This document shows positions 1-64,000 of a stretch of DNA of 64,000 bases, in pieces. This DNA comes from Filobasidium wieringae (Eukaryota; Basidiomycota; Tremellomycetes; Filobasidiales; Filobasidiaceae): NCBI GenBank assembly GCA_001600055.1, contig BCIV01000012.1, positions 620,474 through 684,473 of the forward strand, in the 5' to 3' direction. Both the position numbers and the translations under genes were made by a program. Each line of letters begins with the position of its first letter. The first letter of the stretch is position 1. A model generated the notes under the pieces. The model saw only the letters and a program-made list of their open reading frames with translations. It had not been told where the DNA came from and searched no databases.

Positions 1-28
1 ACTGATTGAAGGTGCACGCACGTCACAG

Positions 29-2784
29 CCATCTTCTGTACCGAACCCTTCCGGATCCCTTTTGCTGGAAAGGTCGATGTCTGTTGTTTCGACAAGACGG
101 GTACCATCACCGGTGAAGATCTCGTCGTCGAGGGTGTTGCCGGGGTGGACAAGTCGGACCCTAGGAAACTCGTACCCGTCACGGATTGTGGAAAGGATAC
201 CGTCGTCACTCTCGCTTCCGCTCACGCGCTCGTCTTGCTCGAGGACGGGACCGTCGTCGGGGATCCCATGGAACGTACCACGCTGGACGCTTTGGATTGG
301 AAGATCTCGAAAGGCGATCAGATCGGACCGAAGAACAAGGGCGCCAAGGTGGACGTCCAGATCAACGTCAAGAGGAGGTTCCAATTCTCTTCCGCTCTCA
401 AGAGGATGTCCACCGTCGTCAACGCTTCGGACGCCAGTGGTAGACGGTTGTTGGCCAGCGTCAAGGGAGCACCGGAGACGCTCAAGAAGATGTATAGCTC
501 CGTCCCTGAAAACTACGACGATACGTACAAGTACTTTACCAGGCGAGGTTCGAGAGTCTTGGCTCTCGGTCACAAGGTCATGAAGACCGATCCTAGCAAG
601 GTCAAGGACGTTCATAGGGACGACGTCGAGTGTGATTTGATCTTTGATGGGTTCTTGGTCTTCCATTGTCCATTGAAACCGGACGCCGTAGAGAGTCTCA
701 AGATGTTGGCCGATTCTTCTCATCGAGTGCGTAGCGAGCGAGGGTCGTTTGGTCGTAGATTGGACACCGTGGACTGAAACCTTTTTTTTTTGGCGCTTCT
801 ACAGTGTGTTATGATTACGGGAGACAACCCCTTGACCGCGGTTCATGTTGCGCAGGACGTCGAGATTGTCGATCGTGATGTCATGATCCTCGATCTCAAG
901 GAAGGTGCTACCGCCGACGACCGTGAGTACCATCGAGCGTAATTTCTTGCCAATCACACACAGACTGATCACATGATACCGCTACGCTACAGAGCTCGTC
1001 TGGAGGAACGTCACCGAGACCAAGATCATTCCCGTTGACCCCACCAAGCCTTTCGATTCCGTCATCTTGCGCGACTATGACATTTGTATCACGGGAGCCG
1101 CAATGAAGCAGTACGAGAGCCGACCCACCTTTGTCGACCTCATTCAACACACCTGGGTCTATGCACGTGTCTCTCCCCCTCAAAAGGAATTGATCTTGTC
1201 GACGATGAAAGGACTCGGTTACATCACCTTGATGGCCGGAGACGGAACCAACGATGTCGGCGCGTTGAAACAGGCTCATATCGGTATCGCCCTGCTCAAC
1301 GGTTCAGAAGACGACTTGAAGAAGATTGCCGAACATCAGAGGCTCGAACGTTTGAAGAAGGTATACGAGCAGCAGTGCAAGATCTCTGCTCGTTTCAATC
1401 AGCCTCCCCCTCCCGTTCCTGCCGCTCTCAAAGACGCTTTCCCCGAATTGGCCGGCACTGTCGCTACCGCACAGGAGGCCAGGAAGAAGAACCCCATGGA
1501 AAAGGTCAGTACCGGTCATCTACCGCCTTGAATACGATTCTGTCTGACACTCGGATGTTGTTCAGTTCGATCTCGCTTCAATCACCGATAAGATGGCTGA
1601 GATGGACGACGAGAATGAGCCTCCCAAGATCAAGTTGGGAGACGCCTCTTGTGCTGCACCTTTCACGTCAAAGCTTGCCAATGTCTCTGCTGGTATGTCT
1701 CGGATACCTCCTAGCGATAGATCATGTCGGCTCATCGTTCGTTTGCTTTCAGTCACAAATATCATCCGTCAAGGTCGATGCACTCTGGTCGCTACCACTC
1801 AGATGTTCCTGATTCTCGGGCTGAACGCTCTGATCACCGCTTACTCTTTGAGTGTGCAATACCTTGACGGCATCAAGTTTGGAGACTATCAGGTCACAAT
1901 CACCGGTGTCCTCATGAGTGTCTGCTTCTACTGTATCTCGCGCGCCAAGGTGAGTCGCATCGAAAGGGCTCGTTTATCATATCCGATCACTGAGAACGAT
2001 CAATCACTGCCATTCAGCCTGTCCAACAACTGTCCAAGGAGAGGCCTTTGCCATCGATCTTGAACCTTTACGTCTTGCTCTCCATCCTCTTGCAATTTGC
2101 TATCCACATGGTGTCCATGATCTACATGACCGACCTGGCTAAAGCCAATCACGAGTAAGTGAAACAATCGTGTTTTCGCTGCCCTTCATTTTCGGTACTG
2201 ACCGGTTCGATCGTCATAGCCGTGGTCCGATCGATCTCAAGGCCGAATACAAACCTTCGCTGTTGAACACGGCTGTCTACCTCCTCGGTCTTTCTCAGCA
2301 AGTCTCCACCTTCGTCATCAACTTCCAAGGTCGACCTTTCCGTGAGGGCATTCGAGAAAACCCACCTCTGTACTACGGTCTTGCTGGAGTCAGCGCCATC
2401 GCGTTCGCTGGAGCTACCGAATTCTCGCCCGAGCTGAACAACTGGCTCCAATTGTACAAGATGGAACCTTGGGTAAGTCGTCGAGATTAGCTTGTGCAAC
2501 GAAAACATCCGCTCACCGAAGCCTTGATTTATCAGTTCCGCACCCATTTGACCGTGTCGATGGTCCTCGACTTTGCTTTATGCTTCGCCGTCCAGCAGAT
2601 CACCAAAGCTCTCTTCTCCAACACGGCTCCTAAAGAAATCATCGCTCGTGGATCAGCCCGTCGAGAACAGCGGAGGTTGGCCGAGAAGTCCTTGCAGACC
2701 CCTCAGGCTATTCAGCAGAATGGTATAGCGAGCGAAAAGACAGCATCGGTAACGCAGGTGCCAAAGTACATGCCCAAGGCTTGA
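29..2784 (+). CDS. SPF1: P5A-type ER cation/peptide-transporting ATPase (Spf1), 3' part
   Basis: This is the C-terminal part of a P5A P-type ATPase of the ER membrane, the Spf1/ATP13A1 family, which removes mislocalised transmembrane helices from the ER. The gene enters from the left edge. Bases 1-28 look like the end of an intron (branch-like ACTGAT, then CACAG), and the exon opens with a CTEPFRIPFAG stretch. The phosphorylation motif DKTGTIT starts at base 91, a KGAPE nucleotide-binding motif lies near base 465, and the hinge motif GDGTNDVGALK lies near 1240-1270. Several short introns interrupt the coding sequence (for example about 740-807, 924-992 and 1504-1565). The last exons encode the hydrophobic C-terminal helices, and the protein ends at PKYMPKA with a TGA at 2782. 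The hinge variant and the EPFRIPFAG context fit P5A better than other P-type ATPases. Confidence 0.9.
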
Positions 2785-3074
2785 GAAGTGTCTTGTGCCG
2801 TGGTTCGGGACAAAGCCCTGAACGTCGAGGCAATCAATAAAGAGGGTCACGAATCTTGTATTCTTGCATATAGATCGCTAGATTATTATCGAGTTGATGA
2901 ACCCACGTCCTGAAGCTCCGGAAGTCTCAGGTTCGGCCTGATTCGTCATCGTAGTCCTTGGGTTGGCCTATACAATACTGCCTACATCAAGTTCGATTTC
3001 CGTCTTTTTCGGTAGGATAGGGTTGAGCACGCTATTTGATTCAGGACTGAGCGATCGATACGGTGATCAGTGAC

Positions 3075-3780
3075 ATGGCCGATAGTACTCCCATTTTTTT
3101 CTGGCAGGAAACGCATCCTCGATGGGGCTGGTTGTCACAGTGGTATGCAATCGAATTCGAGCACGACGGCATTACCTACGTTACGACCGAGATGTGGATG
3201 ATGGTCCAGAAGGCCAAGTTGTTCAAGGATGAGGTGGGTATCCCCCTTCTCGCCTACTTCCAGTTTTTGTTGCAGGACGGCGAGCTCATAGACCGTGGAA
3301 TTCAAGGAATCTGTCAAGAAGATGTTAAAGACAACGAACCCTCAGGAACATCAGGATCTAGGTCGGAAGGTTGCGAATTATGATGGAAAGATATGGAATG
3401 AGAGTACGTCTCCCATCTTGCAACGAGAGATACAAGACCTGATAGGGTTTTGTCCGTCACTGTGATGCGACGTGCAGACAAGGAGAGAATAGTGGAAGAA
3501 GGAAACTACCACAAGTTCACTAAGAGCAAAGAAACGAATCTCGAACAGAAGCTCTTGGAGACCAGGGAAAGAGAACTGGTAGAAGTAAACCAACCTTTCA
3601 TGTCGATCCAGAATATAGCTTACCCCTTGGCTAAAGGCTTCACCCGTAGATCGAATCTGGGGAGTCGGCTATGATGAGGACAGTGCCGACAGTCATCGTG
3701 AAGATTGGGGACTGAATCTGCTAGGCAAAGCCATCACTAGAGTCAGAGATCGTATCAGGGAACCAAAAGGAAGGACTTGA
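3075..3780 (+). CDS. NADAR domain protein (YbiA/DUF1768 family)
   Basis: This is a small protein of 173 residues made almost entirely of a NADAR domain. The family acts on ADP-ribose-type or riboflavin-intermediate N-glycosides; bacterial YbiA cleaves riboflavin intermediates, and some NADARs reverse guanine ADP-ribosylation. Four exons keep one frame: 3075-3233, 3292-3403, 3478-3584 and 3637-3780. Conserved features are the start of the domain (FFWQ..., then GWLSQWY), TTEMWMMVQKAKLF around residues 37-50, a GRKVANYDGKIWNE segment, HKFTKSKE, and the C-terminal RIWGVGYDEDS. The GTG at 3063 is in frame, but the ATG at 3075 is the natural start. The neighbours are SPF1 upstream (290 bases) and the large P-loop NTPase downstream. 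The exact substrate cannot be told from the sequence. Confidence 0.85.
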
Positions 3781-3819
3781 CGCCAGGTAATCTATCTCTG
3801 ACCGAGCACGACTTGAGCG

Positions 3820-3827
3820 TCACGTGA
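3820..3827. promoter_or_regulatory. TCACGTGA palindrome upstream of the NTPase gene
   Basis: A perfect TCACGTGA octamer lies 208 bases upstream of the ATG at 4035. CACGTG E-boxes with this flank are bound by Cbf1-type bHLH factors in fungi. Function here is inferred only from the motif. Confidence 0.35.
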
Positions 3828-4034
3828 CAGACCGCGTGAACCAAGGAGGGAGATCATCAGGCTTTAGGTATTGCAGTACTTTGTACCTATCTGTCTCATC
3901 TGTTCGACCCATCCTATCTGTAAAATCTGTAGAATCTAAAGGCCAGGACGGTGCTGCACGCTATCGATAAGCGATAAGACGCTTCCTGCTTCCTGTCAAA
4001 GAATTCAAGTTATACCGCACCCCGAAATCTCGCT

Positions 4035-7000
4035 ATGGAACCCGCATCTACCGAATCGCGACTCATGCAGATGGACGATCCCCTAATACAATGGTTGACA
4101 GGGGTTCGAGAACAAGGGTATGGTGAAGGTAGGCGGTTCCAACGATGCTGGAAGGAGTTGGTAGACACCGCTATTCTTCTCGATCCATTCATCGGGGGTC
4201 TATGTGATGTCAAGGAATGGCAACATGACTTAGAAAGTCTTGTCCTAAAATTCAAGGACGTTGACAAAATCATATCTCTACCAGACGAGTTGCAATGGAT
4301 AAACTCTTGTCAAACGGTTGTTGCGCCCTCACTTTACATTACTCCTTCTCTTACTGGGACTTTAAAGGCGGCATTCACTTCTGCCTCTAACAGCGTTATC
4401 GAGAGCGAATGGAAGATCGGGGCGCTACAGGAGGATTTCAGCCGGCCTTATAAAGGACAAGGTGCAGTCAATCTTCTGGAACACGTGCGATACGTCAACA
4501 TACGATACGACGACGCAGTATATGCTAGGGTGTTAGCAATCTTACAGTCTTCAGGCTCGGGCAAGACCCGTACTGCTATTCAACTCAGTCGGCATGAACT
4601 GGGAATGCTTGTCTGTGTACGAGAAGCTCCTAAGGAAGGCCAATTAGTTTCTCGGCCGCCGCGGGATAACGAAGTCGCTAGCTGGCTGGGCGGCAAAGGG
4701 GCGGTCTGGAAGCCACCCATACCCGAAAGGTTCAAGTCCATAGCGCTCCAGCTTCTAGCAACCATACAGATTGCAGTCTGGCTCGAGGCATATGCTACAG
4801 AACTCACGACATTCTATAATATGGAATGGAGCTCTTTGTATCCCGATCAGCCAGCTTTGCCAGTACAATCCAGTAATTTACGTCTATGGGACCAATTCAA
4901 GCAACATGTTGCCGAGCGTCTCGCCCCAGCTGGTGCCCTTTCCGGAAACTCTCCACTGAGTCCCCCTCTAGCGGATATGGAGTTGTCGACTCTCAATCGC
5001 CGCGTGCTGCTTTCCTGAAACGGGTCGATCGGACCGCAGCCTCGCTAGGTCCAATCTATTATACTCTCGACGCTCTCCTGACGGCTTTCGTGGAGGGAGA
5101 GTATGCAGAGCCAAAGGCGAAGAAGGCTATATCTATAATAAACGCCGCTTACTTCTATGTTGTACGTCCCCAACGCGCCTTCACTCAGCTGGAGGCGATT
5201 CTGCCTCCTCAAACAGATAGCACTGATCGACATGCGAAGAGGAACGATGCTTTTTGCTACCTCGCGATCGACGAATGCGGTAAACTCGGAGATCGCTTGC
5301 ACGTACTGAGGAGACTCTGGTCCTACATTGCTCCGAACAGGACTTGGATCATGCTACTGGATGCTACCGCAAGCATATCAAGAACCTTTGGTAGAAAGTC
5401 ATTCTCTAGCAAGGTGCTGTCGTACTTGGGGAAGCAACACGTTGAACCGTTCACCGGTCTACCCCATGATATAGAATTGTCGGCCAATCAAGACCGATAT
5501 CTGCAGATTCTGCATCGAAAAGGTGCAGAACCGACGAAAGTTGAGCTGATTCATTTTCTATCCAAAATGGGAAGACCTCTTTTGTCAGACAAGATCTTAC
5601 GGAGTGATAATAAAGGAGATATCCGCTACAATTTCGGCCCATACGACCTTCGGCACATTCTCCTTAAACTGATTGGAAGGTCTAAGTCTTATGAAGTGGA
5701 GACCTCCGTTCCGGAAACCCAAATATCCTCGCTTACCCTAGCTCCGGAAGCTCAAATAGCCTTGATTACCCAACGCCTTCCTTTGAACGTGATCGAAACC
5801 CGGGGTCACGTAACCACTGCCGAGGACTTGTGTACCATGACTTTGGCCGAAACGCTCATCGCGAGCCACCTTCGTTGTTTTGCCACGTTCGGGGACGGAC
5901 GTAGCTCAATCACTAGCTGTACACCCTCGGAACCGTTACTCAGGTGCGCGCGGCCAGTCTCAAACTTCTCTGCATGAGCTAATCCCACATTGCAACTTCT
6001 CAGTATGGCGGCTGCTTTGTACTTCAGGATACACCCCAACGCAACAATCCCTCGTTGGGCTAAAGCAATCGGATTGATTCATGAGAACCCATACTCGTCA
6101 CAATTCGCCATGGGGGAGTCTGGTGAGGAGTTCGCGCAATTGATCATGTCGATCAGCCTTGACGTTGCTGCTAAGGGGTCACTAAATCCCGTCAACGTAC
6201 GGGTTTGGTTGCAGACTATTCTCGACCTGCCACTCTCCAATAGCCTTCTTATAGAGGCTGATCGGTACGAGATCAATTTTACGCATTATCTTCGATCCGC
6301 TACTCTTTTCTGCGAGAGAGAGAAGATCACGTATGCCGTGCTGATGGAAGCCTGGTCACGCAACGCTGCGATCATCGGTGCAATCGATCAAGCTGGATTT
6401 GACATCATGTATACCATCAAGTTGAGGGGTCAATGGCTTTTCTCCGTCATATACGTCCAGGTGAAGAATGGAAGAGCATTCTACAGAAAAGAAGACTGGA
6501 GAAACGATTTGGCCTTGGGAATATCTGACATCCCTCAACCGAGTGACGGTACGCTTACCGAGTTCCATCTTTTCATGGACCTGGAAGACGATCGTATACA
6601 TGACGAAAGCGACCACGAACAATACCAACCCGGTCTTAATCTGAATTCCAGCAAACGATATAATCTCCTTCTCAGGGGTATGTCCAATGCAGTGTACAAG
6701 ATACTACCGGAGTTTTCAGACAAGACCATGGATCAGATACGAGGTTTAGCTAGAACAGTTCCCTACGATCATGCCGATGATCTGGATGAGAGGACTGGCG
6801 CTATGTTGCGGGGACAATATGCCTTGTTCAGCAAGCAATCGTATCCGCTATCTGAGGCCAGCGGGACCGGAGTTCAGCGACCAGACGGTGAGAGAAAGCA
6901 CGAGAAAAGCATGAGATCCACAAATGAAGGCTTGTGCGATCATAGAGCACATGACTGAACGAGAGGAGGCCTACCTCTCTGACTTTTCTTCCAGAGATTT

Positions 7001-7323
7001 ACGCAAGCGCAGGAGATCTTCCTTAGTCGACAACGATTCAGCTGGAACATCCGCGAACGTCGACAAGAATCACTTTTCCAGGTAAACAATATTGCCATCA
7101 AACCCGACCATGAACATACGATCCGCCTGCTGGAGTCATAAACTATACTCTTCTCCAGTACCCTCCGCGTCTTTGGGTCTATCTATTGCAAGTTCAAGGT
7201 CGATTGGACTTCTCCGCTCCAAACGATACCGAAATGTGGGCACGTTTCCGGACGCAAGATGTTGAATGGACGCACAGTGTGCAATTTGAATGCGACTGTG
7301 GTCTAGCTGTTGATCCTCCATAG
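4035..7323 (+). CDS. Large P-loop NTPase resembling Crinkler/RHS-type effector NTPases
   Basis: This is a protein of about 1,010 residues if read through four introns. A Walker A motif, QSSGSGKTRT, sits at residues 171-180 (base 4545 on), followed by a D/E-rich strand and a Walker B-like LAIDECG near base 5260. The QSSGSGK loop followed by an Arg and then a PP.D.EV..W segment resembles the NTPase module of the large basidiomycete family related to Crinkler/RHS effectors; this match is from memory of the family. No signal peptide is visible. Introns at 5944-6003, 6934-6996 and 7082-7158 have good sites. The join near 4930-4985 is not clean: the frame changes between 4932 and about 4983, and the only candidate introns have weak sites (for example GTGCCC..GGAG, 4933-4982). 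It may be a frameshift. The C-terminal part (6997-7323) ends in a Cys-containing ECDCGLAVDPP tail. Confidence 0.5.
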
Positions 7324-7543
7324 GAGTAAGTCCCAAGAACTAGTATACAAACTATGTCGCAGCTGCCTGGATGTATCTACCGAAGAACAAATAATGAATC
7401 ATATCATAATTCGCAGCTGGGTTGATTGCTTAGTCATCGATTACGTAATGGGTAGTTCCTATTCTCAAAGATCGTGAACTGAACTCGCAACGAGTCCCAA
7501 ACCATTATTATCGTTTCGCACGATCGACCCTCTAGTCCTAGCC

Positions 7544-9018
7544 ATGTCTTTCTCCAGGTCATTTGAACAAGTACCCACTGACCAGGATGTATCGCCATCT
7601 GATCGAAGGCGAACCAGGCGCGATTACAGTGGGGTCGTGAATAAGATTGCTGTGTATGCTCGTGATGCGGTCAACGTCCCGCTCAACCGCTATCGAAGAG
7701 CGAACAAAAAGCAGAAAGTTAGTGACTGCTTGAATAGCAAAGAAATCATATTGTAGTCACTAATTTTGCCGTTACTACAGGGAGCGTTGTGGTAAGCCTA
7801 GCTCGCCTGTCGGACACCCCCGATCATTCTGACAAAAGAATGTTCACAGGTTGTTTGTACTGGTCAACGTAGTGCTCATCGCTACGGTGATTATCATAAC
7901 TCCTCGTCGTATCTTAGGGAAAGTTCAGAACCTGTCCGACTGGATCAGAGACCAAGGATCATTTGGCGCCTTCATCCTGTTCATGGCTACAGGTATGTCT
8001 GCCCGCAAGTATGAGTTGACAGCAGTTCGCCAAGCTAACAAGATCCTTTATACCAGTCGTTACTTCTCACCCGCCTTTCTTTGGCTTCGCTTCTTCCTTA
8101 ACGCTTATCGGGTTTACTTTCGGATTTTGGCCTGGAGCTTTGATAGGATTTGCCGGCAGCATGTGTGGGGCAGCGTTCGCGTTTTGGAGCATAAGAGCAA
8201 GTCGACACAGCTTTCATCTGCTTTGTAGACTTGCTGACCGATATCATTAGACGTTCTTCCTGAAATGGATGAAAAGATTCGGTTCAGGCAAATCGGACAA
8301 ATGGGAGGCATTCTCCAATGTCATCGTAAGTTCGATGAGAGGCCATGGAAGTCTTTGTGTTGAACCACTGTCCGAAAAAATAGAAAATAAAAGGCACACT
8401 TCTCGTTATAATGATCCGCTGGTGCCCACTACCTTGGGCTATCAGTAACGGAATGTTTGCTGTCAGTCAACCTGTCGATTCGCCATCGTACCCCTGCTGA
8501 AACCATTTGTCTCTCACGTTTTTCAGTCGATCGAGACGGTCTCTTTCCCTTCTTTCATGCTTGCCAATCTATTACTGCAACCAAGGCTCCTGATCCCAGT
8601 CTTTGTCGGATCGAGGCTGGATTCTCTCACCGAAGGAGAAGGTGGTAGCGATCCCCTCACCAAGTGGGTTAACCTGGGGGCTATCCTGCTCAGTATCGGT
8701 ATCAGCGTGGCAAGTGAGTCTAGCATCATATCACGGACTCCCTCCTCACAACTTAAGTAATACATCATTACAGCTGGATATTTCATTTATGGTGCGACAT
8801 TGCGTCAAATGGAACTTCTTAAACAATCTGGTCAGATATACGATAGCGAAGTAGACGAGGCGGAGGACGTTCTGGAAAGGAACGCTTTGCTAGGGGACTT
8901 TTCCGGATCTGAAGGCGATGCAGAAGAATTCCGTCTAGGAGGGGTTCTGGAAAACGGATCGGGTGCTAAATCAGGCACTGGTGTTAGGACTGGACATTTC
9001 CGGGAAGGCAGTGTTTGA
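7544..9018 (+). CDS. TVP38: Tvp38-like Golgi membrane protein (SNARE-associated, DedA/VTT fold)
   Basis: This is a 350-residue polytopic membrane protein of the Tvp38/TMEM64 family, found in the Golgi of fungi. Eight exons give one unbroken frame: 7544-7717, 7781-7791, 7850-7992, 8057-8196, 8251-8325, 8384-8461, 8527-8713 and 8774-9018. Hallmarks are the first membrane helix (LFVLVNVVLIATVIIIT), the VTT-domain core HPPFFGF....GFTFGFWPGA, GFAGSMCGAAFAFWSIR, the segment FFLKWMKRFG, the loop RWCPLPWAISNG, QPRLLIPVFVGSR, and a last helix with GYFIYG. The C-tail (residues about 275-350) is acidic and hydrophilic. The gene contains an 11-base microexon and a GC-AG intron, listed separately. Confidence 0.9.
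7781..7791 (+). other. 11-base microexon of the TVP38 gene
   Basis: The exon GGAGCGTTGTG lies between introns 7718-7780 (GTTAGT..ACTACAG) and 7792-7849 (GTAAGC..TTCACAG). It supplies codons for Gly-Ala-Leu and part of Trp at the start of the first membrane helix. Frame is kept only if it is included. Confidence 0.8.
8197..8250 (+). other. GC-AG intron in TVP38
   Basis: The donor is GCAAGT rather than GT, the acceptor is ATTAG, and a TGCTGAC branch-point-like sequence lies about 15 bases before the acceptor. Only this donor gives the conserved FWSIR-TFFLKW junction in phase 0. No GT donor nearby preserves the frame. Confidence 0.75.
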
Positions 9019-9250
9019 TGACTGTTGTAGATCTCGCATATGATGGATACCCCTAAAGTCATGTCGAATACCATTGTACTCGTTTCAGTCAGCGCGTGTT
9101 GGTCTGGTCATATTGGAAGTGAAGGCGGAGTAGCATTGGTGGCTGCTTGAGTGACCTCAATTGGATCTGCGGGATTTTCACCCTCGGCACCATCATATGG
9201 GACAGGGTCTTCCTCTGTGGAATGTTGCCACCTTGTGCTAGGACTTGGTC

Positions 9251-10140
9251 CTACTTGTCAGAAATCATGAGGTCAATCACGGTGAGGACATCCAGATCAG
9301 CGTCATTGCCTGACAAAAGAGTGGTCTCAATGATGGTCAGTTGGCTGAGACCTTCCGTCACCCCCAGGATGCGATCTGCCAAGGCCATATAGTTGAGCGA
9401 AGGACAACGCGCCCTGCGTAGCTCCATTTGCTCCTCTTCAGCATTGCCTTTGATGTGAGAGGAATCCCTACATTTAAAGGGAGTTGGTGAAACTCCAGAA
9501 GGAAGGTAAGACCTGACTTACATAAACTCCTCCTCAGGTTCGATAGTCAAGTCCAACCCGATACCCCTCGAGACCTTGATGGTGGCGTGCATTAGGGAAA
9601 AGCTTATGAAGGCCTGTGATTACGTGACCGCTATTGATGTCTTCAAGATTGCATTGCTTGAACAACAGCACCTGGGTGTCCAAGACGACTGATATCCTGA
9701 TAGTTTGGGTTGACTGCCTCAAGAGCCTTTTGCCTGGCCAGGTGCATGCCGCGCTTCCTATTGTAGCCAAAGTCATTGTACCCGAGTTACAAGCTGTGCA
9801 AGAGGACATCCCGACATCTGCCATATCTCCCACGTCTACATCCTTATCCGATACTACATATCGAGTATAAGAACAGGAACAGCATGCCCGCATAGAAACC
9901 ATGTAGGCTGGTTTTCGCACACGAGAACATCTGTGCTACCGTACGCTCTCGTTGCCCGAAGGACATCAAAATCTACTCTCAGAAGATCTGGGAGGCCTGA
10001 GCTACTCTGGCTTCAACAGCACTGACCGCGAACAGTAGGGGACGGCATTCCGAACGGAATAGCGCTGGCTCCGAAAACTGATATCAACGTTATCGTGACT
10101 GGGTTGGCAGTGTATTGCAGACATGACAGTATGATAAACT
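9251..10140 (-). CDS. Unrecognised multi-exon coding region, possibly a decayed gene
   Basis: I do not recognise this protein. On the minus strand a clear last exon (9467-9251) reads DSSHIKGNAEEEQMELRRAR... to ...VIDLMISDK and a TAG at 9253-9251. It is preceded by a normal intron (9521-9468, GTAAGT..TGTAG) and an exon at 9613-9522 encoding HATIKVSRGIGLDLTIEPEE. Upstream, coding-like blocks (KRGMHLARQKALEAVNPNYQ near 9690-9760; LRVDFDVLRATRAYGSTDVL near 9930-10000; ITLISVFGASAIPFGMPSP near 10050-10110) lie in frames I could not join without stops. Either the gene has more introns than I can place or it is decaying. No start codon is assigned, and the span is approximate. Confidence 0.35.
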
Positions 10141-10225
10141 GAACCATTCGAACTCATACAAAAAGCGAATCGAAATGAAAGCTCACTAAGAGCGAAACCG
10201 AGTACAGAGTTGCATATATGTGATT

Positions 10226-13200
10226 CTAAGTCGTCATGCGAAGCGGTGGGCTATTCGAGGGAGTTGTAGTACCTGGACTGAGCGTCCAGACCTTATTTCG
10301 GCCAGTGTAACGAGCGGACGGCGAGGTTTTGTCCGGCGGATTTTGCGCGTTCGTTTCTGGCGGGCTCAGGTTCTCGAAGAACTGCGTTAATCGTTGTACC
10401 TGAGGCTTCTTGACAGCGCTACCTAATTTCACTGGGGTAGCTGGCAGATTAGGTCCCCTCTCGCCCAACACACCTGCCGAGGATGGTTTGGTGGGGCTTT
10501 TTCTTGTTGAGTTTTCTTTATCGGCTTCAGCTCTCTGAACGACGAGCTTCTTAGCAATAGCTCGAGCGAGGCTTCCGGATCCAGGATAGGAGATGTTCTG
10601 CGGCTTTTTGAATGTCACACTAGCAATTGATTTGTCATCCTCGCCAGTATCGACATCCTCCTCATCCTCGGTCTGTATGTCAGAGTCCCATTCAACAGGA
10701 ATAGTTTCTGCCATAGAGGATGCGGCCGGACTGATGACTTCACTCGGGCAATGTTCGTCGAGAAGGAAGACGACGTCCTCATCATTCTCGTTCTGGACGA
10801 GCGACTCCGGGAGAAGGTCAGCAACTCGTTTCGAGACTACTGGCTCCAATTTCTCTGGTTGAGAGGTCAATAGACCTCGTTCGGCTTGATCACCATCTAG
10901 TTCCAGCGTAGCAGGGATGATCAACACAGGATCTGGTAGGGCGTCAGCGCCAGGCACTGAGACGCAGAACGGGTCTACGGTTAGACCCTGCTGTTCTTGC
11001 TGCAGCTCGCCTAGCTCAGGAACTGATGTAGTCGCCTTGGGACTCGGTGGCAAAGGCACTTCTTGAGCAATTTTTAGATCGATCTGTTTGATGACTTTAG
11101 GTCGAGCAATAGGTATAGGGCTAGCCGTGTCTGATGGATTTTGTTCCGTTTTCCCGAGGTCGTCAGTCACGTTCGTACTAGCTACACTCCGTGACATAGG
11201 CTTGAATGGAGTCCGCTGACCGCCTGTGTTCGCTCGTGCTTTAGCTGTAGGGACAGTGCCACTGGATCCTGCGTTTCCGCCCGCCAGAGCCGCTTCTTTC
11301 TTCCTGGCCACAGCAGCGGCACCAAATGGTAATGGTGCTTTGAGCTTGACTTTAGGTGCCCTAGGCGTAACGGCCAGCTTTGCTTGAGGAGACTGTTTGG
11401 CCATTCGGCTGAGCGCACTCGCCTTGACCACGGGGGTATTTTTATCACTCGTCTTTGGCTCATTATTCCTCTTGTCTACCTCGCCAGCTTCCCGACTGGC
11501 AATCGTACTCGGCTTGAAAGGTTGTCGATCTTTTTTGTCCTCCGTCTGCTGATTCGGAGGGCCCGCGCTGAAAACGTCGTTCTCCTCTTCGATCCGCCTG
11601 TGTTTGGCATCTAATTTAGCCTGCACACCGGCAGGCAATATTGGTTTCCTCGTGGGGGCTCCACTAGCAGAAGCCACTCTCTTCATAGCCTTCGATGCGT
11701 CGCCCGTACTGGATGTAGGTGGAATGGTCGCACTTGTCACTCTCGCTTGCAAGTTGGGCCTAACAGGCGCGCCGAACAAGTTGCTTCGTGGGGTAGCCAC
11801 GCTTTCTTTACCCTCCGTCACATTCGCCAGACCAGAGTTCAGTCGGGCGGGCCTCACAGGTCCTTGACCGATTGCAGCCATGCCTGCTCTTCTGGCATGA
11901 GCAGCGGTCATCCCCGTGTTCACGGCACCCACGTCAGGGGTAGACAGGGCAGACAAAACACGAGGCCGACTGGGTCCGGCTGTCGTCTGTGATCGGTTCA
12001 TGCTTGACTGAGCTATAGGTTCAACCATGGAAGCCACGGTCATAGTCGAAGTAGAACTTTTCAAACCCCTTGTGCCTCTAACGTCCAACGTTGAACCGCT
12101 TCGTGCAGGTTGCGCTGTAGGTCCCGCTCGGAATCCCGTGACAGACGATGCAGATCGACTCAGTACTGGTTTTGTTGTGGTGTCTGAAGTAGGAAAGGGG
12201 AAACCGGTTTGAGCTGGTCGAGAACCGCTAGCCGGCCTCTGTCCAGCAGTCGCTCCGATCTGAGCCGATGTAGAACTAGTGCTAACAGATCGGCCGGGGT
12301 TGGCGTTGAGGGTTGAGGGATATCGTACTGCTGTGGTGCTGGAAGACAAGGGATTCTTCTTGCTGCCCAACGACAAGGAAGACCCAGCTGAAGGTTTGAT
12401 GTCCAAGTATTTTCGGGTTGTGGGAGTCATCGGCGCTGTAAACCTTGAAAACGCGTACATCCATTTCAGTTAACAAGAAGTGAACAGGCTATCGTAGATG
12501 CTAGACTTACTGGTCGACCCTATCATGATAATGGGTATTGTAAACGTCCCACATACCCTTGGCAATTTTTCTGACTTCCGCATCTCGCTCAGTGGCCATC
12601 CTTTTCATTGCATCCTCGATCTCTCCCATCCCTCTCGAGCCGATGAGATTCGTCTCCCAACTCTCCAGAATGAAGGCCAAAACGGCTCCACAACTACGCC
12701 GACACGTCTCCGATTTATCATCTATCCCAGATTTGATGATCATGATCAGAGAAGGGTGGGAGCAATATTGTGCTATAGTGAAAAGCGATTTCTCTGCCCT
12801 CCGCAAGTAGACCTTGTTGGGACGGGCAAGAAGCTTGATAAGTGGTGGTACATAGAGGTTGATAAGAGGAATAAAAGATGACGCCAATCGAGGTGCCATG
12901 GAGGTTAAGAAATCGGTTGCAACTCCTGAAAGTTTCCCTCGATCGGAAAGCATCTAGATTGAGCGCGATAAAAGGTCCTTTAGTGCTCCTCATATGACGA
13001 AATCCAGCACGTCCTAACTCACACATCTGACAATCTTGTCACCCAAACCTTGTATGCCAACTCCTGGCACATATACTTCAAGATGTTTGAATCCTCCTCC
13101 TCGCGTGACTGCAGAGAACCTCAATAAAGCCCTTTCGAACTTTCCCCAGGTGTCTTCCGTTTCTTCTGGACCGAGCGCATCTCCGAGTTGTTCCAGCTCT

Positions 13201-13327
13201 AGTTTCAAGTGATCTACTGTCAAGCACTATGGGAAAAACGAGCATGAGAAGGAGCGAGCTAGAAGCGGAAGTGCTATAGATCGCTCACGGGTATTTTGTC
13301 GTCTGGTCCTATCGCTTTGGGAGCCAT
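10226..13327 (-). CDS. STU1: CLASP/Stu1-type microtubule-associated protein
   Basis: This is a protein of about 970 residues with an N-terminal CLASP_N (TOG-like) helical repeat domain followed by a long Ser/Thr/Pro/Ala-rich basic tail. CLASPs promote microtubule rescue at kinetochores and the spindle midzone. Exon 1 is 13327-13289 (MAPKAIGPDDKIP), exon 2 is 13226-13023, and exon 3 starts at 12953 (MLSDRGKLSGVATDFL...). A last exon then carries the rest to the stop at 10226. The HEAT-like block has the CLASP pattern: SDRGKLSGVATDFLTSMAP, KSLFTIAQYC, then KSETCRRSCGAVLAFILESW. The tail holds an SPIP motif between basic residues (11111-11122), an SxIP-like EB1-binding sequence. Only one TOG unit is visible, fewer than in animal CLASPs. 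The start ATG at 13325-13327 faces RAD2 across a divergent promoter. Confidence 0.8.
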
Positions 13328-13711
13328 TTTCACGCGGATGAAAGTTGGTGTTTTCTGTCTTCCTGACTACAAGCAGTACCGAAGCGTGCCAGATAAATTC
13401 AGAGTGCAGGTAGCTATGTCTAGTGACGATGTACTGAGCTGAGCATCGGACAGGATGCCTGAGAATGAGGAAAGGCACTCGAGTCGAGTAGATGTTCAAG
13501 GTTTGTTGTGATGGTTGTTTACAAGATAGGCGACGTCTATCCAGATGATGTCCCTCATCGACGCGTATATAAGCTCGCATCTTTGGCTTAGTCATCATCC
13601 ACCCTCTCGATCATCGTCCAGGAGCATAACCATCTCCTTGAGTCCCGATGGTATCAGAGAGGAGCCGACTGCACTCCCAGGAGGGATACACAACACTAGA
13701 CTCCCGACAGG
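13328..13711. promoter_or_regulatory. Divergent promoter between CLASP and RAD2
   Basis: This 384-base gap lies between two oppositely directed start codons. It contains ACGCGT (13561-13566), the core of the MCB box bound by MBF-type cell-cycle factors. A TATATAA sequence (13566-13572) overlaps its last base, about 140 bases upstream of the RAD2 ATG. Role is inferred from motif and position only. Confidence 0.4.
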
Positions 13712-16700
13712 ATGGGCGTAAAGGGTCTCTGGTCTCTCCTCAGTCCAGTGGCTAGACCTATCAAGCGAGTACTACTGACTTGAACGAACCTCAAGCGTAC
13801 TCAACTGACCGTTATCTTGCGGTATCTTTCTCGCACAAATAGATTAGAAACTCTCGAGGGCAAGAGACTAGCGATCGATAGTTCGATATGGCTGTATCAG
13901 GTAGGTGATTACGTACAAGGTATCAACAGGATGGACGCTCACCCAGAATTGAACAGTTTCAAGCGACCATGCGGGATAAAGAAGGAAGAGTTTTGGTCAA
14001 CGCTCACGTACTCGGTCAGTCCCCTTTGCTTCTTGCTCTTCGGAATTGTCTAAGCTGATCCTTCAACTCCAGGTTTCCTGAGAAGAATCAATAAGCTTCT
14101 CTTCCATGGGATTAAGCCGGTCTTCGTTTTTGATGGAGGAGCGCCTAATCTCAAACGTTCCACGATTGCAAGTCCCATGTCCCCCTTTGACCTGGGTCAG
14201 CGTGCTTATTTGAACAAGCTTCGAAATAGGCCGAAAGGAGAAGGAAAAAGGCAGGAGCAGCCGCGAACCATGCTAAGGTTGCTGAGAAGCTGTTCGCTGC
14301 CCAGATGAGAAGAGAGGCTGTCAAGCAAGCTCAAGCGTTAGTCTGTCTGCAAACCTCGCCAACCCTTTCGAGCTAACTCCTCATGCTCCTCAGACTGAAG
14401 GACAAACAGCAAGCTTCGGCGGATGGTCAGGCAGAAGCGGACTACGGGTATCGACCGGAAGAAGGCGAAGCCATTCCTCAAGGAGTTGCCTATCTTGAAG
14501 AATTGGAAGATGATGGCCCTTCTTCTGACCGACGGACCCCTGCAAAACGACCTGTCTCTCGTAATCCGTCTGGCATCGACTCGCCTCAAGAGACTGAAGA
14601 TACTTCCCCTCAGATCAATGCAGACGAGCAAGCAGAACAGCGTCGGAAGAAGTTCCGCAAGATGGACCCTTACAAGTTACCAGAGTTACCCGAAAACGCG
14701 TTCAAACCCGGTTCGAAGGGAAAAGCCAGTAAACTCGATCCTCGACTGGCAACTGAAGAGGAGTTGCAGCACTTCATAGAAGAAATGAGACCGGAAGATC
14801 TCGATTTCGATTCTCCGGAATTTCACTCATTGCCCACCGAGGTGCAGTATGAGATCATCGGAGATTTAAGGATACGATCAAGGCAACAGTCCCATAAGAG
14901 GCTGGCGAGCATGTTACAGAAAGCTCCCACACCTCTAGACTTTTCTAAAGCTCAAATCGCTCAGCTGAGCCAAAGGAACGTTTTAACTCAACGACTTTTA
15001 ACCGTTACGGATACTATCGGAAATTCAGGGCTACAAATACCTGTAAGAGTTGCAAGTGAGAGGAACAGGGAGTACGTCCTCGTCCGGAACTCGGAAGCGG
15101 AGGGCGGAGGGTGGGTCTTGGGAGTGAGAGATCAGGGAACAGTAGAACAACCTATCGTTGTGGAGGAAAGTCCTCAGGCCAGGAAGAAACCGCAGAGGGC
15201 GAGATTGGTCGATGGCGTTTTACAGAAGGAGAGGACGATACACGCCGAAGACGATGATGATGACGAAGTTCGATCTATCGCTCCACCTATGGACCCGCAT
15301 TTGCGCGCCTCAAGACAAAAGGAGTTTTTAGATGCAATTGCCCGACGACATACACCGAAAAAGGGGAAACCGACCTTCGATGAAGTGATTAAAGCCAAAC
15401 CGACATCGGTGGGCACGGCGGTGCCGTTATTTCAGGAGGACATGGAAGACGCCGATGCAGCCGCAGCATCTGAACAAGACGAAGATGATTTTCAGGAGGT
15501 GATTGTGACGGGGGATGGAAAATTGCTTCCAGACGTGGGCCAGGCAACTCCTTTGTCTCCTGCTCTAGCGTCTTCGGATGTAGACGATTTCGAGCCGGTT
15601 GAGATTCCGGACGTCGAATATGAGTCGGTGATGGCCGAAAGTGCTATGGAAGCTCTGCGTAGGCGGGAAGAAGAGGATAAAGCTTTGTTAGCTGCACTTC
15701 GTGCCAGCCGGTCGGACGCAAGGCTACATTTCGACGCGGCCGAACGGGATGGGAGCATTGCCGAGACCAGATCCACAATGACTGAAAGTGTCAAGGAACT
15801 AGAGTCTGATGAAGAAAGTATGGAAGAAGTCCCGTTAGAAGCGGAAGAGACTCAGGATGGCGAAATGACCATCGAGCCCCTCGACGTAACGCCAAGAAGA
15901 ACGTCGGAACGGACCGGTGAATCCAAAACAGCTGATGGTACTGTGGTCAGAGACTACGCTCCTCAACCTATGACTCCTAAATCTGCCAGTGTCTCTGCTA
16001 TGCATGAAGAAGGATTGGTAGCGAATGGTATCCTGGGTATGCCTGACATAGAGCCTGTGGATTCGACCGTTGCGGTAACGCCCATATCAAAGTATACCCC
16101 AGAAGCGAAAAAAGGCGAACTGCATGAGACAGTTGATCGTAACCCATTCCTGACTCCTGTCAAAATGACGGACGGTTCAGACCATCATCAGCCTTTTTCA
16201 ATGCTCTCGAGGCCATCTAGAACTGTACCAGCTACAGCAGAAGAGGTCAGAATTCGTGACAGCGAGCCGACCGTTCACTACAAGCCTTATACCGCCATCC
16301 CCAACGTCCCCGTTGTCCACGTGACCAGGAAGGTGGAAATGCCAGCAGTCAATTCACGTCTTAACGAGAGGAAAACCGAAGCCGTTGAATTGAACCTCAA
16401 TCAGGATGCCGAATTCCCAGCTCTACCGAAAGATAAGACCGACGCGACATCTCCTACAAACATTGAGAAGGTACATATGAAGGGACCGACAAATATGCCT
16501 GCGGAACCCGCTCAGATACTGCAAAAGCAAGACGACGAATGGGAGGATTCGCCGAGTCCTCCTCTGAGGCCATCGCGCTTGTCTTCACCCGCCCTGCCGT
16601 CGATGTTAGACGATCAAGATAACTTCGATCGAGCGCTGCTTCGTACTTCCAAAATCCCGTTCGAAAACGAGGGTGATAATTCCTTCTCGACAGTACAAGA

Positions 16701-18516
16701 CGATGAGTCAGATGACGGACTGTCAGACCACGAAAGGACTGAAAGACGCAAAGGCATATTTCCTGCGCCTCCTGAAGATCTAGAGGAGCAGGAAGGCGGT
16801 GTCGACATGAATGCTGAAGGCGATGATTATGCTCGGTTCCTGTCTCAGATTAAAGGGAGGAACTTGAATGAAGTCAGACAGGAGATTGATGACGAAATAC
16901 GGACTTTGAATCAACAGAATAAAGTCGCGATGCGAGATTCAGAGGATATCACACACCAGATGGTTGCGCAAATCCAGCTAATGCTTCGTCTGTTCGGGAT
17001 TCCTTATATCACCGCTCCCATGGAAGCAGAGGCGCAGTGCGCAGAGCTGGCTAGGCTGGATCTCGTAGATGGTGTGATCACCGATGACAACGATGTGTTC
17101 CTGTTTGGTGGCACACAATGCTTCAAAAATCTCTTTAATGACGCGAAATATGTGGAATGCTTCATATCCAACGACCTGGATCGCGAATTGAGCCTTAATC
17201 GTGACCGGCTCATCACTTTAGCCTATTTCTTGGGTAGCGATTATACCATAGGACTGCCTGGTGTCGGTCCAGTCGTCGCAATGGAGTTGATGGCTCAGTT
17301 CCCTGGTCCTCGTGGCTTGGAAGATTTCAAGCGTTGGTGGCTCGATGTACAGGTGGGAAAAGACTTGGAAGTTGAACACACCAAGTTTCAAAAGACTTTC
17401 GTAAGTTATGTCTAATTCAGCTCGATGGTACCATGTTGAATGAACAGACCTTGCGAATAGAAAAAGAAGTTCTCGAACGTTATACACATCGATTCTGGTT
17501 GGCCCAATCCTTTGGTCGTGAGCGACATTCACCGAGCCAGTCCGAATACCACACTGATTTCGGAACACTTGCAGCGGGACGCATATTATCACCCGGAAGT
17601 GGATTCTTCAGATGAACCCTTTCATTGGGGATTTCCTGACCTGAACGGTCTAAGAGGGTGAGCTTGTGCGATGGAAGAAGCGATGCGACTTATCTGATAC
17701 ATTCGGATCAGGTTTCTGCGCTCGGAATTATCGTGGTCTGTTTCTAAAGTCGACGATGAACTGACGCCTATCGTACAGCGGATAGCTAGACGCGGACAAG
17801 TGAGCCACAACCGGATTATACACCATTCTCGAGCGTGACTAACTTGCCCTCGTCTATAGGCTGGAGCGATGAACAAGCAAACAATCCTTGACCCTTTCTT
17901 TGATGCTTCGTTAGGAAAGGGTATGTTTGCCCCTCGACTTAGGAACAACTATCCTTCCAAACGTCTCCAGGCCGTAATCAAAGCGTTCAGAGAAGCTGAA
18001 GCTCGCGTTCGAGGCGATCTGCCGCCATCTGGATTTGGCGACATGTTGGCTGACCTGGATGACGAGCCTCTAAAGGAAATCAATCCTAGCGATTCAAACA
18101 AGTTGAATGGGGCGCCGGAAGCAAGCCCAAAAGTCGCTGGGACCAGCAAGCGGAAAGTTTCGGATGAGAACGAAGAAGGTAACCAAGAGAACATCGATGC
18201 TCCGGCTAAGAAGAAGCGACCGCCTAGAAAACGGAAAACGAATGATAGCGACAACACAAGCGGCAAGAAGACTTCCACTCCAGGCCGGAGGGGCCGTGGG
18301 GGCAAGGTCACAAACACTCGTGCATCATCGACCCGGTCCCGATCTACTACTGTGACGGGTATGGAAGTGGATCCACAGGAAGGTACCACCGAGATGCAAC
18401 CTGTTTCTTCACCTCTTGGCGGACAAGATTACGACGAGCTATTCTTGGAGATTGCAAGTGACCCCATCGCACCTGACGACCTCCCACAAAGACCCAAACC
18501 GAAAAAACGAGGCTGA
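13712..18516 (+). CDS. RAD2: XPG/Rad2 family DNA repair endonuclease
   Basis: This is the structure-specific nuclease that makes the 3' incision in nucleotide excision repair, about 1,400 residues long. The start MGVKGLWSLLSPVARP is the XPG N-terminal signature, and KRLAIDSSIWLYQF and VFVFDGGAPNLKR follow after short introns. A long acidic spacer (one exon, about 14390-17400) separates the N and I nuclease halves, as is typical of Rad2/XPG and unlike FEN1. The I domain has PMEAEAQCAELARL, GVITDDNDVFLFG and FLGSDYTIGLPGVGP with the catalytic acids. The C-terminal part contains a PCNA-binding box QTILDPFF (17878-17901) and lysine-rich stretches (KKKRPPRKRK) that look like a nuclear localisation signal, ending in KPKKRG. 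One intron, 14168-14229, uses a GC donor. Confidence 0.93.
14168..14229 (+). other. GC-AG intron in RAD2
   Basis: The donor GCAAGT and acceptor AAATAG join LKRSTI to AERRRKKAG in phase 0. This matches the XPG family pattern KR.TIAERKRR. Reading through would give a short unrelated tail. Confidence 0.7.
17878..17901 (+). other. PIP-box (PCNA-interacting motif) in Rad2
   Basis: The encoded residues QTILDPFF fit Q-x-x-(I/L)-x-x-F-F, at the position where XPG proteins carry their C-terminal PCNA-binding motif. Confidence 0.7.
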
Positions 18517-18765
18517 GCTACTCGAACCTGAATCAAGTTGTATCAAATAACTGTATCCTGCAGTTTCCGCCGTAGTCTGACCATCAGGCCCGACATTGTA
18601 GCACCACCAATTGCATCTTTCATACGCTTGGCAGCCTATCATAACCATCTTAGCTCGTGGTTGTCCTTCACTTGTCCAAAGGGAGGCACTGGGTTCGCAA
18701 AGCCGAAATGATTTTCAATAGCTCATCGAGATGTTACAACGCTGCTCCGTAGCCCTTCATTCGTC

Positions 18766-19548
18766 TCAAGCATCGTCTTCGATCGACTCAGGATTAGCCT
18801 ATATCATAGACAAAGAAAAAGAGTTAACTAGCTGTATGCTACAATTTGACTGAACAGGATCGATTCCCACCTTGGGAGTTTCAGCACTTCCACCCAGCTC
18901 GGCTTCCAGCCCGTTGTAAGGGTAAGATCGCTTAGTAGCAGGACGTTCCATCTTGGTAAGGTAGATCATGTAACCAACTCCGGCCATAACAGAAAAAGCC
19001 ATGGTCATCTGTTGCCGTACATCGTCAGTATCGTGCTGTGGAAGCAAGAGGATCAGACCCTATGGGGACGTACCTGCGCCAAAGCCCAGCTGGCAGGCAT
19101 GGTGTGAGCGTCCGGGGACCACATCGATAGGGAGTCTTCTTGCTCATGTAGCTGGGAAGAGCGCAATGTTGTTGTAGAGTTCAATTGGCTCAGTATATGT
19201 CACATCCTGCTCACCGTCTCCCCAAAGTTCCTTCGCTCTTGGTTGTCCCACCATCCCTTAGGGACTCGTCGTTGAAGAGATACGTAAGGGAGCTCTGGAT
19301 ATCCGTTCACTATCGTAAAGCAGCAGAAGAAATCGTCAGATGTGTGCTGTTGATATCTGTAGCTCGTTGAAAGACCCACATTGGGGGTCTGGGAGAGTCC
19401 CCGGGTTGCGGGAGACCTCGACCAAATCCTGAGGTTGCAATGGAGTTACCTCTGCCAATCTGATTGAGCTGGAAGCGATAGTCCTCGCTTTGACACGGGG
19501 GTAGGCTCTAGCGGTACGTCGAAGTGCGAGAGATCTAGAGGCGAACAT
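18766..19548 (-). CDS. NDUFB8: Complex I accessory subunit NDUFB8 (ASHI)
   Basis: This is a mitochondrial NADH:ubiquinone oxidoreductase membrane-arm subunit. The start at 19548 gives a basic, Ser/Arg-rich presequence (MFASRSLALRRTARAYPR...). Exons then encode DPQ-LNGYPELPY, the family hallmark GWWDNQERRNFGE, and EDSLSMWSPDAH. A membrane helix follows (MAFSVMAGVGYMIYL), then RSYPYNGLEAELGG and a short last exon ANPESIEDDA with a TGA at 18768-18766. All junctions use GT-AG introns; the 3' intron (GTGGGA..ATATAG) replaces a read-through to an unrelated tail. The presence of this subunit shows that the organism has a proton-pumping complex I. The gene is convergent with RAD2 and divergent from WBP11. 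Confidence 0.85.
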
Positions 19549-19818
19549 TGCTATAGCTGGTCAGGTTGTCTCCCAAAGCAAACAGCTGGGTGGCCATGCC
19601 GATATGAATGATATTGACCTGCTCGTTATTGGAAGAAGACAGGCACATGGTACACCTCGAGTCTCAGCTCAAGGAACGCATATGTGATGCGCGGTTTCAG
19701 CCTATGATGATGATAGCAGTTCCCAAGATATCGAGGCTTTGAATTCAATTGAAGGTCAGCTTCCGTCGGTCTACCGTACCACTGTGACATATACGGCTTG
19801 AATTAATAGCGGGACAAG
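19549..19818. promoter_or_regulatory. Divergent promoter between NDUFB8 and WBP11
   Basis: A 270-base gap between opposite start codons must hold both promoters. I see no strong known box in it. Confidence 0.4.
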
Positions 19819-21461
19819 ATGGCTAAGAATGCCAATCCCGTGGAGGCACATCGTAAGTTGGAGCTCGCAAAGGTCTGTGCGCGCGCTGAATGAATTATGG
19901 TCGATAGGCAAGGCGATGCGTAAGAAAGAGCTAAAGAGAAACAAGGAGACTAGAGCTAAAGTAAAGGAGATATCGACACTCAAGAAGGATACAGGGCAGT
20001 TGGAAGGCGAAGTCCGCCGTCTGACCCAAGCAGGTAAGCTATACTGTTCCTGTACAACCCGCTCTCAAGCTCACCAGCATCCACATCGACGTAGAGCAAG
20101 CCAAAGAGTTAGACGCTGCTGGAATAGCTAAACTCACTGAACTCAGGGAGGAATTAACTAGAGTGAAACAGACTAAACAGGATTATGTCAAAGCGAATCC
20201 TGGATCGGAAGATATCGTTTACAAGCAAGAGAAGGAAAGGGAAAAGGCTAGACAAGCTGCCAGGAATGGCTCAAACGCTGCCGGAAGTGCTCGAGTTCCT
20301 GGAGTACCGATATATGGGAAACGCAGCGTATTCTATCATGAGGTCTTGAACCCACTTGGTTATCCACCTCCTGGGATGTTCGATCAAGAAAGGGGCAAGT
20401 GATTTGACGGGTTGGTTACAGTGTCCGGGCTAACATGTCTCGTCCATGGCTTTAGGTCCAGATGTAGACGAAATGGTTGAAGGTTCATCTAGCGGAGAAG
20501 ATTCAGGTAATCGATATTCAACTGGGGCCCATCTAGAACGACAGTACTGAAACTTACATGGTCGTCTGTCTTCGTAGATTCCGATATCCAGATGCCAGAG
20601 GGAAGTCCCTCTGGACAGAACGGAGGTGATGATTCCGACTCGGACGATAGTATCGTGATGCCAGAGGGAGATGCTCCACCTGAAGCCAAGCTACCTACGT
20701 GTGAGTTAGACGATGATCCTACTCACAGTGAGGGATGCTGATAGGACGACTACATTCTAGTACAATCAGTACCCCTCATGACGCCGGCCGGCCCGACAAT
20801 GTTCATGCCTCATGGACCAGGCTATCACCAACCGAACTTATATCCGAACAGTAACTTTGCGCAAAGGCCGCCATTCGGTGTACCTCAATACCATGTCCCT
20901 CCCCCACCTGGATTCTTTCCACCAAATCGCGCCTATACATCGCCTCAGCAGGGCTTTAGGCCGCACCATAGCCTGCCTCCCAGAATTCCTCATGTCGATC
21001 CATTCTCTGGCGTACCGCATCAAACTTTCCAGGCGCATCGTCAAGTCCAACGCGAAGGTCCAGCAGACAGCGGGCCCATCAAACCTGAAAAGACGATCGA
21101 TATTTCCGCCGCGCCTGCAGCTGCTATTATCGAAGCAGCTCCTGAGATAAGAAATTTCCACAAGGAAGCCGCAACTTTCGTACCTCGCACGGCAAAGAAA
21201 AAGAAGGTCGTCCAGCCTTCGGTCAAGATAGACGCTGCCGCTGCATCGGAAGAACAACCTGTAGGGGGCGACTCACGCGCTCAGGTCATACCCGAACCGG
21301 CTTCACACCCGGAACCTGTCCCGACGTATAATCCAGCAGCAGGCAGTGGTCTGCTAGGAAAATTGTCCGGTATCCTCGGTCCCGCGCCGACTCAAGTGAA
21401 ACCCCAAGACGATTACCAGGCATTTTTAGCTGGGTTGGACGGTCTACAGAAGACCAATTAA
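19819..21461 (+). CDS. WBP11: WBP11/NpwBP-like splicing factor
   Basis: This nuclear protein is associated with the spliceosome. It starts at MAKNANPVEAHRKLELAK, the signature of the WBP11 N-terminal domain, followed after an intron by a highly charged coiled-coil stretch (MRKKELKRNKETRAKVKE). The conserved block YGKRSVFYHEVLNPLGYPPPG lies at about 20310-20380. Acidic serine-rich and proline-rich parts follow (PPPPGFF, PPRIPHVDP; 20780-21460), the type of sequence that binds WW domains and PP1. Two near-identical MPEG-Ser/Asp repeats lie around 20590-20670. The protein ends at FLAGLDGLQKTN. Introns are short; the second exon begins GKAMRKKE. Confidence 0.82.
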
Positions 21462-21687
21462 CGATGAGCGAGGGCTCTTCCAATTGTAACGCTAGCTAAC
21501 GCTCTTGCCACGATAATCTGGTTTGACTCAATTTTAACAATTGGACATCGTAATCTTGATTTGATGAACGGACATGTTGCGTGCTGGATCATACAAATGG
21601 ATATGCAGGGGTATAAGGTCAATCAATACAATGGGTTACATCTTCTGGTTTGCACTATGGTGACATCTATGCCTCAGCCCATGGTTC

Positions 21688-24600
21688 TTACCATCCCGCG
21701 ATGATGGCTTGAGCGTATTCTCCAACAAGAGTCAGCCTGTGGTATTCGGCAACTAAAACGAGGTACCGCGTTAGCACGAATGTGTCACGAGTCGTCTAGA
21801 CAAAGAAACACGGCTTACTGCTGACAATACTTTTGATTTTCCGCTTGATATCATAGCGTCCAAGTGTTTCTCTGAAGGCTCCACCACACGAACAAGTCGG
21901 GGACAGGTTCTCACTTTTGATCTGCGAGCATTTCTGACAATTGAGCTAAAACGATATAAACGCGTCAGCATGTGGCTTTGTGCTAGGGGTTTTGAGAATA
22001 CGAACGTCTTGTAGTTGGTAAGACGATTGCAATCGAGTGACAAGCTCAATGAGAGGGATCTCTACTACTGAACGATTGTATTCGTTCAGGCATACCTAAG
22101 AATCAGTTGGATGCTCAGCACGGTCATCACGGTCATCACAAGCACGTCTATATATCACAAACCTGGCATGCCCAAGACTGCCTTCGCGGGGGCAGAATCA
22201 GCTTGCCCTTTGATGCTGGATCGACGACAGGCAGTCGATCGGGATCTCTGCAAAGATCTACGTCTCGAGGAGAGAAGCATTGACCACAGATCACCATCGG
22301 CAGAACCAACGGCTGACATGGGTTTCGGAACGCCGCCTCGTCAGAGAACTCGCGGATGCCACAGAGATCGAGAAGATTCCTCTTCAGAACCTGGACTTCA
22401 ATTTTCAACTCGCTGGCAAGCCCGAAGACGGCACATATCGTCTTGACGAACTCTAGACTGGCATTTGTCGGAATGACCGCGCCGCCAGGCAAGACAGGAA
22501 ATGCTAGAAGCTTGGCTTCTTCAGGGTCGACTGCAGCTATAGCTTGACGCTTCCGTATTTTAGACACCGTTTGCAACAGTTTTCGAGTCAACTGCTGTGA
22601 CATGCTGCTTTGAGCCGCCACCAGTTCCTTGATCTTCGTTTTGTCAACTTGCGTTGCGGTTGAAACGTCTCCATTTACCGGAATATTCAGGTCGTGAATC
22701 ATTTTGAGTGGCGTGCGGCCATCAGAAGATTTCTGTTTAGCGCTGTACATGGCCCAAATGAAGTTGCCCACCTGAGTCTCAAAGTAATGCTGAATCCCAG
22801 GAGGGAGATATGCTTGTATATTCCAGTCCATAGTGATCGTACACTCATCCCTTGATTGAGACGCGTGGGCTAGTTCCGCAGGTATCTTGACGCCACCAAA
22901 ATTCGCGATATCCATCCAGGCCAGGTAGTTCCAGAAATGTGTGATTTGGAAAGATATATCCTGGAACAATGGCTGAGCGTTGGCTGCTGTGACGAGATAC
23001 TGAGCGAAGGCGTATGCACTGCTTGCATCCGGCTTGGTCGTAAGAAGGAAGAGACGATTGAAGTCAGCATATACAACTTGTGCTCCCAATCTTTTGAATT
23101 CGCTGAGCAGCTGTAGATAAACCTTGCGCATCAGACCATGCAAGAATCTTTGAAGAGCTGGGTCGAACATCGCAGATGAGCTTGAGCTGAGCCATCTCCA
23201 AAAGTGGTTCACGACCAGTTCCGCTGCCCTGCTATGCCGCTTGGACGATTTCGTACGGGCATAGGTGGTCCACCAAGTTCGTACCATCGTTTTTAAGACA
23301 GCAAAAGTCTGTGTCGGCAAGACAGCATCGCCAAGCATTGCCGCGGTGTGCGCCGAACCCTTGGCATAATCGTCCAGATTATGGGATGCTGAGTCAAAAG
23401 CCATAGACCCTGTTCCGCTTCCTTCCATCTCGTTTACAATTGCAGATTGCAGAATCGAATTGATTGCAAGCTCGTGCATGTTGATTTCCAAGACGGCATT
23501 AGAGTAACAACCTGGGACCGATGCGCGCGGTGCAACAGGCTCATCTCCGCTTTGGCCGCCTCGTGCGTCTTGTTCATGACCGCCAAGGTCTGGCTGAGGT
23601 TCATCCGACCACCACAAGAGCATATCTTGTCGGCGTAATCGCCTGGCAAAATCGATATCGGCTACGAAAAGGCCTACGTCGGCAGGCAAGTTCTGAACGA
23701 CAGCAGATCATCAGCTCGATAACTTCTCCACGCGATAACCAACTTAAGGAAAAGGCTTACTCCAATCGGTACATCATAATGAGATGCTAGCTCGATTTGG
23801 TTGGACAGCCAGTTTGAAGTGGAAAGATAGTCCCTTAGTAACGCTTTTGTGGCGCTTACAAGCCACATCAATGGAGACACTTCCTCGTCGGAGGGCTTCC
23901 CCGCGGTGACGATGGGAAAATCGCCGAACGTCGACGACTTGACCAGGAAATGTTCCTTCTCGAGGAACGACCGTAGAACAATCATGTTCGGGCCTCGTCG
24001 ATGAGCACTAAGCTCTTTTGTCATGGCTCGCATTGCTGCTCCTTCCGTTCCGAAATATACGACGCTGTGCTGCAGTACCGCGGGGTATTGAATGAGTCCA
24101 TTCTGCGTTTCTGACCCATTTAGACTAGCCTTTTCTTCCAGATACCATTTGCTAGGATTCGGAAGTTGCGGTCGGTTTCTTGCTGCGTCGACTATGTAAA
24201 TTTTCATCTCGTGGTTGGGCACGGCCAGAGCGTACATCTGCCGCGACCCACTGATGGAGTGGTGAAGATAGATGTACCGCATTCCCTTCCCTTGATCGAG
24301 ATACTGATGACGCGTGATTGACACCCCTGCCGGCTCCAATTCGGAAATATTGAATCCCTTGTCAAGACCCCGACCGAGTCCTCCTGTATGCTCGGCAGCA
24401 AGGCGGCAGGATGAACCGAACTGCAGCAGAGCTCGAACTGCTAGGGGAACCCGCAATTCGTACGCCCCGTCTACGTTTGGGTTATTGATTAGGCTAGAAA
24501 AGTGATCCTCACCATCGACGTATAACTGTTCATCGACAGTCACTTTGTAAAGGTACCGGCATGGATGGCCTCTTGGCAAGGTACGGACAATCGGGGCGGC

Positions 24601-27600
24601 TGTGTATCGGGGGTCAAATGTTCCGGCGGAAGGTTTCTTCTTGAGATTCAGGTAGAATTCTCTCGGTACTCGAAGCTTTATACTTTGGAAACTGGAATTG
24701 ATGGCAAGCCATAACTTGTACTCTCCCGGCTTGTTGGTAGGGGCAACTTGGACTACATCCCATTGGCTATTGGACATGCCGAACGACTGGTTCTGGAACA
24801 GGGCCGTGATAGAGGTGTTGCCACGAGGAACAGCGATCTGTCCAGCGCTTCGCCCGGTGCGTTTGTGCTCCTCCCGCTGCTGTTTCCACTTGCGACGCAT
24901 CACACGCACCCAACCAGAATAATCTTCGAGTGGATCAGGAGCTATCTCCATAACGTCATCTTCGAGCGAACCTTGCCTCTTGGTTGTGATCGCAGTCTTC
25001 CTTCGCCCATACAGAGTAAATGTGTCTTGTTGCCCGAAATCTTCCATGTCGGCGCCGTTTTTCGTTGGGACTTTCGGGACCGCTTTCTTAAACATGTCCG
25101 TCAGCTTGTGTTGCTGGAACTTGTCCGCCTTGGCCATTACCCTCTTGTGTAACCAATCTGGATGTCTGACTCTTGGGACTGGATTGGGAACCCTTTGTAA
25201 CGCCGCAGGAATAGTAATTAGCTTCTGAATGACCGATCCTAATCGTTCCTCGTAGTATCCCCAGTCCAGAATCGATCGCAAATCGAAATCGATCAGACTG
25301 TTATCTTTCAGCCACTTCCTGAGGAAATGGCGTTTGACCCCTTCTTCGGCATCGAAGATCGCCACCGGGACAGCTCTCTCGGTGACTGGAGCTCCAAGTG
25401 GTTTGGCGGAGATGATGAATTTACAGGCAAGACCCTTGTCTTTAACCATCTGTTCACCCAAGAACTCCGCTAACCTTCTAGCGGTACTGATTGAAGTCGA
25501 TTTTTGGCCCGCATATTCTGCTAGGGTTTTGCTCATACTTCGGTTTTCCGCAATTAAATCGACGAGCTCTTCGTCGCTGAGACTTGATGCTCGACTCTGC
25601 AGGATGTCTAGCCATTGATCGGCGACCGCGGCAACAGCGGCGTAACATTCTTCTATAGTAGAGCCAAGCAAGAACTTGTCGAAAATTTGCGATTGAAAGA
25701 TCTTGATCATCTGAAGCTCCCCTCGACGTTTGATTTCGAAACCTTTCAACTCAGCAAGCGAATTGTCCGGATTGTAAACCGCGTAACGTTTCTTCAATAG
25801 TTTGTCTTCCTCCTTGGAAGAAGGCAAAATCATCGCTTTGTAGGGCCCATCCAACTCGAAGAAGATACTGTTCTCGTTTCGGACTTCATATAACCCTGAC
25901 TCCTTGTCCACAAGGTCATGATAAGCGTCGTTCGTGAACTTCGCATGCACAAGATGATTCAACATCGTACAAGGGTATGAAATTCGATATTTCTTCCCGT
26001 TCTTCAGTTTAAAATCGAAATCCTCCGGGAAAACGCCAGGCAACATACACCAAATACCATCCGTGTCGAGTTCGAGGGGTCGTCCAATTTGTTCGACCAA
26101 TTGTCGTGCCATCTGAATGATCTTTGCCCCCGTCAGACAAGTGATACCGGCCATCTCCATGGAGAACCAACGCGCTCCTTTTCGCATGACATATCCGTAG
26201 AAAGAGTTCAGAATACATTTGTGCGCCAGCTGCAAAGAATCGTAAAGAACGATCATCTGTTTGGCTTCCTCCACTTCTACCATGGACGCGCTTTCCGAGA
26301 GCACCTTGTCGAGATTCTTCTTCCAGGTCTTATGCAGTCCCTTGTACTCGTATCGACGATCTCGGAACGCTCTCACGGTGTCAATATAGAAAGGGTTTTC
26401 TCGCTGACAGATGATCGCCTCGCGATTCACGATTTCCGTCTCGTGAGTTTTCTTGTATACTTTCCGAGAGTAGTCTCCGAGACGTTTGTGTACTAGCGCC
26501 GACTGCTCGCTTGGTGGCAGTTCAGCGAATCTTCGTTTGGGAGCCCAGGATGTTTTGCCTGGGAAGTTCTCTTGCTCGAGAGCATGCTTAATCATGTTGA
26601 CTTCATCCCTTTTGGCAGGGAAGTAGTCTCCACGCCAGGACCATTCCATTTTTCGATCACATTTCTTATCGGCCCTGTTGTAATCGCAAACAGCACATGT
26701 AGCAGCATCCTTGACGGCGTCAGGTTGAAGCCGATTGGACAACATGATGTTGGGATACATCGCAGCCACGTCCAAATGATAGATTAGAGGTTTGTCCAGG
26801 CGATTAGGGTTGTCACGCATTAGTTCCAGCGCGGCTTGTATCTTGTCTTTGACTTCATCGTAATCCTCTACATCCTCGATTGGGATTTGGCCTTCCTCTC
26901 GCAAACTGAATTTCAGTGCATGATCAAGATCATCAATTAGCTACGGATATAAGTGATCAGTCGATTACCAGGGATCATGCAGTATAGAAATACGAACGCC
27001 TTGGATTGCTTCCGGTACGATTTTGAAATTTGTCGGAATATCGCTTCGGAAGACGCCAGCTTCTAATGCTTCGACATGTCCTCCCACATATGTTTCCGCT
27101 GCCAAAACATGTCCTTGATACGTGGTCCCATGTGCATCCTCGTGCCGATTAGGCATGATAATATCGCCTTGATACGCTTCGACCTGGTTTAGAGCAGGAG
27201 GTATACTTATATAAGCAAGTCATATAATTGACGGATATTTGCTTTGGACTTACCATCAATAAAGTCTCGCAAAGCGTTCCGCTTCCTTTTCTCAAGACCT
27301 CGTCAGGATTCAAAGGAATAATATTACACAGGGAGAAAACGAAGGGATGGACGTATTTCATATACAGATAATACGTTGCGACTGCATCGGAGACCGAATA
27401 TTGCGCCAAGATATGTGGACGTTCCACGGCGTATCTGTCATCCCGGAAAATCAATTCAACATCTTGCTCTCTTAAAGTGGCAAACTCACGGTGTCATCAA
27501 TTCTGGGTCAAGCTCTGCAGGATTATAGCCTAGTTTGGCTTTCGTCACCGCTTTCAAGTTCTGACTACCCTGTGGAAGGTATGAATCTCGCTTTACCCAT

Positions 27601-29306
27601 CTAGAAAACAATCAGAAACGTCAATACGAGTCGAATTATCAGGCTTGCTATGTCTCACCTGAAGCAATCCATATGGGCACATGTTCGGCTCTTGAATTCC
27701 TCTTCGTTATCCCGCTTGAACCCGATCTCAGCGTACATATTGATGCCATGTATGGTAGCTCGCGCCTCTACAAAGGGAAAATCAAACGAGTCTCCGTTAT
27801 AGGTAGCCATGACAGTTGGTTTCGCATCTTGAATGTGCTCAAACCATCTTCGGATGACCGCGGCCTAAATTGCATGGTCGATGAGAGAGTTGCGTCATTA
27901 AAACCTGTCAATCCTACGTACCTCGTCCGGTTCGTTGAAAATAGTGAAGTCTCCGGGATATTCCTCTTTAGGGGTATACTCGAAATCCTCAATATCTTCA
28001 CTGACAATCTCCCGGTTCGTAATTAGGTATCCCACACCGTCAATCATGTACGATATCATCATGATTTGATCGGTTTGCTGGTCTGGAAATTTGAGCGGTT
28101 GTTTCGATGTTTCAATATCGTAGGCCATAACAACAGGCTCAGCTCGCTTGACACGGGATTTGAGCCTTACGAGGGAGGTGTTTCCACCTTGTGACCGAAC
28201 AGTATACCAAAGTCCAACTCGAACGTCTAAATCGGCCGTGCGGATCTTAGCCCTGCACAAGACATAATGGAATAGGTGGCAAGCTCACCGAGGTCTATAG
28301 CAACACGCAGGTAATATGCTATATCGTGTTCACGAAGATCCACCACACAATCTTGAGGATCCTTATCTTTCCCTTTACTTTGTCCAGGACCGCTAGATTC
28401 CGCACCCCAAGCGGCACGGGCACCAGAACGAGAGCCTTCTCCATTGTTTATGTCCTCGTCATCGTATCCGTATCCAATCTCCATTCCTCCTCCATTCCCA
28501 TGAGCATCTGCACTGACTACTTCTGCATAAGCGTCGATTGCGTTCAGCTTGGAGCTGTTTGTGGTAGCTAGAGGCAAAAGCTCCCTTCGCACTGCTTGCA
28601 GGTCTTGGGTGTTATGGAAGAAAATTTTGACGAATACAGGAGGAGCTGATAATAGATGATTTGGCTGCAAGATGTAGGACTCTGATTAGCTACTCTTGGA
28701 CAGCGCAACTATGGTCTCAAAGCTTACTAAGCTGAGGTCCCACTTCTTTCTCCTCTCAGCGCGTATCACCAATCCTTCATATCGCTTGAGCAACCACTCT
28801 TCAACTTGCGTCTCTGTTCCAGCCCTACACCCTACGAAGAAGTATGGCTCGAACGGTACCGTCGCTTTGAAGCTGCTTCCGTCATCTTGAATGAAATAGA
28901 AATCTACCGCTGCTCTTCCGCTTGGGTGGGTGTCGGATTTGAGTAAGGTCTTTGAAAGAAAAGCAGCATTAGCTAATTTTATCGACCGAATATTGCTCTG
29001 CTGACTGACCTGATGCATATTAACCATCCAACCTTCTCGCTCTTCACCTTGAGCTTTCCCGCTTTCGAACCTCCAGAATCCTAAGCGCTCGTCGATCTCT
29101 TCATAAATCTTGATCTCCTCAAATCTTTCTTGCGCTGCTGTTCCGTCGTCTTCTCTCGTTAGAGACGGTCCATCTCTTCCACCTTTGCCGGCTCCACCTC
29201 TTCCGCCTCTTTTGCCAACATATCTGGTATTGCTGCCTCCCCGACCGTATGGCTTCTTCCCTCGGCTACCGGTCAGACCAAATATTGGATTTCGAGGTTT
29301 AGACAT
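21688..29306 (-). CDS. POL2: DNA polymerase epsilon catalytic subunit A
   Basis: This is the leading-strand replicative polymerase with proofreading exonuclease, over 2,100 residues. It is encoded by several N-terminal exons, one very long exon (about 26904-23690) and C-terminal exons. The N-terminal part opens with [13 protein letters not shown] and an RG/RGG-rich stretch. Exonuclease motif I is AYDIETSK (near 28130), with [20 protein letters not shown] after it. Polymerase motif A is [18 protein letters not shown], motif B lies in [17 protein letters not shown], and motif C is [13 protein letters not shown]. The inactivated second polymerase half follows, then the C-terminal cysteine motifs (CQKC...CSCGGAF near 21870-21945) that bind Dpb2 and a metal. 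The last residues are [10 protein letters not shown], with a TAA at 21690-21688. Catalytic residues look intact. Two ACGCGT boxes precede the gene. Confidence 0.95.
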
Positions 29307-29446
29307 GCCGTACTGTACACTGTACAGCTATGAATGAACAATGCAGAAATTACAGGACAGAGTTTATCAGGCAGACTTCTTGGCTGAAATTGCCTGGGCT
29401 TGTTGCTTGTTGTTTTGTCATTTACAATCGAGATCTGATCCATTCC

Positions 29447-29471
29447 ACGCGTTTCTTTCATTTCAACGCGT
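29447..29471. promoter_or_regulatory. Paired ACGCGT (MCB) boxes upstream of POL2
   Basis: ACGCGT occurs at 29447-29452 and again at 29466-29471, 141 and 160 bases upstream of the POL2 start codon. A GACGCG half-site follows at about 29482. MBF-type factors bind this core and drive G1/S transcription of replication genes, including POL2 in budding yeast. Confidence 0.55.
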
Positions 29472-29582
29472 CGACGTAAATGACGCGACTATGCGTTGAT
29501 TGTATGCATTATTATTGTACAAGCCTAGCTGTCTCTGTCTAGGGGCGCTGGAATCATAGGGTGTGGTTTAAGTGCATGGTCG

Positions 29583-30964
29583 TCATCTGCCTAATCTCTG
29601 TTCTACTCCTTGCCATCTCGCTAGACCTGGGTTCCAGCTGTTCATGTGAATTCCCGGCACGCATGTCTTTGTATTGCCTTCCGGGCCAGCGGAAGTGTTG
29701 CGAGGCGATGAATGGCTAGGTGACAGCTTCTAATCAGCTGCGAGTCTTCGGCATGCGACCAACATAGGACATACTGTATTTCTGTTATTTGCAACATCCA
29801 GAAAGGATAGCCGCGTATCTCTACGTTCTCCGATGGAAAGAATCTCTTCAGCATGCGGTATTTCCAAGTCTCCGTTCGCCAGGGCATCCCGGCCATCATA
29901 TCCGTCTGCTGGTTAAGAGACCCTGACACGTTGTGCACTATAAGAAGATCGGGGTCGTTCTGGAAGTGCAAGGCGTCTGTAGGTCATAGTTTTTGGTCAT
30001 CAGTTGTCGGGCTTCGCTGTGAGGCAACGATCATCACTTACCTCGTACCAAACCATCTATCCGTTCTATATCAATTTCCTCCAATGCCACATCAGTTGAG
30101 GCAATCTCTTTCGTTATGTTTGCCAATAATCCATCTGACATCGAGTTTGACAGTATATGCACCGTCAAGGGCTTTATTCGTGGCTTTCGACCTATAGAGC
30201 GAGTAGAAATAACCGACCTCGGGAAAATCAGCGAAATGGACGTATTTGAGATCTTAAATATAGACCTACGCATATCCCCACTGAGCATGTGCTCGATATC
30301 CGGCCAGACCGTAAAGGTCTGAACTCCCCCTTGAAGACCACCTTCCACGTGATCGTTTTCCGTTTCCGTTTCTATTTCACTTGCGAGTGATGCTATTGAG
30401 CCATCCATACGGCGTTGAACGAAATGGTAATCTGTTTCGTAACTAGGAGGTGAGCGTGTCCCTGAGGCTGGTGGTGAAGGTGGAGAGGGAATCAAGATCG
30501 TCAGGAGACCAGGCATAACAGCTTGTAGTAGACCTTATCATCATAAACGTCAAGCGTCGACCTCGCACATCAGCATGACAAGAACGGAGCTTTCATAATC
30601 ATATAACACACTTACCCTCCTCACTCCAAAGGCTGATTTCGTCCACCCCGTTTTCCATAGCCCATTGTACGGCTTCAGTAACGCAGCTCAAGATCATCCC
30701 TTCCTCGCTCGTCCATTGCAGATCCACTTGTTTCCCCTTCCCCTTCTCCTCGGATCGCCGAACACATTTACTGAGGTCCCTTGAATTTCCGCTGGCATGC
30801 TTATTGGTAACCAAAGAGAAGCCTACATGTCTAGGTGATCTTGGTGAATGTCGTACAGCTTGCGAGCTGCTTGAGACGTCTGACTGTAGCCGTTCCGATA
30901 CGAGGTAGGCAGCATGTATGCCGACCAGGAGAGGGGTCAGAACGAGCCGTCTTAAGGAATCCAT
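29583..30964 (-). CDS. NUS1: Nus1-like subunit of dehydrodolichyl diphosphate synthase
   Basis: This is the non-catalytic cis-prenyltransferase subunit that pairs with Rer2/DHDDS at the ER to make dolichol. The start at 30964 gives a hydrophobic N-terminus (LRRLVLTPLLVGIHAAYLV), likely a membrane anchor. Later exons read WTSEEGMILSCVTEAVQWAM, ISLWSEEG, LTVHILSNSMSDGL, then LHFQNDPDLLIVHNV and GYPFWMLQITEIQ. These match the Nus1 pattern in which the catalytic residues are lost. After an intron (GTATGT..ACCTAG) the final exon ends GVEQRLGR with a TGA at 29585-29583. The terminal RLG is the RxG motif required by the heterodimer. The gene lies 276 bases upstream of POL2 on the same strand. Confidence 0.82.
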
Positions 30965-31256
30965 CAGTGCGACGTTCAGAATGCTATCATGGAACTAATC
31001 ATGAGACACCTAGATCGATTGATTTTGATCGCTGCGCATGAAGAACCCTCCAAATATCGCGCGAAGAAAACAGGTCGGCCGGCTGTTACCGGTTCACTTT
31101 GTCAACAATCTATATGGTGCAATATGCATGCTTAGGTGATGGTTACAGAGAAAGTATTGGATACAGCTAGCCAGGGGGTATAGGCTACACACTTGGCGGA
31201 TTAAATTGTGGTCGAATTCAAGGTAGAGGCAACCGAATTCAAAGAACTAGATTACC

Positions 31257-34200
31257 TCAATCGGTTTCCATCTTGCTTGCGTTATTATCGGATGCCGATA
31301 TAGAGGTTGACAACCCGCTAGCTTTCAAGCTCGAAGCAGACTCGTCAGATCCTCCATTGATCTTGGGACTGCGGTTGATCTTGATGCTAGGGCGTTTATG
31401 CAGGCTGGGTCCGCTCAGGGACGTGGGAGAGGCTCTGCGCTTAGAATGGTACTCCTCGTCGGTGTTGATACCGGAACTGCCGAGCGTCTTTCCAGCATAC
31501 ATGGCAGCGACTTCGTTCTCGGCTTCCTTCTCTTCGTCCAAAATATCCAAGAAACCGTATATGATCGCTAAGCAGAAAGAAATGGACGTGGTTCAGATGA
31601 GAAGGGCCAGCGTGTAAGAGTGCTTCAGTCAACTTACCTCGATAGACGAAGGCATATTGTCTCAGACTTTGTACCAAACTCATCCTTTGCAGCCTCATGC
31701 TGCCTAGAACGTCCTGCACTGGGTTGTCCAACTCCGAGATTAGGTTGAGCTCTCGATCATGTAGATTCTCGCCCTTGATAAGAGGGATGAAACCGAGCTC
31801 ATTATTGAATTCCCTACAACGAAGTCAATCAGTCAGATTCATTCCACAGGAAGATGACTGCATCGCACTCACCTCTCGGGGCTACCTGGACTCTTTAAAC
31901 TGTGTGTACTGACGACACTACCTCTACGCTTGCTGGCCATCTCGGCTGCGAAAGGATCGGCAAATTTGGGCGCCTCTATTTCCATTACCTCTGGCGAGGC
32001 GATTCCTGGTGCGTTTGTCTCGCGGAGAGGTGAAGTCAAACGCTGCACGCTAGGTACAGAATGCAATGACGTGACAGGAGAATCGTTACCCGCTGAAGAG
32101 ACTGAGGAACCTCGCCTTCGATCTAGGATCCCATCGATGGAGTGTTGGCCTCTCTTGGTCCTCATACTTGAGTGCGAACCCCGAATTTTGCGATGTTGGC
32201 GCTGGTGTTCTCGTCGAAGCCCATCAAGTATGGAGTCGACAACCATGAAACTACCAGTCCGTCCAACCCCCGCAGAACCTGTTGGTGATATGATTGCATG
32301 AGACGAAGAAGTAGCCTGGAACGTACGGAAACACTCACAATGAACAAGAACAGGAGCCTTTCTGGCATTTGCATCTTCCTCTTCTGAGGACTGGACGGTC
32401 GCCTTGTCAACTTCTTTGACCAGTCCCAGCAGTAATCTTGGATCATCAGGTACATCGAAGTCGGGCCAGGCAACACACTGCAACTGAACAACCTTTCGAG
32501 GTTTCACATCAGGCTGCGCGGTATGCGAGAGTAGGAACGTCCGCTTGATGTTAGGAGTATCAGCCGAGGCGGAAGTACTGCCGCCGACGTGGAAGTTGAA
32601 ACCCGAGACATCCTTTTCGGCCGTGTCTTCTCCACCTTCAGTGGAGATATGTTCGAGCTGAAAGGGACCGTATTTGCCATCAGTCCAGTATGAACCACAT
32701 TTACAGGCACCGCCTTCGAATTGCTTGGTCAGCCTGGTTTAGAAAGTGGCCGTCAGTGGATTGAGTCAAGAATTCGATCGACTTCAGAACTCACATGACA
32801 ATAACATGCACTTGTTGCTCCCACACTAACGTCCAGAAATCCCGGAAGGTAGCATCGAGCGGCCCCTGAGTTGCGATATACCGTTTGACGGTTCCCTGTG
32901 GCTGGATAAAGTTCGCGTTGATGTAGTCTGATCCATCATCGTAACACTTCTCCTTGAGCCTGACTCGAGAGAAATCATAAGGCCAGATGTTTTTGTATCT
33001 AAAGGGTGGTGAAAGCGTGATTAGGATCATTACTCAGGGACATGGAATAGAAGCGACTTGCCTGTTCTTGGAACCACGCTCGACTCCGGCAGTGATGGAG
33101 TACGGGAAGTAGTCTTCCTGATTTTCTTGTCCTTTGCCGGACTGATCCTCTTCATCACGCATGTAACCAGTACTGGCCAACCGCTTCAGTCGACCAGGAA
33201 CCATTTCTGGTTGAGACGAAGCTACCTGCGTCCCTCTCGAGTGGTATTCCATGATCCCTTGCAGCCTCTTCTGTTCATCTCGTTCGACAACCTCGAACTC
33301 TTTAGCCAATTGCTCGGCAACTTGTGGAGAAGGTCGTTCCAGAAGCTCCTTGAGGAATTCTGGCAATTCTCCAGCTCGTGCCTTGATCTGTTCCGGCAGT
33401 TCGAGAGGAATACGTTCGATGATCCCTCCATGCGCCAACTCCAAGTTCTGACGGATGTTGTCGAAGAAAGGATTCGCAGGCTGTAGTCTCTGTCCCTGAC
33501 TCATCTGGGCTCTACCGATAGCAGGACGAGCTTCCAAATTGGGTGAGGTCGTGGCAGCTCTCTGTAAGCCGGTAGCCATAGGTCCATCAGTCTCGTTCTT
33601 GAGAGTCTGCATAGGAGCCTGGCCAGCCCGATTACCAGCGCCATTGTGTGCGGAAGGTGTAGGTGCGAGCGTGAGCGATTTTGTGGGCGTCGGACGGGAA
33701 CCCGCTCCAGCCGCAGAAGCTATGACGTACAAGTGTTTAGAACTTGTCCCTGCTGATGACTAACGAAAGTACTTACCAGAAGAGAACGCTAGACGATCCA
33801 ACCTTCCGATCATCTTTCCATTCTTCTGATCCGTCTGCGTGGAAGATGCATTCCCGGCAGCATCATCCTCCTCGCCAGCATCTGGTCCAGCTTCCATGCT
33901 CAATCCGTCCACTTCGGAACAAGCAGACATTCCTCCTTTCACAAAGAAGATCCGTCCATTCCATCCCGATTGTTTCTGATCGGGGACATTCTCCGCCAAC
34001 TGAGTTCCAAACTTGCTAGCGAGTCCTACTATGACGCTACCAGGAGCGGCAATGGGCGAATCTTGATCGATGATGACAATTTCCTTTGTGTTGGTGAAAG
34101 ATGTCACAGCCTTCCTCGCGTTCGCGGGTAACATCTCCGCGAGTTTCTCGACCGTGAACGCGGGCCGTTTCAACAAGGTCGAAGGTACCGGTAAAGACAG

Positions 34201-35658
34201 AGCGTTAGGCAAGTGAGATTCGACGAAACTAGAAGGAGGTCTTAGGTCGAGGATCAAAACCTCTCCATTGTCCTTTTCCAAAAGTGGAGGTAATTGCGCT
34301 GGCAACAATGCTTGAGGGATAGTGACCGGTCTGCCTGCCGCGCCCTGGGCACCTGAAGGTTTCGATAGACTCAATCCAGGAGTACTGGAAGTCGAGGTAG
34401 CTCCATCACCACCCTTCACCCCTTTCCCTGCAAGTCCGCCAGGGAGGTTCAACTTGAAAGGCATCCCCGCCCCAGCCGCAGGACGTCCGGGCCCAGAAAC
34501 GGGTCCGAACGGTTTCTTGCTTGCCGTAGCGGTAGCGATCGCTCGATCCCCCTCCGTCTCCGTTGTAGGGGTAGCGGTCGTGCTCTTACTAAGGTTACTA
34601 GGTCCGCTCTTGCTTCCCCTCCTCTTCGCCAGTTTGGCGGCAAGGGAATCGATCCCGAAGCCGGAACCGACCCCGGTGGGGAGACGGGGTGTCATCTCCC
34701 CCGACGACCCGTTCGAGGTTGTCCCCGCGAATTTCACGGCAGAAGAAGGAGTCGTACTTGAAGAATTGGTCGAAGTTGGTAAACTGGAGAACGGATCGGC
34801 CATCCCGTGGGAAGCGATCCCAGGGGTTTGAGCTGTTCCTGACGGCACGCCTGGCCATCCTGGCGGAGCTCTTGAAGGTCCGGGGGTTCCTCCTCCCAGA
34901 TTGAGCAATTCGAAGGGGGCTCCTAGATGAGGTGAGATGCTCCTTCCCTGTCCGTTCTGAGACCCGGGGAACATGAACTGATTACCTCCTCCGAGAGCTG
35001 GAACAGGTGGTCCAAAGGGGGAATGAATCGCCCCTCCAGGTCCGTCTATACTACAAGTCGGTTCTCCGGAGGTAGCGGCGAGATGAGCCCAGGGGGAATT
35101 AGCAGGTACATTCGCAAAGGGTGATTGAGCTGGTAGTTTCGGGAACGAAGAAGAGGGGGAGATCGACCCGCTCAAAGGAGATGTGGGATGTTTACTGGGG
35201 GAAGAGGAAAGATTACCACTGGGAGTATCGGGGAAGGAGGCGGGGGATCGATGTTGAGTGAAAGAAGAGGCGGGATCGTAAGCGACAGAACCTGAACCAG
35301 CGATCGGGTTTGGTCCGGGAAATCCTAGTGTTCCTAGAGACATCTTGCCTGATATCCGTCTGGAGAGGTTGGAAGGTGTTTGACCCATACTTCCCTGTCT
35401 CGAGATCGAGGGGGAAGGGGAATCGGTCACTTGAGGATGAATCGGTCGTTGAGGAGTGGCAAAGGCGTTCCCCGAATCGCCCTCGACGGTAGTCGATGGT
35501 GCAGTGGTCATGGAGCTGAGAGGATCAGAAGGTCGAGTGAAATCGAATCCCGTTTGGTGGCTCAATCGTCTCTCCGCAACTCCCACATCCATCTTGCCTT
35601 CGAATCTAGCCCCCCTCTTTGTCTGCCCAGGATCGTCCATGTCGACGTCTTGCAGCAT
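31257..35658 (-). CDS. Rhodanese + protein tyrosine phosphatase (MAPK phosphatase-like)
   Basis: This large protein (roughly 1,350 residues) resembles the fungal MAPK phosphatases of the Ptp2/Ptp3/Pyp type. The first ~350 residues are Ser/Pro/Gly-rich. A rhodanese-like domain follows (VLILDLRPPSSFVESHLPNA; KEIVIIDQDSPIAAPG) with no cysteine in the active loop. The PTP domain spans about 33110-31580: ITAGVERGSKNR, then YINANFIQPQG, YIATQGPL, CVAWPDFDVPDD with the WPD loop, the signature HC-SAGVGRTGS split by an intron (about 32340-32253), and the Q-loop RMSLVQSLRQYAFVYRAI. A low-complexity insert of about 120 residues sits between the signature and the Q-loop. The C-tail is Ser/Lys-rich and ends NNASKMETD. 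The start at 35658 is the first Met after which the frame is open; an upstream exon cannot be excluded. Confidence 0.82.
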
Positions 35659-36832
35659 CTTGTTGTTCAGGTTTTCAGAAAGACTCCCGGACTGTCTAGT
35701 ACCGAGTAGCCTGATGATGAGTGTACGAAGGAGGTTAGAGGTAGGTCGGGTAGATCTGAGTGTTCGGGGTTGCTCGGTGGGTTGTCACGACCTGGATCTT
35801 TCTTCCAGAACTGACGTCACGAAGAATGGTAAAGGAAGTCTCCGAATCTAGTTCAAGGTTGGTGGTGGACGGTGATGTAGTGTTGTGGCGATGGTGCGAT
35901 GCGAAGAGGAAGATGGTGTATGTATGGCTTGTGAAGGAAAGATATGATACGTCGAGTCGAGTGATACGTCGTCCAGCTAATTATCGTGGAACAAAGTTCC
36001 GCTTGACGTCAATCAATCGAAATATTGATTTCTAATTCGCGCCTTCGAGTCGGTGCAATCCAATGATCCGATAGACAATGATCCAGTCGACTGGTCAGGG
36101 TACTCGATGTCAGTATGCGAAAGGTATCGATCTGAAAGGGAATGAGGCGCTGTCGCTATGTCGACGAATTGAAAATGGATGACGAACGGGCCAAAACGAG
36201 GAGCTAGAGCTGAGGAGTCAATGTCTTGCGCCAACGCGATTGGCGTAACCGAAGCTAAAGCGAGTGCGACACGGGGAACGAATTTATTTACATTCAAGGG
36301 CGGGCGACATGGAGGCAGATCACTACATGGATACAAGCCGCGGGATCATGGACTCTGCCACCTCAACAGGTCGTCTCCCATCAATCTCGTCAATCAACGA
36401 CCTGCAGCTCGCTCTGATTGATCAATCAAACCAAAGTCGTCAAACACGGAGAACGGGGAAATTGAGGATGATGACGACAGAGAGGGTAGGAACCGTTCAA
36501 AAAAGTCACGTGACATCGTCCGGCTGGACGTCGATCAATGATGTCATGGAACATGGAAGGCGAAACACGGAATAGCCTTCCCCCTCGCGCTCGCTTGTTC
36601 GTAGATCCTTCGTGGAGCCACGCACCGACAGAGCGACAGATCCGACAAAGCTAGCAACAACCTCCGGTCCGACGAGATAGGGACAAACCTCTACAGGGCA
36701 TGCGAGCGAACCCACGCATGTACCCAGGTGTACACATGCAACAGACGAGATCACGCATTTCAAAACATTCTTTTTCGAGGTACGTCGTACAAGTTTGTGT
36801 CGCCTTTTTCACATCGACGATCATCAATCGCG
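35659..36832. promoter_or_regulatory. Intergenic region upstream of the PTP gene
   Basis: This is a 1.17 kb gap between the 3' end of GLC3 and the start of the PTP gene, both on the minus strand. It holds no convincing coding region. A perfect TCACGTGA palindrome lies at 36506-36513, about 850 bases from the PTP start. Confidence 0.4.
36506..36513. promoter_or_regulatory. TCACGTGA palindrome
   Basis: A perfect palindromic E-box in the intergenic region between GLC3 and the PTP gene, the second of three such intergenic octamers in the window. Confidence 0.3.
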
Positions 36833-39800
36833 TCAATCGACCTTGGCGAGGACGAGAACGGTTCTGGCAGGGGAATAGACCTGCAACCAGTTCTTCCTCC
36901 CGTTCCACTCCATGGGTGTCGTAAAGTATTCAGAATTCATGGAAACCCGATCGTGACCTCCGAATTGCTTCTCGTCGCTGTTAAGCACCGCTTTGTACTT
37001 GCCGGGGACTTCGATCCCTACTCGGTAGTCTACGAAGGATTGGCTGGCGTGGACTGTCAAAGCAAAGTCGAGGGATGAGCACGACAGACCACATTTGTAG
37101 CGGATTCTGAAACACGATGATGACTTACAGTTGAAGATGAACAGCAATCCAGCTCGCTCGAACACGAGCATCTTGTCCTGCTCATTCTTCAACGATACAT
37201 AAGCCTGACCAAGCGCGATCCCCATCGATCAGCCTCCATGCCCATCCCCATCATCCCATCCCAAAATAAACTCACCTGAGGAGCGCTCAACCACTTGAAC
37301 TTGGTCTCCAAGTTGTTCATGGCCAGATCAAACTCGTACAAAAACTTGTACCTCAACAGCTTATCGTCGACCAAGTTGAACTGTCTTCTGGCATGTTGGA
37401 ACGAATTGCCGTTTCCTTCTCGAGGGAAATCCATCCATTCGGGGTGCCCGAATTCGTTCCCCTCAAAGTTTAGGTATCCTTCTCCTCCGAGGGAATGAAC
37501 GACCAGTCGGATCATCTTATGAAGAGCCATACCCCTATCGACCACCGCGGTCAATTCGCTCAGTTCCGACATGTTGGTATCTGAACCGAGTAAAAGGCAT
37601 CAATACCTCTTGCGTCGCGGCCACTGATTCCACTCTCAGCTACTCACACATCTCCGCATCCATCATCCAGAAAGCCAAAGTCTTATCCCCCACAAGTGCC
37701 TGATCATGACTCTCCGCATAAGCGATGCTCTTCTCCGCATGACGCCTGTTCGTCAAGGTATGCGAAATATTGCCCAGATCCCAGTTCTCATCTGCGGTCT
37801 CTTTCAAAAGCTTGATCCACATGTCAGGGATGGCCATGGAGAGACGGTAATCGAATCCCACTCCTCCTTCAGTGACGGGACGACATAGGGTTGGCATTCC
37901 CGATACGTCTTCGGCGATGGTGATGACGGATGGGTAGAGTTGGTGCAACAGGTCATTGGCCTACGGTAATTCCGATAAGATGTCAGCGATCTGTCCATAC
38001 ATATTGGTCCACCCGCTCGTAAACTCACCAACATCAAGTAGACCACCGCCTCGTTATCCACATCATCCCCAAAGTACTCATGGTAACCTCCAGAGAACCC
38101 AACACCCATCCCATGGTGCTTGTACATCATACTGGTAACCCCGTCAAACCTGAACCCATCAAACATGTATTCGTCCATGTAGTACCTCAAGTTGGACAGG
38201 AGGAAACGGAGTACCTCGTGATTACCGTAGTTGAAGAGACGGCTACAGACGCGATGATCAGTTCCGAACGATTCCTCGATTTCGGTACAGACTCACGAGT
38301 CCCACAACTCGTGACGACCTCGAGCACCCTCATGGAAATAACAATGATCGGTACCATCGAAATAGTTCAATCTTCAATTCGCGCCCGACAAGTCAGCTAC
38401 CAGACCTATCTCAAAAGTCGAACGACTCATCACATACCCATCCTCGGTGTTCTTGCATGCGTGAGAATGAACCATATCGAGCAGAACAATTAACCCCATT
38501 CCATGAGCGGTATCGATCAACGATTTCAGCTCCTCGGGGGTACCTGCAAGAGAGACTCGTTGTCAGATATGATGCGAAATGAACACATACGTCAATACAC
38601 ATACCGTATCGAGAAGAAGCGGCGAAGAAGGAAGTGACTTGGTATCCGAAAGCTGTTCGTACAGAATTGGATCAGTTAACCAGATCAAGCAAACCTCGCC
38701 CGGTCAGCTTACAGGCATAATAAGCGTGCTCCATTACCGCCATCCTGTGTTTCAGACACTCCGTATCAACACAACCATCTCTCGTCAAAGATAAAACACG
38801 TTCCGACCCACATCTGAATACAGTTATACCCAAGCTCCTTGATCCTAGGTAAAAGGTTCTGTTCGAATTCCTTATAAGTTCCGACCTTGCATTCCGGAGT
38901 GGAAATCCCAACTATGAAACCGGATCACAGTCTAGTCAGCGTCCTCGAGCTTGACCGATGTAGCGCTGAAAACAGGCTGACCATGAGCCTCGTAAATCTT
39001 CAACCCTCCCTCAGGAGTGACCTCTACAGGCGTAGATCGCTTGTTTTTGAAAGTGTATCTCTCCTCTTTGGGTGGGTTCCAGAACCTGGCATCGTATATG
39101 GGAGAGATGTTTAGATCTTGAGTGACACGTTGGATATAGGGGGGAAGACGATCTATGGTCGTTCCGTCTGGTTTGGTGAATGAGACCTAAACATGGTGAA
39201 GGAAGCGAGAGGAGGGGAAGAAAGTGAGTTTCAATAGGGGAAGAGGAAAGAGATGGACTAACTTTGATCATGGAATCGTGGGGGATGGCACAAGAACCGT
39301 CAGGTCGAGGAGGAACGTAACATTCGAAAACTCCGAAATCGTTCTTCTTCATTGGGTTAGCAGAATGGTTCCAGCCATCTATGGATCAGATTCCCGTATT
39401 CAGCTCTAATTACCACTTGATCCTCAGAAACTGTATGTTAAAGACTCACTGAAATCCCCGATAAGCCTAGCCTCCGTCGCACCGGGTGCCCACTCAGTAT
39501 ACCTAACCCCGTTCTTCTCATCAACGATCAATCCCCGACTCTCATACCCCTTTGAAAACTTGTCCAATCCACCTTCATTCCTGTTGATGGAATCGAGTTT
39601 CTCTTTGTACAGATCGTATCGGTGTTTGATAGCTCCCTTGTATGGTTCGAGCCTGGATCAAACGAAAGGGGGTTTAGATCAAAGGGTTGTGCAACGGTGA
39701 GTGGCATGGGAACGTACCATGGGTCCTGCTGGACAACGGCCATGCCTGTCACCAAGTGGAGCATGAGTATGATTTCGTTGATCGTAGTTCCTGAGCAACT

Positions 39801-39834
39801 TACTATCGTTTGCGGTTTGAGTTGAAGAGCTCAT
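36833..39834 (-). CDS. GLC3: 1,4-alpha-glucan (glycogen) branching enzyme
   Basis: This cytosolic GH13 enzyme introduces alpha-1,6 branches into glycogen, here about 690 residues. A short first exon ([11 protein letters not shown], start 39834) is followed by exons encoding the CBM48 region ([27 protein letters not shown]) and the catalytic barrel. Catalytic motifs are [20 protein letters not shown] (nucleophile Asp), [11 protein letters not shown] (acid/base Glu) and [14 protein letters not shown]. The protein continues with [17 protein letters not shown] and the C-terminal beta domain ending LVLAKVD. It has at least eight short introns. All expected catalytic residues are present. Confidence 0.95.
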
Positions 39835-41578
39835 TTTCGTAGAGATCCTGTAATCATTCCACCTCGGAATTAGCTTCTTTCCACGGTGGTTCATTCCAAG
39901 AGCTCGAGCATCAAGCCTTACAAGTATGATAGATGCAGACACCAACACTGACTAGATGAATGTTCAAGTAGCTGCAGTGATTCAGGTTATAAAGTCGAGA
40001 ACACGGACAACCGTTTGATGCGCAATTGGAGCCACATTCCGCTGTTCCCCTCGCTCAACAACAACTGACTGGAGACCCACACGCTTGCATCCGCCCCGCG
40101 TCATCATCGGTCAGGAGATCATTACGTACAGGCGGCAGTTGCCCCAGCCAAGCGCATGGTATCGTTCCAGTGGCGAATGGGCAAGGTTCGTGATCAGGCG
40201 ATCAGAGGTCGGACAGCCAAGGTGCAAGGCTCACTACTCGACGAGGTAGCGTCGCAGGCCTCGATGATACGCTTGTCTGCGTTTAACATGCTATCGTATG
40301 AGATTCGACTGAGCGGAGACCGGCCTGGCACTCGCCCTTTGTTATGGATAACGTCAATTGTGTCTCCTCAGTTCCGTTTTTACCCAATCGGAGCTCTGTC
40401 TGATCTGCAGCTTGACTTCAAGTGATTCAATTGATCATAGGCAATTCCTACATCATCTACATTACATGACGCTTCAGCGATCGGATGGGGTTTTACAATG
40501 TGTCACAAGTACTGTACTTTAACACGGGTCCCGAGGTTCGTTTCCTTGGGATGTCGAAACACCAGGCTTGATATGTATTCCTGCAAGCGCACTATGATCG
40601 ATAGTATGGCTCACTAGATCCCCATGAAAACTCCTGCGATTCTTTTGAGAAAGAAGACGTCATGTCGCAAGGTTACTCGGTATCGCGATACCTACGCGAC
40701 AGAGATGCTTGCTGACACCAGACTTTGATACTGAACCATCAACAACAGCCGGATCGCTAGAAGGAAGCAAGAGAAATCTGAAACCCGTTCCCAGAAAGAA
40801 AGATGCAAACAAATCGAAGCTGATAAAGGGGACTCATTCATAGAAAACTGTACGTTCCGGCCAACTTCTGTTTGATCCATCTGACATGTTTCATCTGCTC
40901 TACGTCCACCGATGCAGTTGCCGTCTCCGCAACAATCATTCCTGCGTCAACAACTGCAAAAATCAGTAGCGATGACCTATATGATAGGAGTATTGTCGAG
41001 AGGGACTTGAATCACGAAGAGAGCCGTGAGATGGGGGAAGGGAACGGCTCAGTCTGCAAGCCAGCGAGGACCAACTCGAAATTGCTTTGGCTATAGCGAA
41101 TCCTGCTTTGTCCCACTTCTTGTTTCTCGGAACCACGCGTTCTCGAGACGATCATCCATCGATGTACTCTACAAGGGGTACGCAGATCCTTTTGGTATAA
41201 GATCGGCCTTAGGTCTGTTTACTCGATTGTTCGTCATCTGCAATATGTTAGATGTATCGGGTACACGTAGTATCATTCCGCTCGACGACTCCATATGGTG
41301 GCATATACATAACAAACCTCTCGATAAGAAGATAGAAACGTTGGCCATAGCATACCATCGTAACCCAGATGATCATCGACCCTGTTTCGTATGCAAGACG
41401 AATCAACCTGAAACACCCGTTCACCACAGGCGTCTTCTCTTTTCCCTATGTTTTCACGTGACGCGGATCTCGCCCAGCTCTGGTCGTAGCTGGGATAATC
41501 AAGCGGTCTGAAGGTTCGTGAGCCTTTGATCGATAGCGATAGCACGATATCGAACAATATCACAAAGACATTATCACC
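39835..41578. other. Long intergenic region between GLC3 and bL19m
   Basis: This 1.74 kb region lies between two divergent genes. Open frames in it (for example 41026-41511, plus) lack recognisable domains. A TCACGTGA palindrome at 41454-41461 lies about 120 bases upstream of the bL19m ATG. An ACGCGT lies near 41135. I see no RNA gene. Confidence 0.4.
41454..41461. promoter_or_regulatory. TCACGTGA palindrome upstream of bL19m
   Basis: A perfect palindromic E-box about 120 bases upstream of the mitochondrial ribosomal protein gene. Cbf1-type bHLH factors regulate respiration and ribosomal genes through this core in several fungi. Confidence 0.4.
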
Positions 41579-42267
41579 ATGATTTCTGGATTCCGGAGCT
41601 TTGCTTCTACCTGTCGGATGGGTGTGAGGGGTATGGCGAGTGCAGCGGAAGGTAAGCGGAACTTGACGCCAACTCTGACGAACGAGGACTGATCTCGACC
41701 ACCATCTACCTAGCCTCTTCATCCAGCTCGACCCCCTACGCCTTCTCATCCTCCGTCTCCTTCCCCAAATCGTCCCTCCCCCCCTCGACTCCCGTCCCTA
41801 AGAACCTCTTACACCCAAAGAACGGTAAATCCGTAGTGGACCACGTGAACGAACAACTGCTCCAATCCTACGACCCAGAACATCTCCGTAAAACCCTGTT
41901 CAGCAGGAGGAATCCTCGTCGACTCAAAGCCGGCTCGGTGGTCAGCGTCTCTTCCTATACGGACGCTACGAAAACCCAATCGACCGTCTTCTCCGGGGTA
42001 CTCTTGGGGATCGGAAGGAACGGGGTGGATACGAATTTCACGCTGAGGAACATCGTGAACCGGACCGGGGTGGAGATGAAGTTTAAAGTCCATTCCCCCT
42101 TGATCAAGAGGATCGAGGTCATCAAGGAGGCGAACAAGAAGGGATTGAAGGATTTGAAGAGGGCAAAGGTTTATTACTTGAGGGATAAACCGGGTATCAT
42201 GAATCAGATCGCGACGGCTGTCAAGCAGACCAAGACCGCTCCTGCCGCCAAGTCAACCAAGGCTTAA
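41579..42267 (+). CDS. IMG1: Mitochondrial ribosomal protein bL19m (Img1-like)
   Basis: This is a mitochondrial large-subunit ribosomal protein. A basic presequence (MISGFRSFASTCRMGVRGMA) is encoded by exon 1. An intron (GTAAGC..ACCTAG, about 41652-41715) splits an Ala codon, and exon 2 gives SSSSTPYAFSSS.... The bL19 core is seen in LKAGSVVSVSSYTD, FSGVLLGIGRNGVDTNFTLR, HSPLIKRIEVI and the hallmark RAKVYYLRDKPG. A Lys/Ala-rich tail ends in KSTKA. The assigned ATG follows a CACC context. Confidence 0.87.
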
Positions 42268-42498
42268 GGGAAGGGAGTTGGGACTGCAGACCTAGACAAT
42301 TCAAGATCTGGGTGAAGGGGGACGATCCGATCGATGACGATACATAACAAATATCCGTCTTGTAACCATACAAAGCATGAACACCAATCACCTGCCCTCA
42401 ATGCGAGGGGGGAGGTACAATAAAACAACAAAAATCGAACTGAGCGAATCAAAAGTGATTGAAGTCGAACGTGAAAGAAAGAGGGAAAAAGTCGTAGA

Positions 42499-43786
42499 TC
42501 AGGCCGTGTTTCGTGCCAACCGATCGTTCCCCGCGACATCCTCCATCCAAGCCTTCATCTCCTCCGTAGGGATCGTCTCCATCTTGACGGCAGTCTATCC
42601 CGAGGTAACAGCAGAGAAAGGTTCCCGTCAATCTCTGTTCCCGTCATCGCAAACAGCTTCTGCACGGCAAGACTCACGGCCTCCAACTGTTTATTCGCCT
42701 GAACGACTCGATCTTTGATCTCATCCATACGATTCTTCTTCTTATCCACCTCCCCTGCTAGTCTCTCGCAATCCCTATAAAGCTAGTTATCGTGGGGCAG
42801 TGTATCAGTTTAGGGGAAAGTTTTCGGGATGACGAAATGACGAGAGACGGACCTGGATGTATTCTTCCCGTAATCGAGTCCAAACCGCATCGTACCGCGG
42901 TAAACCATAAGCGATAGTCAAAGCTCTCGGTGAGATATCCGGTCTTCCCTCCCCCCGAAGAACCAGCGTGAGCATTCCGTGACCTCCCCTTTCGAGAGAA
43001 GAAGGAAAGAAACGAATCGACCCACCTCCAAGCATCCTTACAGACCTCCCTCAACTGTTTCTCCCCAGAGACGACCTGTTCCTTCCTCTTTCGAGCGGTC
43101 TCGAGGGATTGATGTAATCTCAAAAGAGACTCGGCCAGTTCGTAATGTTTCATCGTCTCCTGTGCTTGGTCCTGCAACAGGTGCAAGAGGGTAAGAACCC
43201 GAGAGAGAACGGATGGACGTAGGGCAGATGGGAAGGAAACAATGCGGAGGATAGGGGAGAGACGTACCATCATTTTTTCCCGTAGATCTTGTGCTGAGCG
43301 GGTCCAGGCGTCTTCGAATGATTTCTCACGACCTGTTGATAAGTGCGGGTAAGACCGTTTGAGATCCTTTGCTCTGCGGGTCCGAAGGGTTCAGTTAGTG
43401 GTCGGAGGGAAAGGTTCGAGGATGGGAAGGATGATAGGGAATGGAGCAACTCACGTCCATCTGTTCGCTCCTTTCCTTACAGCGACTTCTAACGCTTGTA
43501 GTAATACTCTATGATGAGCCCCATAATCCGGTCCTTCATCATTGACGGCCTGTTTCTCGTTATTCCCTGGTCCATCTACCGGCAGTTCTGACTGTCCCGC
43601 CTCGCTCTTCTCAGTTGCAGGAACGGTGAATGTCTCCTCGACGGCGACTCTCTTTCGTGACGAGTTCGAATCGGAGGGTTCCGTTATTTCGTTCGAGTGA
43701 CGTTTGAGGGATCGACGAGCCGGTGCGTCTTCCGAGGGGAGGGTGGATGGTCCAGCTTCTGGTTGACTGGCTGTGGGAAGGTCCAT
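42499..43786 (-). CDS. NNF1: Nnf1/PMF1-like kinetochore protein (MIS12 complex)
   Basis: This is a helical protein of about 290 residues. The N-terminal 60 residues are disordered (MDLPTASQPEAGPSTLPS). The conserved part starts HHRVLLQALEVAVRKGANRW, followed by an exon with KSYPHLST-like sequence and KSFEDAWTRSAQDLREKMM. The next parts are ETMKHYELAESLLRLHQSLE and then a C-terminal coiled coil (ERLAGEVDKKKNRMDEIKD). Order and spacing fit the Nnf1 family of the MIS12/MIND complex, but the family is weakly conserved and the call rests on pattern. The last exon (TAVKMETIPTEEMKAWMED) joins through an intron with donor GTGAGT and acceptor GGATAG. The stop TGA is at 42501-42499. Confidence 0.55.
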
Positions 43787-44041
43787 ACTGTGTGGTAACG
43801 AGCGAGGGAGTGAGGTAGGTGTTCGCAGTGAGAAGACGCTGGTGACTGGTGATGTTATGAACTGAAGCTTGAAGTAGATGTTTGAATATGTTGACAATGT
43901 TGTCACTTGGTTCAAGAACAGATGAACGCGTGGGAAAGCGCTTTACATCGTCCTAGAGCTGGCGTCACTACACTCGACTTCTCCCCTATTCCTTCCCAAC
44001 TCAACCCAACTCAAATCCAACAGAACCAGCCAACAAACAAC
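43787..44041. promoter_or_regulatory. Divergent promoter between NNF1-like gene and SRP72
   Basis: A 255-base gap between opposite start codons. It contains one ACGCGT at 43926-43931, about 140 bases upstream of the NNF1-like ATG, a plausible cell-cycle box. Confidence 0.35.
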
Positions 44042-45396
44042 ATGGTCCAAGCCCCATTGACCTCGAAATCACGTACCACAACCATGTCCCAACCAAAACC
44101 AAAGCCGAAATCCCCATTCCAACCCAAACCCGCTCTCCCTACACCGGAACGTCTCAAGAAACTACACGCCGGCTTGGTCGATCAGATCAACGAGGGGTAT
44201 TTGGACAACGCAGTCAAGACTTGTCGGAAAAGTACGTCCCGCCATGACCTCGATGGACAAAAGGCTGATCGTTCTTACCCAAATTGACTTGCTGTAGTCT
44301 TGACCCTCGACCCGACCTCTTTATCGGCGTTCAAGACCCTCCTCTTCCTGCTTTTACAGACGGACCAATACCCCCTTGCTCTTTCCTCCTTCACCTCGTA
44401 CCCCCAAATAACCCTCCCCGGCTCCGACGCCAACGCCAACCCCGAAAAAGGGTTCTTGTTCGAAAAAGCCTATTGTCTCTATCGATTACACCGAGAGTTG
44501 GAAGCGCTTGGGTTGATCGATAAGGAACTCGGAGGGAGGGAGGGGTATGAGAGTGAGGAGGGGAGGAAGGTTGGGCATTTGAGGGGACAGATTGTGGGTT
44601 TCTTTCGTTTCGGCTGTTGCGATGGGGATGTCGGGACGGTGGCTGATCGGGTTGGCGGTTGTTTGGGTTGTGTGGTGATAGCTTTATCGGGCGGGGAGGT
44701 ATGAAGAGGCTGAAGAAGTATACAACGAGTTGCTCGCTTCTTGTCCTCCCGTGAGTCCTCTTCTCTTCCCTTCTTACTAAACACGCCCTCTCCATATTCC
44801 TCCAAGCTCACCACGCACTCGCGAAAACGTGTAGGATTCCCCCGAATCCCCCGACATCCAAAACAACCTCCACTCCACCCAAATTCAATTGGAATTCCAG
44901 CAGTCCACCTACCTGACCCAGCTGAGGAACAGCTCGATCGATCTGGAAGCGCTCGAAGGGGAACTGCCCAGTCTACCGAGTTCCAGTCGGGCCGGGGTCT
45001 TAGGGGAGGAGGGGAGTAGGGGGGTCGGGCTTGGGAAGGAGCAAGGGGAGGAGAAGGGGGGGAAGAAGAGGAGGAGGAATAGGTTACCTAAGGGGGTTGA
45101 GGAGGGTGTGGGGGGAGATGAGGATGTGAGTGATGGACTCCCTTTCACATCAATACCGTTTGAACGTTCAGTTGATTCCTTGGAATCTTCCCTTGATCCA
45201 GCCCGATCGATGGCTCCCGCTCCCCTTGAGGAGGTCGTACCAAGCTACCTTGGCTTCGCAACCGACTTTGGGGAAGAAGAAGAAGCAGACGGGCGGGAAA
45301 CAGGTCTCGGGGATCGGGATGCAGGGGAGTACGAATGAGGACAAACAGGCTGCCGGTGGGGGAGGGAAGGGGAAGAAGGGCAAGAAGGGTCGATAG
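44042..45396 (+). CDS. SRP72: Signal recognition particle subunit SRP72, unusually short
   Basis: This SRP subunit binds 7SL RNA with SRP68 and contributes to co-translational targeting. Five exons encode about 350 residues, versus about 600-680 in most SRP72 proteins. N-terminal TPR-like helices (LVDQINEGYLDNAVKTCRK; LTLDPTSLSAFKTLLFLLLQ; LYRAGRYEEAEEVYNELL) are followed by DIQNNLHSTQIQLEFQQSTY. A Gly/Glu/Lys-rich segment comes next, then the C-terminal RNA-binding region with KKRRRNRLPKG and PDRWLPLPLRRSY, and a KGKKGKKGR tail. The middle TPR array expected between the STY segment and the basic region is missing. The 3' intron GTGAGT..ATCCAG joins GDED to PDRWLP in frame. Confidence 0.8.
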
Positions 45397-45649
45397 GGTG
45401 TGATTGGTTGTAGAGCATGACATTGACATTGACGTCGACTGCGGTTCCCCGGATTTAATCGGAGGAGACTCCGCCCGGGTTTGTGCGTTGTCGGGAGTAA
45501 ACGTAGAACCGGGGATTTACTTCCGCTCGGTCAGCGATCACTGTTGCTCCTCGGCTCAGCGATCACTTATAAGCAACAGCGTTCGTTCCTCGCTCCATCT
45601 CACCTCATTTCATCCCATCCCATTCGTTCATCCTCCAACACACACCGCC

Positions 45650-47316
45650 ATGCCTCAACCTGCCATCTCTCTAGATAAATACCTGTCGACCCCGCTCCCG
45701 CCCGTCAAGGAGAACTTTCCCGCAGGTGCGTACGACAGCTAGACGTCGAGATGTCGGTCACTGAGTACCGTTGCACGTCACTCACAGGGGGAGGAGCTAC
45801 GGGGGAACGGAAACAGTACGAAACTGATCTGAAGGGAGTCTCGATCGTCGATGGGTTCGAGGGGCTCGTTCAGTCTTGTACGTCCAGGTCGAGCGTGTTG
45901 ACGTTCTCTCTCTCTCTGTGCACTGTGGGTAGAACTGACCTGGGCGTATTCCACACGGGCCAACAGACGTGAAAGGTCTTCCGGAAAAACCTCTCCCTGC
46001 TCATCCCAACCATCCTTTTCCCTCGTTCATCACGGTCCTTCCTAAATTACCTAAAGAGGTCAAATCCGCTCAGGACGTTCAACAATGTTCGTCCCCCCCC
46101 TCCCCCCCTCGCCCGTTCCATCCCCGTGCGCATGACGCTGACCGATACCCCGACTTGCCTCCTCACCCCTTATCCCCACGGCGCAAACAGACCTGAAACA
46201 GATCCCACTGGCAGCCACGGCCGCCTCCCTCTCCGCCCTGTCTGGTTCCGAGCAAGGCATCGATTTCTCCCAATCGACCAGTCGGGCCAAGAAGATCGAT
46301 GCGGCCGGGTACGAATCGGACGGACACGAGGGGTTGGAGGAAAAGTCTGATGCTCAGCATGCACAGGCGGGGCAGGGCCAGGGGCAGGGGCAGGGGAAGA
46401 GCTGGGGTTGGAAGTTCAATAAGAGCCCTTTAGGTGGGTTTCCCCGGTCGTGTTGTTTTCAGTCGACTTGAGTGGGACGAGGAGCTGGACTGAACGTTCC
46501 TCTTGCGGTAGGGTCGGGGGAATTCTTGTTGATCGATGAGAAGGAACCGGACAAGGTCCACTTGGTCGTCCGTACGATCAACTCTTCCGCTTTCTCCGCT
46601 TCGGACTGGGCCGAATTCGTCTTCGAAGTCAGTAGGCTCTCGTGGTCTCTTTCTCTCCGAAATCCTTACCTCTCGATCACTCCGCTCACCCTTCCGCTTC
46701 CTCACGCGCACGCTCACGCTCACGCTCACAGGGTCCTTATCACTACAACATCAAGTCCAAGGCGTCATGGTACCACTCTCGGAACTACAAGGCCACGAAG
46801 AGGTTGGGATGTAGGTTCTTCGTATTGACGGATTACCAGAAATGGGTCTTTGGGTCGTTTGTGGATGATCATTCGTCAGTCCCCCCCCCCCCTCCCCTTT
46901 CTGTTTATTCGGAGTTATATCCCCGAGTCGATTTGGTCGAATCCTGATGACCCCCCACCCCGCTTCTTTCGGAAATGCTCACCGAAAACAGACACCTGAC
47001 GATCTCACCCATCCAAACGCACACTTCCACCTCACCTACGATCCTCCAATCGCTCTTGTTCTGGAGCCGATCCGCCCTCTCCTCCGAATCCACCTACAGG
47101 CCCGTGGCGAAGGACGTCTCTTCTCGGGACGCGCCGTTCAGTGAAGAAGGGGTCAAGAGGAAGGGGAGCGTGAGGAAGGGCGGGGCCGGGGGCGCGGGGA
47201 AGGGAGTCAGTGGGGCTGCTGAGAGCGATGTGAGTTGGTGTTTTCTCGGCCGTCTGGGTTTNGGGGGGGTGGGATGGGGATTGACGGGATTTGGAAATTC
47301 TTAGATTGAAGAGTGA
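45650..47316 (+). CDS. Basidiomycete-type protein of unknown function with LTDYQKWVFG motif
   Basis: I recognise the sequence style but no function. The start MPQPAISLDKYLSTPLPPVKE is followed by exons GVSIVDGFEGLVQS, VKGLPEKPLPAHPNHPFPS and a segment with a short GQ repeat (46375-46400). The conserved core is LVVRTINSSAFSASDWAEF, GPYHYNIKSKASWYHSRNYK, CRFFVLTDYQKWVFGSF, then SPTILQSLLFWSRSAL. Similar strings (a TNY/TDY..WVFG motif followed by PT.LQ...FW..SAL) occur in many basidiomycete proteins of unknown role. The last intron (47230-47304) has an acceptor TTCTTAG and leaves a terminal exon IEE-stop at 47316. An ambiguous N lies inside this intron. Introns contain long C runs and an ACGCTC repeat. 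Confidence 0.6.
46703..46729 (+). repeat. Short CACGCT tandem repeat in an intron
   Basis: About four imperfect copies of CACGCT occupy the 3' end of an intron and run into its CACAG acceptor. Confidence 0.6.
47262..47262. other. Ambiguous base (N) in a G-run
   Basis: A single N sits before a run of seven G in an intron. It marks an unresolved homopolymer rather than biology. Confidence 0.95.
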
Positions 47317-47519
47317 ATGAACCCTTGTGGGAAAAGGAGAAGGGTGGGAATTGTTTTGTTTTGTTGTTACTCGGCGTTATCATTGTCATTGAAAAACCTG
47401 GAATTGGAATCATATCTTCTATCGTTCGGTTCGTGTTGTTCCGGATTGGGCGTGGACGGATGTGTATGGGGAGTTCAAAGGATGAAAGATGAAGAGTAAA
47501 GGACCGGCCTTTGGTTGCG

Positions 47520-47857
47520 ATGATTTCACAACGTCCCCTGCCATCCTCAGCGTACCAAACGATCCCTGACTTCCAGCGTCTCATCGAACCCATCCCAGCC
47601 CAACGGATTCGGGTCGTTTCACATCCGTAATCTCCGTACGAATCGCACTTGCACTACGAGAATCGTTGTCATTATGATCCCCAACCCCATTGGAAGGGCG
47701 GGAGAGATCGTACAGTGACGAGGTCCTTAGCCAGGGCGGGATTCTTCGGGGGTTCGACCCCGTCGAGTTCGAACTGGAGAGGCTGGAGATGGGTGTGCTG
47801 AAGCATGTGGAGCAGGTGGAGGATGCACCAGAAGTGAGGGCATTGAGGGAACGATAA
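47520..47857 (+). CDS. Small spliced protein of 82 residues, unknown
   Basis: Two exons (47520-47626 and 47716-47857) joined by a GTAATC..GTACAG intron give an open frame of 82 residues: MISQRPLPSSAYQTIPDFQR... to ...EDAPEVRALRER. The C-terminal half (FDPVEFELERLEMGVLKHVE) is charged and probably helical. No domain is recognised and there is no membrane segment. The sequence composition is protein-like in both exons and the frame is exact across the intron. It lies just after the unknown basidiomycete-type gene; it could alternatively be its last exons, but phase argues against a direct join from 47229. Confidence 0.45.
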
Positions 47858-48456
47858 TGATCCACCCTTGTGTTTAGCTGCAGCACTGGTCTGCTCTCCG
47901 TCTTCTTGCCCGAATGGCGTGTTGCGGTGGGGGAAAGGAACGGTCCTGTGGTACCCCCCGTAGCGCAGATGGGGCTTGATTTGGTCCGTTTTAGACGAGG
48001 AGAGGGGAGGAGGAGTGGACGGGTTGGGGGCTGTATATCAAGTCGGGGTGGGTCGAGATACAGGAGGTGGGCAGGGGAACAGGTGCTTACGGTTGGGAGA
48101 AGGTATTGCGATCCCGGTCGGTCTGTGGAGAACGTCGTTAGCTGGAAATCGCAGGGGGAGAGAGGAAGAGGTGGGACCCACTGTCAGGGGAGTTTATAGA
48201 GAAGTTCAGGGGAGAGGGGGGAGGACGTTTGGGCATCGTTTCGAGAGGTTTTGCCACCTGAAAGTTGAAGGTTGAAATGTCGAATCGATTGAAGAGAAAT
48301 GGAATTTTGATGTGAAAGTCGTGTTTGACAACTTGAAACGTGAAAATAAAAGTCTTGGCGTTGGAATTGAACTCGTCGTATTCAAAGGAACTCGATCACG
48401 GTTCGTCATCCAGCCAATCAGGATTCAGGATTTCATCAACGACGACGACGACGACG
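47858..48456. other. Gap upstream of PalC
   Basis: This 600-base G-rich gap contains open frames without recognisable features (for example 47870-48199). It is taken as promoter and 5' untranslated region of the PalC gene. Confidence 0.4.
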
Positions 48457-48459
48457 ATG
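48441..48459 (+). repeat. GAC triplet run ending at the PalC start codon
   Basis: Five GAC copies and a GATG run directly into the ATG at 48457. Confidence 0.6.
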
Positions 48460-50263
48460 CCGCCATTCTCATTCGCTCCAGCTCAAACGAACCTCGTCTC
48501 GTTCTCTTCCTCGTTCACGGATCCGTCTCCTTCGAGATCATTCACTGTTCATCTCACAGACGCAACGGAGCATCGGACAAGGTTCCGGGACGCTCTGAAG
48601 GATCTCGCTGGACAGAGGGGGGATGGGGAACTGCACGCCGTCGTAGAGGCCGCTCAGGGGTACCTGCCCCTGTTGCTCGGCTTGTCGGGAAGTCTGGATG
48701 AGGATGAGATCTTGTTGAAAAGCGAACCGAGTGAGTCTCGACGAGGCCGAACGGACGGACACCGTACCGGTACTGACACCGTCGACATGGCTCGTAGTGT
48801 TCAACTGGAAATCATCACTCAACCCTTCAAGCTCGACTTACAACCTCCAAGATCTGGGGCACGAATTAATATTCACCTTGATATCCCTCTCCACCTCCCT
48901 AAACAACCTATCCTCCAGCCTAATCTCATCCGCTTCTCACTCCAACTCCGGCACAAACACCCATCTTTCCACCAAGATAACGACCCCATCGGAATCCAAG
49001 AGACAGATAGATAACCTCTCCTCCGCAGCGGACAACCTCTGCCGTTCTTCCGGTATTTTCAGCTATATCGCTGAAAAGCTTATTCCCGGGTGGGAAGCTC
49101 AATTAGGGTTAGCGGACGTGGACGATGAGGCGGAATCGGATGGTCGTCCGATGATGGGCAGGAAGATCAGTAAGATAAACCCATTGAGGGGGTTCAAGGG
49201 GAAAGCTAGAGGCAGGGGGTTGCCGGAGTGTAGGGTGGAGGTCATGAGGGGTTTAGCCATGTGAGTTTTGTCCACTGTGATGTTGATACGGTTCACTACG
49301 ACTGACCCCCCCCTCCCTTGTGGATGTATACGATACGACAGGATGACACTGGCAGATGCTAATTCAATAGCGATCCTAAAACTCTTATCCCCCTTCCACC
49401 CTTCCATAACCCTCTCCCCCACCTCCCTCCCTCTCCCCAAAAACCACCCTCCCCCAAGTCTCCTAGCGAAACTAAACATCCACTGCGCCTCCCTCTACTC
49501 CACCTCCCGCGGACTCCTCAAGACCTCCCATTCCGAAGAGATCGATCCGGCCCTATTGGATTACCTCAGAAAAGAATCCGGCCTGGCGGAGATCAGAGCG
49601 AGGAAATGGTTGGGCGTCGAATCCGGTGAATCCCCCGGTGGGGCCAAGATCGGGACGGCCATCGCTTGGCTGGAAGATTCTCTCTCCCTCTTGGCTTCTC
49701 TGAGGGACCGCGGTCAGGTGGGCGGGACCAGGGGAGGGGGGTTGAAGGAGAAGATGAAAGGGTTGAGGTTGGATAGGGATTCGAGAGTCGGGAGGAAGGA
49801 GAGGAAGGGAAGGTTGGACGTGGAGGAACAGGATATCAGGGGTTTCTTGAGGATTTATAAACATTTGAACGATACCGTACGTCATCATCTCTTCATTCAC
49901 GATCGTATACATGATATTCCTAGGCACTGAGCCGTCGTCCCCTCGCCCTTTCAGGTCCACTTCCAACCCATCCCACAAGCAAGCGAACTCCAAAACCTCC
50001 TCCCTCTTGGAAGACCGGTCCTCCAACCTAAACCCTACACCCCACCCCTCCCAGCCTTCGGACCCAGGTCAGAGGGGTACGTTTCCAAAAAGCTCCTGCC
50101 GGATGATGATAGGGATTCTTCCGTCGCCGAGGACGGGGAGGGGGAGGGGGCGGACCAGGGAAAGCGAACGGGACAGGGAGGGGATGGGAGGGAAGGCCAG
50201 AGGGTGATTCATGTTTGGGATGGAAGGGAGACGGGGGGGAAGAGCGGGGGGGATTATTTCTGA
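48457..50263 (+). CDS. RIM23: PalC/Rim23-type BRO1 domain protein (pH-response regulator)
   Basis: This is a BRO1-domain protein of the Rim/Pal alkaline-pH signalling complex that recruits ESCRT and leads to Rim101/PacC processing. The start MPPFSFAPAQTNLVSFSSSF matches the PalC N-terminus style. The helical BRO1 region runs through LHAVVEAAQGYLPLLLGLSG, QIDNLSSAADNLCRSSGIFS (a typical BRO1 helix), YIAEKLIPGW, MTLADANSIAILKLL and LLAKLNIHCASLYSTSRGLL. Later parts are IAWLEDSLSLL and, after an intron (GTACGT..TTTCAG), VHFQPIPQASELQNLLPLGR. The C-terminus is acidic and Gly-rich, ending GGDYF. PalC is preferred over Bro1/Rim20 because the protein is short (about 560 residues) and lacks a V-domain and a long Pro-rich tail. 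Confidence 0.72.
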
Positions 50264-51377
50264 GTCCTGAGTCGGTCGCCAGTGGGGACGAGCCGAGGGG
50301 TTGTATATTGAATACTTATACCTGAATGTGATCGAAGGACTTGTGCTGGGGCGATACGCACTGACCAGTCGGGAATCTCGTTTCGTATTTCTCCTGGTAA
50401 ATCTGTCGAAGGCATGTCCTGGAGCAGCTTCATATTCTCGATCCGTTTTGGAAGCTCTGTTCGGTCGATTCGGACTGTATGGCTTTGTTTAATCCGTTCT
50501 GGGTCGTCGCACCCAGGAACTGACATTTCGAAAGACCGGTAGCGTCGACAATTGCAGCGTTAACAACCGTAGCGTCTACGTCTGCGTTGGAACCTGGCAT
50601 GCGGCAGAGACACCTTGCTTGGACACTTCCCCCCGTTTTGGGGAATTCTTTCCTTTGCTCACAGACTTCCCCTTGGCCCAACACCTTCTTCCGTCCTTGT
50701 TATTAACTTACAAGGCTCACGACCCAGCGGACCAGGCGGATTGTGAGGAAAGTAGCTAAGAGACTGTGGACGACGTCGTCGAGGTGGTAACTCTAAGCGC
50801 GGGAATTGGAACGGAAGTGGGAGTGGGCGTAGAGCTCAGGCAAAGCGAGTTCGGTCCACTCCCTCTCCTCTCCTCTCGTTGCCCATCAATTGCTCGCCAC
50901 TACTCTTTAACACATCAAGCCAAACGAACTGACGGGCCAGAGTCTGGGACAGTGTCAGGAATGTCCGCAGCCCCCTCTAAAGATGCAAAATTTCACTTTC
51001 GGTTTCACTTTTGATAGCCTTTCGACCGTGTCTTCCTCAGCTGCGCATGGAATCAGCCGTGTGTTCTCTACGATCTGCTCCGATCGAACGACTCCTAAGC
51101 AGCAAATCCAGTAATATGCCAGATTCGAGTGTTCTGAAGACGTTGTTGAGCAGCAGGCTTTGGCTGGTTCGACCTCCATTTCCTCTTTGGCTGATCTTTG
51201 TCCTCAAAATCAAAGCCATACGGAACAAGGGTGGTGCAACGCGATGCCGAAAATCACCTTGTACTGGCTACCGATAGTTAGAGGAAGCTATCTTTTGACG
51301 GCTCCCGCTCCTTCTGCTTGGCACGACGGACACGCGGAAGCTAGCTGCACGCTCGGGCCTGTAGTTTTGCTATACCC
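50264..51377. other. Intergenic region between two convergent genes
   Basis: This 1.1 kb stretch lies between the 3' ends of PalC and the RNA repair gene. Short open frames (such as 50430-50684, minus) have no recognisable features. I see no RNA gene or repeat of note. Confidence 0.4.
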
Positions 51378-53977
51378 TCATAGCGTCAGTTTCCGTAATG
51401 CGGTCGGATCCAGCCACTCTTCTTCCCTCGCAAGTCCATTCAGGGTCAGGTTCCCCTTTGTCCAATGATCGTTGCCAGCGATAAAATCACCTCTGACTAC
51501 CTTTCCTCTACCGACGACCCGCTGCCTGTCTGCATCTTCAATCTTGATGTACACCCCCTCTATCTTACTGCCACAAGCATAAGCGCTCTTGCTATCCAGC
51601 AGCAGTAACACATCTTCTTTCGTGATCGTCTCGAGTTGAGCTATGAGTGGGACTTGAGGGATCCCTGACCCCTTCAGCGCTTTCGTCAAGACCGATCGGG
51701 AGAGGAATGTCTGAGTGAGCCTATCGTACAGGTCAAAAGCGACAAAAGGTCCCGGTAGGTGGGTATAATGAATCGAATGCTTCGCGACCATCCATTCGCC
51801 ATAGAGGATATATCGTTCAGGAAAGTGTACATCTCGATCAAGAAGGTTGCGAAGAGCATCTGAATGATCTTCGATCCATCGATCTAGCGGCTTGAATTGC
51901 GAATGGACATTAGACGATACCCAATGTGAACGATTTTGACAACGGATCACGCCATCCCAATCGAGCGAGAAACCCATGTTGGCACCATCAATCTTCTCCT
52001 CGATAGTAAGCTTCCCAGTCATGGTTGGAAAATCCTCGAATACGATATCATCGTCCGTAGTCGCGCCAAGATCAAGTAAATGCGGTGTCCGCGGGAACTT
52101 CAAAAGTGGCGGATCCTTTGCGATGAGCCGCACAGCTTCTCGAGCAGCGGCAAGACTAGCGATGGTGAGGATTGAGACGAATCCTTCATCGAGAGTTGGC
52201 GGTTGCATCTGCTTATCGAACTGATCCAGCGCATTCGCCCCACGACCTGCTCGAATGGTCGGATGTCCGAACCGCAAATTGATTCGCTGTGCGCACAAAT
52301 CTTTTGGGTAATCGAAATATACCGCCACACAGGGTCTATCATTGAGTTTGAGCCAAAGCCTTCGATCGTCTTCCAGAGGATTGCATCGATCGAAAATGAC
52401 CAGCATATCGTCCCCATCTTGTCTACCAAATTCTCGCTCGCATGCCGCTCTAGACCCACTATCGTCCTGGCTGATAACGATCGTCTTGTTCCGCGGCCTT
52501 CTTTTCGAGATCGCTGCGGCCAGCCACGACTTTCCCGATCCAGGTTTTCCTATAAGGAATAATATGGAACCTTCTGGTAGCGGATATTCTCCTTCTTGCC
52601 GCAAGGTTGTACAAGGTTCTGGAATCCAGTTGTCAAGGTAGGCCGTCTTCCATCGATGAGAAACCCAAGCGGCCACGAATTGTTCCTGCTTCTCACTCTC
52701 TAAAGACCGTGTGCGAGCTTCTCGTAGTAGCTTTATTGCAGTATTCGAATCAAGTTTCGGAGTATCTCCCTCTATCCCTTCTTTCCCTAGCATAGTGATC
52801 AGGCAAGCCAGAACCGTCCCTGCCCTTCCTACTCCGCCACCGCAATGGATCAACCACATCCCTCCTTCTTTGATTTTCTCATAGATAATATCCATTTCTT
52901 GTAAAGTCGGCGCCCCATAGTTGGGGATAGGTAGGAAAACATATTTCATCCCCCACTCAAACCATATCTCTGGCAATGGGCTCTCCTCAGTGAGACTAAG
53001 GACGTGAGTAAACCCGATCTCCCTTAATAAGTCACAGTCCGCTTGGGTCCGAGGGGTAGACATTCCTGCGACACGGTCGGGATAGATCCAGGAGAAGAAT
53101 CTTGGTAATCCTTCTGAACCTAAATACAAAGCTCGGTCCCGGGAGACTGTGGGTGTCAACCAAAGGTCCGTGACTTCCAAACCCGCGGGAAAGGGGTGAA
53201 ACAAGAGTGCCTGAAATTCTTGAGGAATCGCCTCCAATTCCGTACCAGTCATCACTGGACCCCAAGAGATCAACCCGTTGAGTTTCTTCATTTTCACTGA
53301 TACCCTTGGGATCAGAGCTGGATCGAGTGCCGCAGCTCGAGCTAGAGCGAGCATTTGGACTTTTGGATCGGGATGGAACTCCGCTAGTCGTAGGTACGCT
53401 TTGAAAGATCTCGGGAACGACGTGACAAAGTGGAAGGAAAGTTCTTGTTGCTATGTTTATTTTCAGTCGTATAACAGAGGATACACCGAGGGAAGTTGCT
53501 CACCAGTGATGGATCACCCCAGCAGGCGACAGTCGCGTGGTCCATCCCATCTTCACCTGACTGCTCGGCGGTAGCTAAGAGCTGTTCCCTTGAACATGAA
53601 GCCAAGAGAGCCGGGATTCCTTTCGATATTCTATGATCATCCTCATCACTAAGAGTAATATGAAATTCCTTTCTGCCTAATCCCCTAGACTGCCGCCAAA
53701 TATCTCCATGATTCCAGACGACTACCAAGAACCTTACTGATTTGTTGGTCACTTGCCCAAGGACGTATATCCTATCGAGCGAAACATCTCTGGCATCCGT
53801 GTCGCCTATTTTCTTCAAAGCCTTGAATTCGGCTGCATTGAGAAGAGTGATGTGAAGCGGTTTGGAAGGTAGGTCGTTGATTCCAAACGACCGCACTGCC
53901 TGATCGATAGATGGGCCCAGCAGTGCAAGGCCTCCACGATATGATGTGATCTTCAAGCCCCCAGAGTTGACCTGCAT
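51378..53977 (-). CDS. Four-domain RNA repair protein: 2H phosphodiesterase, DSP phosphatase, kinase, RNA ligase
   Basis: Two exons (53977-53518 and 53398-51378) give 826 residues. Residues 1-153 form a 2H phosphoesterase with HIT at 42-44 and HIT at 106-108, the fold that opens 2',3'-cyclic phosphates. Residues about 240-400 form a dual-specificity-phosphatase domain with HCGGGVGRAGT (Cys339, Arg345). The loop expected to carry the general acid reads PIPNYGAP, with Asn313 in place of Asp. Residues about 425-580 form a polynucleotide-kinase-type P-loop domain with GKPGSGKS at 437-444 and LVIFDRCN after it. Residues about 605-826 form a nucleotidyltransferase RNA ligase: motif I EKIDGAN with Lys622, then YGEWMV, EGVYIK (767-772) and KVVRGDFI (786-793). 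The set covers end healing and sealing of broken RNA. The order differs from Trl1. The junction uses a GTGATC donor (53517) and a TCAAAG acceptor. Confidence 0.85.
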
Positions 53978-54261
53978 AGTAGATAGCGTATGTATGGGCT
54001 TCCGTGTAGGATGACCTGTGGGCCTGTTATGTAGAAGGGTGAAGACATGCGAGTCATAGTTGTGTCGACTCTGGACCTATATGTGATGTCCTTAACGCGG
54101 GGCCCCAGCTTGAACGATTCCACCTCTTTCGCCTTTCCCATCTCCCTTGAACCGTCCATAGAGATCACAGAGATCACAGCTTAAATTCTTAAACAACATC
54201 GTATGCATCCATAAGAGTTTTGACGTCTTAGCAGAGATTTCACTTCTCTCTGTACACAAAA
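53978..54261. promoter_or_regulatory. Divergent promoter between the RNA repair gene and GPATCH1
   Basis: A 284-base gap separates the two opposite start codons, so regulation is likely shared. I see no known box. The link in function is an inference: both proteins act on RNA. Confidence 0.45.
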
Positions 54262-57243
54262 ATGACCTCAAGACTCAAGAAGAAGCTCGACCAGCTAGAG
54301 GAAGATGGGAACAATTTGAACGAATCTTTCTGCTTGGTAGGTGTCTATCCCTTTCTCTCTTGCTTTCTTGACAATGCTAAACTAAGGACGTCTCGCAATA
54401 TTTTCACAGATCGGAACTCCTCTGCCTTCTTTAGCAGACTCAAAGAGGGACAAGAACGAGTTCGTTCCCGTTTGGAAGCAGGAGGTACGGGATGAACAGG
54501 GTAGAAGACGATTCCACGGAGCGTTCACTGGAGGATTCAGTGCGGGTTACTACAACACTGTCGGTTCCAAAGAAGGTCGGTCCATCTTATATCTAGGTGA
54601 ACATCCAGCTGGAATACAACTGAATATCCGTACTCTCATCAGGATGGACCCCCTCCACTTTCGTTTCCTCTCGAAACCAGCGAGCCTCTAAAACCCAAAA
54701 TGTAGAGGATTTCATGGACGAGGAAGATCTCGAGGAACTCCGTAATAGTCGAAAATTAGAGAATACAGACACCTTCAAAGCAGATGGCTTCGGAACTGCT
54801 GCTGAGCTCGGGGCTAGGGGTGAAGATGGGTAAGCCAATTCTCGCTCTCTCCCGGTTTAACGGAACTCTCTAAGCATTGTTTTGGTACATAGATCTTTCT
54901 CTTCCGCCCTAACGTCCCTGATTCAACCGTCCACATCATCAATCGGACAGAAATTGTTGATGAAAATGGGTTGGAAACCTGGTCAAGGCATCGGACCTCG
55001 TCTCACCGCTCGACAACTGAAACTGCAAGAACGAAAGATCGGCCGAAGAGCCGCTCATGTTGGATCTTATGTACCTGAGATGGATGATGATGAGGATATT
55101 AAAGACGCCGTAGATGCTCAGGGAAAGAGGCATACCTTTGCTCCGAGAGATACGGGGTTGATGTCGTTCGATAACAAACAAGATCGAGCTGGACTCGGTT
55201 ACGTTCGAGGAGCTGGATTGAACATGCCTGTTGCTTCAGGGAGCAAATCCAATGAGACCGAAGATACTAGCACAGGGTTCGGATTAGGAGGACATGATGC
55301 GGACGAAGACGATCTTGATATCTATGCCAACGGGGCTGAACAACTCCGGTCGCTAGGAGATGGGGGAAACGGAAGAAGGACAGCTTATGATGAGCAGGAA
55401 GATGGGGATATGCAGGAAGGGGTGATTTTGCTTGGAGAAGGTGTTGTGGGACGGGACCGAGCTCGATCCAGAGCTCAAGCTCAAGACACAAGGGACAGAA
55501 CTAGACTGGAAAAGCCGGCAGGAAAAGGGGGCGATGTTTGGCATGATGGAAGACCTGTCGTACCTGGATTCACTGTAGATCTGAGGGTCGTGTCGAACGA
55601 CAAATGGTGAGCAATGGCAGGCCTCCTGCCATCTATCTGTGTCCTGATTGCTCCTTCCTCTGCCTAGGTTCAAATTTCCAGAAATGCCAGAAGGTTGGAG
55701 ACCAAGACCCGCTCGAGTCTGGAAGACGGGGATGAAACGTTGGGATCAAGCAGAGGTCTCTCGACCTGAGGAAGTGGTGGATACGAGGAAGAATCGACCG
55801 CAGATGTCTGCTGATCAGAGGGGAGAGGTACTAGGGGAAGAACAACTGAAAGGTCCGGTCAAATCGGTCTTCGATTACATGTCTGCGAAAAGCAAAGAAC
55901 GGCTCGCTCAGGTCATACCGGCTGATCGTCAACCTGGAGCTCCAGCCAGCGTCAGTGTGGAGGAAGAGAAGCCTCAGATAGATGAACCGCAAGAAGGAGT
56001 CATCGTCCCGCCTTTATCACCTCGAACGGCCTCCGCAGCTTTAAAGGGATTCATCCCGTTCGGCGACGATCCGGGCAAACAACAAAGATATACCTCTTAC
56101 TTGAGATCTCAGGTTGTCAATACAACCGAACCGAACCCCAAATTGTTTCCCAGCGGGAAGTTGGATCAGGTCAACAAGGAGTTGAGCGACTTTATGAAAT
56201 CCGCGCAGATGTTTCGGCCGATGAGCTTCGCTATGGCGAATCGGTTCACTTCTTCCAAGCTGTCTACCCAGGATATGGCCCAGCCCAAACCCGGTTTACA
56301 TGTACCTGATCCCACCAAGGTAGACGAGTGGAAAGACAAAGCGAAACTAGAGCAGGAGGTCAAGGAGGTCCTAACGCCCCGGGAAGAAGCTGCTCGAGCA
56401 GGGTTGTGGGGGAAAATGACCCGAGTCACTGCGGATTGGGCGCCGAATGCGCTAGTCTGCAAAAGGTTCGGAGTAGCCAATCCTTGGCCAGACGGTTTAC
56501 CTGGTACTGCTTCCGAGACCAAGCAGCCCGAAGGATCGGCGCCGTCAGTGGGCAGGGCTCTTGGAACTAAGCCACTACTTAGTGCACCAGGAGATGATGT
56601 CGCTTGGCAAAACAACTTTGTCCATCAAGCGAAACCAGAGGAAAGCAAGCCTGAGCTGGAAGACGGTGATGCGATACCGAGAGATCGAAAGCCTCGTACG
56701 ATAGCTGAAGTCGGAATGGCTGAAGACGAAAATCAGGGACGCGATACCTTGACCTACAAGAAGCCAGAGTTGGACATCTTCAAGGCGATCTTTGCAAGCG
56801 ATGATGAGGATGACAGCGAAGATGAGGATGAGGAACCTGTCCGAGCTGCACCATCACATTTGAACTTGCAAGATCCCACACCGATGACCGTGGAATCTTC
56901 GAACGAAGCCAAACCTACAGTACAAGGTATAACGCTTCAACCTGTAGTAAACATACCCGTAGCGCAGGACGTCGCTCGACCTATATTTGGGTTGGCCAAC
57001 AGCAAGAGCAAAACAGAAGGCGATAGCAAAAGAGCTTCCAAGAAGGACAAGAAGCGCGATCGAGTTAAAGCTAAGACGATGTTGAGCTTTGACGTTGGCG
57101 AGGATGGTGATGAGGACTTAGTAGTCGAGGATAAGAGGGATAAGAAGAGGCGGAAGAAGATCGAACCCGATACTGAAGTTGCAGCGGTCCCGATAAAGAT
57201 AGATGAAGATGATGAATGGGTGGAAGCGCCATCAGTTGTATAG
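54262..57243 (+). CDS. GPATCH1: G-patch domain protein GPATCH1
   Basis: This nuclear protein is linked to the spliceosome; its G-patch is expected to activate a DEAH helicase. The start [16 protein letters not shown] is followed, after introns, by the conserved N-terminal block [20 protein letters not shown] and [16 protein letters not shown]. That block is the DUF1604 signature of GPATCH1. The G-patch lies at about 54950-55010 with [13 protein letters not shown]. Further conserved parts are [17 protein letters not shown]-like [10 protein letters not shown] and [14 protein letters not shown] (55670). The C-terminal third is acidic with Lys-rich runs ([12 protein letters not shown]) and ends VEAPSVV. 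Confidence 0.9.
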
Positions 57244-57474
57244 TAGTGGCATAGGAGACCAATTTGTATCCATGAGTAGGATGAACCAAGAGCCGGAGTC
57301 GAGGTTCGAGATGGTTCGGGGTGAATTGACAAACCGCGGACATGTCAAACGTACGGTGTTCTCCGCGACGCAGGGTTAGATCCGGTTAGATCAAGTCAGG
57401 ACATCCAAAATATATCGAAAGAACATATCTATACAGCCTCTGCGCATCTTTACGTTTTATGACTTGATCGCAAG

Positions 57475-58440
57475 ATGTCTCTCGCCAAGTAGGTGACGTC
57501 CGCTATTTGTTTCGTCGACGGCTCAGCTCACGAGCCTGACCTCTGGGCAACAGGAATGTCACCATAGCAGATCCACCATGTTTTGCGCCCTTCTCAGCGA
57601 ATGCTGTTACAGTAGGCAAGGTCAGTCATTCTCTTTCGTGTGAATTGTCGCTCCATCCTGATCTCCCTCACGTATCACAGAAAGGGAAAAGGGGTGTAGC
57701 AGTTGCAGATGAATCGGAGTTAGAGAGAATAGCGACTAGAAAGTCCAACGAGCTGAAGCTGAGGAAAGCATGGGAAGTCGCATTGGCGTGAGTCTATCTC
57801 CTCTCTCGCACTATACTCATAAGCTATGTGAGCTGATTGTGATGTGACCTATGATTCTGACAGGCCTGCCAAATCGCTGCCCATGCAGGCTATAATGCTC
57901 TATATGTCCGGTTCTGGAATCCAGATCTTCTCGATGGGGATCGTTTGGATGCTGCTGACAAGCCCGTTCAAGGCTTGCATGAACATCATTCAGAGTGAGC
58001 AGCTCAGTGGATTCGTTTGGATGCAACTGTTCCTGATTGTTTGGTATCGTCTTCGATAGCCTTTGAGCCTTACAAGCAAGTGGTACCGTCTAACTCAGCA
58101 AAGTCTAGCTCGTCTTCTCGTAAGGGTATCATCAACCAAGATCTCCTTACCACGATGATCGTTTACGTAGGGTGTCAAGCGTTGGTGTAAGTCATAAGCG
58201 TTTTGAGATCAAGCAATCGATCCTTCAGACTGACGACACAATCTAGGTTGGCATGCGGAATTTGGAAGTGCAAGCAGATGGGCCTTGTTCCTATGGGAAC
58301 AGGTGACTGGTTGCAATTCGAGACAAGAAGCGAGGTAAGGCGAGATCCGACCGTCCAGTATGAGTAAAGAAAGTTCTGATACGATCTATCGTTTTGATCA
58401 GGCACCTGAATGGTCTGCTGTGAGATTCGGAGGCATGTGA
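57475..58440 (+). CDS. EMC4: ER membrane protein complex subunit 4
   Basis: This is a small subunit of the EMC membrane-protein insertase. A tiny first exon (MSLAK) is followed by exons encoding KKGKRGVAVADESELER, then KAWEVALAPAKSLPMQAIML. The family hallmark MYMSGSGIQIFSMGIVWML lies in the first membrane helix, followed by SPFKACMNI. After another intron FEPYKQ leads to LLTTMIVYVGCQALVLACG in the second helix. It then continues MGLVPMGTGDWLQF and a last exon APEWSAVRFGGM with a stop at 58440. The order and spacing match EMC4/TMEM85. Confidence 0.9.
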
Positions 58441-58629
58441 CCAGTTGTAACTTTCACGATCTGACTTGTAGATGGCGATATGGAAATCATTATACAATAC
58501 CGAGATAGGCTCCACCTCTTAGCAAACAAGATATCCAACCATCGCTAAAGTTTACTCCTCAGAGCCCCACTACCTTTCTCCCAGATGCGATTCAGCACGC
58601 CATCTCTCTTGTCTTCCCGGAAGAACCAC

Positions 58630-59796
58630 TCACACATCCTTGGCATCCTTTGCCTTCGCTTCCTCCTGCTCCAACCTAGCTACTCCCCTCTGATAGGCCT
58701 CCCTCGCTTGGACTTTATCCCACCATGTTTGAATGTTTGGACCGATTGTCAGGCCCTCTACTCGAGATGGGTTCGTGATGACTGCGTGGATTGGGTAAAG
58801 CATCATGTACTGTGGATTAAGAGAGGCACCGGGTATAAAGAAAGCTCGATATAGTGGAGGAAGGATAGGTGACTTACATCGGCTGCGGTGGGGGAGTCGG
58901 AATGACCGAACCATCCAGTAGGAGATTTCCCAAGCTCAGTTTCGACTGCATACCAGAAAAGTACGATTGTCGAACTTAAGCCTTCTACCACACATGTATA
59001 TAGAGTTTATGGAGAAGGAGTCAAGACTTACGGAAATCGAAGTGCTGTCTAAGCGTCTTGTCAATATAAGAACTCTGCCCATTCGAAGCTATCAATCACA
59101 TTGCCTGCCCCCGAGCGTATGGAATTAACCACTCACCTTGACCTTATTGGCGAATCCCTGAATGATCCCACTGACAAGCCAAGGTGCGTTCTTAGCGGAT
59201 CCGGTGAAGACCAGTCCCATTTGCAAATACAGCATCAAGGACCCTTCAGCGTAATGCGAAAAGTAGTTGTCTAGTAGGGAGAAAGTGGGACGGGTAGGGG
59301 AATAGGTTTGGAGCAGGTAGTCTACTATCGTGCCGGATTCACTATCGAGGAGGAAAGGGTAAGTAGAGATTGAGCGGTTTGAACGGCAGAGGGCTTACGC
59401 GATGGTTTGCTCTCCATCTACAAGAACGGGAGCCTGTTTGTTCATGGAGATGATTGGGAAAGGTCCTTATGGGTGAGGGTTTGGTGATGACTTACCTTCC
59501 CAAGAGGATGGATCTGCTTTAATTCTGGAGGAGCAAGTATAGGTGTTCTGAGATAAACTTTGACTTCGTATGGTAATCCTAATTCCTGATTGGTGGGGAG
59601 CACCATGAATATCCCCTGAAGACACAAACGTCCCAACGAATGCTTACTTCGCATAGCCAGACTGCAAGTGATAGTGAAGAAGTTTCAGATATCGTATGGA
59701 AAGAATAAACGGCATAGATGACTCACAAAGTCTTTCACTCCGACTGTTGTTCAGATGGTGAAGGGTCAATTGGGGAGTCTTAGTTGGTCCAGACAT
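58630..59796 (-). CDS. Glutathione S-transferase
   Basis: This is a cytosolic-type GST of fungal style. The start MSGPTKTPQLTLHHLNNSR has the Ser/Arg-rich active-site loop after the first strand (HHLNNSRSERL), followed by WLCE-ELGLPYEVKVYLR. The cis-Pro and glutathione-binding region reads APVLVDGEQTIAESGTIVDY. The all-helical C-domain includes FFAHY-like NYFSHYAEGSLMLYLQMGLV, GWFGHSDSPTAAD and WWDKVQAREAYQRG. The last residues are KDAKDV with a TGA at 58632-58630. Several very short exons make exact boundaries approximate. The gene is convergent with EMC4. Confidence 0.85.
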
Positions 59797-61080
59797 GGTT
59801 GTTGATTTTCTTCAAGAGAGGAATCTAGAGAAGATACTAAGTTCAGGTCGAACGTACTATTCTGAACTCAAGTAAGGTTGAGAGTTCTTGCAATTGAGAA
59901 AGAAGTCTGCCACTATATTCTTACTCGGCAACTGCCGGTTATCCCTTCTCTACGCGTCGCCTGCGGTAGTATTCGGTGTTTCTCCTCGAACGGACACGAT
60001 GATCCTTGTAGCTTGTAGAACGCTCTGTTCCCTTTACTCAGCGGATGATGTTTCGTTTAATTTGAGATATCCCCGGCAAAGGCATTCGTCCGACGAGAGA
60101 GACGCGCTGTAGCTGCTTATCTGCCACTAAACCTGATGTACGATAGGCTCGTTTGAAGCATGAGGATTGAAGTACTATCGGGCTACCGGGAACCCCTGCA
60201 ATCTCCGAGGATCGCAGTATTCTCTGGAACAACCTCTCTCCTTCCAGCTTCAGATGTTCCGAAGCCCTATCAAGCATTCTTGGGACCCCGTTTTGCCTGC
60301 TAACTCACTGCTTCGAGGTATTCTCACTGCAAGCAAAATCGCGCTCCGGCCAGTTACACTCGTATATTAAAGCATTATGATTGTCTGACACATCCTCATC
60401 TCTTGATCATGGGGAAGATGCTTCTGGAGATTGATTTGATTGCCCTGTGTGAGCCGATAGTGGATAACGTCGTCGACTGGCCATTATACCCAGTGCTGTG
60501 ACTGGATCACTGGCTATATACGAGCGTATACCCCTGGCAGAGCGATGTACCGCGGATCTGGCGCTCCATATCCGCTGAATCGTTATCTCGGAGCGAGGAA
60601 ATAGATGTCAGGCTCGCATATACGCTACAGCTAATCAACTTATTAGTACGTTTACGGCATCGCGTTATCCCTCGCTCTGACTTGGTACAGGCCACAAAAA
60701 AACATCCACCCTCCCATTCCCCCAAGCAAGGCATCGTCAGCTACAACCTTCAGCTGTCAGGCATCTACACTCTCGACTCGTACCGCTCTTCCCACTCACA
60801 CGCTCACTCTGACACACATCAACACATACTGTTGGTCCGCTCATCAAGCCTATCGATCTTCTCCACCTCCAAGCAAGACCTACCTACGTGATCCAGTTCG
60901 GGCCCGATAATCGCAAGATAGATATCGTTTGAACATTCAGACGAGATTTATCACGACCATTCAGTCCTACGAACGTTACTCTTAATCCAAACAAGAGCAA
61001 GCGGTTCCTGGATCATCATCAAACACTTTCCTAAAACCTAAAAAAAAAGAACCCAAAAACTAGACACGTTAATTGTCAAA
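59797..61080. promoter_or_regulatory. Intergenic region upstream of CPA2 and GST
   Basis: This 1.28 kb gap lies between divergent start codons. It holds an ACGCGT near 59952 and, just before the CPA2 ATG, A-rich leader sequence (61033-61080). No coding region is convincing. Confidence 0.4.
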
Positions 61081-64000
61081 ATGCACCGAACTACTCTTCG
61101 TTCTTATCGAGCCTTCTCCAGTGCTTCTTCGAGCATTCGGACTACTCCTCGGATCTTCTCAAGCCCTATTGCTAAGAGGACTTTGACGACTTCTTTCCCC
61201 GTTCGAGCCGTTGCTGCTCCTGCGGTCGGAAACTACACCCCCAGTGAAGATGGACCTACCTTGAACTCCCCCTCGGAACTCGCCAGGAAGATCTCCGCAC
61301 AGGTCTTGCCTAAGCTCCCTAAACCTGACGTCAAGAAGGTCTTGGTCGTAGGAAGTGGAGGACTTTCCATCGGTCAGGCCGGTGAATTCGATTATTCCGG
61401 TTCTCAGGCTATCAAAGCTTTGAAGGAGAGTAACATAGAGACGGTCCTCATCAACCCTAACATCGCGACCATCCAGACCTCCCACCATTTGGCTAACAGT
61501 GTCTATTTCCTCCCCGTCTCCGCCGACTATGTCGCTTACGTGTTGGAAAAAGAACGTCCTGATGGAATTCTCTTGACTTTCGGAGGACAGAGTGCTTTGA
61601 ACGTTGGAATTCAGTTGGACAAGATGGGAATCTTGGAGAGACTCGGGGTTCAGGTTTTGGGTACACCTATTAGGACTTTGGAGGTTTCCGAAGATAGGGA
61701 TTTGTTCGTTCAGGCTTTGAACCGTTAGTCCTGCTCATCTCGTAACGTTCTAACTAGAGGACCTGATCTTCGTATCTTGGCTGTTTGATAGAGATCGATA
61801 TCCCCGCTGCTCATTCCGTCGCCGTCTCTTCGATCCAAGCCGCTCTGGACGCGGCAGAGAAGATTGGATACCCTATTATCGTCCGATCTGCTTTCTCTCT
61901 GGGAGGATTGGGTTCAGGTTTCGCACACGACGAAGAAGAACTCAGGAACTTGAGTGCGAAGAGTTTGGCATTGAGTCCCCAGATTTTGATCGAGAAGAGT
62001 TTGAAAGGGTGGAAGGAAGTCGAGTATGAGGTCGTCAGGGATGCCGCTGATGTGAGTTGTTCGAGATTGAGGTCATGGGTTTGGGTTCTGATCCGCCTTT
62101 GTGCATCCTTAGAACACCATCATTTGCTGTAACATGGAGAACTTTGATCCTCTTGGAACACACACTGGTGACTCGATCGTCGTCGCTCCTTCCCAAACCT
62201 TGACCGACGAGGAATACCACATGCTCCGAAGTGCTGCGATCAAGATCGTCAGGCACGTCGGTGTTGTCGGTGAATGTAACGTAAGTAGGAAGTTCTAATG
62301 GGTGGGTTGAGCGTATGCTGATGTTAGCCATGGTACAGGTTCAATACGCTTTGAACCCCAAGAGTAACGAGTACATGGTTATCGAGATGAACGCCCGTCT
62401 TTCCCGATCCAGGTAAGTTTGCCTTTTCAAGGTCTCAAGAAGAGAGCAAAGGGCTGATGAGATAATCTGCTCGCAGTGCCTTGGCTTCCAAGGCTACCGG
62501 TTACCCTTTGGCTTACACCGCCGCCAAGATCGCTCTCGGACACACTCTCCCTGAACTTCCCAACGCCGTGACTAAATCCACTACCGCTTGTTTCGAACCT
62601 TCCCTCGATTACATTGTCACCAAGATCCCCAAGTGGGATTTGGCCAAGTTCCAATATGTCGAGAGGTTCGTGGGATCCGCCATGAAGTCGGTAGGAGAAG
62701 TCATGGCTATCGGTAGGACTTTTGAGGAATCCTTGCAAAAGGCCATTCGTCAGGTTGATCCCCGATTCACCGGATTCGAGGCTTACTGGAAGCCCGAGGA
62801 GATGGATTACTACTTGACCAACAACAACGATAGGCGTCTGTTCGCTATCGCTCATGCCATGCTCAACTTGGACTACACTGTTGATCGTCTACACGACCTT
62901 ACCAAGATCGACAAGTGGTTCTTGTACAAGCTCGAGAACATTGTCGCCGTTCACAAGGCCATCAAGTCGACCAAGTTTGACGAGATCGACTTCAACTTGA
63001 TGATGACCGCAAAGAGGACTGGATTCTCTGATACCCAGATTGCTGACCTTACCGGAGCGAAGGAGGATCAAGTTCGAGCGCTCAGGAAGTCGTTGAAGAT
63101 CACTCCTTTCGTCAAGCGTATCGACACCTTGGCCGCAGAGTACCCCGCTCATACCAACTACCTTTATACCACTTATAATGCTACCACTCACGACGTCGAG
63201 TTCGATGAGCACGGTACCATGGTTTTGGGAAGTGGAGTGTACAGGATCGGAAGCAGTGTAGAGTTTGATTGGTGTGCCGTCACCTGTTCTCGAGCGATCA
63301 GGAAGATGGGCAAGAGGACCATCATGATCAACTACAACCCCGAGACGGTTTCTACCGATTTCGACGAGGCTGACAGGCTGTACTTTGAGGAACTCGGGTT
63401 CGAGAGGGTCATGGATATTTACGAGTTGGAGGCTGCTGAGGGAGCCGTCGTCAGTGTTGGAGGTGAGTGCACGAAAACGCTCAATAACTTTCAGGCAGAG
63501 AGACTGACTCGACCCATTCTTCTTAACCTTTTCTAGGACAACTTCCTCAGAACATCGCACTCAGGTTGAAGAACAGCGGAGTTAACGTTTTGGGAACCGC
63601 ACCTGAGCAGATCGACAACGCTGAGGACCGACACAAGTTCTCTTCCATCCTGGACAGCATCGGTGTTGATCAGCCAGACTGGACCGAAGCCGCCTCTCTC
63701 CAGGATGCTAAGGCTTTCGCTACCCGTGTTGGGTGAGTCTGATAGACTGGTTCTTGGTTCATTTCGGAAATACTGATTTGGCCGCTCTACCAGCTACCCT
63801 GTCCTGATCCGACCATCCTACGTGTTGTCGGGAGCTGCAATGAACGTTGTTTGGGATGAATCCACCATGGAGCACTTCTTGTCTGCTGCCGCCGACGTTT
63901 CACCTGATCACCCCGTCGTTATCACCAAGTTCATCGATAACGCCCAGGAGATCGATATTGACGCCGTCGCCCACAAGGGTCGTCTCATTGTCCATGCTGT
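61081..64000 (+). CDS. CPA2: Carbamoyl-phosphate synthase (arginine), large subunit, mitochondrial type; 3' end missing
   Basis: This enzyme makes carbamoyl phosphate for arginine synthesis. The N-terminal ~60 residues ([20 protein letters not shown]...) are basic, Ser-rich and free of acidic residues, a probable mitochondrial presequence. The first ATP-grasp half follows: [84 protein letters not shown] and [20 protein letters not shown]. The oligomerisation domain ([21 protein letters not shown]) and the start of the second half ([17 protein letters not shown]) come next. Introns lie at about 61724-61791, 62050-62111, 62281-62338, 62413-62477, 63462-63536 and 63733-63793. The window stops inside the second ATP-grasp domain. 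The absence of aspartate transcarbamoylase sequence upstream argues for the arginine enzyme rather than Ura2. Confidence 0.9.

Follow-up and report, generated by a model that had tools for sequence, protein, structure and literature searches.

A four-domain Swiss Army Knife protein in Filobasidium wieringae, a predicted RNA end-healing and sealing enzyme with an apparently replaceable 2H step

The window analyzed here, a 64,000-nucleotide stretch of the Filobasidium wieringae genome, encodes on its minus strand (51378..53977) one protein in which 2H phosphoesterase, phosphatase, polynucleotide kinase and RNA ligase domains follow one another, in the order that the original prediction for this gene had claimed. 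Its probable function is to heal and seal RNA ends as a single chain, beside the splicing ligase Trl1 and not instead of it. By its sequence, the protein is an ordinary representative of the Swiss Army Knife (SAK) family rather than a novel machine: Pfam describes two of the models that it matches (2H-SAK and PTP-SAK) as 'Swiss Army Knife' domains, and the protein type has thus already been recognized. Burroughs and Aravind 2016 is reportedly the likely founding SAK paper.

Gene and protein architecture

The gene is best described by a two-exon model supported by translation and Pfam matches, with a predicted product of 848 residues. Exon 1 (53504..53977, minus strand) encodes residues 1-158 and holds the 2H domain, and exon 2 (51378..53450, minus strand) encodes residues 159-848 and the stop codon. 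Between them lies a 53-nt intron (53451..53503, minus strand; GTGAGC...ACATAG). An exon-joining scan at the locus returned 31 GT-AG pairs without a break in the reading frame; the 53-nt intron is favored because it has a typical donor and because six homologues aligned there have sequence flanking the junction on either side, with small length differences only. The length of 826 residues given in the original prediction corresponds to one alternative pair (donor GTGATC, acceptor TCAAAG), which is disfavored. The surrounding genome comprises 19.76 Mb in 33 contigs, and a search of all of it with PF09414 gave a single match, so the SAK gene is single-copy by this measure. A neighboring open reading frame on the plus strand (54882-55610) contains a stretch that we take to be G-patch-like, with no visible link to RNA repair.

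A Pfam search, proposed earlier as a check, detected all four domains above the curated cut-offs, including the kinase and the ligase. The 2H domain (residues 17-115, 53633..53929, minus strand; PF22547, 5.8e-14, 52.9 bits versus a cut-off of 27) has HIT motifs at residues 42-44 and 106-108. The PTP/DSP-type phosphatase (residues 274-417, 52674..53105, minus strand) matches PTP-SAK (PF22784) at 4.9e-45 and 153.7 bits, also against a cut-off of 27. Its P-loop, HCGGGVGRAG (residues 360-369, 52818..52847, minus strand), contains seven residues (H360, C361, G362, G364, G366, R367 and G369) that are identical in 121 of 121 aligned rows. The kinase domain (approximately residues 453-588, 52161..52568, minus strand) is a modest match to AAA_33 (best stretch 455-489, 8.8e-8, 33 bits), with a P-loop, GKPGSGKS (residues 459-466, 52527..52550, minus strand), in which K465 is invariant in the same 121/121 rows. 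The ligase domain (approximately residues 606-848, 51381..52109, minus strand) matches RNA_ligase over residues 639-799 (2.9e-30, 106.1 bits); the E, K, D, G and N of its motif I, EKIDGAN (residues 643-649, 51978..51998, minus strand), are likewise identical in 121/121. Alignment columns show that all four domains retain the residues that are catalytic in the respective families.

Between the 2H and phosphatase domains lies a mostly helical segment without a Pfam name (approximately residues 121-232, 53229..53617, minus strand), which is split by the intron and whose limits were transferred from the AlphaFold2 model of a homologue, P0002. The family alignment reveals a nearly invariant Asp-His pair (D146, H147) within it. 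One of ten members scanned has a weak TPR-type match in this segment (P0155, residues 176-218, 0.0013), and TPR_14 matches three of 53 chosen members somewhere in the chain.

In sequence searches against solved structures, the kinase resembles two fungal kinases, from Rhizopus and Lichtheimia, and the phosphatase resembles DUSP23. The ligase part alone had no match in the PDB at E <= 1, and exon 1 alone had none at E <= 5; a ligase profile found a sole match, 3qwu (0.022). At residue 365 of the phosphatase P-loop (52830-52832), 35 of 164 rows, including the window protein, have Val and 127 have Lys. The Lys form resembles PTEN-type loops, and the identity of this residue may bear on substrate choice.

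A family at odds with species relationships

Homologues were drawn from the best 120 of 233 matches to the window protein and the best 120 of 456 matches to an ascomycete member, giving 163 different proteins. Each of 53 members picked from the first of these lists matches all four domain families. The named sources among the 163 listed are mostly Basidiomycota, with a few Ascomycota (Myriangium, Bisporella, Elsinoe and Pseudogymnoascus); the non-fungal ones are the moss Ceratodon purpureus, in which the gene lies on a 16-Mb contig, and the bdelloid rotifers Rotaria and Adineta. In the C. purpureus protein and in three from rotifers, each of the four domains scores above cut-off and the checked catalytic sites carry the same residues. 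These full four-domain proteins of the moss and the rotifers (P0127, P0148, P0155 and P0157) fall into two separate parts of the family tree.

Among the matches listed, the nearest full-length relative with a named source comes from Cryptococcus sp. DSM 104549 (61% identity over 99%). The single-chain homologue P0002, 61% identical over 99%, has all four domains. Among the same matches, a metagenome protein of 658 residues is 94% identical to the window protein over 76%. In their source records, SAK proteins are frequently annotated as 'ATP dependent DNA ligase' or 'dual specificity phosphatase'. A search of one literature collection with the Pfam SAK names and accessions returned one paper, on an unrelated protein, and no biochemical study of this protein type was found by titles and abstract starts among the matches listed.

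The window protein and 28 named proteins from the 163 were placed in a 29-row tree, taken as unrooted, to examine these relationships. A single clade was rejected for the four Ascomycota (p-AU 1.9e-5), for five Exobasidiomycetes whose class membership was checked (p-AU 7.0e-8), and for moss and rotifers together (p-AU 7.2e-37). A clade of the other three Ascomycota, with Pseudogymnoascus left out, survived the same test (p 0.092), and numerous transfers are harder to argue for in consequence. The rotifers form one clade (100/100) within a fully supported 15-row group that also includes Agaricomycetes and Pseudogymnoascus, and are placed with weak support (84/68) as sister to its other 12 rows. 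A quick tree of 58 rows gave the same main groups. On these alignments, the SAK tree is in conflict with species relationships. Horizontal transfer fits this pattern; old duplications followed by losses are a possible alternative.

Variation at the 2H site

The family was compared at 14 sites that are catalytic in the four domain families: four in the 2H domain, two in the phosphatase, three in the kinase and five in the ligase. Of 164 rows (the 163 proteins and the window protein), 131 have letters at all 14 sites. The ten phosphatase, kinase and ligase sites are unchanged in all 131. The complete 2H site is present in 117, including the window protein, and, with Thr and Ser treated as equal, at least one of its four residues is changed in the other 14 (P0082, P0087, P0095, P0099, P0103, P0107, P0114, P0116, P0118, P0122, P0146, P0150, P0153 and P0161). 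The changes are substitutions inside well-aligned motifs, such as FHILLS for FHITLS or YYMTLL for YHITLL, and a tree built without the 2H part requires a minimum of 11 changes of 2H state. Seven of the 14 altered members belong to Mycena (five), Favolaschia and Roridomyces, the latter two in the family Mycenaceae; in other Mycena the 2H site is intact. Beyond the 131 rows, a single change was seen among the ten other sites (E789 to S in P0031), and D731, a residue outside the set of 14, differs in two of the 164 rows.

It may be that gene-model or sequencing errors account for some of the 2H changes. However, such errors should not fall in one domain alone. Given that the 2H site is the sole one ever altered in these 131 members, with phosphatase, kinase and ligase kept, the 2H step looks replaceable, and may be lost while the rest is maintained. 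Another phosphodiesterase, for example that of Trl1, could stand in for it, or the RNA ends could already carry a phosphomonoester.

RNA repair beside tRNA splicing

Profile searches of the F. wieringae genome found a Trl1 ligase match in three pieces (C5:69349-68039), a Trl1 kinase match in two pieces (C5:67723-67230) and a match to the Trl1 cyclic phosphodiesterase (CPD; C5:67172-66489), all on one strand of the same contig and in Trl1 order. A Tpt1 match above cut-off lies on contig C2, in a frame with two stops, as an intron may give. RtcB was not found in the genome by a search that was positive in nine of 14 control genomes. A look for Trl1 and Tpt1 had been recommended with the original prediction, which suggested a repair system separate from the canonical ligase or replacing it. 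Both are present as profile matches, so replacement of Trl1 in tRNA splicing is unlikely; a separate RNA-repair role, as predicted from the domains, is the likely part of that proposal.

From the four active sites we infer the reactions, their order, the substrate and the role of the enzyme, in what would be the simplest use of a 2H-PTP-kinase-ligase chain. The 2H domain would open a 2',3'-cyclic phosphate to a phosphomonoester, which the PTP domain would remove to leave a 2'-OH/3'-OH end. The kinase would then add a phosphate to the 5'-OH, and the ATP-dependent ligase would seal the break without the 2'-phosphate scar of Trl1, so that none would be left for Tpt1. Likely substrates would be RNAs cut by ribonucleases, ribotoxins or stress. 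As the 2H site is altered in some members, the four-step scheme cannot hold unaided in all of them. The modest AAA_33 match and the two actinobacterial ligase loci whose fetched sequence shows no kinase motif also count against this reading. The same alterations could be read differently: the 2H domain might be mainly regulatory or accessory, with a PTP-kinase-ligase core acting on breaks that already end in a phosphomonoester, such as those made by oxidation, radiation or hydrolysis. The recurrence of 2H changes against ten constant sites and the occurrence of full-length members in bdelloid rotifers and a moss agree with this reading, which is nevertheless unlikely, given that most rows, among them the window protein, retain a complete 2H site and that the Trl1 CPD or another 2H enzyme could cover where it has been lost.

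The role of the PTP domain at the RNA 3' end is assumed from the domains that accompany it; other phosphatases of this fold have protein, lipid or 5'-triphosphate substrates. DUSP11 and the triphosphatases of capping enzymes remove 5' tri- or diphosphates, and it is conceivable, if unlikely, that the SAK phosphatase does the same, the protein preparing 5' ends while the 2H domain alone handles 3' ends. Besides the existence of such PTP-fold RNA 5'-triphosphatases, the repeated loss of the 2H site without loss of the PTP, kinase or ligase sites would suit such a role, since it indicates that PTP is not simply tied to 2H. However, the nearest solved relatives among the matches listed are DUSP23/VHZ and archaeal PTPs, the P-loop reads HCGGG[KV]GRAG and not HCTHGxNRTG as in RNA triphosphatases, and a kinase in the same chain is suited to 5'-OH and not to 5'-triphosphate ends. 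DUSP11 and capping enzymes do not appear among the best 50-60 solved-structure matches listed, which is no ground for exclusion. A second ligase for tRNA or HAC1-type mRNA splicing, redundant with Trl1, would share the Trl1 set of kinase, ligase and phosphodiesterase functions; it is quite unlikely in a genome that already has ordered Trl1 matches and a Tpt1 match, as the SAK ligase belongs to another Pfam family and a tree at odds with species relationships ill suits an essential splicing role. Finally, exons 1 and 2 lie in separate open frames and the gene model is a prediction from sequence, as would be expected if two adjacent genes had been read as one, but single-chain four-domain homologues are common in named fungi and occur in a moss and rotifers, and the catalytic residues are intact; an artefact of this kind is extremely improbable. 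These homologues also answer, indirectly, the question raised with the original prediction of whether the exons come from separate transcripts.

Wider implications

If the preferred reading, a healing and sealing enzyme beside Trl1, is extended to the whole family, SAK might tentatively be viewed as an autonomous RNA-repair enzyme that has crossed from kingdom to kingdom (fungal phyla, bdelloid rotifers and a moss), with an indispensable phosphatase-kinase-ligase core and a 2H domain repeatedly discarded where another enzyme or the type of break supplies the 3'-phosphate. This broader picture is possible but rather doubtful. If true, stress-tolerant eukaryotes would possess a pathway devoted to RNA repair and separate from tRNA splicing. 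With a eukaryotic protein able to restore a clean phosphodiester bond on its own, RNA repair could be tested directly in a setting other than tRNA splicing, and the bdelloid occurrence, together with repeated loss of the 2H active site alone, would give concrete predictions on substrate and role. Horizontally acquired RNA ligases are strongly upregulated in bdelloid rotifers under fungal attack, in an account whose relevant passages do not name SAK (PMC11258130); a tie between that response and SAK is a lead. According to a 2026 review, direct evidence for specialized RNA repair in drying-tolerant animals is limited (PMC13407396). What the present analysis adds to the recognized protein type is that the 2H site, and no other, has been lost repeatedly, that the family spans kingdoms, and that its ligase is related to those of bacterial kinase-HD cassettes.

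Comparison with known systems

No feature was found that separates the window protein from other SAK proteins (PF22547, PF22784): it has both named domains, with the kinase and RNA_ligase C-terminal to them in one chain, which is the arrangement of the relatives found and the one by which membership was judged. Like Trl1, it is a single polypeptide with kinase, ligase and 2H-type cyclic phosphodiesterase parts. However, the order is 2H-PTP-kinase-ligase and not ligase-kinase-CPD, and there is a phosphatase, so that the Pfam order and the PTP-SAK match agree with both differences from Trl1 initially proposed. The ligase and phosphodiesterase also fall outside the Trl1 Pfam families, as RNA_lig_T4_1 (PF09511) and tRNA_lig_CPD (PF08302) are absent from the window protein's 20 Pfam families at E <= 1.

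Motif I of the ligase had been described as Rnl2-type rather than Trl1-type. This is accurate as far as the ligase has an Rnl2-like nucleotidyltransferase fold and is not of the Trl1 Pfam family, but the description does not extend to the RNL2 equivalog (TIGR02307), for which P0002 scores 16.4 bits against a cut-off of 197.15 and window exon 2 has no match at E <= 0.01. The SAK ligase, as represented by P0002, differs in this respect from T4 Rnl2 and the Naegleria RNA ligase. The kinase shares its fold and some sequence with mammalian PNKP and bacterial Pnkp, in which the phosphatases are of HAD or metallophosphoesterase type; that of SAK is of PTP type.

Relatives of individual domains extend beyond eukaryotes. 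One profile search (A1) yielded at least six prokaryotic and at least nine viral loci. A bacterial or viral copy of the whole SAK was looked for and not found among these loci, which match around the kinase (13) or the ligase (2), none with the whole architecture. A ligase profile built from 12 members (A2) matched 15 of 151 genomes in the family of Lysinibacillus and four of 296 in the phylum of Kineosporia, the centre genome included in each case, and one of 199 in the phylum of Lysinibacillus, the centre genome itself; SAK-like ligases thus appear sparse in these bacterial groups. The Lysinibacillus ligase matches the SAK ligase profile at E 1.8e-17. According to motif patterns, a P-loop kinase reading frame directly precedes the ligase in 15/15 loci of the Lysinibacillus family, with an HD motif in the same frame in 13; of four actinobacterial loci, one has an HD-kinase frame, one has a kinase motif in an 850-codon frame shared with the ligase, and in two the fetched sequence shows no kinase motif. 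Such an 850-codon frame, at actinobacterial locus L029 (697-3249), contains a SAK-like ligase with a P-loop kinase motif far behind it, possibly a ligase-kinase fusion.

The SAK kinase profile scores a viral-contig kinase (L017, 5.3e-33) above those of the 15 Lysinibacillus-family loci (2.8e-16 to 1.3e-9), and matches the Kineosporia kinase at about 4e-6. Since this kinase outscores those of the ligase-bearing loci, the SAK kinase and ligase may have different histories. The L017 kinase, the top score outside the window's own gene among the fetched loci, is C-terminal in a 763-residue frame (3171-5462) on a 167-kb viral contig; the start of this frame has what we take to be a metallophosphatase-like motif.

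The bacterial HD-Pnk or Pnk-HD and ligase sets resemble SAK in pairing a kinase with a ligase that has a similar KYPR..HL and EKxDG signature. They differ in being encoded by separate genes and in having HD instead of 2H plus PTP; HD is absent from the window protein's 20 Pfam matches at E <= 1. In Deinococcus radiodurans, HD-Pnk is said to be an end-healing enzyme that abets radiation resistance, and loss of rnl is reportedly tied to radiation sensitivity. In SAK proteins, 2H and PTP would take the place held by HD in the bacterial sets.
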